DNA of 52,625 bases, from assembly GCA_947479815.1 (NCBI GenBank), contig CANKAT010000012.1, positions 1 through 52,625 of the forward strand. The letters run 5' to 3'. This DNA is from Sphingobacteriaceae bacterium. GTDB taxonomy: Bacteria; Bacteroidota; Bacteroidia; Sphingobacteriales; Sphingobacteriaceae. A program made the position numbers and the translations under genes. Under the pieces are notes generated by a model. The model was not told the DNA's origin. It searched no databases and worked only from the letters and a program-made list of their open reading frames with translations. This document shows positions 1-52,625 of the stretch, piece after piece; the first letter of the stretch is position 1, and every line of letters starts with the position of its first letter.

Positions 1-137
1 AAAACTGATTTCCTTAATTTGAATAATCCTTTAGGAAACATCCGTTCCAAGTATGTAGGATTACCAACGATTTCAAAATTTCAAATCTGCTACACACTTG
101 TCAAATATCCAACCGAGTATGAAATAGGGGAAATAGA
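1..137. other. Window edge, no gene seen
   Basis: AT-rich sequence between the window start and the terminator behind the tRNA. Short open frames here have no recognisable protein content. I see no RNA gene or promoter that I can defend. Confidence 0.4.
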
Positions 138-162
138 AAAACCCTTGTTATACAAGGGTTTT
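138..162 (-). terminator. Intrinsic terminator behind tRNA-Arg
   Basis: Perfect inverted repeat: arms at 138-147 and 153-162 around a 5-base loop. Read on the minus strand it lies just past the tRNA 3' end and closes with a T-run. The A/T flanks are symmetrical, so it could act on either strand. Confidence 0.6.
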
Positions 163-172
163 AAGAATAAAG

Positions 173-244
173 TGGTCTCGCCAAGAATCGAACTTGGATC
201 TAGTGTTTAGGAAACACCTATTCTATCCGTTGAACTACGGGACC
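173..244 (-). tRNA. tRNA-Arg (anticodon CCT)
   Basis: The minus strand folds as a cloverleaf: acceptor 5' strand GGTCCCG, 5-bp anticodon stem with loop TTCCTAA (anticodon CCT, reads AGG), T-arm with TTCGATT, acceptor 3' strand CGAGACC and discriminator A. CCA is not encoded and must be added by the nucleotidyltransferase. The acceptor stem has a C-A mismatch at pair 5-68; the other six pairs are canonical. A terminator follows at 138-162. Confidence 0.9.
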
Positions 245-292
245 AATTATTTATTCTTCTATTTTATCTCCGCCCAAAACTGATAACTGACA

Positions 293-310
293 ACCCGATA
301 GCTATCGGGT
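293..310. repeat. Perfect 18-bp palindrome after metG
   Basis: Self-complementary sequence acccgatagctatcgggt, 20 bases past the metG stop. It is flanked by two imperfect direct repeats of 14 bases (281-294 and 310-323, 12 of 14 identical). It may help end metG transcription, although no T-run follows on the minus strand, or it may be a dispersed intergenic element. Confidence 0.55.
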
Positions 311-329
311 GATAACCGCCAACCACTAC

Positions 330-2429
330 CTACCTCACCGTACTTCCATTAGGAAATAGAGCCGAAGGAGCCACAAAACTAAGATTTCCATCCGAACTTT
401 CAGACATCAGTATCATCCCCTGCGATAAAATTCCTTTGATCTCTCTTGGCTCGAGGTTTATTAAGACAGAAACCTGCTTACCTATAATCTGCTCAGGTTC
501 ATAATATTCTGCAATGCCCGAAACAATGGTCCGCTGATCCAGTCCAGTATCAATTTTTAGTTTCAACAATTTCTTAGTTTTTGCAACTTTTTCAGCCTCC
601 AAGATAGTCCCAATTCGAATATCCATTGCCGAAAACTGCTCAAAGCTAACATTGGGCTTTGCCTCTTCAGCCTTCATTGCAGCCTGTTCATTCATGATCT
701 TACTATCCATTAATTTTTGAATTTGGGCGTCAATTTCAGAATCTTCAATTTTCTCAAATAACAAAGCCGCTTCATTAAGTTGGTGCCCAAGTGGAAGTAA
801 ATTCAAGGTTCCAGCTTTATCCCAATCTTGAGCCTCTAAATTGAGCATATTGAATAATTTTTCAGAGCTAAAGGGCAAAAAAGGCTGAGCAAGAATAGCA
901 AGATTAGAAGCTATTTGCAATCCAATATTTAAAATAGTTTTAACCCGCTCTTCATCTGTTTTAATCAGCTTCCATGGTTCAGCATCGGCAAGATATTTAT
1001 TGCCCAATCTGGCAAGATTCATAAATTCAGACAGCGCCTCTCTAAAACGATAGTGTTCAATAGAGGCTGCTATTTTTGAAGGAAAATCTTTCAACTCCTC
1101 CATCACTTTAAGATCAGATTCCGAAAAATCAGAGCCCATCACCACTTGTCCGTCAAAATACTTATGCGATAATACCAAAACCCGATTCACAAAATTGCCA
1201 AAAATGGCAACCAGCTCATTATTATTTCTTGCCTGAAAATCTTTCCAGGTAAAGTCATTATCCTTTGTTTCTGGCGCCGTAGCAGTTAAAACATAGCGCA
1301 ATACATCCTGCTTACCTGGAAAATCCTGAAGATATTCATGCAACCAAACTGCCCAATTTCTTGAAGTTGAGATCTTATCGCCTTCCAGGTTCAAAAATTC
1401 ATTTGCCGGTACATTATCTGCCAGGTGAAAAGATCCATGGGCCATTAACATGGCTGGAAATATGATACAATGGAATACAATATTATCCTTACCTATAAAA
1501 TGAACCAATTTAGTATCTTCTGCATACCAGTATTTTTCCCAATTATCTTTTGGTTTAAGGCTTTCATTCAAATAATAATCTGCTTTCTTTTCAGCACTTA
1601 ATTCTGGATTGCAAAGATCTTTAGTGCCGGATATATACCCAATGGGCGCATCAAACCAAACGTACAGTACTTTTCCATCGGCACCTTCAACCGGAACATT
1701 AACTCCCCAGTCAAGGTCACGTGTCATAGCACGCGGATTTAAACCGCCGCTAAGCCATGATTTACATTGACCGTACACATTTGGCTTCCAATCAGTATGC
1801 AAATCAATGTAGGCCTCTATTTGAGGCTGCAGGGTATCTAGGGGAAGGAACCAGTTTTTTGTTTTCTTCAGTATAGGCTTTGCACCTGAAAGCGTAGAAC
1901 GCGGATTGATCAGTTCTGTTGGACTTAAAGAAGATCCGCATTTTTCGCACTGATCGCCATAAGCTTCTTCATTTCCGCATTTAGGGCAGGTTCCAATAAT
2001 ATACCGGTCAGCTAAAAATTGCCCGGCATGTTCATCAAAATATTGCTCTGTTTCTTCTTCATTGAAAACACCTTTATCATACAAGGTTTTAAAAAACCCA
2101 GAAGCTGTATCATGATGGGTTTGTGACGATGTTCTATGGTAAATATTAAAGGCAATCCCAAAATCTTTGAACGAATCGCCAATAATCTTATGGTACTTAT
2201 CTACAACCTCTTGCGGGCTTACTCCTTCATTCCTGGCCTTAAGTGTAATGGGAACTCCATGCTCATCAGAGCCACTTACAAAAATAACATCCTTGCCCCT
2301 TGATCTGAGAAATCTGACATAGATATCTGCAGGAATATAAACACCTGCTAAATGTCCAATATGTACCGGACCATTGGTGTAAGGGAGTGCTGCAGTAACT
2401 GTATATCTTTTGAATTTATCGTTTCCCAA
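330..2429 (-). CDS. metG: Methionyl-tRNA synthetase
   Basis: Charges tRNA-Met with methionine in the cytosol. Counted on the longest frame (start 2462), the sequence has the class I HIGH motif (34-37), a four-cysteine zinc knuckle of the CPxCG...CxxC type, the KMSKS-equivalent KISTS (363-367), the anticodon-binding helical domain and a C-terminal EMAP/Trbp111-like tRNA-binding domain used for dimerisation. Length is normal for a MetG with that extra domain. Start choice: the frame opens at a TTG at 2462, but that codon lies inside a TATCTTTG promoter box (2460-2467), so it would be upstream of the transcript. I prefer the in-frame TTG at 2429, eleven codons on, close to the usual N-terminus before [12 protein letters not shown]. 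Function is certain; the start is not. Confidence 0.95.
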
Positions 2430-2459
2430 AATTTTACTATTAAATAATTTTTTCTTTTG

Positions 2460-2467
2460 CAAAGATA
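2460..2467 (-). promoter_or_regulatory. -7 promoter box for metG
   Basis: TATCTTTG on the minus strand matches the Bacteroidota -7 consensus TAnnTTTG. No TTG lies at the usual distance upstream. It overlaps the longest possible start codon of metG, so it bears on the start choice. Confidence 0.5.
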
Positions 2468-2612
2468 ACGGCTAATGTGCTAATTTGCTAATAGCTTAAA
2501 GAGACTATTTGTTTTAAAGCAATTTGTAAATTTATACTTTATAAATTATAGGAATAATCACGAATTATCCTACCATTTACTGGTTTATAACCCAATTATT
2601 AAAATCAATACC

Positions 2613-3545
2613 TTGACAAATAACCAGAATAGTACGTATCATAGGCCTCCATATTTAGCCATTGGTGATACCGTAGCCATTACCTGTCCGGCCAAAAAAC
2701 TACCCCGTGATATTTTAGATGCAGTTAAACTTCTGGAATCATGGGGATTAAATGTTGTTTTGGGTGAAACCGTAAAGGCATCCTGGCATCAGTTTGCGGG
2801 TACTGATGAGCTCAGGGCATTGGATATGCAGCGATTTCTGGACGATCCTAACATTAAGGCCATTTTTGCGGCACGCGGTGGGTATGGAACCATACGGATC
2901 ATTGATCGTATAGATTTTTCAAATTTCAAAAAGCACCCAAAATGGATCATTGGCTTTAGCGATATCACCGTACTACATAGCCATATACAGGCGGTGTACA
3001 AAACAGAAAGTATACACGGGCAAATGCCCCTGACTATACCGGATGGGTCAATTGTTTCATTAGAAACATTAAGAAAAGCCTTGTTTAATGAAGCCCTTGA
3101 TTATAAATACACAAGCGCAATCAAGAACAAATCAGGTGAAGCCAATGCTGTATTAATAGGCGGCAACTTAACACTCCTAGTGATGATGGCTGGTTCAGTT
3201 TCCGAACAAGACTATTCAGGGAAGATCCTCTTTCTGGAAGATGTTGGAGAATACCTCTATTCATTAGACAGAATGATGTGGAACTTAAAAAGATCCGGTA
3301 AGCTGACTAATCTCAAAGGATTGATTGTGGGTTCGTTTACAGAAATGAAAGATAATGATATTCCTTTCGGGCAAACTGCAGAACAGATCATCATGGAGCA
3401 TGTTAAAGAATTTGATTATCCTGTATGTTTTAATTTCCCTGCCGGACATATCAATGATAACCAGGCTCTCATCTTTGGACGTAAGGTTAATATGCTTGTT
3501 GATGAGCAAAATGTCAGCTTAACTTATTCAGAATCTCACTATTAA
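2613..3545 (+). CDS. LD-carboxypeptidase (peptidase S66 family)
   Basis: Serine peptidase of the LdcA/MccF family, which cuts the terminal D-Ala from murein tetrapeptides during cell-wall recycling; some members cleave microcin C-like amides instead. The S66 Ser-Glu-His triad is visible: Ser116 in GFSD, Glu209 in FLEDVGE and His279 in PAGH, plus the GGYG loop at 89-92. The 310-residue length fits. No signal peptide is present, so a cytoplasmic protein. Translation starts at TTG 2613; no ATG lies upstream in frame and the first internal ATG would delete conserved sequence. A DoxX gene follows 31 bases on in the same direction. LdcA versus MccF specificity cannot be decided here. Confidence 0.88.
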   Translation: MTNNQNSTYHRPPYLAIGDTVAITCPAKKLPRDILDAVKLLESWGLNVVLGETVKASWHQFAGTDELRALDMQRFLDDPNIKAIFAARGGYGTIRIIDRIDFSNFKKHPKWIIGFSDITVLHSHIQAVYKTESIHGQMPLTIPDGSIVSLETLRKALFNEALDYKYTSAIKNKSGEANAVLIGGNLTLLVMMAGSVSEQDYSGKILFLEDVGEYLYSLDRMMWNLKRSGKLTNLKGLIVGSFTEMKDNDIPFGQTAEQIIMEHVKEFDYPVCFNFPAGHINDNQALIFGRKVNMLVDEQNVSLTYSESHY

Positions 3546-3576
3546 AATTTAAAATGAATCATACAAACAATTAATT

Positions 3577-3984
3577 ATGGCTTTATTAGTATCACTTGGA
3601 AAATACCGGAATACCGGATTATTAATGACCAGAATTGGACTAGGCATACTATTTATGCTGCATGGATATCCAAAACTTTTGGGAGGACCTGAAAAATGGG
3701 AAGCAATTGGTGGAGCAATGAAATATGTAGGAATAGATTTCTTGCCGCTTGTTTGGGGACTATTTGCAGCTATTACAGAGACATTTGGAGGGTTTCTGAT
3801 TCTTCTAGGGCTTGCGTTCAGGCCCGTTTGTTTGTTATTGGCATTCACTATGACCATTGCAACAAGCATGCATCTGAATAGCAACGAGGGTTTTATGAGT
3901 GCTTCTCAAGCCATAGAAATGGGAGTTGTTTTTTTAGGTCTTGCCTTTGTTGGACCAGGTACATTTAGTGTCGATAAAAAATAG
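3577..3984 (+). CDS. DoxX family membrane protein
   Basis: Small integral membrane protein of the DoxX/DoxD-like family, with four hydrophobic segments. Typical features are the RIGLGILFMLHGYPKL segment at the first helix and a GGF-containing third helix. The 135-residue length is standard. Family members are often linked to quinone or thiol redox chemistry, but the substrate here is unknown. It follows the LD-carboxypeptidase and is closed by a strong terminator at 4008-4048, so the two may be co-transcribed. Confidence 0.85.
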   Translation: MALLVSLGKYRNTGLLMTRIGLGILFMLHGYPKLLGGPEKWEAIGGAMKYVGIDFLPLVWGLFAAITETFGGFLILLGLAFRPVCLLLAFTMTIATSMHLNSNEGFMSASQAIEMGVVFLGLAFVGPGTFSVDKK

Positions 3985-4007
3985 TATAAACAGAATTTAA
4001 AATTAGT

Positions 4008-4048
4008 ATAAACAGAAAAAGCGGACATGGTCCGCTTTTTCTGTTTAT
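4008..4048. terminator. Bidirectional terminator between doxX and susD
   Basis: Long near-perfect hairpin: GC core gcggac (4021-4026) and gtccgc (4030-4035) around a 3-base loop, extended by complementary A-rich and T-rich flanks out to 4008 and 4048. It serves the plus-strand doxX and the minus-strand susCD operon, which converge here. Confidence 0.85.
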
Positions 4049-4064
4049 AAGTTAACGAGGTAGA

Positions 4065-5558
4065 TTATCTCCAACCTGCGTTTGAAGTATTAATTCCATC
4101 AGCTAAAGCAACGGTTCCAAAAGTGTAAAAAGGAACAACTAAGCCCATAGTTTGCTGGGTTTTTGCTGGAATAGGTAAATGCAAAGGAGTACCTTTTTGT
4201 AAAAGATCTCTTTTTCTCATTTCAAAAAATTGAAGTCCCATACCAGTAGTATACATCTCAACATTACGCTCATGATGAATTGCCTGAATAACATCAGCAG
4301 AAACTGCCGCTACATCAGCCATTTTACCACGAGTTTTACGTGTACTTGCATTGATAATAGTTGCTGCACCAGCCAAGTCAGCAGTATACGCTCTGGCTTC
4401 AGCCCTAAGCATATCATTTTCTGCCTTCATGATCTGTGGTTTTGGACCAATAGCAGTAACATACATTTCATCATATCTCTTGTTTCTGTATGGAGAATAA
4501 TGATAGTAACCTCTTGCTGCCTGGAACCATTGAGATGCAACATACTCATAATCAGTTACTAAGCGCTGATCTATCGGAGCAGTTGATTCTTTTGGATATG
4601 GGAATGTTGAAAGATCATCCCAATGATTAGGCATTGTTGGATCCATCATGTTTACAACATAATTATCAGCAACACCCCAACCCTGATAAACCAGGTAATC
4701 ACCTGCTTCATCATACCATTTTGCCCCATCGTTCATTACTATAAAATCAGAAGTAAGTCCAGCATCAGCATAAGTTTTTACTTTTGCCCAGTTAACAGCA
4801 GCCAATTGAGTTTTATTACGTGGAGAATAAGCCAAAATTCTAGCTGCATACGTATTGATAAGTTTCTTAAACTCAACGTTTGAATAATCCTTATCAGCTC
4901 CCATCCATGCCTTTGGAATAGTGAATGTATTTGCAGTAGCTAAAGCTGCCGCTTCATCAAGATAGATCAATGCAGATTCTGCCACTTTACTGGAAGCAGA
5001 TGCTGATGCTAAAGTAGCTTCAGCAATCACAGTTTTTTCATCAACGATGAAGGCTTTGTCAAAAACAAGAGCAAGGTTACCATAACCTACACCCTGAGCA
5101 AACCTACAGAAAGCCTTGGTTCTTGCATTGTCTGCACCATTTGCACCCACATTAACACCTGTTCCCATAGCTTTTATAACATCAGAAGCAGTGTTAATAG
5201 CAGAATACATATTGTTCCAAAGACCAAGCGTATTTCCATTATAACTATACGTTGGAGCATTATTCCAAGCATTGTTACGTGGCTCCCATGACATATCTCT
5301 CATTCCAAAGTTACCCCATGAACAAGATACATTGTCAGCAGCAACAGCCAACATCGGCTGAACACTACCACTAGCATGTTCACCATTATAAATGGTAACA
5401 TAAAGACCACTGGCAAGATTCTCAAGAGCTGCTCCATTAGAGAAAACTTTATCAAAATCTGGTTGATTTTCGTTTTCTACCTTAAGAAGGTCTTTTTTAC
5501 ACCCTTGCACCAAAAACAGAGCGAGAGCAATTGCGTATATAAATTTTATTTTTTTCAT
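4065..5558 (-). CDS. SusD/RagB-like outer-membrane lipoprotein
   Basis: Surface-exposed nutrient-binding partner of the SusC channel encoded immediately upstream. The N-terminus is a lipoprotein signal peptide with lipobox LVQGC, followed by the charged KKDLL stretch typical of exported SusD proteins. The 497-residue body carries the SusD/RagB helical TPR-like scaffold, rich in Trp, Tyr and Asn as in ligand-binding SusD proteins. The start lies 24 bases after the susC stop, so the pair is co-transcribed, and transcription ends at the hairpin at 4008-4048. No glycoside hydrolase, sigma factor or hybrid regulator adjoins, so the ligand cannot be read from context. Confidence 0.92.
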   Translation of the reverse strand: MKKIKFIYAIALALFLVQGCKKDLLKVENENQPDFDKVFSNGAALENLASGLYVTIYNGEHASGSVQPMLAVAADNVSCSWGNFGMRDMSWEPRNNAWNNAPTYSYNGNTLGLWNNMYSAINTASDVIKAMGTGVNVGANGADNARTKAFCRFAQGVGYGNLALVFDKAFIVDEKTVIAEATLASASASSKVAESALIYLDEAAALATANTFTIPKAWMGADKDYSNVEFKKLINTYAARILAYSPRNKTQLAAVNWAKVKTYADAGLTSDFIVMNDGAKWYDEAGDYLVYQGWGVADNYVVNMMDPTMPNHWDDLSTFPYPKESTAPIDQRLVTDYEYVASQWFQAARGYYHYSPYRNKRYDEMYVTAIGPKPQIMKAENDMLRAEARAYTADLAGAATIINASTRKTRGKMADVAAVSADVIQAIHHERNVEMYTTGMGLQFFEMRKRDLLQKGTPLHLPIPAKTQQTMGLVVPFYTFGTVALADGINTSNAGWR

Positions 5559-5582
5559 AATTGTCTTTTTTAATCTTAAGAG

Positions 5583-8500
5583 TTAAAAATCCATCGAAAG
5601 TGAGAAGGCATAATTTCTGAAGTTAGGATATTTAGAAGTTCCGTCATACGGTTGTCTAATACTTCCAACTTCTGCATCATATCCACTGTAATTATCAAAG
5701 CTTATCAGGTTACGACCTACAACTTTTGCAGTTATACTTTTAACAACACCACCAAACACATCTAAACTTTTTAGTGGGAAAGTATAGCCTAAAGCCACCT
5801 CTCTAAGTTTAAGATAGGTTGCATCTTCAACCCAATAAGCATTGGGAGTATTTACATCGTAAAAGTTAAGATAATAATCGTAAGCCTTCTTATCAGCCTG
5901 CGCTACTGCGCTCTGATCCATTTCAGGATTTCTTAAATCTCTGGTTAACCATTGTCCTTTCGCATTGTAAATATTTCCACCTTTCTTAAGATCAAGTAAG
6001 AAATAAAGAGTTGCACGCTTATAATTGAACGTGTTTGCTAAGCCCATGTTGAAGTCAGCATTACCATCTCCTATTTTATCAAACAAGATCGCACCTTTTT
6101 CATCTAAACGCTTGATTGCTTTCTCAGTAGTCTTGCCTTCAGTTCCTGCAGCAATTACATATCCTTTTGAGTTTAAAACATAATCAGCAATGGTTTTTCC
6201 TGCTGGAAGTTGCTTACTCATTTGATCAAGGCTTTGAACCCATGAATGACCATACATTGCTCCGTATGTTTCATTAGCTTTAATAAAGAACATTTGCTGG
6301 CCACCACCATCAGTACTACCAAACACATATGGTGCAATAGGAAGGTCAGTGATTTTTTGTCTGATTCTAGAATAAACTAGATTTGAACTCCATGAAAAAT
6401 CTTTTTTCTTGATCCAGTTAGCAGAAAGACTGAATTCTATAGTCTTACTTTCTACTGATCCAGCATTTTGAAACTGGCTTGTGAATCCATTGTTAAGGAA
6501 TCCTAAAAGAGGAACATTTAAGAATTGATCATCAGTAACTGACTTAGCATAAACAGCTTCAAATGAGAATTTCTTTAAGAAATCAACATTCAAACCAACT
6601 TCAGTTTCAGAAGTTTTAGATGGCTTTAAGTTTCTGTTACCTTTTTGAACAGCTGCTGCTGAACCATTATTTAAGGTAAATGTTTCATATTGCCAATCAA
6701 AACCCGGGCGAATACCAGCAGTTCCGTAAGCAGCTCTAACTTTTAACTCATCAATTCCCGGTATCTTAATATCCTCAGAAATACGGTAAGCACCTGAAAT
6801 CCTGTAGTATGGATTCCATCTTTGATCAGAACCGAAAAGTGATGAACCGTCATAACGGTACATACCATCTAATAAAAACTTGTCTTTATAATCAATTCCT
6901 AAGATCGCAAAATAGTTTTGCGCTCTTTCAGTTTCATTATATGAACCCGCATCATTGATAACTGCGAAGTTATCATAAGTAGGTATACCGGCAACACCAA
7001 ACTGAGAAGATAAAACTTGATAGTTTTCATATCTGCGGTTTTCATATAAATAGGAAAGTTTACCTCTTAAAGTAAGATCTCCAAAATCTTTAACCATGTT
7101 TAAAGTGGCTTGAGTGTTTTGGCTATTTCCTTCTTCAGAATAATCCTGTAAGTTTCCATTAGTATATGACATACCATTGGTTGCTGCTGTACCACCTGTT
7201 GGAGTCCAGTAATCTTTTGGATTGTAGTTACGATAACGGTAATTACTTCTTTCCAAAGAGTGACTTACATCAAAATTTGCCCATGAATTTATTTTTGCAT
7301 TTAATGCAAAATTACCAACCCAATTAAATTTCTTATCCTTTCTTTGAGTTTTGTAAAGCGTATAAAGCGGGTTAGTTGTTTCACCACTCCAATGGTTCAT
7401 ACGCAAATAGTATGGCTGTCCGTCTGGGTTGAAACCATTAAGATTAACATCAGGCTCTGCTAATGCAATGTTAAAGAAAATACCACCACCTGATCCAGGA
7501 TATTCAGTATTCGTATTAACTATTAAATTTGAAGTGCTGAATTTTAACCATGGAGCAAGCTGCTGATCTACGTTAAAACGGAAGTTTTGTCTGGTATAAC
7601 CATCAGTCATTTTGATAATACCGTCCTGAGAGTTATTCTCAAATGAAGCATATACACCAGTTTTCTCAGTCCTTGAAGTCATAGAGACGAAATTGGCATA
7701 GTTAACACCTTGATTGAAAAAGTCGTTCTGCTGATTACGTGTTACACCATAAGGATTATCCATATAGTGGTCAGCCTTTGGAACTCTGTTACCTGCAATT
7801 AACGGGCTATGTCCGGCATCACGATATCCTGCTGGATAAGTTACACCCTGATACTTAGTAAAAGTACCTACATACTGCTGATAATCTGCAGCAAGAGCAA
7901 AGGGATGGTGAGTAGCAAGATCTAAGGTATTTGCAATTTCCTGCACACCTGCTTCATTACGTACATTTACTTTAACAGTGTTTAATCCAATACTATTACC
8001 TCTTTTGGTAGTTATTGCAATTACACCATTACCAGCTCTTGATCCATAAAGTGCTGATGCAGCTGCACCTTTAACAACTTCCATTGATGAAACGTCATCT
8101 GCATTCACATCTCCAAGAGATCCAGTGTAGATTACACCATCAATCAAAATCAGCGGTCCTGAACCTACGTTGTTCAAGTTATTATCTGCTCTTAACTGAA
8201 TATCAACTCCAGCGCCAGGGCTACCACTTGAAGAACTTGTTCTGATACCAGCAACTTTTCCAGACAAGGCGCCTGCTAATGAAGTTCCTGTTACAGCGTT
8301 TAGTCTTTCTTCGCTAACCTTTGTAACTGAAACTGTCAGTTTTTCTTTGGTAGTTGCACCGGCTACACCAGTAACAATTACTTCTGATAACTGTTTTGCA
8401 TCAGTAGTTAATTGAACGTTTACTGTGCTACCAGAACCTATTGAAGCTTCCCGAGTGGTATAGCCAATATAAGTTAATGTTAATGTGGTACTACCACTTG

Positions 8501-8693
8501 GTACACGAAGACTGAATTTACCGTCTCCACTTGTTGAGGTCCCAACGTTAGTACCTTTTACTTTAACGCTGACTCCAGGCAATGGTAGACCGTCCTGTTT
8601 GTCGGTCACTGTTCCTGTAACAGTGCGTTCCTGAGCTATAGCTTGAAAAGCTATAAATAACAGCAGGAACAAACTTTGTAGAAGTTTTTTCAT
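5583..8693 (-). CDS. SusC/RagA-family TonB-dependent outer-membrane transporter
   Basis: TonB-dependent barrel that works with the downstream SusD lipoprotein to import oligomeric nutrients. Signal peptide (residues 1-20, ending AIAQ), then a carboxypeptidase-D-like regulatory domain (about 23-107) with the usual VTGTVTD...GVSVKVKGT pattern. The plug domain follows (about 115-230) with the SusC signatures LSEVIVTG and LILIDGV, and then a long beta-barrel ending in FSLSMDF, a C-terminal aromatic typical of barrel assembly. Length 1036 matches the family. There is no N-terminal STN/FecR-interacting extension, so an anti-sigma/ECF circuit is unlikely. The upstream intergenic region has several inverted repeats. 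Confidence 0.95.
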   Translation of the reverse strand: MKKLLQSLFLLLFIAFQAIAQERTVTGTVTDKQDGLPLPGVSVKVKGTNVGTSTSGDGKFSLRVPSGSTTLTLTYIGYTTREASIGSGSTVNVQLTTDAKQLSEVIVTGVAGATTKEKLTVSVTKVSEERLNAVTGTSLAGALSGKVAGIRTSSSSGSPGAGVDIQLRADNNLNNVGSGPLILIDGVIYTGSLGDVNADDVSSMEVVKGAAASALYGSRAGNGVIAITTKRGNSIGLNTVKVNVRNEAGVQEIANTLDLATHHPFALAADYQQYVGTFTKYQGVTYPAGYRDAGHSPLIAGNRVPKADHYMDNPYGVTRNQQNDFFNQGVNYANFVSMTSRTEKTGVYASFENNSQDGIIKMTDGYTRQNFRFNVDQQLAPWLKFSTSNLIVNTNTEYPGSGGGIFFNIALAEPDVNLNGFNPDGQPYYLRMNHWSGETTNPLYTLYKTQRKDKKFNWVGNFALNAKINSWANFDVSHSLERSNYRYRNYNPKDYWTPTGGTAATNGMSYTNGNLQDYSEEGNSQNTQATLNMVKDFGDLTLRGKLSYLYENRRYENYQVLSSQFGVAGIPTYDNFAVINDAGSYNETERAQNYFAILGIDYKDKFLLDGMYRYDGSSLFGSDQRWNPYYRISGAYRISEDIKIPGIDELKVRAAYGTAGIRPGFDWQYETFTLNNGSAAAVQKGNRNLKPSKTSETEVGLNVDFLKKFSFEAVYAKSVTDDQFLNVPLLGFLNNGFTSQFQNAGSVESKTIEFSLSANWIKKKDFSWSSNLVYSRIRQKITDLPIAPYVFGSTDGGGQQMFFIKANETYGAMYGHSWVQSLDQMSKQLPAGKTIADYVLNSKGYVIAAGTEGKTTEKAIKRLDEKGAILFDKIGDGNADFNMGLANTFNYKRATLYFLLDLKKGGNIYNAKGQWLTRDLRNPEMDQSAVAQADKKAYDYYLNFYDVNTPNAYWVEDATYLKLREVALGYTFPLKSLDVFGGVVKSITAKVVGRNLISFDNYSGYDAEVGSIRQPYDGTSKYPNFRNYAFSLSMDF

Positions 8694-8944
8694 ACTAAAT
8701 TAATTTGAATTGTTTAAATGAGGAATCGTTAATTATTGGTTATAATAATTGTCAAATTTGGGTAAGTTTATTGTTAACACAAAGTTAATTTAAAGTTTTT
8801 TTTATATGACATATATAACTATCTGATATTCAATGATTTATTTTAATAGTGCCACTATTAAAATAATATTTAATGCTATTAATGGCAATAGCCCTCTTTT
8901 TTTGAAAAAGCTTGATTAATATTAAAGTGCTATTCGTTTAAGAG
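8694..8944. promoter_or_regulatory. susC upstream region with serial inverted repeats
   Basis: The gap between the M14 peptidase and susC is about 420 bp. It holds an almost perfect palindrome (arms 8838-8851 and 8853-8866), a small hairpin followed by a T-run on the plus strand (arms 8875-8880 and 8887-8892, T-rich to 8903), and a 12-bp perfect inverted repeat (8930-8941 and 8964-8975). No clear TAnnTTTG box could be assigned to susC. Terminator, operator or small-RNA roles are all possible. Confidence 0.45.
8838..8866. repeat. 29-bp palindrome upstream of susC
   Basis: Arms ttattttaatagtg and cactattaaaataa are exact complements around a single C. It sits about 145 bp before the susC start and about 250 bp behind the M14 peptidase stop. 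A dimeric repressor site for susCD or a terminator for the peptidase transcript would both fit. Confidence 0.6.
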
Positions 8945-9082
8945 ATGCTAATTATAAAGATAATTAAACGAATAGACCAACAGTTAATTGGTTTAAATTC
9001 AAAGGATAAAACCAAAGTTGAGGCTGCCAAGATAATTAAATTTGGTGCCTCTCATCAATTTAAACATTTCAATTCAGAATAG
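8945..9082 (+). CDS. Possible 45-residue protein
   Basis: ATG to TAG frame divergent from susC, with an in-frame stop just upstream that fixes the ATG. The composition looks protein-like: a basic hydrophobic N-terminus (MLIIKIIKRIDQQ) and then a predicted amphipathic helix (KDKTKVEAAKIIKFG) ending HFNSE. No signal peptide and no family that I recognise. The start lies in the loop of the inverted repeat 8930-8975, so its own translation could depend on that fold. It could be a chance frame in AT-rich DNA; conservation is the deciding test. Confidence 0.35.
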   Translation: MLIIKIIKRIDQQLIGLNSKDKTKVEAAKIIKFGASHQFKHFNSE

Positions 9083-9111
9083 TTGAATCCGAATCCAGGT
9101 CTTCTAAAAAA

Positions 9112-11637
9112 TTAATGCCCAACCATAAATACAGCATTACTGAATAAAAGTTTACCATTCTCCCAAAAACTGCGAAATAGCGGATCATCAGCTAAATATA
9201 CTACTGAGCCATTCCCAATTTCTTGAACACCAAAAATTAAACCATCGCTTAATTTTTTCTTGACTTTCGAACCTACAAATCCGGTAACATAATTATCTTT
9301 TTTAATAACTCCAACATTCCAGCCATCGCTCATGTATTGATAAACATTATCATCAAGCTTTAGGGTATAGTAGAAATCAGGAAAACCAAAAGCAAGAGGA
9401 TGAGTATTATCCAGATCTACTTTATATATAGCACCTGGAATATTGGTTTGAACACGTTCTCTTTCTCGGTTCTCATACAATTTAAGTACTTTATAAGGAT
9501 CAGTTTCCTTATCTTCTTTCTTTGCTTCTTCCTTGTTTTTAATGTCAAAACCTTTCACCCCCACCAGTTGAGATACAGCAGCATCCATGGCAATCAGCTT
9601 TCCACCACTACGTATCCATTGCAAGATTTTTTCGTTTCCTAAATCAGTATATTTCCCATTAGGTAAAATAAGTACGTCAATGCTTGACCAATCGATGCGG
9701 TTAAGATCCTGATACCGAACTACACTAAGCGGATAGTTAATCTGTTGCTCAAAAAAATGCCAGATCTCTCCAAAAGCTAATGAAGAAGCCGCTTCGCCGC
9801 TTACAACAACAACCCTTGGTTTTTTAATATAGCGAACCTTGTCTGAGCCAAGATCTGCACCCTTGTCTACAAACGCTGAAGAAATTGGCTGTAATGCAAT
9901 GCCTGATTTGCTGGCTAGATCCGTTATAACCTTCTCAAAACCTCCATCAAGGTTTGAATTTCCATTACGCGCAATGATTAATGAGCCCGCGTTGAATCTA
10001 TTACCCCCGCTTTCGAAAGGAATTTCAGAATACCGAACCTTTATATTTTTTCTTAACAATTCGGCCAGAAACTTAACATCTGCCACAGAATTCCAGTTTG
10101 CAACGTAAGCTACCGGATTTGACAGGCTAGAAATAGCTGAAGCTTGTACTTCAAGAGTACTCATCAAAGGACTTAAGGATTCCTTGCTGGCAAATGCCTG
10201 AATTCCGTGTGCGTAGGGCAATGACCATGCCGTAATGTCGTAGGTTGCAGAGTCAGAAACAAATGTATTCGGTTCAAACAATACTTTCAAAAGAACAGAT
10301 TTTGGTTGATGAGCACTGATAACCATATCCGTTTTGTTAACCTTAATATTCTCAGACTTTCCAGTAAAGTAGTTGAAAGCTTGTGCTCCTTTTGCCGAAC
10401 CGTAGCCAAATTCTATCCCATTACGTTGCAAAAGCGTAGCCAAACTTTTGAGTTTTTCAGGATTATCTCCACGAATAATATAAGATTTATACTCGCCAGG
10501 AGGATTTGTTTTACTGCTAGAAAAATAATTTTTGAACTCATTTAAAGCCCTTTCTGCATTTTTTGAAGACGCCTCGACCGCAGAAAGTCCGGTGGTAAAA
10601 TGATGGTCGATTCGGTTTTTTAATGTAAGGGTATCCCCTTCCGAGTTGATAATTGCCAATCCGGCCCTTCCTGAACCTCCTTGTTCAAAGGTCATACCTA
10701 CAGAACCATTATAGATTGGATACGTATCCCCATAAGATGGATATAAAAGATCAAAGCGCTCTTTAGTAAAATACATCCAGCCCTTTTCATCAAAATAACG
10801 GGCATTGTTCTTTCCAATAATGGTTTGAAATTCTCTTTGCCATTTACTAATGTCCTGGTGATAAGGTTCAGCAGCTGGAGCAAAATAATAGGGCTCATCA
10901 ACCCCTTGTTCATGAAAATCTACATGAACTTGAGGAAGCCATTTATTAAATACTGCCAGGCGCTGCTGGCTTTCTATTTGAGATTGCCATGCCCAATCAC
11001 GGTTAAGGTCAAAATAATAATGGTTTGCTCGTCCTCCTGGCCAGGGCTCCAGGTGTTCGCGCGTAAATGGCAATGCATCTGGAACAACATTTCTAATCGG
11101 ATTATAAAAATTAACATACCGCTCTCTTCCATCCGGATTTAAACAAGGATCAATTACAACAAGGGTGTTTTTCAACCATGCTTTTGTTTGCTGATTTGCT
11201 GGATTTATTAGCTCATAGATTGTTTGGAGTGAGGCTTCAGTGGATACCGACTCATTTCCGTGCACATTGTAACTAAGCCAAACCACAACAGGCTGCTCTG
11301 ATGATACATCTTTTGAAGCAGAAACTGAACTTTGTTCGTTTATCCCAGCAAGATTCAGATTATACTTTCTAATCTGATCGAGCCTGCTGATATTAGTATC
11401 AGAGCCTACAAATGCAAGAAGCAAAGGACGACCTTCATTGGTTTTTCCATATTCCTGTAACTGAATATTCTTAGAAACTGAAGCCAGGTATTTATAATAA
11501 TCAACCACACGATGATGCGGAGTAAACTGATTGCCTAGTGCATAACCCAAATATTCAGAAGGTGATTGAATTTTTTGAGCCTGAACACTAAAAATTCCAG
11601 CAATCAAAAGGAAAATTAAAAAACAGTATTTTTTCAT
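9112..11637 (-). CDS. Secreted M14-family zinc carboxypeptidase
   Basis: Exported metallopeptidase with signal peptide 1-20 (ending SVQA). The M14 zinc site reads HxxE at His126/Glu129 (NVHGNE). A second histidine lies in HVDFHEQG (His238/His242), the substrate-arginine region reads DLNRDW (210-215), and the catalytic Glu is at 318 (MTFEQGG). The C-terminal half (about 390-841) contains a glutamine-amidotransferase-like Rossmann region with no hydrolytic role that I can show. At 841 residues it belongs to the large Bacteroidota M14 proteins rather than pancreatic-type enzymes. It lies upstream of susC on the same strand but 418 bp away, so co-transcription is doubtful. It probably trims peptides in the periplasm or outside the cell. 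Confidence 0.88.
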   Translation of the reverse strand: MKKYCFLIFLLIAGIFSVQAQKIQSPSEYLGYALGNQFTPHHRVVDYYKYLASVSKNIQLQEYGKTNEGRPLLLAFVGSDTNISRLDQIRKYNLNLAGINEQSSVSASKDVSSEQPVVVWLSYNVHGNESVSTEASLQTIYELINPANQQTKAWLKNTLVVIDPCLNPDGRERYVNFYNPIRNVVPDALPFTREHLEPWPGGRANHYYFDLNRDWAWQSQIESQQRLAVFNKWLPQVHVDFHEQGVDEPYYFAPAAEPYHQDISKWQREFQTIIGKNNARYFDEKGWMYFTKERFDLLYPSYGDTYPIYNGSVGMTFEQGGSGRAGLAIINSEGDTLTLKNRIDHHFTTGLSAVEASSKNAERALNEFKNYFSSSKTNPPGEYKSYIIRGDNPEKLKSLATLLQRNGIEFGYGSAKGAQAFNYFTGKSENIKVNKTDMVISAHQPKSVLLKVLFEPNTFVSDSATYDITAWSLPYAHGIQAFASKESLSPLMSTLEVQASAISSLSNPVAYVANWNSVADVKFLAELLRKNIKVRYSEIPFESGGNRFNAGSLIIARNGNSNLDGGFEKVITDLASKSGIALQPISSAFVDKGADLGSDKVRYIKKPRVVVVSGEAASSLAFGEIWHFFEQQINYPLSVVRYQDLNRIDWSSIDVLILPNGKYTDLGNEKILQWIRSGGKLIAMDAAVSQLVGVKGFDIKNKEEAKKEDKETDPYKVLKLYENRERERVQTNIPGAIYKVDLDNTHPLAFGFPDFYYTLKLDDNVYQYMSDGWNVGVIKKDNYVTGFVGSKVKKKLSDGLIFGVQEIGNGSVVYLADDPLFRSFWENGKLLFSNAVFMVGH

Positions 11638-11869
11638 ATAAAACTAATTTTTACGCCAGCTGGCTGTTAAATTTTTATCAGGCTTTCAATTTTTATTGGT
11701 AAACGGTAAACCTGCTTTAAAAGGGGAATTTTAAACAGGTAAATTGGTTAATTTCGGAATCTATTTCAAAACCAGCATGTCGGCCACTAATCTACGAATG
11801 AAAAAGTCTAATTGCCAAATTCTTCGCCTTGATGAACAAAAATCTTAATATTGTATCAAGCTAAATAAC

Positions 11870-13171
11870 ATGACAACGGAGCAATTATACAAGATTTACT
11901 TAAAAAACCCTCAAATCTGCACTGATACAAGGAAAATAACAGCTTCATGTCTATTTTTTGCACTTAAGGGTGATAATTTTGATGGAAATAAATTTGCTCA
12001 GCAGGCCCTTGAAAGTGGAGCAGCATACGCTATTATTGATGATGCAGAATATGCATTGGATGATCGATTTATAGTTGTTCAAGATGTTTTGGAAACCCTT
12101 CAGGATCTGGCTCGCCAACATAGAAAACAACTAAATATTCCTGTCATAGGTATTACCGGATCAAACGGAAAAACAACCACCAAAGAACTGATCAGATCTG
12201 TTCTCTCGCAACAGTTCAACACGTTTGCAACTGAAGGTAACCTGAATAATCATATCGGAGTGCCTTTAAGTATCTTATCGATAACTAATGACTGCGAGAT
12301 CGCAATAATTGAAATGGGTGCCAATCACCAACGAGAGATTGCATTTCTATGTAGTATTGCTCAGCCTAGCCATGGAATGATTACCAATATTGGAAAAGCA
12401 CATTTAGAAGGATTTGGCGGGATACAGGGGGTTAGGATAGGTAAGGGAGAACTGTATGAATTTCTTTATAAATCAGGCGGTATTGTATTTCTAAATAATG
12501 ATGACCAGACACTTAGCAACATGGCCAGCGAAAGAGGATTAGCACATACAGTAGAATATGGAACCAGTGATGACAACTTTGTTTCAGCAAGGCTAAAAAA
12601 CTCAAGTCCATGCCTCAGTATTGACTGGAATTTATCAGGAGAACCAAAACATACAGCCTTTTCAAATTTACCAGGTATCTATAACCTTGATAATATATGT
12701 GCGGCTATTTGTATCGGCAGCTATTTTAATTTAAGTCCTGATAAAATCAATAAAGGGATCAATTTATACAAACCTTTAAATAATAGGTCGCAACTACTGG
12801 AAACTCCAAACAACATCATAATATGCGATTACTACAATGCTAATCCAAGCAGTATGATTGTTGCACTGGATAACCTGGATGCCACCGATGCAAAATCTAA
12901 AGTTCTGATTCTAGGAGATATGTTTGAATTGGGTGAGGAGTCTGCAAATGAACATCGCTTAATCCTTGAAAAAGCATTACTTACAAAAGCCGATAGAAGA
13001 ATATTGGTAGGGGAGGAATTTTATAATCTAAAAGAAAGTAAAGGCGCTGAGTTTTATAAAACCACGTCTCAAGCATACGATGCCCTGAATCTTGATCCAA
13101 TAAAACAATCCACCATTCTATTAAAGGGTTCAAGAGGCATGAAGCTTGAAAGTCTGCTAAATCTCCTTTAA
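11870..13171 (+). CDS. murF: UDP-MurNAc-tripeptide:D-Ala-D-Ala ligase
   Basis: Cytoplasmic Mur ligase that adds D-Ala-D-Ala to the UDP-MurNAc tripeptide, the last soluble step of peptidoglycan precursor synthesis. Three Mur domains are seen: an N-terminal substrate domain with the TDTRKI signature (18-23), the central ATPase with P-loop GITGSNGKTTTKEL (94-107) and the EMGANH motif, and a C-terminal domain with YNANPSSM. At 433 residues it is normal for Bacteroidota MurF. The ATG start at 11870 precedes the conserved N-terminus directly. The 3' end overlaps the convergent 61-codon gene at 13157 by 15 bases. No other mur gene adjoins. Confidence 0.95.
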   Translation: MTTEQLYKIYLKNPQICTDTRKITASCLFFALKGDNFDGNKFAQQALESGAAYAIIDDAEYALDDRFIVVQDVLETLQDLARQHRKQLNIPVIGITGSNGKTTTKELIRSVLSQQFNTFATEGNLNNHIGVPLSILSITNDCEIAIIEMGANHQREIAFLCSIAQPSHGMITNIGKAHLEGFGGIQGVRIGKGELYEFLYKSGGIVFLNNDDQTLSNMASERGLAHTVEYGTSDDNFVSARLKNSSPCLSIDWNLSGEPKHTAFSNLPGIYNLDNICAAICIGSYFNLSPDKINKGINLYKPLNNRSQLLETPNNIIICDYYNANPSSMIVALDNLDATDAKSKVLILGDMFELGEESANEHRLILEKALLTKADRRILVGEEFYNLKESKGAEFYKTTSQAYDALNLDPIKQSTILLKGSRGMKLESLLNLL

Positions 13172-13342
13172 CTTTTTCCTGTATCGCTGAAGAAAGTAAA
13201 TGATGGGTGCGCACACAAAGGCTATACTATAAAGCGGGTGTCCTGAATCAAGTAATAAGACTGAAGAAAGGCAAAAAACAATCAGAAAAATTGTTAACCA
13301 GATGAAATATCTGCTTAGAAGAAATCGTTTAAAAATAGTCAT
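13157..13342 (-). CDS. Small two-helix membrane protein behind gldH
   Basis: A 61-residue protein with two hydrophobic helices (about 10-31 and 36-51), a short basic N-terminus and a very basic C-terminal tail (RYRKKLKEI). Both ends should therefore be cytoplasmic. It begins 2 bases after the gldH stop, and such tight coupling in the holB-ricT-gldH operon is the main argument that it is real. It overlaps murF tail to tail by 15 bases. I do not recognise a family. Position suggests a minor partner of GldH or of the cell envelope, but that is inference. Confidence 0.65.
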   Translation of the reverse strand: MTIFKRFLLSRYFIWLTIFLIVFCLSSVLLLDSGHPLYSIAFVCAPIIYFLQRYRKKLKEI

Positions 13343-13344
13343 AC

Positions 13345-13815
13345 TTATAGCGCTTTTTCAACGCGAATACCCACATCGCTTACATGATCCAGAGGATTAT
13401 CTCGCATATTCTGTTCAAGCTCAAAAATATAAGTGCCTTTTACAGGAAATTTATAATTCTCTTTAAACTTGATCTGATAGCTGTACATATTTCCTGAACC
13501 ACTACCAAGCCATTCACCGTCAGCTAATGCTAGTTTAAACTCTCTACGTTCAGTAACCTTCTTACCATCCGGCCCAATTATATGTATGATGATGAAGATA
13601 TTGGAATACTTATATCCTGCAGAATGCCGAAGATTGAGATACAGATTATACGAAATATCTGTTGCTTCAATTTTTACTGGAATGCTGATCTTTTGGGAAT
13701 AACTCCAATTACGCTTCTCAAATTCAGCATTTGTATCTGCAATAGTTACGGTGTCCTGACAGGAGATTAAGCCCAGCAACGACATCAATAAAAACAATGT
13801 TTTGATCTGCTTCAT
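13345..13815 (-). CDS. gldH: Gliding motility lipoprotein GldH
   Basis: Lipoprotein of 156 residues with signal peptide and lipobox LISC (cysteine 19). The mature part matches GldH: WSY near the start, the NLYLNLRHS.GYKYSN motif, and the GxWxGSGSGNMYSYQ stretch. In flavobacteria GldH is needed for gliding and works with the GldBCDH group. In many Sphingobacteriales the gene persists without observed gliding, so the role here may be in envelope function or secretion. Located 6 bases after ricT, in the holB-ricT-gldH order that is common in the phylum. Confidence 0.9.
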   Translation of the reverse strand: MKQIKTLFLLMSLLGLISCQDTVTIADTNAEFEKRNWSYSQKISIPVKIEATDISYNLYLNLRHSAGYKYSNIFIIIHIIGPDGKKVTERREFKLALADGEWLGSGSGNMYSYQIKFKENYKFPVKGTYIFELEQNMRDNPLDHVSDVGIRVEKAL

Positions 13816-13821
13816 TTGTAA

Positions 13822-15159
13822 TTATTCTGCAGGACGCTCACGGTTATTATTATTTCTAAAGTTTTTTCTTCGCTTATTGTTTCGGCTAGTTCCAGCCGGA
13901 CGTTCTGCCGATGGTTCAGTAGACTGATTAGCCTGTGCCGCATTTGGCGTAATTTCTTGCCTTACCGGCCTAGTGCCTGAACCCGCCTCAGCCTGTGGCT
14001 GTGAGTTTCCCGGTCCTTTAGGTTTATTCCCTTTTTTGCGATTGTTCTTTTTGTTTCTTACAGACTTATTATCAAGGCGGGTTAAACTATCCTGACCCAC
14101 AACATTTTCATAGTCAAATACTTTGGCAACAACTGGTTTATCTTCTTCAGGAACCTCCTCTTTCAGGAATTCGGGTTTAATCCCCTCTTTATTAAGTTTC
14201 TGAACTTCTTTAACTCTCGCTAAATCCAATGCTATCCAATTTTCATCATTAGGATAGCTAAACCACATTAGTTTCTTAAAAATATCTGTTTTTTGATGTC
14301 TGACCGTGCCGGTTAATGTCTCTAAACGATCTACATTGTCTGGAATATCTTTTAGAGCATCCATATACGTATCAAGCTCATAATTGAGGCAGCACTTTAA
14401 TTTGCCACATTGACCCGCAAGCTTTAGGGTATTCAGAGAAAGATTCTGATATCTGGCAGCAGAGGTTGAAACCGTTTTAAAATCTGTTAACCAGGTTGAA
14501 CAACAAAGTTCACGTCCGCAAGAACCAATACCACCTAAACGACTTGCTTCTTGGCGCATACCAATTTGGCGCATTTCTATTCGAATACGAAAGGTTTCGG
14601 CCATTTTCTTGATCAGTTCCCTGAAATCAACGCGACCTTCAGCAGTATAATAAAATGTTGCTTTTGTTCTGTCGCCCTGATAATCTACATCACTAAGTTT
14701 CATAGCCAGGCCCAGTTCTTTAGCTAATACCCTAGACTTATGCATCGTTTCAAATTCAAGATCTTTTGAAACCTTCCATTTATCAACATCAGTAGGAGTT
14801 GCTTTGCGATAGATCTTTTTAACTACATCTTCTGTACGAACATGTCTCTTTTTAAGTTGCATGCGAACCAATTCGCCAGTCAATGAAACGTGGCCAATAT
14901 CATAGCCGCCTGTTGTAGTTTCAACAGCAACAAGCTCGCCAGCTTCAAGATAGAGATTTTCTGTATTGAGATAAAACTCTTTTCTAGAGCCTTTAAATTT
15001 AATTTCTATGATATTAAATGGTTTATAATTTGAAGGCATGTCCATATGTGACAGCCAGTCATAAACATCTAATTTACTGCAACCATTGGTAAGACAAGAG
15101 CCATTACTCTTGCATCCGGCAGGGGCACAGCCACCTGTTGAACAACTTCCACATCCCAT
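13822..15159 (-). CDS. ricT: RicT/PSP1-domain protein (YaaT family)
   Basis: Homologue of Bacillus YaaT/RicT, which in that organism forms the iron-sulfur RicAFT complex that tunes RNase Y; Bacteroidota lack the same partners, so the role here is unproven. An unusual N-terminus has six cysteines in the first 27 residues (C3, C6, C11, C16, C22, C27). The PSP1 core follows with the conserved RELCCSTWL and CGKLKCCLNYE motifs. Beyond about residue 340 the protein is a low-complexity basic/Asn/Pro tail (KKNNRKKGNKPKG, RNNKRRKNFRNNNN), which looks RNA-binding. It starts 2 bases after the holB stop. Confidence 0.88.
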   Translation of the reverse strand: MGCGSCSTGGCAPAGCKSNGSCLTNGCSKLDVYDWLSHMDMPSNYKPFNIIEIKFKGSRKEFYLNTENLYLEAGELVAVETTTGGYDIGHVSLTGELVRMQLKKRHVRTEDVVKKIYRKATPTDVDKWKVSKDLEFETMHKSRVLAKELGLAMKLSDVDYQGDRTKATFYYTAEGRVDFRELIKKMAETFRIRIEMRQIGMRQEASRLGGIGSCGRELCCSTWLTDFKTVSTSAARYQNLSLNTLKLAGQCGKLKCCLNYELDTYMDALKDIPDNVDRLETLTGTVRHQKTDIFKKLMWFSYPNDENWIALDLARVKEVQKLNKEGIKPEFLKEEVPEEDKPVVAKVFDYENVVGQDSLTRLDNKSVRNKKNNRKKGNKPKGPGNSQPQAEAGSGTRPVRQEITPNAAQANQSTEPSAERPAGTSRNNKRRKNFRNNNNRERPAE

Positions 15160-15161
15160 AT

Positions 15162-16307
15162 CTAATTCAGTATATATTGAGTCCCCGCAGGGAGCGTATT
15201 AAACTTTAATATTTTAACGAATTGTAAAGATACATCTAAAAATAAAATTTTAGGATTCGCATTGCGCTCAATATGATAATGAGCCTTTTCCAATTCATTT
15301 ATAATGGCTTCAGCTTTTGCAAGATCAAGGTGTTTGCTGAAGTTTTGAACAAAATCCAATTCTGAAGATTGCAGGTGAACCAATTCATCAGCTCCTGAAA
15401 TGATCATAATACATTCGCGAATCAAATGTATTCCGTATCGCAAAAGGTTTTTTTGATTTTCGCGGCCTAATTTTGATGATTCATCAACAAATAAAAATAT
15501 CTGTCCTCCTTTATCTGCAAATGTCATTCGCATCCAGGAAGAAAAGAGCCTGAAATCATCGCTTTCATCTTCTTTCAGGAAATTTAATGCGCTTTGTAAA
15601 TTCCCTTCGCTCAAATAGGCAATCCTGGCAGCCTGTGTTTCAGGAATATCTTTACTTTGAACCAAATAGTTTACAATATCCTGTTTGGTTAAGGCCGGAA
15701 TTTTAACCAGCTGAGTTCTTGAAATAATTGTATTTAAAATCTGATCCTGGTTTTTTGCAATTAAAATGATCAGTGTTTTTTCTGCCGGTTCTTCCAATGT
15801 TTTCAACAACCTGTTTCCTTCATTCTTTAAATATTCAGGAAGCCAAACAATCATTGTTTTATACTCGGATTCAAACGGTTTTAGCGATAATCTATGCAAG
15901 ATATTCAAACACTCTGCCTTATTGATATTCGGCTGCTTATTTTGAGCATCCAAACGGTTACGCCATTCATCGAGATCAAAATAGGGATTATTGAGAACAA
16001 GATCCCGCCATTCTTCCAGATCAGCTGAAGAATCCTCCTTTTCACCTCCTCTAAAAAAAGGATATGAAAAATGTAGATCGGGATGAATGAGTTTATTATA
16101 CTTTCTGCAGGAAGAACATAAGCCACAGCTGTCTGCTTCCTGGCGGTCAGTACAGGAAATAAATTGTGAATATGCCAAGGCAAGTGCGAAATTTCCGGAA
16201 CCATCCGGACCAAGGAATAATTGCGCATGACTGACCCGGTTCTCATGAACCGATTGAATTAATTGTTCTTTAACTTCCTTCTGACCAATAATTTCACGAA
16301 ACAGCAT
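15162..16307 (-). CDS. holB: DNA polymerase III delta' subunit
   Basis: Clamp-loader subunit of the replicative polymerase. Residues 1-200 form the AAA+ fold: FREIIGQKEVKEQL, then a degenerate P-loop (GPDGSGNFAL, lacking GKT as expected for delta'), four zinc-site cysteines (C52, C61, C64, C67) and the LLKTLEEPAE motif of clamp-loader subunits. The C-terminal part is the helical collar domain. The 381-residue length fits. First gene of the holB-ricT-gldH operon. The ATG at 16307 precedes the conserved start directly. Confidence 0.92.
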   Translation of the reverse strand: MLFREIIGQKEVKEQLIQSVHENRVSHAQLFLGPDGSGNFALALAYSQFISCTDRQEADSCGLCSSCRKYNKLIHPDLHFSYPFFRGGEKEDSSADLEEWRDLVLNNPYFDLDEWRNRLDAQNKQPNINKAECLNILHRLSLKPFESEYKTMIVWLPEYLKNEGNRLLKTLEEPAEKTLIILIAKNQDQILNTIISRTQLVKIPALTKQDIVNYLVQSKDIPETQAARIAYLSEGNLQSALNFLKEDESDDFRLFSSWMRMTFADKGGQIFLFVDESSKLGRENQKNLLRYGIHLIRECIMIISGADELVHLQSSELDFVQNFSKHLDLAKAEAIINELEKAHYHIERNANPKILFLDVSLQFVKILKFNTLPAGTQYILN

Positions 16308-16503
16308 GGTGCAAAATAAGAAAAATTATGCTTTTCAACAGATGTTCTTTAGGAAGTTTATTAATTCATAAGGGTCCTGATTCCAAGTATTTTATGAGGA
16401 TAACTATGGCTCAGATAAAAGGTTCATCCATCAAGGTTCGAGTAAATTATACTCCCAGGTTTAAAAAAACCTTAGTTTTGCCTTAACCAATTATTGAATT
16501 CCA

Positions 16504-17931
16504 TTGAAAATTATTAAAACTGCAAGATTAGATCTTTCCAGGAAAGATATGCAAGACTTTGGCTACAAAGTTGTTGATGCAATTGTTGATCATTTTGAAA
16601 CACAGGATCAAAAACTTCCTGTAGCTACGGCCAGCCGAAAGGAAATTGATGCGCTTTTTTGCGAAGAAGCGCCAGAAAATCCAATGGCTGCCGATGATGT
16701 TTTAAAATTTGTTCTAGAAAATGTAATGACCAACAGTAATGTTATAACCCATCCAAAAGCTTATGCATTTGTGCCGGGCCCCAGCAATTACATCAGTGTG
16801 ATGTCTGATACACTGGCCACAGGATTTAATATTTTTGCCGGTGGATGGGTGGGGTCTCCGGCAGCAGCAGGTGTTGAAATCAATACGCTGAACTGGATGT
16901 TAAAACTTTTTAATTTTCAAGTAAAGAAAGGTGGCGGAATCTTCACCAGTGGTGGATCTATGGCAAACTTAACTGCATTGGCAACAGCAAGAAAAGTGAA
17001 ATGTGGTGATGAATTTTCAAAGGCGATCATCTATTTATCTGATCAGGCGCATTCATCAAATATTAAAGCGATCAATATTCTTGGCTTTAAAAAAGAGCAG
17101 ATCAGGATCATTCCTACCGATATGGAGTTTAAATTTTCAATCAATAAACTTAAAAATGCAATTGCAAAAGATAAGATCGAAGGACTTCAGCCATTTTGTA
17201 TGATTGCTTCAGCAGGTACAACCAATACTGGTACCATTGATCCACTCGAAGAGCTTGCCAGAATCTGTAAGAAAGAAAATATCTGGCTACATGTTGATGG
17301 TGCATACGGAGCCGCTGCTATGCTTTCAAAAAATGGTAAAAAATTGCTAAAAGGCATCGAAAAAGCAGATTCACTAACAGTTGATCCACATAAATGGCTT
17401 TTCCAGCCCTATGAAATTGGCTGCCTACTGGTTCAAAACCATAAATGGCTGAGCCGAACTTTTACTGAAAAGCCGGTCTACCTTAGAGATATTGAAGGCA
17501 ATCAATCAGAAATAAATTTTTACGATCATGGCATCGAATTAACAAGGAATTTTAGAGCATTAAAATTTTATATGTCGATAAAAACCTTCGGTTTACAGGC
17601 ATTCAGAAAGGCAATTGATTATAGTATCGATCTAGCCGAAGCAGTAGAAGCTGAATTAAGACAAAGTAATAAATGGGAGGTTATTTCACCTGCAACTCTT
17701 GCCATTATTAATTTTAGATATAATACTGTAGAAGAAAAATTGTCAGAAAAAAAACTTGACGAAATGAATCAAAAAATTTCGTCAAAAATGATGGCTTCTG
17801 GTGAGGCTCTTTTGGTTACAACAATTTTGCAAGGCCAGGTAGTATTGAGAATGTGCCTGATCAACCCAAGAACCACCATTGAGGATGTAAAAAATACCCT
17901 GGCGCTATGCGAGAAATTTGCTTTGGAATAA
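16504..17931 (+). CDS. PLP-dependent group II amino-acid decarboxylase
   Basis: Aspartate-aminotransferase-fold decarboxylase of the AADC/GAD group. The PLP lysine is Lys297 in VDPHKWLFQP; also present are the HVDGAYGAAA motif with the cofactor-binding Asp, TSGGSMANLTAL for phosphate binding, and the N-terminal HPKAYAFVPG substrate loop. Length 475 is typical. Start at TTG 16504; an ATG at 16549 is the alternative and would remove 15 residues. It stands alone, with ruvX 60 bases downstream. The substrate (aromatic amino acid, glutamate, aspartate or diaminobutyrate) cannot be settled by eye. Confidence 0.88.
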   Translation: MKIIKTARLDLSRKDMQDFGYKVVDAIVDHFETQDQKLPVATASRKEIDALFCEEAPENPMAADDVLKFVLENVMTNSNVITHPKAYAFVPGPSNYISVMSDTLATGFNIFAGGWVGSPAAAGVEINTLNWMLKLFNFQVKKGGGIFTSGGSMANLTALATARKVKCGDEFSKAIIYLSDQAHSSNIKAINILGFKKEQIRIIPTDMEFKFSINKLKNAIAKDKIEGLQPFCMIASAGTTNTGTIDPLEELARICKKENIWLHVDGAYGAAAMLSKNGKKLLKGIEKADSLTVDPHKWLFQPYEIGCLLVQNHKWLSRTFTEKPVYLRDIEGNQSEINFYDHGIELTRNFRALKFYMSIKTFGLQAFRKAIDYSIDLAEAVEAELRQSNKWEVISPATLAIINFRYNTVEEKLSEKKLDEMNQKISSKMMASGEALLVTTILQGQVVLRMCLINPRTTIEDVKNTLALCEKFALE

Positions 17932-17991
17932 ACAAATGATCAAGTAACATCGCTTAATCCTATATTTGTTCTGTTCAATATTAAACAGCTT

Positions 17992-18411
17992 ATGCGAGTT
18001 CTAGCTTTCGATTATGGTACTAAACGCATTGGAATTGCTGTGACCGATCCGCTGCAGATTATAGCTACTGGCCTGGATACCATTCATCCCAAAGATATTA
18101 TTGAGTACCTCAAAAAATACCTTTCAACAGAGCAAGTAGAACTTTTTGTGGTCGGAGAACCCAAACAGATGAATGGCAGTCCGTCACAATCGGCACCTCA
18201 TATTAAAGGATTTATCACTACTCTGAACAAAAATTTTCCAGAAATTCCAGTTGAGCAGATTGATGAACGATTTACATCCAAAATGGCATCAGCAGTAGTT
18301 GCTCAAAGTGGTTTCAAAAAAACAGATCGACAAAATAAAGAGCGCCTGGATACTATTTCTGCAACAATCATCCTGCAAACCTATCTGCAGAAAAAAAGCA
18401 TGGGCTTTTAA
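17992..18411 (+). CDS. ruvX: Putative pre-16S rRNA nuclease / Holliday junction resolvase RuvX
   Basis: YqgF-family RNase H-fold nuclease, 139 residues. N-terminal FDYGTKRIGIAVTD carries the first catalytic Asp, VVGEPKQMNGSPS the Glu-containing loop, and IDERFTS the third acidic motif. The family processes the 5' end of 16S rRNA in E. coli and was first proposed as a Holliday resolvase. A TATATTTG box at 17961-17968 lies 23 bases upstream of the ATG. An O-methyltransferase gene follows 36 bases later. Confidence 0.93.
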   Translation: MRVLAFDYGTKRIGIAVTDPLQIIATGLDTIHPKDIIEYLKKYLSTEQVELFVVGEPKQMNGSPSQSAPHIKGFITTLNKNFPEIPVEQIDERFTSKMASAVVAQSGFKKTDRQNKERLDTISATIILQTYLQKKSMGF

Positions 18412-18447
18412 AAACGGGGAAAAACTCAAAATACCTATCTTTAAGCC

Positions 18448-19086
18448 ATGGAGCTATTCAGTGAAGAACTAATACACTATCTAGAAAATTCTTGCGAGCC
18501 TGAAAATGAACTTTTAAAGCATATAAACCGAGAAACGCACCTCAAGGTTTCTATGCCGCGCATGCTTTCAGGTCACTATCAGGGAAAATTGCTTAGTATG
18601 ATCAGTAAACTAATCAACCCTGAAAGGATACTTGAAATAGGCACTTTCACAGGTTATGCTACCCTTTGTTTGGCAGAAGGGCTCAGAGAAAATGGGCGTA
18701 TCTATACCATAGATATCAATTTGGAACTAGAAGATATGGTCAGGTCAAACTTTAAAAAATCAGAACTCGATTCAAAAATAATGTATCAGATTGGCGATGC
18801 TAAAGTGATCATACCCACTCTTAATGAAATTTTTGATCTCGTGTTTATTGACGCCGATAAAAAAAATAATGCTACCTATTATGATATGGTTATCGATAAG
18901 GTACGATCAGGTGGGCTCATTCTGGTAGATAATGTACTTTGGAGCGGAAAGGTACTGGATGAGGGTGTTTCAGACCAAAAGACCTCCTTCATCAGTCAAT
19001 TTAATGAGAGGATCAGCTCAGATCAACGAGTTGAAAAACTGATCCTGCCCGTACGAGATGGATTATATTTAATAAGAAAAAAATAA
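18448..19086 (+). CDS. O-methyltransferase (class I SAM, caffeoyl-CoA OMT-like)
   Basis: SAM-dependent methyltransferase of the Methyltransf_3 family, 212 residues. Motif I is ILEIGTFTGYATLCLAE, followed by the acidic IDINLE, the metal-binding region DLVFIDADKKN and the VDNVLWSGKV motif of cation-dependent COMT-like enzymes. The substrate is unknown; related bacterial enzymes act on catechols or on tRNA 5-hydroxyuridine (TrmR). TATCTTTA (18436-18443) lies exactly four bases before the ATG, a spacing seen at other genes in this window. Confidence 0.88.
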   Translation: MELFSEELIHYLENSCEPENELLKHINRETHLKVSMPRMLSGHYQGKLLSMISKLINPERILEIGTFTGYATLCLAEGLRENGRIYTIDINLELEDMVRSNFKKSELDSKIMYQIGDAKVIIPTLNEIFDLVFIDADKKNNATYYDMVIDKVRSGGLILVDNVLWSGKVLDEGVSDQKTSFISQFNERISSDQRVEKLILPVRDGLYLIRKK

Positions 19087-19166
19087 ATTAATTAAAAAGA
19101 TTGTGGAACCTAAAACTATACAATCATTAGCAAATACTCATCTTTTTAAAAAATGAAATTCCTTAC

Positions 19167-20015
19167 ATGAAACAATCATTACTAGTACTGATCGCTTTGG
19201 GCATTTTAACGAGTTCATGCAGTCTGCTTAAAAAAGAACAACAATCAGCTCCGCTAACCCAGATTACTAAGCCTGCAGAGCCGGTTAAAAACTCTGATAA
19301 AGTTAGTATTACCAATTCTTCTTCAATAAAAACACCTGCCGAAAGTTATATTGAACGTTTCAAGAACATCGCCATCACTGAGATGAATGGTTCTGGTATT
19401 CCGGCAAGTATTACCTTAGCCCAGGGAATTCTAGAATCAGGAAATGGGAACAGCAAGCTAGCAAAAGAGGCCAATAATCACTTTGGAATTAAATGTACCA
19501 CAGAATGGAAAGGGGAAACCATATTACAGGATGACGACAATAAAGATGATTGTTTTAGGGTTTACAAATCACCTGAAGAATCATTCAGGGATCATACTGA
19601 ATTTCTAAAAAGAAAGCGTTATGCCCCCCTGTTCGAGCTAGATAAAAATGATTACCGCGGATGGGCAAACGGACTAAAAACTTCGGGATATGCCACCAAT
19701 CCAAAATATGCAGAGCTATTGATCAGCTTGGTTGAACGGTACGACCTGAGTCGCTTTGACCGGATGGAAAACGAGAGAGAAAAAACAATCAGGGAAGATA
19801 AGGTGATGAAGGATATCGCTATTAATATCCCCACAGAGAAAAAACAAGAAACTGTTAAAAACCCCGTAGTCATGAAAATTTATGAGGTACGATCAGGAGA
19901 TACCCTAACATCTGTTTCTAAACAATTTTCACTGAGTGAAACTGATCTGAAGGCTTTGAATGGCTTAGAGAATGTGAATTTATTGCCTGGACAGTTATTA
20001 CTGGTTTCTAAATAA
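19167..20015 (+). CDS. Glucosaminidase (GH73)-LysM lipoprotein
   Basis: Peptidoglycan hydrolase anchored as a lipoprotein: signal peptide with lipobox LTSSC (cysteine 18), a Ser/Thr/Pro linker, then a GH73-like mannosyl-glycoprotein endo-beta-N-acetylglucosaminidase domain (about 62-195). The catalytic region reads ITLAQGILESGNG, followed by NNHFGIKC and the YATNPKYAELL end. A single LysM domain closes the protein (about 238-281; EVRSGDTLTSVSKQF), which binds murein. At 282 residues it is the standard Bacteroidota architecture. Likely role: septum or wall remodelling from the periplasmic face. Confidence 0.9.
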   Translation: MKQSLLVLIALGILTSSCSLLKKEQQSAPLTQITKPAEPVKNSDKVSITNSSSIKTPAESYIERFKNIAITEMNGSGIPASITLAQGILESGNGNSKLAKEANNHFGIKCTTEWKGETILQDDDNKDDCFRVYKSPEESFRDHTEFLKRKRYAPLFELDKNDYRGWANGLKTSGYATNPKYAELLISLVERYDLSRFDRMENEREKTIREDKVMKDIAINIPTEKKQETVKNPVVMKIYEVRSGDTLTSVSKQFSLSETDLKALNGLENVNLLPGQLLLVSK

Positions 20016-20070
20016 GTTAAAAATGTTAAAATTGACCCTTATTATTTCTTAAAATCTTAGTTTTATCAGA

Positions 20071-20823
20071 TTGAAAAAGATCATATTCATATTTCTACTA
20101 CTTTCATTCCCCGTTTGTAGTCTGCTGGCTCAGGATAAACCAATTCAAGGTATCGTATTTGATATGGAATCCAAGCAGCGATTAACACGTGTCTATATTT
20201 TTAACACCCGAACTGGTGAAGGATTTTACAATACCACGAAAGGTGAATTTAAAACGAATGCCCGCGAGGGAGATGTTTTAGTAGCCGCTTTACAAGGCTA
20301 TGGTGTTGATACAGTGAGTATCCGAACAGTGAGTACCGTACTTTTCTACCTGAAACGGAATTCCATCCAGCTGCAAGAAGTTGTGGTTAGAGATTCGTTA
20401 GGAACACCCGAAGAACGCCTACAGGCCACAAAAGAAGAATATAATGCCGCATATATTAAAGGAGCCGTTGGCAATTTGCTGACTACTGGTGGTAGTAATG
20501 GCGGGGGTGGAGCCGGACTTAGCATCAATGCCTTGTATAGTTTATTAAGTCGTGAGGGCAGAAACGCGCGTCAGCTGCAAAAAATAATTGAACGCGATTA
20601 CAGGGATGCGATGATCGAATACCGTTTTACTAGAACCCTAATCAATCGGGTGATAGGCATAAGCGGGAGTAAACTACTAGATTTTAAACAACAATATAAA
20701 CCAGGCTATTATTTTATCATACAGGCCAATGATTATGAACTGATAGAATATATCAAGAAATCATACGCATCCTACCTTGAAAATCCAGCTGCTTATCGTT
20801 TACAACCCCTGAATGGTAATTGA
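20071..20823 (+). CDS. Carboxypeptidase-D-like regulatory-domain protein, exported
   Basis: A 250-residue protein with a clear signal peptide (ending SLLAQ) when started at TTG 20071; no ATG gives a better one. Residues about 25-105 form a CarboxypepD_reg-like beta-sandwich (IQGIVFDMES, VLVAALQGYG, LQEVVVRD), as found at the front of SusC proteins but without a barrel here. The rest is helical with a Gly-rich linker (SNGGGGAG). It resembles the protein at 38112 in design. Outer-membrane or periplasmic function unknown. The TTG start is well supported by the signal peptide. Confidence 0.78.
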   Translation: MKKIIFIFLLLSFPVCSLLAQDKPIQGIVFDMESKQRLTRVYIFNTRTGEGFYNTTKGEFKTNAREGDVLVAALQGYGVDTVSIRTVSTVLFYLKRNSIQLQEVVVRDSLGTPEERLQATKEEYNAAYIKGAVGNLLTTGGSNGGGGAGLSINALYSLLSREGRNARQLQKIIERDYRDAMIEYRFTRTLINRVIGISGSKLLDFKQQYKPGYYFIIQANDYELIEYIKKSYASYLENPAAYRLQPLNGN

Positions 20824-21007
20824 TAGTGAAATCTATTTTATTCCTGTGGATTCAGAACTATAGTTTTTGAAAGATAGACCCTTGAAAATGCCCAAATCTA
20901 GGCTATTTGAAATAGCCCAAATTTCTATCCTGGACCAATTAATCAGGTAAGTCTAGAAAAAGCTAAAAACATGTCGAAAAGAAGTCTTTTTTGTTTTTCT
21001 TTGCTAT

Positions 21008-22012
21008 ATGTTTAAGAGTATACTTGCACTTGTTTTCATTTTATTTGGGTTTACCTCAATTGCTGTAGCACAAAAAGCAGGATCTGAAGCAGATACACTT
21101 TTATTAAAAGAGCTTAAACAGTACCCCCGCAAAAATACACTGCCGGTAAGAAGACCAGTTTTATTCCCTGAAGTAGTTTCCTTAAGTGCGCCATCTTCTA
21201 TCGATGTAAAAGTGAATTACTGGCGTAATCTTACTGCATTCGGCCTTAACATGAATCAGGCTTCGTTCAGCGATAACTGGGGTGCAGGTGGTGTAAACTC
21301 ATTAGCACTTGGCGGACAATTTTCTTATAAATCTGATTATACCAAAGAAGACAAAAACTATGTATCGGAGGTTATCATGCAATATGGTAAACTCAAAAAT
21401 AAAGGTCAGCTATCCCGAAAAACAGTAGATCGTATATTTTGGGATAATAAAGTTGCTCTAAAGCTTTCCAATAGCTGGTATTTCTTCGGATCTGTCAACT
21501 TTGAATCCCAATTTGATTTTGGTTACACCTTCTCAAAAGATGCGAAAGGAAATGAGAAAAGAACCCTCCTTTCCAAATTCATGGCGCCAGGATATTTGAC
21601 AGAATCATTTGGATTTGAGTACAAACCGGCGAAGCACTTTTTTGTTCGAATAGGTACCGGAACCGCCAGACAAACATTTGTACTTGATAAATCACTCTAC
21701 TTAACAAACCCTAAAAACTTTGGCGTAACTCCGGGTAAAGGATTTAGAAATGAACTTGCTTTCCAGGTTGTAAGCTCTTATGATAAAGATATAGCCAAAA
21801 ATCTTACCCTTAAAGGCCGTTATGCCTTGTTTGCGAATTATGAAAAGCTTGCGAGTATTGACAACAGATTAGACCTTACCTTAACCGCCCATGTGAACAG
21901 GCTGATTAATGTATCAATCGCTGGAATAATTCTTTATGATGATGATACTGCCAACAAAATACAGGCAAGCCAAACCATGGCATTTGGATTGGTTTACAGA
22001 CTAGCAAACTAG
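21008..22012 (+). CDS. DUF3078 outer-membrane protein
   Basis: Exported protein with signal peptide (ending AVAQK) and a DUF3078 body: NYWRNLTAFGLNMNQASFSDNW and GGVNSLALGGQF near the start, then amphipathic strands compatible with a small beta-barrel (LRY-like alternation through the end FGLVYRLAN). Length 334 is usual. A TTTCTTTG stretch, one mismatch from the -7 consensus, lies four bases before the ATG. The function of DUF3078 is not known to me. It converges with the CBM9/DUF5916 gene. Confidence 0.82.
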   Translation: MFKSILALVFILFGFTSIAVAQKAGSEADTLLLKELKQYPRKNTLPVRRPVLFPEVVSLSAPSSIDVKVNYWRNLTAFGLNMNQASFSDNWGAGGVNSLALGGQFSYKSDYTKEDKNYVSEVIMQYGKLKNKGQLSRKTVDRIFWDNKVALKLSNSWYFFGSVNFESQFDFGYTFSKDAKGNEKRTLLSKFMAPGYLTESFGFEYKPAKHFFVRIGTGTARQTFVLDKSLYLTNPKNFGVTPGKGFRNELAFQVVSSYDKDIAKNLTLKGRYALFANYEKLASIDNRLDLTLTAHVNRLINVSIAGIILYDDDTANKIQASQTMAFGLVYRLAN

Positions 22013-22028
22013 ATTATTCTTTAAAATA

Positions 22029-22060
22029 TTGTTTTAAAACAAAAAAGGATTTAATAATCC
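22029..22060. terminator. Weak terminator candidates between convergent genes
   Basis: Two small inverted repeats lie in the 55-bp gap: palindrome ttgttttaaaacaa (22029-22042) and ggatt/aatcc (22047-22060). Neither is GC-rich, so termination here is only suggested by the convergent arrangement. Confidence 0.3.
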
Positions 22061-22067
22061 GCAGGTA

Positions 22068-24500
22068 TTATCTTCTGCTAAACTGCATATAATCAAGATA
22101 ATATAAAATTTTTAAGGAGACATTATTGTTCTGAGGCAATCCAATAATTCTGTCAAAATTTTGGAAATATCCAAGCCTATTTTCTTTTTCCATGTCTTGG
22201 GCAACATTTTTATAGGCTAAACTCAATTCACTGCCAGGAGCAAAGCGCCAGGAATAAATAAAATCTATATTAAAAACGTTGTAATTAGTGTGGGTTCCTT
22301 TAAATTCAGCACCATCATGGCTTTGTAACCCACCATCGGCCGTGAGAATATAATATTCTTTGTTTCTGCGGTTTGACCAGTAATGTCTTGCCCTTAACAT
22401 TAAACCCATATTGCTGTTAAAGGTATACGTAGCATCCATTGAACTTTCCACCGTGCTTCTGTCAAACCTTGAAAAAATCACATCCTTGTTACTACTTATA
22501 CCAAGCCAGGCAGAATAGTCGTATTGAGGTTGAGTATTAAAGTCAAGTCCAAGAGAAAGCCTGTTCTTAACCCTGAAATTTTGAAAAAACCCGGCAGTAT
22601 ATCCCACACCACTGAACTGTTCCCTAAACCTGGCAGAGAAAAATACACCTGCATTATATTTTTTAGCTCTATTTGATCTCAAGGTAAAATTTCCAAAACT
22701 ACTGGCAGGAGTACTGAACTCCCGTCCTGCTACACGGGGCTCATAAAAATCCTTGCCGATGAACTGTCGATAAAAATCCATATTCACTGACCAGAAATTT
22801 TTAAATTCAAAATATCCGCCGGCAGAAACTCTTGAAGATTGATAGGTACGTGGCTTGAATCGCTCGGTGCGAAAAATTCCTAGGTAGGTATTATAGCGGT
22901 TAAAAATTTGACCGGGTCGAAAACTATTATATCCAAAATCAATGGAGTTTCGGATGAAGTTATTATTATTAAAATATCCCAGATCTGTAGGGTCATAGTT
23001 TTCGTCAGTAAGATCATAGGAATAACCCCAGGTAAAATTTCCGCTTTTCTTACCTGCTTCAATCTCATAATAATATCCGTTCATGGCCGAATTTCCAGGG
23101 CTCTCCGGACCCACATGACTTAGCTTGGCAGCACCATTAACATTATAAATGTTCTGCTTGTTATTGAGATTAAATAAAAATGCACTCACATTTGCATCAT
23201 ATGCAGATCCCTGACGCAAAACATTCGTGTTTACAAAACTTGCTGAACTATTGTTTTTTAAAGATTGATCCAATACCAGAATAGAATAATTGCTTAAGGG
23301 TTGTGTTTCAATCAAACGCTCCTCTCCGGTACTGTTTTGTATTGTTGCATAGCCGCGTTTTGTGACCGCATTAAAAAACCCTATACCCATCCCGTTTTGT
23401 GACCGCCCTGAAATTTTTGTAGCGTTCAGTAGTTTGCTTTCTAGCTGATTTTCTTTTATGATCTCACCAGGAAGGATCTGCGAACTAATATTTGCTGAAT
23501 ATGCGGGATTAGATCCGATGCGCCTGGAATAAAAAAGATTTCCTTTATTAAATAACTCGGTTCCTTCAGTAAAAAATTGGCGGTTTTCATTGAACCTAAC
23601 TTCAAAAGGGCTAATATTAAGAACCTGATTATCAGATCGAACCTGCCCAAAATCAGGAACAAGAGTCATGTCAAGAGTATAACTCTGATTAACACCATAT
23701 TTAATGTCCATGCCACCATTGAATGTGCTCAATGTATTTTTTACTCCGGGCTGATTATGTGGATAGTTATTGACGGAAGAAGAAAGGTAAGGTGAAAAAG
23801 ACAATCTCACTGGCGCCTTAATTCCCTTTATTCCGCTTAATTCGCCTTCCTGATTAATAAAGCCAGCAACTTTGGGATCAATAAAGTTCCAGCTGGTTTG
23901 CTGATTAACCTTTTGACGGCGGCGGGTCATGTTTAAACCCCATTGCTGAATATCATTTGAACCAAACCTAATGGCAGAATACGGAATCTTTAATTCTGCG
24001 GTCCAACCTAGGCTATCAATTTTTACCTGGCTTTCCCAAACGGCATCCCAGCTAACATCTTCTCTTCCCGACTGAGAGTATTTTGCGTCAAATTGAGCAC
24101 CCGTAGAGTTGACATAAAAACCAAAGGCATTTATACGATCCAGATACGTATCAAAAACAATCCCCAGAATATCTGAATTGCCAAGCTGGTCGCGAGTTAC
24201 AACTTCCTTGACAATGCTATCCGGTTCATCATACATTCTGGCACCTATATAAATTGCCGAATTATCGTAAACAATTTTGACCTCGGTTCTTCTGTCATAG
24301 CTTTCAATACGACCCGGAACTGGTTTAATCTCAATAAAGCCGCTAGCAGCTTTCACCTCGTTCCAAATGCGGTCATTTAAAATCCCATCAATTTGGGGCG
24401 AATAATCTGTCCTGGTTGCAGTAAATTTTTTAATTTCCTGCGCAACACAGCAATTACCAAGTAGAAGAAAAACTAGTATTAATACCCGCACAAATTTCAT
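22068..24500 (-). CDS. CBM9-like/DUF5916 outer-membrane protein
   Basis: Exported 810-residue protein. Signal peptide to about residue 20 (CCVAQ), then a carbohydrate-binding family 9-like domain (about 25-200; PQIDGILNDRIWNE, VKIVYDNSAIYIGARMYD, WTAELKIPYSAIRFG). DUF5916 fills the rest, with many amphipathic strands and an aromatic C-terminal region, suggesting a barrel. It has no transporter plug and no catalytic motif that I can see. Family proteins are common in Bacteroidota beside peptidase or polysaccharide genes, and their role is unestablished. Monocistronic: the neighbours run the other way. Confidence 0.85.
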   Translation of the reverse strand: MKFVRVLILVFLLLGNCCVAQEIKKFTATRTDYSPQIDGILNDRIWNEVKAASGFIEIKPVPGRIESYDRRTEVKIVYDNSAIYIGARMYDEPDSIVKEVVTRDQLGNSDILGIVFDTYLDRINAFGFYVNSTGAQFDAKYSQSGREDVSWDAVWESQVKIDSLGWTAELKIPYSAIRFGSNDIQQWGLNMTRRRQKVNQQTSWNFIDPKVAGFINQEGELSGIKGIKAPVRLSFSPYLSSSVNNYPHNQPGVKNTLSTFNGGMDIKYGVNQSYTLDMTLVPDFGQVRSDNQVLNISPFEVRFNENRQFFTEGTELFNKGNLFYSRRIGSNPAYSANISSQILPGEIIKENQLESKLLNATKISGRSQNGMGIGFFNAVTKRGYATIQNSTGEERLIETQPLSNYSILVLDQSLKNNSSASFVNTNVLRQGSAYDANVSAFLFNLNNKQNIYNVNGAAKLSHVGPESPGNSAMNGYYYEIEAGKKSGNFTWGYSYDLTDENYDPTDLGYFNNNNFIRNSIDFGYNSFRPGQIFNRYNTYLGIFRTERFKPRTYQSSRVSAGGYFEFKNFWSVNMDFYRQFIGKDFYEPRVAGREFSTPASSFGNFTLRSNRAKKYNAGVFFSARFREQFSGVGYTAGFFQNFRVKNRLSLGLDFNTQPQYDYSAWLGISSNKDVIFSRFDRSTVESSMDATYTFNSNMGLMLRARHYWSNRRNKEYYILTADGGLQSHDGAEFKGTHTNYNVFNIDFIYSWRFAPGSELSLAYKNVAQDMEKENRLGYFQNFDRIIGLPQNNNVSLKILYYLDYMQFSRR

Positions 24501-24638
24501 TCACAAATTATCAGGATGCAAAGAAATTAAATTGTACCAAAATTCCATACAAAGCAATGTTAATGTTACTCTTTTCTTCTAATTTTTAAGAATCTGGCCA
24601 GAATCAACAATTATTTTAGTCCTATTGTTCAGAAAGAT

Positions 24639-24646
24639 TAACTTTG
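24639..24646 (+). promoter_or_regulatory. -7 promoter box for ffh
   Basis: TAACTTTG matches TAnnTTTG, 25 bases before the ffh ATG. No well-spaced TTG is seen upstream. Confidence 0.45.
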
Positions 24647-24671
24647 TATGAGCTAAAAGCTGATTTATACG

Positions 24672-26012
24672 ATGTTTGAAAATTTACAGGATAAACTTGA
24701 CAGAGCCTTTAAGGTATTAAAAGGGCAAGGAAGCATAACGGAAATAAACGTGGCAGAAACCATGAAAGAGATACGCAAAGCTCTTCTGGATGCCGACGTT
24801 AATTATAAAACTGCAAAAGCATTTACCGATGATGTCAAAGAAAAAGCACTCGGACTCAATGTACTGACCTCCATATCTCCTGGACAGTTACTAACCAAAC
24901 TCATGAACGATGAGCTGGCAGCCTTAATGGGCGGAACTGCTGAGGAATTAATTATTTCTGCAAATCCAACCATCATACTGATTGCAGGATTAAACGGTGC
25001 GGGTAAGACTACATTTTCTGGGAAACTTGCCAATTATCTGGTAACACAAAAGAATAAAAAACCTTTACTCGTTGCTGGCGACGTTTATCGCCCTGCAGCG
25101 ATTGATCAACTGGAAGTTCTTGGCGGACAGATTGGGGTTCCGGTTTATACAGACCGCAGTTCCAAAGATCCGGTTGCTATTGCAATGGCAGGGATCGCTG
25201 AAGCAAAAAAGAACGGGCAAAATATAGTGATCATCGATACCGCCGGAAGATTGGCGATTGATGAGGGATTGATGAAAGAGATTGCTGAGGTAAAGGCACA
25301 AACCAAACCGCAGGAAATCCTATTTGTGGTCGATTCCATGACCGGACAAGATGCCGTGAATACTGCCAAAGCATTCAATGACCGTCTTGACTTTACCGGG
25401 GTAGTATTAACCAAATTAGATGGTGATACTCGCGGAGGTGCTGCGCTTTCTATCAAATCAGTGGTAAACAAACCCATCAAATTCATCGGTACAGGCGAAA
25501 AGATGGAAGCCCTAGATGTGTTCTATCCAGACAGGATGGCCAGCCGTATTCTCGGGATGGGCGACGTGGTTTCGTTGGTTGAACGTGCACAAATGCAGTT
25601 TGATGAGAAAGAAGCTGCCGAGCTTCAGAAGAAAATCCGCAAAAATAAATTCGATTTCAACGACTTTTTAAGCCAGATCCAGCAGATTAAAAAGATGGGT
25701 AATATGAAGGATCTAATGGGCATGATTCCGGGTGTGGGCAAAGCCATAAAAGATGTAGAGATTGATGATAATGCATTTACTCCCATTGAATCGATCATCC
25801 GTTCCATGACTCATCATGAGCGCGAAAATCCCGATTCAATCAACCAGAGCCGACGATCACGGATTGCCAATGGTTCAGGAACCAATATCGCTGAGGTAAA
25901 TAAGCTGATCAAACAGTTTGAAGATATGCGTAAAGTAATGAAGCAGTTCTCAAACCCAGCTGCCGCTGCTAAGATGATGAAGGGGATGCCAAAAATGCCG
26001 TTTGGAAAATAG
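24672..26012 (+). CDS. ffh: Signal recognition particle GTPase Ffh
   Basis: SRP54 homologue that binds signal sequences on ribosomes and delivers them to FtsY. N domain (1-85), then the G domain with G1 GLNGAGKTT (106-114), DTAGR, the TKLDGDTRGGAAL closing motif and GTGEK. The M domain from about 300 is Met-rich (QIQQIKKMGNMKDLMGMIPG, MTHHERENPDSIN, SRRSRIANGSG for 4.5S RNA binding). Length 446 is standard. The 4.5S RNA gene is not visible in this window. It stands alone; folD, a frequent neighbour in the phylum, is absent. Confidence 0.97.
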   Translation: MFENLQDKLDRAFKVLKGQGSITEINVAETMKEIRKALLDADVNYKTAKAFTDDVKEKALGLNVLTSISPGQLLTKLMNDELAALMGGTAEELIISANPTIILIAGLNGAGKTTFSGKLANYLVTQKNKKPLLVAGDVYRPAAIDQLEVLGGQIGVPVYTDRSSKDPVAIAMAGIAEAKKNGQNIVIIDTAGRLAIDEGLMKEIAEVKAQTKPQEILFVVDSMTGQDAVNTAKAFNDRLDFTGVVLTKLDGDTRGGAALSIKSVVNKPIKFIGTGEKMEALDVFYPDRMASRILGMGDVVSLVERAQMQFDEKEAAELQKKIRKNKFDFNDFLSQIQQIKKMGNMKDLMGMIPGVGKAIKDVEIDDNAFTPIESIIRSMTHHERENPDSINQSRRSRIANGSGTNIAEVNKLIKQFEDMRKVMKQFSNPAAAAKMMKGMPKMPFGK

Positions 26013-26329
26013 ATAATAGAAGGTGGGTGAAAACAGCAATCTTGAGATAATCACGATACCCATCATATATTGAGGTTGGACAACACAAAACTCAGGAAAA
26101 CCTTTGGCGTTTTTGCGAGATCTCCTGTTTTAATTGTATGAAATTCAATAATTGTATTTAATGATTTTCTCTCAAAGACGCGGATGTATTTCGAATAAGT
26201 AAATTTCAGTTTAGTTTATAGCAAAATTCAGTTAGAGTACGCGCGACACGCGCGCGCTAGCAGAGCCTTCTATTCCAACAAAAAACATCACTCCATTTTA
26301 TTCTTCAACAAACTCAGGGTAAAAAGTAT
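26013..26329. other. Intergenic region behind ffh
   Basis: No gene recognised. It contains an isolated GC-alternating hairpin: arms cgcgcg at 26240-26245 and 26249-26254 around ACA, sharply unlike the AT-rich surroundings. No terminator with a T-run is evident for ffh. Confidence 0.4.
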
Positions 26330-26458
26330 CTATTGCAAAAGATCACGATTAAAAACCAAGATCATACCTACCCCAAATAAAAAGGAAATTTGAACAGGAT
26401 GTGAAATAATACCGTTCGCTAAATAAATAAGCCCATTTACTAAATCCCCTCTCACCAT
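26330..26458 (-). CDS. Possible 42-residue membrane protein
   Basis: ATG to TAG frame in the ffh-yifB gap, divergent from yifB. The protein has two hydrophobic stretches (LVNGLIYLANGII and ISFLFGVGMILVF) with a charged end (NRDLLQ), the profile of a small membrane protein. The region just before its ATG folds as gtaaaa-gaca-ttttac on the minus strand. No family recognised. It may be chance; a conserved frame in related genomes would settle it. Confidence 0.35.
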   Translation of the reverse strand: MVRGDLVNGLIYLANGIISHPVQISFLFGVGMILVFNRDLLQ

Positions 26459-26488
26459 TAAGTAAAATGTCTTTTACATTAGCTCAAC

Positions 26489-28027
26489 ATGCTAGCAAAG
26501 ACTTTTGGAAGTGCCGTTTATGGAATCGAAGCAATTACCATAACCATAGAGGTGAATGTTTGTGGCGGGCTCAAATATTTTGTTGTTGGTTTGCCCGATA
26601 ATGCGGTAAAAGAAAGTATGCTGCGCATTGAAAGCGCTTTGAATAGTTCAATCTATCGCATGCCCAGGAAAAGGATCATCGTAAATCTGGCTCCGGCCGA
26701 TATACGAAAAGAGGGTTCAGCCTATGATCTGCCTATTGCGATCGGTATTTTGTCGGCTTCCGGCCAATTTTTCAGCACTAAACTCGATGAATACCTCATT
26801 CTTGGCGAACTCTCTCTGGATGGAGGAATACAACCTGTAAAAGGGGTTCTTCCTATTGCTATTCAGGGTAAAAGAGATGGATTCAAAGGTTTGATTCTTC
26901 CGCAAGAGAATGCCCGTGAAGCTGCAATTGTGGATGATTTTGAGGTTTACGGTGTGAACAGCCTAGCAGAAGTAATCGGTTTTTTTGATAATAGCCTGGA
27001 ACTGCAAAGAACCATTGTCAATACTAAAGAAGAGTTCAGCTACAATATCAATAATTACGAAAGCGATTTCTCGGATGTCAGAGGACAGGAAAACATCAAA
27101 CGGGCACTAGAGATTGCAGCCGCCGGTGGGCATAATGTGATTCTGATCGGTCCGCCCGGAGCTGGCAAAACCATGCTAGCCAAACGTTTGCCAACAATCT
27201 TACCACCGCTCGACCTCTATGAAGCCCTCGATACCACCAAAATACATTCTGTTGCAGGAAAACTCTCTGCATCCGATTCATTGATGACCATCAGACCATT
27301 CCGATCTCCGCATCATACCATCAGCGATGTGGCTTTGGTTGGCGGAGGTACCAACCCACAGCCCGGAGAAATATCTCTTGCGCATAATGGGGTGCTTTTT
27401 CTGGATGAACTGCCCGAATTTAAACGAACCGTACTTGAAGTCATGCGACAACCTCTAGAAGAACGCAGGGTGACCATATCCAGGGCAAAATCAAGCGTGA
27501 ACTACCCGGCCAGTTTTATGCTGGTGGCCTCTATGAACCCCTGCCCATGCGGGTATTTTAATCACCCCGAAAAAGAATGCATTTGTGCGCCAGGAGTGGT
27601 ACAAAAATACCTGAGTAAGATCTCCGGTCCGCTTCTAGACCGCATTGACCTTCATGTAGAAGTAACCCCCGTAAACTTCAATGAGCTCTCATCCGAACGG
27701 CTGAGTGAAAAAAGCAAAGAAATCCGTGAACGGGTTACTGAAGCAAGAAATATCCAGATCAAACGTTTTAAAGATAAAGAAGAAGTGTTTTGCAATGCCC
27801 AGATGAGCCCAAATATGGTCAGGAACATTTGCCGCATCAGCGACTCCGGACAAACCTTATTAAAACAGGCAATGGAAAAACTGGGCTTATCTGCCCGAGC
27901 GTATGACCGGATCCTGAAAGTTTCTAGAACGATTGCTGACCTAGCCGGTACAGAAGAGATCCTGCTGGAACATCTTGCCGAGGCAATACATTACCGAAGT
28001 TTGGATAGGGATGGATGGGCTGGGTAA
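26489..28027 (+). CDS. YifB/ComM-family AAA+ ATPase (Mg chelatase-like)
   Basis: ComM-type hexameric helicase-like protein; in naturally competent bacteria ComM drives branch migration during transformation. N-terminal ChlI-like Lon-fold domain (1-170; [22 protein letters not shown]), P-loop GPPGAGKT (221-228), Walker [11 protein letters not shown], a zinc-like CPCGY...CIC loop in the sensor region, and a C-terminal Mg_chelatase_C helical domain ([20 protein letters not shown]). Length 512 is normal. No other competence gene is nearby, so its role in this organism is inferred from the family. Confidence 0.92.
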
Positions 28028-28147
28028 TCGGGTACAAGCCATAATCATGCAACAGCCCTTCTGATAGATAAATTTTGATAATAAGAGTTAAAAAATCAGT
28101 TTCTTTTAAGCATGAGATAAATAAAGAAGTCCAATCAGAACATAAAA

Positions 28148-28681
28148 ATGACCCAATCGAATACCAAACAATCGATTCGTGATGAAGTATTGATAAGCAA
28201 AATATTTCTAGTTCGAGAACAAAAAATAATGATTGACAGAGATCTTGCAGAGTTATATGGAGTCAAAGCAATACGATTAAGGGAGCAGGTAAAACGTAAT
28301 AAAAACCGATTTCCAGAAAATTTCATGTTTCAATTATCTGAAAAAGAGGTTGAGGATATGGTATCGCAAAATGCGATACCTTCCAGACAATCATTGGGCG
28401 GAACCTTACCCTATGCGTTTACCGAACATGGAGTATTAATGTTATCGAATGTCTTAAAAAATGACAGAGCTATACAAATGAGTATTAGAATAATAGAAAT
28501 ATTTGTTCGGATAAGGGAAATCCTCATTTTACATAAGGATGTCGAAAACCTTATTGAAAAAGTCGAAAACAAACTTTATAAACAGGATCAAAAAATTGAA
28601 TTACTGTTTACTTACCTAGATAAGTTTTTAGAAAAGGAAGAAATTCCGCGTATTCAAATTGGTTTTAAACAGAAATCATAA
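28148..28681 (+). CDS. ORF6N-domain protein
   Basis: A 177-residue protein with an N-terminal ORF6N domain (about 15-105; VREQKIMIDRDLAELYGV, VKRNKNRFPENFMFQLSE and PYAFTEHGVLMLSNVL), a DNA-binding module related to KilA-N/Bro. A coiled-coil C-terminus follows (DVENLIEKVENKLYKQDQKIELLF). ORF6N genes occur in phages and also as stand-alone chromosomal genes in Bacteroidota. No phage, transposase or toxin partner adjoins, and base composition does not stand out, so it looks like a resident orphan. DNA target unknown. Confidence 0.85.
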   Translation: MTQSNTKQSIRDEVLISKIFLVREQKIMIDRDLAELYGVKAIRLREQVKRNKNRFPENFMFQLSEKEVEDMVSQNAIPSRQSLGGTLPYAFTEHGVLMLSNVLKNDRAIQMSIRIIEIFVRIREILILHKDVENLIEKVENKLYKQDQKIELLFTYLDKFLEKEEIPRIQIGFKQKS

Positions 28682-29026
28682 ATAACTACAATGGGAGCTA
28701 TTTTTAAACTCGTAGAAAAACAAATCTGTGCCTATCTTTAGAAGTATTACCATGGGTAAATTAAGATTTTTTATTCGTAGTATTTTGGTTCTCCTAATAT
28801 TCGGCAAATAAAGTATTGCAGGTCAAATTCCTGGCAAATAAAAATTACATCTCCCCTGCACTCCAGTTAAAAATCTACAACTATATCAATAGATTACCAT
28901 CCTACCTAAGAAACTCATCGTTTAACCTTAAACTCAATTGAGAAAATAAATCTATTTTTGTAAGGGCTTCAAAAGCCAGTATCAAGAATAATCAATAGTT
29001 ATATTCTTAAAGCGAACTATCCCGGA
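28682..29026 (+). other. Intergenic region with a -7 box for the TPR gene
   Basis: No gene larger than about 20 codons. TATTTTTG at 28953-28960 fits the -7 consensus and would give a leader of roughly 60 bases for the TPR gene. No terminator with a clear T-run follows the ORF6N gene. Confidence 0.4.
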
Positions 29027-30511
29027 ATGAATTATAAATATTTGATAACCCTGCTTCTTTTCTTTGGTATCCATGAAGCAGTAAATGCAAACTTCGTATT
29101 CAATCCCAATTCAGCAGCGGCATATCAGGCCCTGTTTGACCTTCGTTTTAACGATGCAAGGAAATTGATTCGAGACGAGAAAATTAATAATCCGCAAAAC
29201 GGCATTCCGATTTTGCTCGACAATTATATTGATTTTTTATTCCTCCTTACTTCAGAAAACAAAATTGAATTCGAAAAATTTAAGGATAGGAAATCAGGCA
29301 GGATAGATGCGATCAGAAAAAATGATAAAAGTTCTCCCTATTATCTTTTTGCACAGGCAGAGATTTATCTTCAATCAGGAATGATTAAGGCTAAATTCGG
29401 TGAATACATGTCTTCTACCTATGATTTAAAAAAGGCAAAAGACCTTTTAACTGAAAACAATCAAAAGTTTAAGGACTTTTTGCCCAATCAAAAAAGCCTA
29501 GGACTGATAGAAGTAATTTTTGGAGCGATTCCAACAAATATGAAAGGGATAGCCAGTATTGTGGGGATTCATGGAAATATTACGAAAGGAAATAAGCAAT
29601 TAGAACGGTTCAGGTTGCAGATTGCGAATAGTAAGTTCAGCTATTATAATGATGAAATTGTGTTTTTAATTTGTTTTACAAATGTAGATGTGGTTCAGAG
29701 CAGGAATAGTTACAGCGATTTAGCACCACTCTTAAATAGCATGAATGACAAAAGCCTACTCAAATCTTATTTACAAGGTTACACTGCTTTTAGAACCGGG
29801 CATGCAGATGCAGCAATTAAATTTATTGAAGCCGCACCTAAAGGCAACCAATACGCCGACCTTCCACTGATGAATTACCTGATGGGTAATGCTAAACTTT
29901 GCAGGATGGATTCGGATGCAAACATCTACCTCAGCAAATTTGCGAATGAAACTCTAAGTACGAATTATATTAAGGATACCTATCTAAGACTTGCTTTTTA
30001 TTATCTGCTAAGAAATAATCTTCCGCAATACAACTATTACCTCAGCATGGTGCGTACTAAGGGCACAGTAATTAATGAAAAAGATAAACAAGCCTTGAAA
30101 GAAGCGAATGACGAAAAGCCCCATATAACTTTATTGAGGGCAAGAATCTATTTTGATGGGGGTAATTATACGAGTGCGCTGGCTCAATTAAAATCAATTC
30201 AGGTAAATGATTTAAAAAATATAAAGGATAAAATCGAGCTTTACTACCGCTTTGGACGTACATATGATATGATGAATGATTTTGATGATGCACTGCTGAA
30301 TTATCAGCGGACAATAAATTTAGGTAAAAATCAAACCTATTATTTTGCTGCAAATTCAGCCTTAAAATCAGGTACTATTTACGAATACATTAAAGATTAT
30401 AAAAAGGCTATTGATCTGTATAATATTGCCATTGGCATGAGAAATCATGAGTACCAAATTGGTATTGATACTCAAGCAAAAGAAGGCTTAAGAAGGTTAA
30501 ATGAACTATAG
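29027..30511 (+). CDS. Exported tetratricopeptide-repeat protein
   Basis: A 494-residue protein with a signal peptide (about 1-21, ending AVNA). The rest is alpha-helical; the clearest TPR-like units are toward the C-terminus (ITLLRARIYFDGGNYTSALAQLKSI, YYRFGRTYDMMNDFDDALLNYQRTINL, ALKSGTIYEYIKDYKKAIDLYNIAI). The N-terminal third, with the DLRFNDARKLI motif, is a less regular helical array. Probably a periplasmic scaffold. No catalytic motif and no partner gene that gives a function. Confidence 0.78.
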   Translation: MNYKYLITLLLFFGIHEAVNANFVFNPNSAAAYQALFDLRFNDARKLIRDEKINNPQNGIPILLDNYIDFLFLLTSENKIEFEKFKDRKSGRIDAIRKNDKSSPYYLFAQAEIYLQSGMIKAKFGEYMSSTYDLKKAKDLLTENNQKFKDFLPNQKSLGLIEVIFGAIPTNMKGIASIVGIHGNITKGNKQLERFRLQIANSKFSYYNDEIVFLICFTNVDVVQSRNSYSDLAPLLNSMNDKSLLKSYLQGYTAFRTGHADAAIKFIEAAPKGNQYADLPLMNYLMGNAKLCRMDSDANIYLSKFANETLSTNYIKDTYLRLAFYYLLRNNLPQYNYYLSMVRTKGTVINEKDKQALKEANDEKPHITLLRARIYFDGGNYTSALAQLKSIQVNDLKNIKDKIELYYRFGRTYDMMNDFDDALLNYQRTINLGKNQTYYFAANSALKSGTIYEYIKDYKKAIDLYNIAIGMRNHEYQIGIDTQAKEGLRRLNEL

Positions 30512-30640
30512 TTTAATATCAATAAAAACAAAAAATAGAATTGACATAAAAAGAAGATTTAAAGATTAATTAAACCACATATTGTTTCAGAAAGGAAATC
30601 TATAAAATATAATGTTACGTATCTTAAATTAAAGTAAAAA

Positions 30641-31291
30641 ATGAAACGCCATCTAAGTATCATACCCGCATTATCGCTTATCCTAGTTTTATTTTCCTGT
30701 GATGCCATATCTCAGAAAAAAACTGATGTTAGAAAAGTGAAACTCACAGCACCTAAAGGAAAAGCCATTGCAGCTTTTGCTGAAGGATGTTTCTGGTGTT
30801 CAGAGCATATTTTTGAAGCAGTAATTGGTATAGACTCTGCTATTTCAGGATATGCCGGAGGTACAGTACCAGACCCAACCTATGCTTTAGTAAATACCGA
30901 AACAACCGGACATGCAGAAACAGTACTGGTTTACTATGATCCTAAAGTAATTTCATATTCGGAATTATGTAAGGTATTTTTTGCTTCCCATGACCCTACA
31001 ACTCCCAATCAGCAGGGGCCCGACCGGGGTTCATCTTACCGTTCCATATTATTTTATACCGGGCCAACAGAAAAATCGGCTGCTCAACAGGCTGTGAAAG
31101 ATATTACGAATTCCGGAAGGTTTAGAAAGTCACTAGTAACTGAATTAAAACCACTCATAGAATTCTACAGGGCAGAAGAATACCACCAGGATTATATCGA
31201 ACACAATCCAAACCAGGGTTATGTAAGGGCGGTTTCTATTCCACGATTTGAGTTGTTTAAGAAAACGTATAAGGGGAAACTTAAGTTGTAA
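30641..31291 (+). CDS. msrA: Peptide-methionine (S)-S-oxide reductase, lipoprotein
   Basis: MsrA repairs oxidised methionine. The nucleophile is Cys50 in AEGCFWCSE, with a possible resolving Cys53; the downstream TTGHAETVLV, DPTTPNQQGPDRGSSYRS and YHQDYIEHNP motifs are those of MsrA. An N-terminal signal peptide with lipobox LFSC (cysteine 20) places the enzyme in the envelope, where it would need an external thiol donor. Length 216 equals an MsrA core plus the leader. Its stop codon sits inside a heptamer repeat (31285-31312). No msrB is adjacent. Confidence 0.93.
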   Translation: MKRHLSIIPALSLILVLFSCDAISQKKTDVRKVKLTAPKGKAIAAFAEGCFWCSEHIFEAVIGIDSAISGYAGGTVPDPTYALVNTETTGHAETVLVYYDPKVISYSELCKVFFASHDPTTPNQQGPDRGSSYRSILFYTGPTEKSAAQQAVKDITNSGRFRKSLVTELKPLIEFYRAEEYHQDYIEHNPNQGYVRAVSIPRFELFKKTYKGKLKL

Positions 31292-31312
31292 GTAATAAGT
31301 TATAGGTTGTAG
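31285..31312 (+). repeat. Heptamer repeat over the msrA stop codon
   Basis: Four 7-base units (gttgtaa, gtaataa, gttatag, gttgtag). The msrA TAA is the end of the first unit. The same unit recurs at 38756-38804. Confidence 0.7.
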
Positions 31313-31427
31313 GTTTTCATTCATCTTTATCTGGAAATTAGAATAAAAACTGGAAATTTAATCGACAAATCAATTTGCTAATTATCTCATTTTCAAATTT
31401 GCTCAATCTATTATCTACCTTTACTAA

Positions 31428-32657
31428 ATGGATTACCAGGTACACCAACTGCAAAATGGAATACGTGTTTTGCATAAACCAAGCCCTTCAAATATTTCGC
31501 ATGCCTGCATTATAATCAATGCCGGTTCGCGCGATGAAGATCAGGCTAAAGATGGTCTGGCCCATTTTATTGAACATCTCTTGTTCAAACAAACCGAGAA
31601 AAGAAATACAAACCAAATATTAAACAGACTGGAGCTGGTTGGTGCAGATCTGAATGCTTATACCACCAAAGAATATACTTGTGTTCATGCTTCTTTCTTA
31701 AAACCACATCTAGAAAGATCACTTGATCTTTTTGAAGATATCCTATTTCATTCTGTCTTTCCAGAAGAAGAAATGAATAAAGAAAAGGAGGTGATTCTGG
31801 ATGAAATCTCTTCGTATCAGGATCAGCCTGATGAAGCTATAAACGATGATTTTGAGGATCTGCTTTTTGAAGGTCATACACTAGGCAGAAATATTCTGGG
31901 AACCCCCGAATCAGTAAAAAGCTTTAAGAAAAAAGATATTGAGCTCTTTATGAATTCGAATTATCGGACCGATGAAATCATCATCGGGATCTTTGGAGAT
32001 TATGATTTTAAGACAGTTACCCGCATCAGCGAGAGGCTTTATGGAAAGATACCAGCCAATTTACCAAAGAGAGTGCGCGAAACAATAGGGTCCTATACTC
32101 CGAAACAAAGTATTTTTTGTAAACCTATCAATCAGGCACATTGTGTGATTGGCAACCGATCGTACTCTTTTCACCATAAACACAGAACAGCCTTTTTGCT
32201 TCTGAATAATTTATTGGGCGGAACAGGTATGAGCTCACGTCTGAACCTGGAAATTCGAGAGAAATATGGCATTGCCTACACCATTGAGTCAAACTATACC
32301 CCAATGAGTGATTCGGGTATTTTTTCCATTTACTTTGGTACAGATACTGAAAAAACTGAAAAGGCTATCAAACTACTCGAAAAAGAGCTAAAGAAACTAC
32401 GAGATCAAAAACTGGGGCCCGTTCAATTACAGCAGGCCAAACATAAATTTATTGGGCAAATCGCATTAGGTGAGGAAAACAGAATGGGACTGATCATTTC
32501 TATGAGTAAAAGTCTTTTGGACTTTAACCGAGTCGATTCTCTGGAGGAGGTATTTGCAAAAATTAACAAAATAACTGCCCCTCAGTTACTTGAAATTGCC
32601 AATGAAATGTTTGATCCAACGCAATTAAGCTCGCTGATATTTAATCCGAAAGAATAG
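31428..32657 (+). CDS. M16-family zinc peptidase
   Basis: Processing-peptidase-like (PqqL/mitochondrial MPP family) enzyme of 409 residues. The inverted zinc motif HxxEH is at His46-Glu49-His50 (AHFIEHLLF), with the third ligand Glu about 76 residues later (Glu126, VILDEISSY). The second M16 half (about 190-400) includes NLLGGTGMSSRLNLEIREKYGIAY, the substrate-tail motif. No signal peptide, so cytoplasmic unless exported otherwise. TACCTTTA lies four bases before the ATG. No second, inactive M16 partner adjoins. Confidence 0.9.
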   Translation: MDYQVHQLQNGIRVLHKPSPSNISHACIIINAGSRDEDQAKDGLAHFIEHLLFKQTEKRNTNQILNRLELVGADLNAYTTKEYTCVHASFLKPHLERSLDLFEDILFHSVFPEEEMNKEKEVILDEISSYQDQPDEAINDDFEDLLFEGHTLGRNILGTPESVKSFKKKDIELFMNSNYRTDEIIIGIFGDYDFKTVTRISERLYGKIPANLPKRVRETIGSYTPKQSIFCKPINQAHCVIGNRSYSFHHKHRTAFLLLNNLLGGTGMSSRLNLEIREKYGIAYTIESNYTPMSDSGIFSIYFGTDTEKTEKAIKLLEKELKKLRDQKLGPVQLQQAKHKFIGQIALGEENRMGLIISMSKSLLDFNRVDSLEEVFAKINKITAPQLLEIANEMFDPTQLSSLIFNPKE

Positions 32658-32698
32658 ATAAAATCTAGTCAAGCAAAAGGATAAAACCACTTGCAAGT

Positions 32699-32806
32699 TT
32701 ATAAGAAGGGCCTAATTATATCTCGAAAAATCAGTGAAATAAACACAATTACGCCCACAATGAATTCATTTCGATACTTTTTAAGGAATTGAGTTCGATT
32801 ATGCAA
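32699..32806 (-). CDS. Possible 35-residue single-span membrane protein
   Basis: Frame from TTG 32806, sixteen bases past the stop of the 65-residue gene: basic N-terminus (NRTQFLKKYRNEF), one transmembrane stretch (FIVGVIVFISLIF) and a basic tail (RDIIRPFL). This K-rich stretch, helix and R-rich end look like a genuine small membrane protein, but there is no ATG and no family that I recognise. A longer version of the frame would overlap the 65-residue gene and is less likely. Confidence 0.3.
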   Translation of the reverse strand: MHNRTQFLKKYRNEFIVGVIVFISLIFRDIIRPFL

Positions 32807-32822
32807 AACCAGCAGAGTTAAA

Positions 32823-33020
32823 TTAATTCTTTTTCTTTGATGCCTTAGGTGTAGCTTCACTTGATTTTGACTTATCAGAGCAGCCATTCATCTTACAGTC
32901 TTTACCCATTTTACATTCCATTTTTTCTGCTGGCTTTGGAGCAGATTTAGGCTCTTGGGCAGTTAATGATAATGTTGCTGCAAAGAATGCAATCGCTAAA
33001 ATTCCTGATATTTTTTTCAT
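32823..33020 (-). CDS. Small exported Met/Cys-motif protein
   Basis: A 65-residue protein: signal peptide (about 1-21, LSLTAQ), then a short mature part with an alternating Met/Cys array (M34, C36, M38, C42, M44, C47), ending in a Lys-rich tail (SKKKN). Such spacing suggests a soft-metal (copper, silver) or thiol-redox ligand set, but this is inference. It lies 10 bases behind psd and so appears to be the last large member of that operon. Confidence 0.65.
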   Translation of the reverse strand: MKKISGILAIAFFAATLSLTAQEPKSAPKPAEKMECKMGKDCKMNGCSDKSKSSEATPKASKKKN

Positions 33021-33030
33021 GTTACTTTAT

Positions 33031-33693
33031 TTAGTTTTTTAAATGTGCTAAAACCGTGACGCCTCCTTTTACAATGTCACCTAGTCCTACTTTGATTTCA
33101 GTTCCTACAGGTAAAAACAAATCTACTCTGGAACCAAATTTAATGAATCCAAATTCCTCTCCCTGCACAGCTTGTTGACCTTCTTTAGAATAACAAACAA
33201 TTCTTCTGGCTAATGCACCTGCTATCTGACGGAAAAGAACTGAAACACCTGCTTTATTCTCAATAACAACCGTGGTTCTTTCATTTTCAGTAGATGATTT
33301 TGGATGCCATGCTACCAGAAATTTTCCAGGATGATATTTGTAATATTTAACGATCCCCGAGATAGGATTTCTATTAATATGTACATTGATTGGCGACATG
33401 AAAACCGAAACCTGAATACGCTTATCTTTAAGAAATTCCGTTTCTTCGGTTTCCTCAATCACAACTACCTTACCATCTGCAGGGCAAATTACATGCTGAT
33501 CATTCATTATTACCGTAATTGCCGGACTCCTAAAAAACTGAAGTATGATCACGAACAAGGCAAATGATAAAATATAAATAATCCAGGTAAACCAGGCAGT
33601 ATTGGGAAGAAGGTAGTGTACAACTGCATTCAATACTAAAATAAAGAGAATACAGAGTGCGATTGAAGTATAGCCTTCTTTGTGAATAGTCAT
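33031..33693 (-). CDS. psd: Phosphatidylserine decarboxylase
   Basis: Makes phosphatidylethanolamine at the inner membrane. Two N-terminal transmembrane helices (about 10-28 and 33-53), then the catalytic domain with VICPADGKVVVIEE, the MSPINVHINRNPISG motif, and the self-cleavage site at Gly187-Ser188 in IKFGSRVDLF, which generates the pyruvoyl cofactor. At 220 residues it belongs to the short Psd type found in Bacteroidota. It sits 73 bases after hpt on the same strand. Phosphatidylserine synthase is not in the window. Confidence 0.95.
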   Translation of the reverse strand: MTIHKEGYTSIALCILFILVLNAVVHYLLPNTAWFTWIIYILSFALFVIILQFFRSPAITVIMNDQHVICPADGKVVVIEETEETEFLKDKRIQVSVFMSPINVHINRNPISGIVKYYKYHPGKFLVAWHPKSSTENERTTVVIENKAGVSVLFRQIAGALARRIVCYSKEGQQAVQGEEFGFIKFGSRVDLFLPVGTEIKVGLGDIVKGGVTVLAHLKN

Positions 33694-33766
33694 TTTATAA
33701 TGTTTAGTTCAAAGTAAAAATACAATTTTTCAAATTAAACTGCTATGGACTGTTCAATATTTATGC

Positions 33767-34300
33767 TTAAACCGCTTTGTAAATATCTCTCAAATTACGA
33801 CCTAAACCATTATAATCCAGGCCATAACCCACAACAAATTCATCCGCAATTTCAAACCCGATATAATTAATCTCATCAATCTTGACTTTTAATGATTCTG
33901 GTTTAAGTAAGAGTGTACAAACATGAACAGAAGCAGGATTTTCCTTATTAATCATTTCTAGCAGATATTCGAGCGTTTTACCACTGTCAACTATATCTTC
34001 CACAATGATCACATCCCGATCCTTTAAAGGCATCTGCAGGCCAATTTCTTTTTTGATCTTTCCGCTACTTTTATCTCCTTCGTAAGATGATACCTTCACA
34101 AAGCTTACCTCCGATGAAATATGGATCTCTTTGATCAAATCGGCAAGAAATATGAAACTTCCATTCAAAACTCCAATAAATACTGGGATGCGGTTCTCAA
34201 AATCAACATTTAACTGAATAGCTAAGAGGCGAATCCTTTTCTTGATCTGCTCATATTCCAGCATTAACTCAAAGTTTTTCTTATCAATTTCTATCTTCAT
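33767..34300 (-). CDS. hpt: Hypoxanthine phosphoribosyltransferase
   Basis: Purine salvage enzyme, forming IMP and GMP from bases and PRPP. The PRPP loop is IIVEDIVDSGKTLEYL (Glu101-Thr109 core), with the FIGVLNGSFIFLADL base-binding region and the late VGYGLDYNGLGRNLRDI motif of type I HPRT. Length 177 is normal. It begins 24 bases after the glycosyltransferase stop and is probably co-transcribed with it. Confidence 0.95.
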   Translation of the reverse strand: MKIEIDKKNFELMLEYEQIKKRIRLLAIQLNVDFENRIPVFIGVLNGSFIFLADLIKEIHISSEVSFVKVSSYEGDKSSGKIKKEIGLQMPLKDRDVIIVEDIVDSGKTLEYLLEMINKENPASVHVCTLLLKPESLKVKIDEINYIGFEIADEFVVGYGLDYNGLGRNLRDIYKAV

Positions 34301-34324
34301 GGCTTAAATTTGGAGATATACACA

Positions 34325-36460
34325 CTAATTCCCTTTTTTAATTTTTGAGTCCCTCTCCAATTTTCTCTGCTCCCGTTTGTCTTTTCGGGTACTAGGCGCC
34401 CTTATAATAACACTATCTCTGGCAATATTCTTTGGCTTTGGAGCTTCTTTAATCTGCAAACTATCTGTTCGTTTTTTACCAAATAGCTGCTGCAGAATTC
34501 CATCCTGTTCCTCTGCTCCACTGTCAATCAATAGGCTATCGGAAACCAAAGAATCAAGGGGTAAACCAGATCGTAAACTTTCTTTTAAACGGACTGAATA
34601 GAACCCATAATAATTGCTGTCGGGGGGAGTCAATCCGCGCTTTGCCATAATTCCACCAATAAAATTAAAATAGGATGATAGCCCCGATCTTAAACTTCCA
34701 TCACCTTCAAACCTATACAAACCTGATTTAGGCTTTGGCACTATACTGGCAAGGAAAATACTCTCTCCAATAGTGAGCTCTGCCGGATACTTACTAAAAT
34801 AGTATCGGGACGCTTCACCAATACCATACACATTTTTACCCCACTCAATCAGATTAAGATAAGTCTCATACATGCGTTGTTTACTTGACAAATGACCATT
34901 TTCCATGATCCAAACAATCAAAATCTCTTCAATCTTTCGGGCCAGCGTTTTTTGTCGGTTCAGATAAACATTCTTTACCAATTGCATAGAAATAGTGCTC
35001 CCACCTCTTTTGAATGCTTTTTCTTTAAAATTGGTAGCGATAGATTTTCGGATAGATTCTTCAACAAACCCATTATGGCTATAGAATGAAGGGTCTTCTG
35101 CAGTCAACAGTGCATTTTTTAAATAGGGCGAGATCTGGTCAATGGGGGTATAATCCGGATTTTCAGGACCGATAATAATATCTCGCATCGGTATACCAGA
35201 TTCATAGGGGGTATAAACAAAGCTTCCATTGATTTTCTGGAGGTTCGTTTTTCCCCATTTTTTCACTTTGAAACCCGCGTTTTTTAACCTGGAATTAAAA
35301 ATAACATCGTCCGGCTTTTCAGAGTCGAGGTAAAAATCAAGCTTGTACTGCAGTTTCCCAGCAACCTGTATACCTTCTAATGATTCGAACAATCCTTGCG
35401 GGAATGAATTAATCAATTGCTGGGCATCTAGCTCTTCAGTGATAATTTTTAACTCGTAAATTTTAGAGGGAGAAAGGGTATATTTTAGATAAGGATGAAC
35501 ATCAATATCCTTTAAGTGAATGGTTGAAGTGCTATCAATTGAAATAAAGTTTTTGCCAATCACCATGTCAGCATCCAATGCGGCATCCTGTACAATTACA
35601 TCATTCGCTGAAATTCGGGAATGGTTTATCAGCAAGTTTTTAACTTTCCATGAGCCACTGATCTCGAGCTCATCTCCGCTTCGATTAAGCCCTCTCATCT
35701 CGGTTGATGCCGTATCAAAATTGAGTTTTAGTCCGAATTTTTTTTCGAGAATGGGCAATTCAACCTTTTTATTATCTGCAAAAAGCATCAGGTTGAGTTT
35801 TTTATCGCCCGGAGCAACGCTGCCCTCGATATGCCAGGTTGATTCATTTCCGTTCACTTTGATTGTTGAACTGACATCACCTCCATCAATTGTTGCAGTT
35901 GTGGTATGGATATCTACCAGACTTGAGTCATCGGTAAATTTTATTCTAAAATCCCTGATATCCATATCATCCGGAATTTTATACAGCATTTTATTGATCA
36001 GATTATTAGCAAACTTTGCCAGGTCTAATTCGGGCTTTGCTTTGGTAGTATCAGACTGCTTTTTACGAAAAAGAAAATCATAATTGCTTGTGGAATCTTT
36101 TTTGACCAGGTTAATGATTCCTCTATCTAGATTTATTTCAGCAATTTTTATATCTCCAAAAATCAAGGGAAATAATTTGATGCCTATTTTAAAATTTTGA
36201 ATTATTGCCAGACTGTCTCTTCCCCTAGGTACGGCAGTTATATTTTTAAATTGCACGCTGCTCAACCCAACAAATTTAGCGCTTTCAATTTTCAGCTCTA
36301 GGTCAAACTCTTTGTCCGCTTTATTGATTGCCTTTTTGATAGCTGCATTAAGTAAAGCTTCACGTTTGGCAAAGGCTATCCCAGCCGCAATGAAAATAAT
36401 TGCAAGTAGGCTAAGCATTGAAATCCTGGTAATCTTATAATATTTTTCGGGTATCGGCAT
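34325..36460 (-). CDS. AsmA-like domain fused to GT51 peptidoglycan glycosyltransferase
   Basis: Membrane-anchored protein of 711 residues. One N-terminal helix (about 13-31) is followed by about 380 residues of AsmA-like beta-repeat sequence (ESAKFVGLSSVQFKNI, LFPLIFGDIKIAEINLDRG). A GT51 transglycosylase domain follows (about 430-600) with the catalytic glutamate Glu455 in EDPSFYSHNG, then GGSTISMQLVKN and a RKIEEILIVWIME helix. No penicillin-binding transpeptidase domain follows; the C-terminus is a charged low-complexity tail. It can therefore polymerise lipid II but not crosslink. The AsmA-like part may handle lipid or position the enzyme in the periplasm. Cotranscribed with hpt. Confidence 0.85.
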   Translation of the reverse strand: MPIPEKYYKITRISMLSLLAIIFIAAGIAFAKREALLNAAIKKAINKADKEFDLELKIESAKFVGLSSVQFKNITAVPRGRDSLAIIQNFKIGIKLFPLIFGDIKIAEINLDRGIINLVKKDSTSNYDFLFRKKQSDTTKAKPELDLAKFANNLINKMLYKIPDDMDIRDFRIKFTDDSSLVDIHTTTATIDGGDVSSTIKVNGNESTWHIEGSVAPGDKKLNLMLFADNKKVELPILEKKFGLKLNFDTASTEMRGLNRSGDELEISGSWKVKNLLINHSRISANDVIVQDAALDADMVIGKNFISIDSTSTIHLKDIDVHPYLKYTLSPSKIYELKIITEELDAQQLINSFPQGLFESLEGIQVAGKLQYKLDFYLDSEKPDDVIFNSRLKNAGFKVKKWGKTNLQKINGSFVYTPYESGIPMRDIIIGPENPDYTPIDQISPYLKNALLTAEDPSFYSHNGFVEESIRKSIATNFKEKAFKRGGSTISMQLVKNVYLNRQKTLARKIEEILIVWIMENGHLSSKQRMYETYLNLIEWGKNVYGIGEASRYYFSKYPAELTIGESIFLASIVPKPKSGLYRFEGDGSLRSGLSSYFNFIGGIMAKRGLTPPDSNYYGFYSVRLKESLRSGLPLDSLVSDSLLIDSGAEEQDGILQQLFGKKRTDSLQIKEAPKPKNIARDSVIIRAPSTRKDKREQRKLERDSKIKKGN

Positions 36461-36586
36461 GTAGTAAAATATCCATTAATTGAAAGAAAAGGCGTTTAGA
36501 TAAAATAGGTTTCAAGCTGATTAATAATTGCAGGTCAGTTCACTGTAAAAACCTTTTTCTTCTAACAATAAACTTAGTACTTTTAG

Positions 36587-36594
36587 TAGATTTG
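36587..36594 (+). promoter_or_regulatory. -7 promoter box for mrp
   Basis: TAGATTTG matches TAnnTTTG, 43 bases before the mrp ATG. Confidence 0.4.
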
Positions 36595-36637
36595 AGATAA
36601 ACATAATCAAAAAATATTATCTCCTTAATATTCAAAA

Positions 36638-37699
36638 ATGATCACGCAAGAACAAATATATAATGCACTTCGTAATGTTGAGGATCCCGATCTAAAGAAA
36701 GATCTGGTTACACTCAACATGATCGAAGATCTAAAGATTGATGGCAACAAGGTAAGTTTTTCAGTAGTTTTGACCACACCGGCCTGTCCGATGAAGGCCA
36801 TGCTTGAAAATGCCTGTCGAAATGCTATTCTTCATTTCGTGAGCAAGGATGCAGAGCTAGCTATTAATATGACCTCAAGAGTAACCAGCAGACCAGAAAG
36901 GGCCCTGGCTGGAATCAAAAATATTATTGTAGTTGCATCCGGCAAAGGAGGCGTAGGTAAATCAACTGTGGCAGTTAATTTGGCACTTGGCCTGGCTAAA
37001 AAAGGCGCGGTTGTAGGTTTGATTGATGCAGATATTTACGGACCATCCATCCCCATGATGTTTGGAGTGGAAGGTGCCCGTCCTAAATCCACTCAAAATG
37101 CTGAGGGTAAAATCCGGATAGAACCCATAGAAAAGTACGGCATCAAATTACTTTCAATCGGATTTTTTACGGATCCCAACCAGCCGGTTCCATGGCGTGG
37201 ACCGATGGTTTCAACTGCGGTAAAGCAGTTATTCAATGATGCCGACTGGGGTGAACTTGATTATCTGGTTGTAGATCTTCCGCCGGGCACGGGCGATATT
37301 CACATTACCGTTGCCCAAGGATTTCCGATCACAGGTGCTGTGATCGTTACTACGCCGCAGAATGTTGCACTTGCTGATGCTCGGAAAGGCGTTGGTATGT
37401 TTTTAATGGACTCCATTAATATTCCTCTGCTTGGAGTAGTTGAGAATATGTCTTATTTCAGTCCAGCAGAACTACCTGATAATAAGTATTATATATTCGG
37501 TAAAAATGGAGGTCAAGACCTTGCTAAGCAATTTAACACCCCATTTTTAGGTGAGATACCCTTGGTGAAAAGTATCAGTGATGCAGGTGATCTTGGAAAA
37601 CCTATAATTCTGGAAGATAATCATGCAATGGGTTCAGCCTTTTTGGAGATTGCTGAGCGTGTGGCACAACAAGTGGCTATTCTTAATGCTGTTAAATAG
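36638..37699 (+). CDS. mrp: Mrp/ApbC-type iron-sulfur cluster carrier ATPase
   Basis: P-loop NTPase that carries Fe-S clusters. An N-terminal MIP18/DUF59 domain (1-85; NVEDPDLKKDLVTLNMI, PACPMKAML) is fused to the Mrp ATPase with the deviant Walker A ASGKGGVGKST (100-110) and GLIDADIYGPSIPMM. Length 353 is normal. Oddity: the CxxC cluster-bridging motif of E. coli Mrp is absent; the matching position reads ENMSYFSPAELPDNKYY. A NifU-like gene follows 40 bases later, supporting a joint role in Fe-S assembly. Confidence 0.92.
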   Translation: MITQEQIYNALRNVEDPDLKKDLVTLNMIEDLKIDGNKVSFSVVLTTPACPMKAMLENACRNAILHFVSKDAELAINMTSRVTSRPERALAGIKNIIVVASGKGGVGKSTVAVNLALGLAKKGAVVGLIDADIYGPSIPMMFGVEGARPKSTQNAEGKIRIEPIEKYGIKLLSIGFFTDPNQPVPWRGPMVSTAVKQLFNDADWGELDYLVVDLPPGTGDIHITVAQGFPITGAVIVTTPQNVALADARKGVGMFLMDSINIPLLGVVENMSYFSPAELPDNKYYIFGKNGGQDLAKQFNTPFLGEIPLVKSISDAGDLGKPIILEDNHAMGSAFLEIAERVAQQVAILNAVK

Positions 37700-37739
37700 C
37701 ATTTTTTAAAAAAATTGTATCTTTATAAAAAGAAGAATC

Positions 37740-38018
37740 ATGGACTTGTTGCAAAGAGTTGAAAATGCATTAGACACTATCCGCCCTTATTTGGAAGCAG
37801 ATGGTGGAAATGTATCCATTGAGGAAATAACGACTGATAATGTTGTGCGGCTTAGATTGTTAGGCTCATGTGGCTCATGCCCGATGAGTATCATGACATT
37901 AAAGGCAGGTATTGAGCAGGCTATCAAACGTTCCGTTCCTGAAATTGAGTCTATTGAAGCAATCAATCTAACTGATATAGATGATCCTGAAGCGGTTTTA
38001 CCTGAACGATTAAAGTAA
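37740..38018 (+). CDS. NifU C-terminal-domain iron-sulfur scaffold
   Basis: A 92-residue NfuA-like scaffold: the Nfu domain spans nearly the whole protein (ALDTIRPYLEADGGNVS) with the cluster-binding CGSC at Cys44 and Cys47 (LGSCGSCPMS). The length shows a stand-alone Nfu without the IscU-like N-terminal half. Directly downstream of mrp and presumably co-expressed. A TATCTTTA stretch precedes it, so an internal promoter is possible. Confidence 0.93.
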   Translation: MDLLQRVENALDTIRPYLEADGGNVSIEEITTDNVVRLRLLGSCGSCPMSIMTLKAGIEQAIKRSVPEIESIEAINLTDIDDPEAVLPERLK

Positions 38019-38100
38019 ATTTACTTGCAAAATCAAGCAATATTTTATCTGTACTAAATACTATTTAACACTATTTAACATCGCTCCGATACGATTTTAC

Positions 38101-38108
38101 TAACTTTG
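38101..38108 (+). promoter_or_regulatory. -7 box 3 bases before the 38112 start
   Basis: TAACTTTG matches TAnnTTTG and ends three bases before ATG 38112. It overlaps an upstream in-frame TTG (38106), which argues for the ATG and for a leaderless mRNA. Confidence 0.45.
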
Positions 38109-38111
38109 ATT

Positions 38112-38747
38112 ATGCGAAATTGGTTATTCCTTATTTTTGTGTTTTGTTCTCTTTCCGGGTTCTCCCAGGTTAGTGGCAAGAAGCTCGTGCAATTTTCAGG
38201 AATAATTATAAACCGCGACAGCAATACTGTGGTTCCATATGTAACCATTACCAATGTAACCGGTAGGGATCAGTTTTTTTCAGCCAACTATAAAGGTTAT
38301 TTTTCATTTGTTGCCAACGAAGGTGATACTTTGGTTTTTACTGCTGTTGGTTATAAGCGTGAAGGTCTTGTAATCCCAACAAATCTATCGGATGATAAGT
38401 ATACCATTCTGATGAAGATGCAGCAAGAGGTTATTAATCTACCTATGGTGCAGGTGTATCCTTGGGCAAGCACAGATGAATTCAAGAAAGAATTCATGAC
38501 TCTTAAATTCGCAGATGATGATCTTGAAATAGCCAAGAAGAATGTTTCACGTGAAAGCTTATCAGCCATGATGGCCAGCCTTCCAAGGGATGGCGCTGAA
38601 ATGCAAAGTTTTAATTTCCAGAATAATCATAACCGCCTGGTTAACAAGAATATCAATCAGCGTCTGGCCAATCCATTGCTGAATCCTTTTGCATGGGGAG
38701 CACTTATCCAACAGATTATGCAGGGTGATAGGAGTAGGGAGCAGTAA
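38112..38747 (+). CDS. Carboxypeptidase-D-like regulatory-domain protein, exported
   Basis: A 211-residue protein with a signal peptide (NWLFLIFVFCSLSGFSQ) and a CarboxypepD_reg-like beta-sandwich (about 28-110; FSGIIINRDSNTVVPYVTITNV, YFSFVANEGDTLVFTAVGYK). The C-terminal part is helical and Gln/Asn-rich with no recognised domain. Same design as the protein at 20071. I start it at ATG 38112 rather than TTG 38106 because the TTG lies inside a -7 box. Envelope function unknown. Its stop is followed 8 bases later by heptamer repeats. Confidence 0.78.
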   Translation: MRNWLFLIFVFCSLSGFSQVSGKKLVQFSGIIINRDSNTVVPYVTITNVTGRDQFFSANYKGYFSFVANEGDTLVFTAVGYKREGLVIPTNLSDDKYTILMKMQQEVINLPMVQVYPWASTDEFKKEFMTLKFADDDLEIAKKNVSRESLSAMMASLPRDGAEMQSFNFQNNHNRLVNKNINQRLANPLLNPFAWGALIQQIMQGDRSREQ

Positions 38748-38755
38748 GGGTTGGA

Positions 38756-38804
38756 GTTGTAAGTTGTAAGTTGTAAGTTATAGGTTGTAGGTTGTAGGTT
38801 GTAA
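38756..38804 (+). repeat. Seven tandem heptamers
   Basis: Seven consecutive 7-base units: gttgtaa three times, gttatag, gttgtag twice, gttgtaa. They start 9 bases past a stop codon. The same unit occurs at 31285-31312. Confidence 0.8.
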
Positions 38805-38846
38805 GTTTTAATTCTGCTGCAGATAAAAATTCTAAACAATCCTGGT

Positions 38847-38925
38847 GTCGTTGCGAGGAGGAACGACGAAGCAATCTCAAGATCTGAATTCAATTGTAAT
38901 TTGAGATTGCTGCGCTCGCAATGAC
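38847..38925. repeat. Interrupted inverted repeat (REP-like)
   Basis: Inner arms gcaatctcaa (38871-38880) and ttgagattgc (38901-38910) are perfect. Outer arms gtcgttgcgag (38847-38857) and ctcgcaatgac (38915-38925) pair at 10 of 11 positions. From memory this core resembles a dispersed intergenic element seen in many bacterial genomes; that recollection is unverified. Confidence 0.65.
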
Positions 38926-39072
38926 AAAGCTGAAAGGGGAAAGCTGAAAGCCAAAAGGAGAAAGCTGAGGTGAGACAATTCTCTGATTTTTAATCAAAAA
39001 TGAATAGTCAAAGCACTAACTACTCTATACTAATTACTAACTACTCTATACTAACTACTAGATTCTAACCAC

Positions 39073-39645
39073 CTACCTTCTGCCCTTCTTAACCGCAGGA
39101 AACTTCATTTTATAATCAACCTTCACAATTCCCTTTGAAATTGAGGTCAGTCTATTTTTGAGCATGGCTTTACGTAGTGGACTTAATTTATCGACAAAGA
39201 GTTTACCATCAATATGATCGTATTCATGCTGAATAATTCGCGCTGCTAGCCCGCTGAATGTTTCTTCATGTTCCTCCCAGTTTTCATCAAAATAAGAAAT
39301 GGTCACATTTTGCTTTCTGTCTATATCTTCACGGATATCAGGTATGCTTAAACATCCTTCATTGAAAGACCATTTTTCGCCGTTCTCTTGAAGAATCTCG
39401 GCATTGATAAATACCTTTTTGAAATCTGTAAGTGCAGGTTCATCTTCAGCAAAAGAAGTGGCATCAATCACGAATAAACGGATTGATAACCCAATCTGAG
39501 GAGCCGCAAGACCTACGCCATGTGCACCATACATGGTTTCAAACATATTAGCGATCAAAACATTCAATTCAGGATAATCTGCCGTAATATCTGCACCTTT
39601 TTTACGAAGAACTGAATCTCCATAGGCTATGATGGGTAATTTCAT
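39073..39645 (-). CDS. def: Peptide deformylase
   Basis: Removes the N-formyl group from nascent proteins. The three motifs are intact: GVGLAAPQIG (43-52), EGCLS with metal ligand Cys98, and HEYDH (140-144) with the catalytic Glu. Length 190 is usual. A full promoter lies directly upstream (39650-39680), giving an mRNA that starts at or next to the ATG. It faces away from the plus-strand neighbour and follows the rhamnose operon but has its own promoter. Confidence 0.96.
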   Translation of the reverse strand: MKLPIIAYGDSVLRKKGADITADYPELNVLIANMFETMYGAHGVGLAAPQIGLSIRLFVIDATSFAEDEPALTDFKKVFINAEILQENGEKWSFNEGCLSIPDIREDIDRKQNVTISYFDENWEEHEETFSGLAARIIQHEYDHIDGKLFVDKLSPLRKAMLKNRLTSISKGIVKVDYKMKFPAVKKGRR

Positions 39646-39649
39646 AGTA

Positions 39650-39680
39650 CAAAAATAGAATCTTTAGCCGAGCTTACAAA
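39650..39680 (-). promoter_or_regulatory. Complete promoter for def
   Basis: On the minus strand TTTG (39677-39680), 19 bases, then TATTTTTG (39650-39657) match the Bacteroidota -33/-7 consensus with ideal spacing. The -7 box ends four bases before the def ATG, so little or no 5' leader is expected. Confidence 0.65.
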
Positions 39681-39702
39681 GCGTAAGGTTTTTGAACAGG
39701 AA

Positions 39703-40023
39703 TTAATCCAAATGAAACACCATTTCAAGAGGTTTTGAAACCGGTGAATTATCCGCATTCGTATCCATAATATCAGCCATATACGCCCACCAGCGTTTAA
39801 CAATTTTATTTTTACTCAAATCTTGCGAAGTGCCCGGTCCCGATATTTTCTGAACAGCAAAAAGGATATCAGTCTCTTCATCCAGAAATATGGAATAATC
39901 GTGGATACCATTTTCTTTTAAAAGAGCACTCAATTCAGGCCATATTAGGTCGTGACGGCGTTTGTACTCCTCTTTGAAACCAGGTTTCAGTTTCATTTTA
40001 AATGCAGCGATCTTCTCCATCAT
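39703..40023 (-). CDS. rhaM: L-rhamnose mutarotase
   Basis: Interconverts alpha and beta anomers of L-rhamnose. At 106 residues it has the RhaM signatures: KMKLKPGFKEEYKRRHDLIWPEL at the start, the catalytic-site HDYSIFLDEE and a WW-like RWWAYMADIMDTN. Last gene of the rhamnose operon, 49 bases behind the kinase. Cytoplasmic. Confidence 0.93.
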   Translation of the reverse strand: MMEKIAAFKMKLKPGFKEEYKRRHDLIWPELSALLKENGIHDYSIFLDEETDILFAVQKISGPGTSQDLSKNKIVKRWWAYMADIMDTNADNSPVSKPLEMVFHLD

Positions 40024-40072
40024 TTATTTTTTATACCAGGTTATTAATCATCATTAAATTAATCTCCCAAAT

Positions 40073-41410
40073 TTATTTTCCGGAATAAAACTTCAGCTCA
40101 ATTAAATCGCTTGGTAATGGAATATCTCCCAATGATTGATGAACAACTAAAGCTGTACCCATTGCAGTGGCCTGTGCCATGGATGCGGCAAAAACCTCCA
40201 TTTCAGGAAACATTAAGGATAACAAATTCATATAAATGGAGTTTTTACTAAAGCCTCCATCTACAAAGATCCTGTTCACATTTGATCCATTTAGAATCAA
40301 CTGTGTTGATCTTTTTTGTTTTTTTATCAAGTTTAATATTAAGTGATGATAGGCTTCTGCATCTGATGAAAATGCAGCAAGTTCTTGTTTTGAGAAATCC
40401 TCATCTTTCATTTCTATATTTTCCAGAGCCAAAAGACTCTTGTCAAAAGACATTTCTTCAAATCTAGATTTAGGCTTCCCATAATATTCAGCGATCCGGT
40501 TTACTTCTTGCTCATGCTCATGGCCGGCAAATAAGCGCGATGCCTTGACCGGTGTGCCCTTGTATTGTAAATAACAAAGGCAATCTGATTCAAGTTCTAC
40601 TTTGCTTAGCGGGCTTACATTAAAGGGGTTTAAACTAATGCACCAAGTACCGGTTGAGATCAGTACAAATGGCTCTTTAAAACTAATCAGATAGGGATTT
40701 ATAGCTGCAGAACTATCGTGAAGACCTATTCCCGAATCAAAAGAATGGCCCTCAAAGCTGGTTTTAATTCGTTCATCTGAGGCGGCAATTGGAGCCAGCT
40801 TACCCAAAAGATTTTCGTCGATCAACCATTGGTGATATTCGTTTTTGCTGAAATCCCAGAAATTGGTATGGCATCCAATACTGGTAATGTCACTAACTAA
40901 TTTTCCGGAGATAAGATAACTCAGATATTGCGGTAGGTGTAAAACTGTCTTGATCTTTTTGAGCAATTCCGGCCGTTCATATTTTATCCGATAAAGCTGC
41001 ATCCCTGAATTTAAGCTTCCCAATACCGGCGAAGCTGTTTTATATGCAAAATCATCCTTACCTCCATAGCTTGAATAGAACTGTTCCAAGAGTTCATCCG
41101 GATAAGGCTTCAGGTAATTATACAGCGGTGTTAATGGCTTTCCATTTTCATCCAAATAAACGAGGCTTGCCCCATACGAAGAAAAATTAACAGCCTTTAT
41201 ATCAAAATTAGGATTACTGAAAATTGATCTCATCGTATTAAATACAAAGAGACTTAAACTATCCAAATCTTCACATGGAAAGCCATCCTCATCTACCATT
41301 TCGGCAAGGTTTCTGGATTGCTCAAAAACTACCTGATAATGCTCATTGAACAAAAGGAGTTTTTTATTGGTTTTCCCAATGTCAAAAACGGCAATAACTG
41401 GGATCTTCAT
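40073..41410 (-). CDS. rhaB: FGGY-family rhamnulokinase
   Basis: Phosphorylates L-rhamnulose to the 1-phosphate. N-terminal ATPase-fold motif AVFDIGKTNKKLLLF, the SYGASLVYLDENG substrate region, and the C-terminal adenosine motif VDGGFSKNSIYMNLL. At 445 residues it is of the divergent Bacteroidota type rather than the E. coli RhaB type, so the specificity rests on its place between rhaI and rhaM. Starts 15 bases after the rhaI stop. Confidence 0.88.
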   Translation of the reverse strand: MKIPVIAVFDIGKTNKKLLLFNEHYQVVFEQSRNLAEMVDEDGFPCEDLDSLSLFVFNTMRSIFSNPNFDIKAVNFSSYGASLVYLDENGKPLTPLYNYLKPYPDELLEQFYSSYGGKDDFAYKTASPVLGSLNSGMQLYRIKYERPELLKKIKTVLHLPQYLSYLISGKLVSDITSIGCHTNFWDFSKNEYHQWLIDENLLGKLAPIAASDERIKTSFEGHSFDSGIGLHDSSAAINPYLISFKEPFVLISTGTWCISLNPFNVSPLSKVELESDCLCYLQYKGTPVKASRLFAGHEHEQEVNRIAEYYGKPKSRFEEMSFDKSLLALENIEMKDEDFSKQELAAFSSDAEAYHHLILNLIKKQKRSTQLILNGSNVNRIFVDGGFSKNSIYMNLLSLMFPEMEVFAASMAQATAMGTALVVHQSLGDIPLPSDLIELKFYSGK

Positions 41411-41425
41411 ATTAGTTTTTTATGA

Positions 41426-42700
41426 TTATAAGCCAGTAGCTACCGTTTCAAAGCCCCGCTCCTTGATTAATTCTTGCCTTACATCAAGCTTGCGGAATAA
41501 ACCAATAGGATCTAAGGCACCACCTGCTCGTAAACGAGCTTCGGCAACTAATGGTCTGACATCGGTGCGGAAACTATCCTGCAGAATCTCCTGTGCTTTG
41601 GCTACATCATTTTTTAACTGTGCTTCCTTGAGTGCAACTCTGTCTACAATCAATGCCTGAGTGTAGGCAATCATAATGGCCTCAACAGATTGTAAAAGAT
41701 CTTCAAGTGGATCTTTAACATTATGTGATGCATCAATCATCCATCCCAAATCAGTTGCATGGTTCATTTTACGATCATCCATCCCTTCAATCAGTTCATT
41801 GAAGATCAGAAATAACTGGTATGGTTTGATACTGCCGGCAGTAAGGTCATCATCACCATATTTTGAATCGTTGAAATGAAAACCACCCAGTTTGCCTTCC
41901 ATTAACAATAAAGAAACAATCTGCTCAATATTAGCATTGGGTAAATGATGGCCTAAATCTACCAGAGTGAACGCTTTCGGACCTAATTTGCTGGCATATA
42001 AAAGCGATTGACCCCAGTCGCCAACAGTAGTTGAGTAAAAATTAGGTTCATATGCTTTATACTCAATGAACATTTTCCAGTCAGCCGGTAAGGCAGCATA
42101 AATCTCTCTTAAGCTAGCCAAGGTATTTTGAAAAGCAGTTCTGAAATTCAACTGACCAGGGAAGCATGATCCATCTGCAAGCCATACGGTCAAAGACTTA
42201 GAGCCCAGCTCAATGCCATGTTTGATTACCTCAATATTATGATCAATTGCCTGCTTCCTAAATGCCGGATCAACGTGTTGAAGCGATCCATATTTATAGC
42301 TTTCTTCTTGGCCTTTCTGATCCTGAAATGTATTGGAATTCATTGCATCAAAGCGTAATCCATGTTCACTTGCCAGATCTCTGATCGCCTGATAATCTTT
42401 CGGAATATCCCATGGGATATGCAAAGAAATGGCATTGCCTGAACAGTTCAGTTTATGGATTAATCCCACATCTTCGATCTTTTCCTCCAAATTTCTGGGT
42501 TCACCACCACCTGGAAAACGACCAAAACGAGTACCCCCATTGCCCAATGCCCAGCTAGGAATGGCAATCTGGAAGTCAATCAGTTTTGATATAATTAATT
42601 CAAAATCCTTTAGCTGTGATTTCAAAAAATCAAACTTCGACCTGTGAAGATCGATAGCTCTCTGGTTGTGTTCATCAATTAAACTGTCAGTTAGCTTCAT
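41426..42700 (-). CDS. rhaI: L-rhamnose isomerase (Pseudomonas stutzeri-type)
   Basis: Converts L-rhamnose to L-rhamnulose with a TIM-barrel of the xylose-isomerase superfamily. Metal and catalytic residues are in the EYKAYEPNFY, DLGHHLPNANIEQIV and GGFHFNDSKYGDDDL stretches, and the AIPSWALGNGGTRFGRFPGGGEPR opening marks the RhaI type, distinct from E. coli RhaA. Length 424 is normal. It begins 6 bases after the fused aldolase-dehydrogenase stop. Confidence 0.92.
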   Translation of the reverse strand: MKLTDSLIDEHNQRAIDLHRSKFDFLKSQLKDFELIISKLIDFQIAIPSWALGNGGTRFGRFPGGGEPRNLEEKIEDVGLIHKLNCSGNAISLHIPWDIPKDYQAIRDLASEHGLRFDAMNSNTFQDQKGQEESYKYGSLQHVDPAFRKQAIDHNIEVIKHGIELGSKSLTVWLADGSCFPGQLNFRTAFQNTLASLREIYAALPADWKMFIEYKAYEPNFYSTTVGDWGQSLLYASKLGPKAFTLVDLGHHLPNANIEQIVSLLLMEGKLGGFHFNDSKYGDDDLTAGSIKPYQLFLIFNELIEGMDDRKMNHATDLGWMIDASHNVKDPLEDLLQSVEAIMIAYTQALIVDRVALKEAQLKNDVAKAQEILQDSFRTDVRPLVAEARLRAGGALDPIGLFRKLDVRQELIKERGFETVATGL

Positions 42701-42706
42701 ATACTA

Positions 42707-44821
42707 TTATCTTACAAAAGCCATGGCTACTCCACCATCCACATTCAAAACATTTCCTGTCGACTTGCTTAATAAACCTCCCACAAATGCATAACATGCA
42801 TTGGCTATATCTTCTGGTAATATGGTTTCATTCAATAGGGTGCGTTTGGCATAGAATGCAGGAAGTTCAGCCACCGTGATTCCATATGCTTTTGCTCTGC
42901 CTTCTGCCCAGGCGCCTTCCCAGATTTTACTATCAGCGATCACGGCATCCGGATTCACTACATTTACTCGGATCTTATCTGGACCCAGTTCAGCGGCATT
43001 CAAACGACTGAGATGTAACTGTGCGGCTTTTGCAGAGCCATATCCAGCATTATTTGGGCCTGAAACTAGGGCATTTTTACTTACAATATTCAAAATATCA
43101 CCGCCTCTTTTCTGTTTTCTTAAAACACTCACCGCTTGTTGTGTGATTTTAAACTGTCCCTTAACAAGAACATCATAAAGCAAATCCCAATCTTTATCGG
43201 TATGCTCTTCAATTGGTTTTGAAATTGATAATCCGGCACAATTGACCACAATATCGATTCCGCCGAAGTTTAAAGCCGCATGTGAAAAAGCATTTTTTAT
43301 ACCGGCGTCTTCAGTAACATTTAATTGTACAGTAGCATAGCTGTCGCGTCCAAATTCTTTCAGAAACTGAGCTCCGGCTGCTGCAAGTCGATCCTGATCT
43401 AGATCATTCAATACAACCACAGCACCCTCTTCAGCAAACTTTCTAGATATTGCTTTCCCAATACCGCCTGCACTGCCTGTTACCAAGGCAATCTTGCCGC
43501 TTAATGATTTAGGTTTTGGCATTCGCTGAAGTTTTGCTTCTTCGAGCAACCAGTATTCAATATTGAATGCTTCTTGTCTTGGGAGTGAAGTATATTCTGA
43601 GATAGCTTCTGCACCGCGCATCACATTGATTGCATTGGTATAAAATTCTGCAGCTACACGGGCCGTTTGTTTATCCTTTGAGAAAGAGAACAATCCAACT
43701 CCCGGGTAAAGTATAATAACCGGGTTTGAATCTCTTATAGCCGGAGAGTTTGGATGCTTGCAGCTAGTATAATATTCAGCATACATCTTTCTGTAGGCTT
43801 CAAACAATGGCTCAATCTGAGCTCGGAGCTCTTCAACATTATCCAGATCAGCGTCTGGTTTAAGGTTAAGGATCAAAGGACTAATTTTCGTTCTTAAAAA
43901 ATGATCCGGGCAGCTAGTTCCCATTGGAGCCAGTCTATCAAGATCATTTGAATTGATAAACTCTAAAACCCGTGAATCATCTGTAAAATGCCCAATCATG
44001 GAACGTTCTGATGAACACAGTCCACGTAAAACAGGTGCAATTCTTGCTGCCTGCTCTTTTCTTTGCTGTTCTGCCAATCCCTCAATTTTCTTCCCACCAA
44101 ATACACTTCCATTCTTTCTTACACTTTCTTCAATGTATTCGGCACATTTTTCAACTACTTCTAATGTATTGACATACGATTCATAGGCGGTATCGCCCCA
44201 AGTAAATAGCCCGTGTGAACCTAACATAATTCCTCTGATTCCCGGATTACTATCCAGGCAGGCTTTTAGCTCTAAGCCTAGTTCAAAACCCGGCTTTCTC
44301 CAATCAACCCAGCCGATGGTATTATCAAAAAGCTCTGCGGTAATACGCTTGCCATCTTTGGCTGCTGCAATAGCAATTGCCGCATCGGGATGAAGATGAT
44401 CAATATGCTTGAACGGAAGAAACCCATGAAGGGGTGTATCAATTGAAGGAGCTTTTGAATTTAGATCATAGATACAATGATTGAAAAGTTCAACCATTTC
44501 ATCCTCATGCTCCAGTCCGCGATAGATATTTTTCAAATTAATTAAACGGTCATTGTATAACGCTGCCAGTCCGCTGCGCTTAAGAGTACCAATATCGCCC
44601 CCAGATCCTTTGATCCACATGATTTCAGTCTCTACACCAGTTAAGGGATCCTTAGCCATAGCCTTGCAGGATGTATTGCCACCACCATAATTGGTTAAAC
44701 GAAGGTCAGCACCCAACAGGTTAGATCTGTAAATCAGCAAGCCTACTTCATCATTGGCAAGTTTCGCGGCTTCAGCTACGTCCCAGAGGTAGCTTACGTG
44801 TTTATAATTTGTATTTGACAT
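42707..44821 (-). CDS. Fused rhamnulose-1-phosphate aldolase / lactaldehyde dehydrogenase
   Basis: Bifunctional RhaE-RhaW type protein of 704 residues. Residues 1-430 form a class II aldolase domain (RLTNYGGGNTSCK, ILGSHGLFTWGD metal site and HPDAAIAIAA), which splits rhamnulose-1-phosphate to DHAP and L-lactaldehyde. Residues about 440-704 form a short-chain dehydrogenase with VTGSAGGIGKA from Val447 and catalytic Tyr594/Lys598 (YGSAK), expected to oxidise lactaldehyde to lactate with NAD. The fusion channels a reactive aldehyde. Six-base gaps on both sides show tight coupling to rhaT and rhaI. Confidence 0.92.
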   Translation of the reverse strand: MSNTNYKHVSYLWDVAEAAKLANDEVGLLIYRSNLLGADLRLTNYGGGNTSCKAMAKDPLTGVETEIMWIKGSGGDIGTLKRSGLAALYNDRLINLKNIYRGLEHEDEMVELFNHCIYDLNSKAPSIDTPLHGFLPFKHIDHLHPDAAIAIAAAKDGKRITAELFDNTIGWVDWRKPGFELGLELKACLDSNPGIRGIMLGSHGLFTWGDTAYESYVNTLEVVEKCAEYIEESVRKNGSVFGGKKIEGLAEQQRKEQAARIAPVLRGLCSSERSMIGHFTDDSRVLEFINSNDLDRLAPMGTSCPDHFLRTKISPLILNLKPDADLDNVEELRAQIEPLFEAYRKMYAEYYTSCKHPNSPAIRDSNPVIILYPGVGLFSFSKDKQTARVAAEFYTNAINVMRGAEAISEYTSLPRQEAFNIEYWLLEEAKLQRMPKPKSLSGKIALVTGSAGGIGKAISRKFAEEGAVVVLNDLDQDRLAAAGAQFLKEFGRDSYATVQLNVTEDAGIKNAFSHAALNFGGIDIVVNCAGLSISKPIEEHTDKDWDLLYDVLVKGQFKITQQAVSVLRKQKRGGDILNIVSKNALVSGPNNAGYGSAKAAQLHLSRLNAAELGPDKIRVNVVNPDAVIADSKIWEGAWAEGRAKAYGITVAELPAFYAKRTLLNETILPEDIANACYAFVGGLLSKSTGNVLNVDGGVAMAFVR

Positions 44822-44827
44822 AATAGA

Positions 44828-45904
44828 TTAAATTGAATTTCCGTAGCCTACCAGAAGTACGGAAATAATAATAGTACTTATTCCTAAAATAAAAGTTGTG
44901 AATGTCTTCTTGCTCACTGCCGACCATTCCTTCAGTAGCAGTCCCCACATATTAGCGATCAAAATGATAAAAGCCATGTGTAATATCCACGAGCTAGCTC
45001 CATTTCCTAATTTACTTTCACCCATACCGTAAAAGAAGAACTGAAGAAACCAGGTTGTACCTGCTATAGCCGAGAAAATATAGTTTTTAACAAGCGGTGA
45101 TTTCGTGTTTGCATAATCTCCGAAGGTCTTATTACGAGCGTTCAGGATAGTACACCAAATTAGGTTTGTTGTAAGTCCTCCCCAAAGCAATACCACATAA
45201 GTTACATTATTTTGAAAGAGAAATTCAGTCGTTTCCGCAGGATTCGCTGCTTTCCACAACGTATTTGCCGCATCTGCCATTGGTTTTCCAGCTTCTATTC
45301 CAAAATTGAAACAGGCACTTAAAACTCCTGAAATAATGGCTACAATGAGCCCTTTAACCATATTAAACTCCTGTATAGTTTCTTTTTTTGTTTCTTCACT
45401 CAGTTCACGTTCTTTTAGCATTCCCGCTCTCCCACAAAGGAAAATACCGAAAAGGCATACCAGCACCCCAAGAAGTACGATACGTCCACCTTCACTGTTA
45501 AGCATGTCTGTAAAACTAGTCTTACCTGTTTGAGGATATAGATCGTAAAATACAGGGGGCAAGAGGGATCCTAATGCTGAACAGAATCCCAAAACTACTG
45601 AGTTGCCAAGCGACATGCCGAGGTATCTAACTCCAAGTCCGTAGGTTAAACCCCCAATCCCCCAAAGCAATCCCATAATAAAAGTAACCTTCAAAATGGA
45701 GTTATCCGTATTACTGATGATCTCGGCAAAAGCTGGAATAGTGAGGTATGCAGCTAGGGGAGGAACAATCAGCCAAGAGAATAAGCCACCAATTATCCAG
45801 TAGCTTTCCCATGACCAACCCTTAACCTTTTTAAAAGGAATATAAAAACTCCCGGAAGCAGCGCCGCCAATAAAATGAAAAATAACACCTAAAATTACTT
45901 GCAT
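44828..45904 (-). CDS. rhaT: L-rhamnose/H+ symporter
   Basis: Inner-membrane permease with about ten hydrophobic helices, 358 residues. It matches RhaT: GVIFHFIGGAASGSFYIPFKKVKGWSWESYW at the start and GLLWGIGGLTYGLGVRYLG in the third helix. First gene of the operon; six bases separate its stop from the fused aldolase gene. No sigma-factor or AraC-type regulator gene is found on either side, so control must come from elsewhere. Confidence 0.93.
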   Translation of the reverse strand: MQVILGVIFHFIGGAASGSFYIPFKKVKGWSWESYWIIGGLFSWLIVPPLAAYLTIPAFAEIISNTDNSILKVTFIMGLLWGIGGLTYGLGVRYLGMSLGNSVVLGFCSALGSLLPPVFYDLYPQTGKTSFTDMLNSEGGRIVLLGVLVCLFGIFLCGRAGMLKERELSEETKKETIQEFNMVKGLIVAIISGVLSACFNFGIEAGKPMADAANTLWKAANPAETTEFLFQNNVTYVVLLWGGLTTNLIWCTILNARNKTFGDYANTKSPLVKNYIFSAIAGTTWFLQFFFYGMGESKLGNGASSWILHMAFIILIANMWGLLLKEWSAVSKKTFTTFILGISTIIISVLLVGYGNSI

Positions 45905-45998
45905 GGATGAGATTTAAAAGAGTTTGAATATATCTAAAATATGGGATTTATTCGTTGTTGTTTATTGTTTTTTTTAAGGTGCTCCTGGTCACGTCGTA

Positions 45999-46119
45999 CC
46001 CCCGCGGCTATGAGCGGAAGAAAATCATGAATGGAATTAGCTAACTCCAGGCACAGGAGAATTTATATCAATCTTAAACCAATCGTTCATTCACTGAACC
46101 TCCGTTCACCTCTCTTCCG
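45999..46119 (+). repeat. 121-bp direct repeat, copy 1
   Basis: Opens with cccccgcggctatgagcgg and ends tctcttccg. Identical to copy 2 (46440-46560) except for one C/T difference. The upstream T-rich lead (45961-46000) also matches 46360-46398 imperfectly. Confidence 0.9.
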
Positions 46120-46407
46120 ATTTATTTTTTTAAAGCGCTGTGCACGTGTCATCTTGAACAACAGGCAGGGAATGCCGCGCAAAAGGTTTATGAATCTGAA
46201 GCACAATTTTTTTTGTCCGCCACGCTCGCTCCAAAGGAGTCCTACGGACACAGACCTTTAATAACCGTTTCTCCCGCCTTGACTGGTGCGGCAATTACTT
46301 AATTAGCCAACCCACTGTATTCATAGCAGCAGGCGCAGCGGTAGGATTATTCGCTATTTTTTATTGTTTTTTAAAGGTACTCATGGTCTCGTCGTACCGC
46401 CTCGGCA

Positions 46408-46459
46408 TGGTTCTTTTTTGCTACAGAAAAAGAACTAAGCCCCCGCGGCTATGAGCGGA
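46408..46459 (+). repeat. 52-bp hairpin module, copy 1
   Basis: Contains a stem formed by gttcttttt and aaaaagaac (46410-46435) and runs into the start of the second 121-bp copy. Identical 52 bases at 46635-46686. Confidence 0.85.
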
Positions 46460-46560
46460 AGAAAATCATGAATGGAATTAGCTAACTTCAGGCACAGGAG
46501 AATTTATATCAATCTTAAACCAATCGTTCATTCACTGAACCTCCGTTCACCTCTCTTCCG
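46440..46560 (+). repeat. 121-bp direct repeat, copy 2
   Basis: Second copy, 441 bp downstream of the first. A third partial copy of its first 20 bases closes the second 52-bp module at 46667-46686. Confidence 0.9.
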
Positions 46561-46634
46561 CATTGACTGGTGCGGCAATTACAGACCCAGCCCCCGCAGA
46601 ACCTTTCATAGCAGCAGGCGCAGCGGTAGCGTTT

Positions 46635-46686
46635 TGGTTCTTTTTTGCTACAGAAAAAGAACTAAGCCCCCGCGGCTATGAGCGGA
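46635..46686 (+). repeat. 52-bp hairpin module, copy 2
   Basis: Exact duplicate of 46408-46459 at a 227-bp offset, including the gttcttttt/aaaaagaac hairpin. Confidence 0.85.
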
Positions 46687-46762
46687 GTGAAATTATGAAT
46701 GCTTGGTGGGTAACACCAAGCATAAGGGAATACAGCACTAAAATCACAAACCCTTATAAACG

Positions 46763-46791
46763 AAAAAACCTCCCGAATGATATTCGGGAGG
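46763..46791 (-). terminator. Intrinsic terminator for rplS
   Basis: Perfect 10-bp stem cctcccgaat/attcgggagg (46769-46778, 46782-46791) with a 3-base loop, followed on the minus strand by six T. Ends the rpsP-to-rplS transcript. Confidence 0.9.
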
Positions 46792-46809
46792 CTAAATCTT
46801 ATTAATTAA

Positions 46810-47157
46810 TTACACTCTTTTTGTTTTGATACGAGCTGCCTTACCAGTTAACTCGCGTAGATAGAATAATTTCGCTCTGCGAACTTTTCCATGACTATTT
46901 ACTTCGATCTTATCAATGTTCGGAGAATTTACTGGGAAGATACGCTCTACTCCAACTCCATTTGACATTTTACGAACTGTAAACGTTTCATTAACACCTA
47001 CACTATTGCGCTGGATAACAACACCCTGATAAATCTGGATACGTTCTTTATTTCCTTCGCGAATTTTATAGTGAACACTAACCGTATCACCGGCTTTGAA
47101 TGCAGGAACTTGCTTTATAACTACCGCCTGCTCTTCAACAAATTTTACTAAATCCAT
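46810..47157 (-). CDS. rplS: 50S ribosomal protein L19
   Basis: bL19, located at the 30S-50S interface. 115 residues with the family core ([66 protein letters not shown]). Last gene of the rpsP cluster, 139 bases after trmD. Its leader contains a 9-bp hairpin (47176-47198), and a strong terminator follows. Confidence 0.97.
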
Positions 47158-47175
47158 GATATTAAGCTCTTAATT

Positions 47176-47198
47176 CGATTTTTAGCCCGTAAAAATCG
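47176..47198 (-). promoter_or_regulatory. Hairpin in the rplS leader
   Basis: Perfect 9-bp stem (cgattttta/taaaaatcg) with a 5-base loop, 18 bases upstream of the rplS start. It has no T-run, so it is more likely an RNA-level control structure than a terminator. I recall that an L19 leader class has been predicted in Flavobacteria, but cannot confirm that this is one. Confidence 0.45.
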
Positions 47199-47296
47199 GA
47201 TTGCAATATTAGGAAAAATATTTTACTTAAAAAAGGATTTTAGATAATTTCCCCATTAAAATTTCTTGCAAGTACAAGTTACCACAAATATTTATA

Positions 47297-47971
47297 CTAA
47301 TCCAAAAGATCTGGTCGCCGCTGCTTTGTGCGCTCCAGAGCCTGCTCGTGTCTCCAATCATTAATCGCTGCCTCATGTCCACTTAAAAGGATATCGGGCA
47401 CCCTATGGCCCCGCCAGTCGGCCGGACGTGTATATACTGGTGCGTCAAGAAGTTCCCCTTGAAAAGAATCTGATAATGCCGAGGTTTCATCATTCAACAC
47501 TCCCGGTAATAATCTGACAATACTATCAACTAGAACCGCTGCCGGTAATTCACCTCCCGAAAGAACATAATCGCCTATAGAGATCTCTCTGGTTACAAAA
47601 ATATCGCGAATACGCTGATCGATTCCTTTATAATGCCCGGCAAGGATCATGATGTTTTCTTTTCCTGATAGCTCATTGGCCATACTCTGATTAAGCGTTT
47701 TCCCATCAGGTGTCATAAAGATCACCTCGTCGTATTTACGCTCTTCCAGTAATTTTTCGATACAATTTGCAAAAGGCTCAATCCCCATCACCATACCACT
47801 GCCTCCACCATACTGATAATCATCAACAGATTTCTGTTTATTTGTTGAGTAATCTCTCAGATTATGAACAACGATCTCTGAAAGCCCTTTTTTCTGCGCA
47901 CGTTGCAAGATAGAATGTGCAAAAGGACTCTCAAGCAAGTCAGGTAATACAGTTATGATATCAAAACGCAT
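47297..47971 (-). CDS. trmD: tRNA (guanine-37-N1)-methyltransferase
   Basis: SPOUT-class enzyme that methylates G37 of tRNAs reading CNN codons and prevents frameshifts. Starts [17 protein letters not shown]; the trefoil-knot SAM site follows ([28 protein letters not shown]) and the C-terminal [21 protein letters not shown]-like end is present. I begin it at ATG 47971 (224 residues). A longer in-frame start at 48058 runs through a repeat tract and upstream of the promoter box (47976-47983) and is unlikely. Confidence 0.95.
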
Positions 47972-47975
47972 AATG

Positions 47976-47983
47976 CAAAGATA
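47976..47983 (-). promoter_or_regulatory. -7 promoter box for trmD
   Basis: TATCTTTG ends four bases before the trmD ATG, implying a leaderless or nearly leaderless transcript independent of rpsP. No TTG at the -33 distance. Confidence 0.5.
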
Positions 47984-47987
47984 GGAA

Positions 47988-48042
47988 GGAGATATGAGAT
48001 ATGAGTAGTGAGATGGGAGATATGAGATGAGAGATATGAGAC
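47988..48042 (-). repeat. Purine-rich tandem tract upstream of trmD
   Basis: Irregular repeats of gagatatgagat-type units directly upstream of the trmD promoter box. Confidence 0.6.
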
Positions 48043-48138
48043 TGGGGGATTTAAGCAAAGACCGTATTAATAATCCTAAATAAGCCCTTCTTCCTTTTAT
48101 AGATTTAAATAACCAGGAACTAGTTAAATTCCAAATTA

Positions 48139-49332
48139 TCAGCCAGGAAAACTAATCTTCCCCATCGATATAGAAGGAACACCCGGATGTTTACCAAAAT
48201 CAGTTTTACCACCCGCAATTGCTTCATTACCCAAAAGAGCAAATAAAACAGCCTCTTTAGCATCTGGAGCGATACCCAGATCAGAAGTGAATTTTAGTTT
48301 TTTACCAAGCTGCTCTTCGATCATAGCAGCCAATACTGGATTATGCATACCGCCACCGCTGATATAAATTTCATACGCTCCTTTGCCTTCAACACAAAAA
48401 GTAATAGCCTTTACAATCGCATTTGCAGTAAATGCAGCCAGGGTGGCCATTACATCTTCATTTGTAAGGTCTTGCAAACCTGAGTTTTGAATAGCATTGT
48501 TTAAATAAGCTAAACTGAAAAGTTCTGGACCCGTAGTTTTTAGGTATCCTGATCTGAAAAAATCATGATCAAACAGTGACTCCACTAGTTTTTGATTCAC
48601 TTTTCCACTTGATGCAATTGCCCCGTCTTGATCGAAATACTTTCCGGGATAGCTGAGCTGAACGAACTGATCCATCAATGTATTTCCTGGTCCAACATCT
48701 GAAGAGAAAAAATCAGTTGAACCTGTAGAAGGAAGAAATGTGAAATTGGAGATCCCTCCGATATTAAGCATAACCCTATTTTCATCGGGATTTGAAAAAA
48801 GCAAATAATCACCATAAACCGACAAGGGAGCACCTTCGCATCCGGCCGCTACATGTTTTTGCCTGAAATCACTGATCGTAATTATTCCTGATCTCATGGC
48901 CAGGTGATCGCCATCTCCAATCTGAAGGGTAGCGTTTGAATATGCATCTTCCTGACGCTGCCGTCTGGGAGCATGGTAAATGGTCTGCCCATGACTGGCA
49001 ATTAGGTCAATATCTGACGCTGAAATACCCCAATCATTTAAACTTTCGAGTAGTAGTCCCCCATAATAATCACCTATAAAAGCATTTAATAAAGTAACCT
49101 TTTCTAGATCGACGGTTCTCTTTGCAAAAACAGATTTAAGATCTTCTTTGAATGCAGGCAAATACCCTTTACTCACAAAGTTTATGAGCTTTACTTTGGT
49201 TTCTAATCCGCTTCCGCTAAATTCACATAGGGCAATATCCAAACCGTCAAACGACGTTCCAGACATCAGTCCAATAATTTTCCGAACCGGTTTATTGGCA
49301 ATAGCATGAAGAGAAGCAATATTAGGATTCAT
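48139..49332 (-). CDS. anmK: Anhydro-N-acetylmuramic acid kinase
   Basis: Opens and phosphorylates 1,6-anhydroMurNAc released during murein turnover, giving MurNAc-6-phosphate. AnmK markers: [19 protein letters not shown], the [13 protein letters not shown] catalytic region, [13 protein letters not shown] and [13 protein letters not shown]. At 397 residues it is slightly longer than the E. coli enzyme. It lies between rimM (48-base gap) and trmD (167-base gap), where most bacteria have rimM next to trmD directly. MurQ is not in the window. Confidence 0.94.
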
Positions 49333-49380
49333 ATTCTCTATAAAAATAGAAAATTAGCTCGAAGAGGTATACTTTAAATT

Positions 49381-49908
49381 TTATGCCTCCAGATACAGAT
49401 CAATCAGGCCCTCGGGAAGGTCTACTTTAAGGATTCCATTCTCCACATCGATCTCTACAATTAGATCATCATTCAGAGGAAACATGATCTCTTTAAATTG
49501 ATAAGAAACAACCGCCACAAACTGCTGTGGATACTCATGAATTTCAATGATCTCACCCAATTCACCTACGGTTTGGTCATGAACAATAAACCCTTTAAGA
49601 TCAGTGATTAGGAATTCATCATCCTCTCTTACAGGCTTTAAACTATTCGATAAGTAAAGCTTTTTTCGGATAAGTGTTTGCGCCTTTTCAATGGTATCGA
49701 TATCATCGAAGTAGAAATTACCGGTCTGGTTATTCTGTAATTTATAGGTTGAGATAAAGAATGGTATTAGCTTGCCATTGATCTCGGCAAAAACAGATTC
49801 AAGTAGAAGATCTGCTGGCTCATCGTATTCAAAATAAACCTGTACCTCACCTTTTAAACCCTTGGTTTTGGTGATATAGCCTATATAAAAACAATCCTCA
49901 ATCTTCAT
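49381..49908 (-). CDS. rimM: 16S rRNA processing factor RimM
   Basis: Assembly factor for the 30S head that binds protein S19. An N-terminal RimM barrel (YIGYITKTKGLKGEVQVYFE) is joined to a PRC barrel (FLITDLKGFIVHDQTVGELGEIIEI, then MFPLNDDLIVEID). Length 175 is standard. It follows rpsP by 110 bases, and that gap holds a nested stem-loop. Confidence 0.95.
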   Translation of the reverse strand: MKIEDCFYIGYITKTKGLKGEVQVYFEYDEPADLLLESVFAEINGKLIPFFISTYKLQNNQTGNFYFDDIDTIEKAQTLIRKKLYLSNSLKPVREDDEFLITDLKGFIVHDQTVGELGEIIEIHEYPQQFVAVVSYQFKEIMFPLNDDLIVEIDVENGILKVDLPEGLIDLYLEA

Positions 49909-49922
49909 AGCGTCAAAATAGA

Positions 49923-49993
49923 AACGTCATTGCTGATGCGCCTTTTGAGTTTTCAATAAAGAAAACACATCGGTAAACATCTGCAATGACGTT
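49923..49993 (-). promoter_or_regulatory. Nested stem-loop between rpsP and rimM
   Basis: Outer arms of 16 bases (49923-49938 and 49978-49993) pair at 15 positions. Inside, gttttc (49949-49954) and gaaaac (49961-49966) form a second stem. As RNA it starts 26 bases past the rpsP stop and ends 14 bases before the rimM start. Candidate attenuator, processing site or stability element. Confidence 0.6.
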
Positions 49994-50018
49994 ATTTATT
50001 TTTATGATTTAACAGAAA

Positions 50019-50753
50019 TTACTCTGCCGTTTCGTCAGATGGAGCTTCTTCAGATGCTTCTTCTTCAGTTGCTTCTTCAGCCACTTCAACTTCTGCAGGA
50101 GCTTCTTCTTGAACTTCTGGAGCTTCTTCAGCTACTTCAACTTCTGCAACTGGTGCTTCTTCTTCAACCTCAACTTCTGGAACTTCTTCAGCTACAGTTT
50201 CTTCAACTTCAGCAACCGATTCTGATTCTTCAACTTCTGCCGAAACTTCAACTTCCGAAGTTTCTTCAACTACAGCTTCTTCAACTTCTTCAGAAGGAGT
50301 ATTTTTGACAATAATTGCTGCCGCCATTTCTTCCTTCTTCTTAGCTTCAGCTAATAAAGTAGCTTTTTTAATTTCTTGTTTAGATTTAGAAAGAATTTCC
50401 TTCTTTCCTTCAATCTTAATGGCTTTTCCTTCTAACCACTGAGCAAATTTTGCTTCTGCTTGTTCTTCAGTTAAAGCACCTTTTTTAACGCCACCTTCTA
50501 GATGTTTCTTGTATAAAATACCTTTGTATGAAAGTATAGCACGACAAGTATCTGTAGGTTGAGCGCCTTTGTTAACCCAATCCAATGCTTTTTCGAAATT
50601 GATTTCAATTGTAGCCGGATTTGTGTTTGGATTGTAAGAACCTAATCTTTCGATGAATTTACCATCTCTTGGAGCACGAGCGTCTGCTACCACTACATGA
50701 TAAAAAGGTTTTCCCTTTTTACCGAATCTTTGCAATCTGATTTTAGTTGCCAT
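50019..50753 (-). CDS. rpsP: 30S ribosomal protein S16 with acidic C-terminal tail
   Basis: bS16 is an early 30S assembly protein. Residues 1-80 are the conserved domain ([41 protein letters not shown]). Next comes a Bacteroidota-type helical extension (about 95-150). Residues 154-244 form a tail of 91 residues with about 40 Glu, one Asp and no Lys or Arg, made of E, V, A, P and S repeats. Usual S16 is 80-90 residues. The tail is far too acidic to lie on rRNA and should project from the ribosome. A TATCTTTG box upstream (50806-50813) drives the operon. Confidence 0.96.
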
Positions 50754-50764
50754 TTTTTAAGTTT

Positions 50765-50801
50765 TATGTATTCAACATATTCCCGGAGTCTATTCTGCGG
50801 G
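50765..50801 (-). promoter_or_regulatory. Structured rpsP leader
   Basis: Between promoter and start the minus-strand RNA can pair cccg/cggg (outer, 50782-50801) and form tatgt-attca-acata (50765-50779). Modest stems; autoregulation by S16 is plausible but unproven. Confidence 0.3.
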
Positions 50802-50805
50802 GTTG

Positions 50806-50813
50806 CAAAGATA
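50806..50813 (-). promoter_or_regulatory. -7 promoter box for the rpsP operon
   Basis: TATCTTTG, matching TAnnTTTG, about 53 bases upstream of the rpsP ATG. T-rich sequence occupies the -33 position without a clean TTG. Confidence 0.55.
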
Positions 50814-50845
50814 TAAAAAAATCACATTTAAAAAATGGAAATTCC

Positions 50846-50853
50846 TATTTTTG
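50846..50853 (+). promoter_or_regulatory. -7 promoter box for the nucleotidase
   Basis: TATTTTTG ends four bases before ATG 50858. Diverges from the rpsP promoter. Confidence 0.45.
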
Positions 50854-50857
50854 AAAT

Positions 50858-51391
50858 ATGTCTGAAAGAAAACCCCGAATTGCAGTGGATATGGATGAAG
50901 TAATTGCCGATCCGATATCTAAATTTATAAGTCTCTATAACCGTGATTACGGTATTCCCCTTGATCTTCAAATACTTCCCGGAAACGAGATGTACCACCA
51001 TGTGCCAGAAAATATAAAATTGAAATTATGGGATTACATCAACGAAAAAGGCTTTTTCAGAGATCTTGCTGTACTTCCCGACAGCGTAGAAATACTAAAA
51101 CGGCTTCAAGAAAAGTATGATATTTTTATTGTTTCTGCTGCAATGGAATTCCCTAATTCACTGCAGGATAAGTATGAATGGCTCCAAGAACATTTTCCAT
51201 TTATTGGATGGCAAAATATTATCCTTTGCGGTCATAAAATCGTAAATGTTGACATGATGATCGATGACCGCATCAAAAATTTTGTAGATTTTGATGGAAG
51301 AAAACTTCTTTTCACCTCGCCTCATAATATGTTACTAACTGGCTACGAACGGGTCAATAACTGGAAAGAGGTGGGTGATAAGTTATTATAG
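50858..51391 (+). CDS. 5'(3')-deoxyribonucleotidase (HAD, NT5C type)
   Basis: HAD-superfamily phosphatase of 177 residues that removes phosphate from deoxynucleotides. The nucleophile and acid/base Asp are Asp11 and Asp13 (AVDMDEVIAD), the LPGNEMYHHV cap follows, then FIVSAAMEF with the motif II Ser, and VDMMIDDR with the motif IV Asp pair. Cytosolic, no leader. Divergent from rpsP; presumably limits dNTP pools. Confidence 0.85.
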   Translation: MSERKPRIAVDMDEVIADPISKFISLYNRDYGIPLDLQILPGNEMYHHVPENIKLKLWDYINEKGFFRDLAVLPDSVEILKRLQEKYDIFIVSAAMEFPNSLQDKYEWLQEHFPFIGWQNIILCGHKIVNVDMMIDDRIKNFVDFDGRKLLFTSPHNMLLTGYERVNNWKEVGDKLL

Positions 51392-51743
51392 CGAGCGGTT
51401 GGTTAAATAACCATTGAAAGAATAATATTACTCCGGTCTTTTTTTTGTTTTGATTTATGGGATTTTAATGATGTGAAAAGCAGAGCCTGTTGCTCTTCGG
51501 CTGTTTCAGTCGCGTGCTTCGCAATAGTTTTGGCAATAAATTTTTGAATAAGATCCTATTCATTCTGCCAAAAGCTAATGCTGCGCCCCCGTTTATTTTA
51601 TTCAGGACAGAAGTACTTTTTAAGCAGTAGCGGCATAGCGTAAATTATACGGTGCAGGTCCATTAATCCGGGAAACATGGATAATAGCAGCAGCCAGGCA
51701 ATCTAAACGAGATCGAAGCGGCAGGCTTTTGCCTAAATCAAAT
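51392..51743. other. Intergenic region, possibly decayed or repetitive
   Basis: No intact gene. A section from about 51465 to 51760 is richer in GC and in codon-like composition than other gaps in the window, and the minus strand carries a stop-to-stop frame with a helical pattern (KTIAKHATETAEEQQALLF) but no good start. A small hairpin tggtta/taacca lies at 51400-51413. Confidence 0.4.
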
Positions 51744-51854
51744 TTATTTTATGATCCAAATTCCCATGGCAAAAGCTACAGCGAAGAGCCCGGCTGAAGA
51801 ACCAACGAGAATAAACCTTGCTTTTAAAAATAACATCCTGTATATTATTATCAT
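51744..51854 (-). CDS. Possible 36-residue single-span membrane protein
   Basis: ATG 51854 to TAA. Pattern: MIIIYRMLFLKAR, then a hydrophobic helix FILVGSSAGLFAVAF and AMGIWIIK. A second ATG at 51836 gives 30 residues. The Gly/Ala/Ser-rich helix with basic flanks is what a small membrane protein would show, but I know no family and the start lacks a promoter box. Confidence 0.35.
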   Translation of the reverse strand: MIIIYRMLFLKARFILVGSSAGLFAVAFAMGIWIIK

Positions 51855-52003
51855 GCGAAAGAGAACTTATTTAATTCAAATAAATTCTACCGGCCATTCT
51901 CTTAAAGACTAATCCAACATCTTCAGAATTAATAACAAATCCCTTTCAAACTTTTATATGTAACTTTTTGTTGCCATAATAATCTAAAAAGAAAAACCCA
52001 ATC

Positions 52004-52333
52004 ATGATAGCAGTTACGACAAACGAACTTGAAGGAAAAAAAATAGTAAAATACATCGGAATTGTAACCGGTGAAGCAATTATTGGCGCAAACATTGTCA
52101 AAGATTTTTTTGCAGGGATCAGAGATATCGTAGGCGGAAGGTCCGGATCTTATGAAGAGGGATTACGTGAAGCAAAAGATATTGCATTGCGTGAGATGCA
52201 AGAGCAGGCCACTCGATTAGGAGCAAATGCAGTTATTGGCGTTGACCTTGATTATGAAACCCTTGGAAGCAATGGAAGCATGCTGATGGTTAGTGCATCG
52301 GGTACAGCGGTTATTGTGGAAGATCGAATTTAA
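52004..52333 (+). CDS. YbjQ/UPF0145-family protein
   Basis: A 109-residue protein of the YbjQ (heavy-metal-binding domain) family: [39 protein letters not shown], then [28 protein letters not shown]. Family structures are pentameric rings; a metal-binding role was proposed but the function is unsettled. Length is standard. It ends 20 bases before the convergent gmhA. Confidence 0.9.
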
Positions 52334-52352
52334 TTCTTAAACATTACTATGC

Positions 52353-52625
52353 TTAAACCGCAGAAATGTTTAATTCGACAAAGTCAATCAACGAATGAAT
52401 CACCTTAATATGAATCTCCTGTGCCCTGTCTGCATATTCTGATTGGGGAGCACGAATCTCCACATCGCATAGTCCGACCATACGGCCGCCATCCTTACCG
52501 GTCAAACCAATCACTTTCATTCCCTTAATTCTTGCGGCCTCAATAGCTTTTAAAACATTTTCAGAATTACCGCTGGTACTAATCGCAAAAAGTACATCAC
52601 CCTTTTGTCCAATAGCTTCAACCAT
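52353..52625 (-). CDS. gmhA: Phosphoheptose isomerase (partial, C-terminal half)
   Basis: SIS-domain sedoheptulose-7-phosphate isomerase, first step of ADP-heptose synthesis for lipopolysaccharide core. The window holds the last 90 residues: [39 protein letters not shown] and the helical end [15 protein letters not shown]. The N-terminal half lies beyond 52625, so the true start is not seen. Another SIS isomerase is possible, but the STSGNS and LTGKDGG motifs favour GmhA. Confidence 0.85.

Follow-up and report, generated by a model that had tools for sequence, protein, structure and literature searches.

A non-coding repeat mosaic between rhaT and rplS

The intergenic region between the rhaT-like and rplS genes of the window (the whole 52,625-bp stretch of DNA analysed) holds a hairpin-rich block of repeated modules, which we designate by letters (Table 1). 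The ORF listing gave no credible gene inside the block (45942-46730), as the initial annotation had stated. The one ORF of at least 80 amino acids that overlaps it (46563-46805) has a TTG start and falls where copies of the repeat differ by indels.

Table 1. Modules of the repeat block and flanking genes, with positions in the window.
Feature	Position	Strand	Remarks
Repeat mosaic, whole	45942-46730 (approx.)	+	Module order C'-E-A-G1-G2-Q-G3-B-C-D-E-A-B-D-E-F; flanked by rhaT and rplS
Cassette C copy, diverged and truncated	45948-45998	+	Fused straight to E, without hairpin D
121-bp unit, copy 1	45999-46119	+	Modules E and A
Modules G1-G2-Q-G3	46120-46270	+	Middle part of the full-length element
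Module Q	46229-46249	+	Two tiny palindromes, CTCCAAAGGAG/TCCTACGGA
Module B, copy 1, and CCGC..GCGG hairpin ahead of B	46274-46344	+	Contains the conserved linker CATAGCAGCAGGCGCAGCGG
Cassette C, 59 bp, optional	46349-46407	+	Presence or absence varies at orthologous copies elsewhere
Core D-E, copy 1 (hairpins D and E)	46408-46458	+	R1 model, 77.7 bits
121-bp unit, copy 2	46440-46560	+	Modules E and A; differs from copy 1 at one base
Module B, copy 2, and hairpin ahead of B	46558-46632	+	Short form, without cassette C
Core D-E, copy 2	46635-46685	+	R1 model, 77.7 bits
Module F, terminal palindrome GCTTGGTGGGTAACACCAAGC	46700-46722	+	G003 and G004 have an E-F variant at their orthologous site
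rhaT-like neighbour gene	44828-45904	-	Start codon 38 bp from the block
rplS neighbour gene, ribosomal protein L19-like (by eye)	46810-47157	-	Gene end 80 bp from the block

The initial annotation had also described five duplicated units in the block. The two 121-bp copies are indeed 99% alike with a single difference, and the 25-bp copies (46320-46344 and 46605-46629) match at 100%. The 52-bp copies (46408-46459 and 46635-46686) are identical by reading and sit within a 67-nt family, the two being 94% alike over 67 nt. Each contains the hairpin that had been noted (GGTTCTTTTT.../AAAAAGAAC), together with a short CCGC/GCGG hairpin. The 18-bp unit is present twice, as claimed, but as part of a larger 29-nt pair (46270-46298 and 46554-46582, 93%). 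The two 40-bp segments (45969-46008 and 46367-46406) are similar, but at 85% they are not clean copies, which is the one correction to the initial annotation.

Distribution of the repeat family

Searching the host genome (3.2 Mb in 157 contigs) with a 770-bp query from the block returned 74 matches, and such a number for one query places the repeats far beyond chance. A structure model of the D-E core (R1) identified at least 48 copies in the same genome (150 of 2546 candidates scored). Within the genus, R1 matched 17 of the 20 genomes and DNA searches matched 15, the host included in both counts. DNA matches extended to 51 of the 201 genomes of the family, in 8 of its 25 genera; the repeats lie dispersed in intergenic DNA of Pedobacter and its relatives. 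Across a sample of the phylum, R1 matched 6 of 296 genomes, all six from the same family and the host among them; this search used stricter filters and scored 20 candidates per genome, so weak members elsewhere may have been missed. The initial annotation had considered a mobile or functional element unlikely if the units were unique to this spot and varied freely in related strains; the searches of the genome and its relatives, which it had suggested, found that they are not unique.

The conserved 20-base linker of module B (CATAGCAGCAGGCGCAGCGG) is recognisable across the genus. It was found in 32 stretches of a named genome collection, 29 of them from two metagenome-assembled genomes (MAGs) called Pedobacter schmidteae. 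The other three stretches (L090 from Dyella, L100 from an alphaproteobacterium, and L114) have no core match and are probably chance matches. Among the entries listed, our searches of the literature returned no description of this repeat family; most subscription papers were outside their scope, and we do not claim that the family is unpublished.

Mirrored arms of the full unit

In relatives, the modules form a full, non-coding unit of 0.45-0.8 kb with mirrored arms and a middle part. Short, multi-copy and lacking a credible ORF, it resembles a miniature inverted-repeat transposable element (MITE) in these respects. Each arm is composed, from the outside inwards, of hairpin E, hairpin D, the optional cassette C and module B, and the same two hairpins (E and D) mark each end. 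Hairpin E was outermost and D next to it in a table of 20 elements (18 from relatives and two from the host; 40 ends), and R1 matched both ends of the 18 elements from relatives. Hairpin D was interrupted at one end by an insert in L033 and L188 and by cassette H in L192 and L037. Many of the tabulated regions had been chosen for their pairs, so the phylum search provides a less biased count: among the 41 matches listed from genomes other than the host, 12 pairs lay within 900 bp of each other, eight as (-)(+), none as (+)(-) and four on the same strand. A locus from another genus (L083) has two (+)(-) pairs 122 bp apart and one (-)(+) pair. The interior (Bp-J1-J2-G2-G3-B) can be aligned between two host elements and the G015-G019 group; in G014 (L035), the right part of the element alone matches. 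Some of the G015-G019 copies (e.g., L193:1538-2332) appear to have inverted ends of about 16 bp (CCAATGTCATTATTTA, by eye), a type of end that we did not find in the form carried by the window's lineage.

The host genome presents a different picture of neighbouring cores. Its 18 pairs within 900 bp (at least 28 bits) comprise 13 on the same strand, two (-)(+) and three (+)(-). The left arm (Dp) is common there, mostly without its E, which accompanies it in a few islands (L060, L063 and L068), and the right arms are tandemly repeated. Because most neighbouring cores of this genome are in tandem, the window copy is a rearranged and truncated mosaic. The host assembly is a draft of 157 contigs with many islands at contig ends, and some arrangements could therefore be mis-assembled. 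An inverted pair of cores 4.1 kb apart in G068 was considered as a candidate autonomous element and rejected: the ORFs between the cores look ordinary by eye, and we interpret the pair as two separate islands.

Module grammar and optional cassettes

Annotation of 36 host blocks with 20 hand-made module strings revealed a grammar in which G2-Q-G3 or A leads to B, an optional C, D (with an optional H) and E. After E comes mostly A, which restarts the cycle, or F. The long form is preceded upstream by Dp-Bp-J1-J2, and some of the 36 blocks deviate from the grammar as fragments or because they contain other repeats. The duplications in the window follow this ordinary syntax, the 121-bp pair being E and A used twice and the 52-bp pair D and E used twice. 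With dispersed intergenic copies, distinct modules in variable combinations and a module number that varies at orthologous sites, the family has the properties of a composite repeat.

Three optional cassettes (C, 59 bp; H, a 28-bp hairpin; and P, a 16-bp palindrome) are gained or lost at fixed places. We aligned orthologous islands in 12 cases, matching 11 host islands to the P. schmidteae MAGs. Cassette C was a discrete indel of 59-60 bp in five of these alignments, in both directions, and H was a 28-bp indel in the loop of hairpin D in four. P sits in the loop of the CCGC/GCGG hairpin ahead of B and was a discrete indel in L054/L095 (twice), L056/L115 and L060/L094. At a thirteenth orthologous site, C is present in the host and absent from G004. 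The set of 12 alignments is uninformative on empty sites because the MAG loci were mostly fetched for holding the repeat.

Copies of the short and long forms are equally alike. In 65 copies, 54 of them from the host's own clade, similarity within a clade was 0.927 for the same form and 0.928 for different forms; across clades, it was 0.836 and 0.832, respectively. Hence, cassette C does not define a subfamily; with or without it, copies resemble each other more within a lineage than between lineages. The core set for sequence comparisons excluded L031, L032, L045 and L046, as their two source MAGs also supplied L084-L115. Out of 135 core matches, 133 were used for the B-containing alignments A2 and A3, from which 45 without a recognisable B were excluded; after duplicates had been merged and over-long sequences removed, 33 and 32 sequences remained.

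Empty, filled and rearranged orthologous sites

Near species were found to differ at orthologous sites: these could be empty or filled, and the islands in them shorter, longer or inverted. At one such site, a 1.1-kb nest carried by G016 (L193) is missing from G015, G006 and G017, where 14-44 bp separate the flank matches; the site holds the nest in G018 and other sequence in G009 and G019. Three of six sister genomes thus have an empty site. A host island of about 0.6 kb (L066) is missing in G003 and present without C in G004, a difference that is partly rearrangement because it includes a segment matching another place in G003. The islands L067 (host) and L088 (P. schmidteae MAG) are inverted relative to each other over at least 130 bp. 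Neither of two empty sites had a clean target duplication for the mirrored-arm element, nesting and a larger rearrangement blurring them.

The site of the window's own block also differs between species. The E-F end variant beside rplS recurs in G003 and G004. In the rplS stretches of 14 of the 16 other genomes (G007, G008 and G012 were not part of this comparison), the sequence beside rplS differs and no core occurs in the stretch covered; one of the 14, G013, has a mirrored core pair about 1.5 kb from rplS. The family also marks a place of gene-order difference between species, as at rplS.

Two further arrangements were observed at these loci. In L193 (1410-2450), the hairpin element lies inside another MITE-like repeat, whose inverted ends are TGTCAGGTAAAAAT (by eye); two families are nested here. 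In L066, the segment next to the island, at about 2293-2511, matches two separate places about 0.9 kb apart in both G003 (C319) and G010 (C12), which would fit the relocation of a gene region to L066 with loss of its middle.

A sister-clade form with the ends of an insertion sequence

In a sister clade, the B-D part is carried by a MITE about 0.36-0.4 kb long, with ends similar to ACTNNTGTCCGGTTAAAATA. This end pattern had 10 to 21 matches in five genomes of the clade, versus 0 or 1 for the reversed control, and 2 versus 0 in G017; the end motif was looked up in L250-L255. The same ends, inverted, surround a 401-amino acid transposase with DDE_Tnp_1 and DUF4372 domains (Pfam) in an insertion sequence (IS) of G006 (C20; L249:390-1783), which we take to be IS4-type. 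The IS is bordered by 10-bp direct repeats that agree at 10 of 10 bases by eye; those of the sister-clade MITE agree at 9 of 10 bases at one copy and are ill-defined at another, also by eye. Transposition of one sister-clade form is therefore well supported, and we infer that the window's form was once transposed as well.

Relatives of the G006 transposase occur in three of the 20 genomes of the genus, and none was detected in the host at an E value of 1e-10. The sister-clade end pattern occurs once in the host, with one mismatch, versus one match of the reversed control. With no match to the protein and the end pattern at control level, the G006 element does not explain the window's copies, and we rejected it as their mover.

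Origin of the repeats

We consider it probable that the block belongs to a lineage-wide family of composite, hairpin-rich, non-coding dispersed repeats that had a MITE-like origin and are now BOX- or BIME-like, shaped by past transposition and recombinational reshuffling. The many dispersed copies, the mirrored ends in relatives and the empty orthologous sites support the suggestion in the initial annotation of a non-autonomous dispersed element. Units would have spread by transposition in trans, for which the sister-clade form that shares its ends with an IS is the most direct support. In the window's lineage, this phase may be over, or the enzyme may have been lost or escaped detection. Unequal recombination and gene conversion, running through the modules E, B and D that dispersed or adjacent copies share, could have produced near-identical duplications such as those of the block, and larger rearrangements may occasionally have occurred at islands. 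Recombination between copies is something we infer by reading the end states of the sequences. Overall, the repeats have the look of decayed mobile DNA and not of a switch that controls a neighbouring gene.

A different mobile repeat system could in principle operate throughout the Sphingobacteriaceae. Its ends (hairpins E and D) would be recognised by their structure and not their sequence, with the stem of D free to change so long as it stays paired; elements would grow as palindromic cassettes nest in hairpin loops, as H and P do, and a putative enzyme other than RAYT would act on extruded or single-stranded hairpins, moving the unit and targeting loops. We regard such a system as unlikely.

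Quite unlikely, in our estimate, is a REP/REPIN system, in which hairpin ends are bound as single strands by a RAYT (Y1 HUH) transposase and inverted pairs move as units. The inverted hairpin pairs that form the unit in relatives, the compensatory change in a stem (see below) and the intergenic placement are all features that such a system would have, and Bacteroidetes have a RAYT subclass of their own (2.6) with 'atypical secondary structures' flanking the genes (PMC6006769). Y1 genes also occur near some of the repeats, at about 1.7 kb from a core in G005 (C96), about 5 kb from a core in G004 (C20) and about 2.2 kb from a B-D unit in G006 (C63); the two cores are outside the stretches fetched for the locus search. 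Yet three tests left mobilisation by RAYT unsupported. The host genome has no Y1_Tnp match despite its 48 reported cores, and the domain is present in 10 of the 15 genomes with DNA matches versus three of the five without. No core was detected by profile at 20 Y1 loci (from 36 places, with up to 1.5 kb on each side), which contained just chance-level words of 16-20 bp. Nor did the structure model find one at these loci, its best match scoring 14.4 bits (E 0.063). Furthermore, the 450-730 bp between cores and the differing end sequences are unlike those of REPINs.

Compensatory change in hairpin D

Alignment A1 was built from the 52 distinct sequences among the 135 core matches. Of these, 51 were aligned; L054:11162-11203 was left out because part of its E is deleted. 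Across 13 pairs, the 51 D-E sequences contained 51 cells with double changes, 49 in D and two in E. The shuffled alignments gave 15.6 ± 2.9 (none of 500 reached 51) and the slid controls at most eight; the slid control is the safer of the two because related sequences can inflate the result of the shuffle test. Hairpin D is therefore kept by compensatory change. Further pair types showed no excess (12 versus 11.7 in shuffles). The pair at columns 7-28, in D, fails to form in 27 of the 51 rows, indicating that D is often imperfect. A long stem between B and E, seen in folds, had no double changes and was discarded as unsupported.

A DNA hairpin would be expected to covary just as much as an RNA. 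A structured non-coding RNA, with the hairpins of B, D and E under selection as part of an island transcript, would account for the covariation in D and for a linker that is recognisable throughout the genus. Both strands of one copy also fold more stably than shuffled sequences (z -3.06 and -4.31), the folding energy being below that of shuffles for both strands as RNA and for one as DNA. However, module number, order and orientation vary between orthologous sites, the loop of D is interrupted by H in some copies, and no Rfam family matched at its gathering score in positions 45000-47300 of the window. We thus consider an RNA gene family very unlikely. Five Rfam matches below the gathering score, obtained at a permissive threshold, were judged to be chance.

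Position relative to neighbouring genes

Twenty islands with ORFs on both sides lay between convergent (5), divergent (5) and tandem (10) genes, the proportions of random placement. This speaks against a role as terminator or promoter tied to a neighbour. Neighbours were called by a simple ORF rule that ignored ORFs mostly inside a block; the right neighbour of L067 is a doubtful 81-amino acid ORF, and L080 was left out of the count because it has no E module. The initial annotation had also proposed that the block is control DNA for rhaT, next to whose start codon it lies, but the same modules at many other intergenic places and in all gene orientations, and the lack of a core in the stretch covered beside rplS in most of the other genomes compared, make local control of the rhamnose transporter gene or of rplS extremely unlikely.

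Comparison with known repeat systems

The closest parallels are with repeats of other bacteria. The BOX elements of Streptococcus have the structure boxA-boxB(n)-boxC with tandem boxB modules, and their ends are similar to those of a candidate helper IS (PMC3049150). They share with the Pedobacter family a composite intergenic architecture, a number of modules that can differ from strain to strain at a given site, predicted stem-loops, a slow present spread and insertion of repeats in one another (PMC3049150). The mirrored arms in relatives, the alternative module paths and the cassettes in hairpin loops set the Pedobacter family apart from BOX. Neisserial intergenic mosaic elements (NIMEs) are likewise mosaic and are called composite (PMC3049150).

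REPINs and BIMEs, like the Pedobacter repeats, are units of paired, inverted hairpins that show compensatory change, extragenic spread and clusters (PMC3116915, PMC6006769, PMC3733652). The Pedobacter family differs in that it has two hairpins per end, a unit of 450-800 bp, no RAYT in the host and, at the fetched loci, none linked to a core within 1.5 kb. The BrickBuilt MITE of Porphyromonas gingivalis is also intergenic and non-coding, with a length that varies between strains at a site and ends that are often lost; it varies by a 23-nt repeat and has IS5-family-like ends (PMC4596501). The Pedobacter family differs from BrickBuilt in varying by different cassettes, in having hairpins as arms and in sharing, in its sister-clade form, the ends of a DDE_Tnp_1/DUF4372 IS.

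The family is of a known kind; what is unusual about it are its mirrored two-hairpin ends and the nesting of cassettes within the loops of hairpins. The double-hairpin elements of fungal mitochondrial DNA also bring palindromes together with other palindromes, but they are organellar, and we know of no link between them and the Pedobacter family.

What was an odd intergenic block is now a described family of repeats, with a grammar, the structural model R1 and orthologous on/off sites. It allows a test of whether gene conversion or cassette insertion changes composite bacterial repeats, and it provides Sphingobacteriaceae genomes with a repeat family for masking or typing.

Other repeats and genes

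Several other repeats were met during the analysis. A short repeat resembling TAAGTTGTAAGTTATAGG occurs in the window at 31282-31315 and 38746-38810, in tandem at the second place, and matches other loci of the host. A short stretch upstream of a trmD-like gene (about 47989-48041) has many matches of 80-90% in most genomes of the group. Outside the window, L040 contains a further dispersed repeat (about 640-960) with many matches in G006, G015, G016 and G017, and a repeat of the type GTCATTGCGAGC...GAAGCAATC adjoins an island in L074 (about 2650-2740). The window also encodes a ribosomal protein S16-like ORF (50019-50753, by eye) with a long, acidic and repetitive C-terminal tail.
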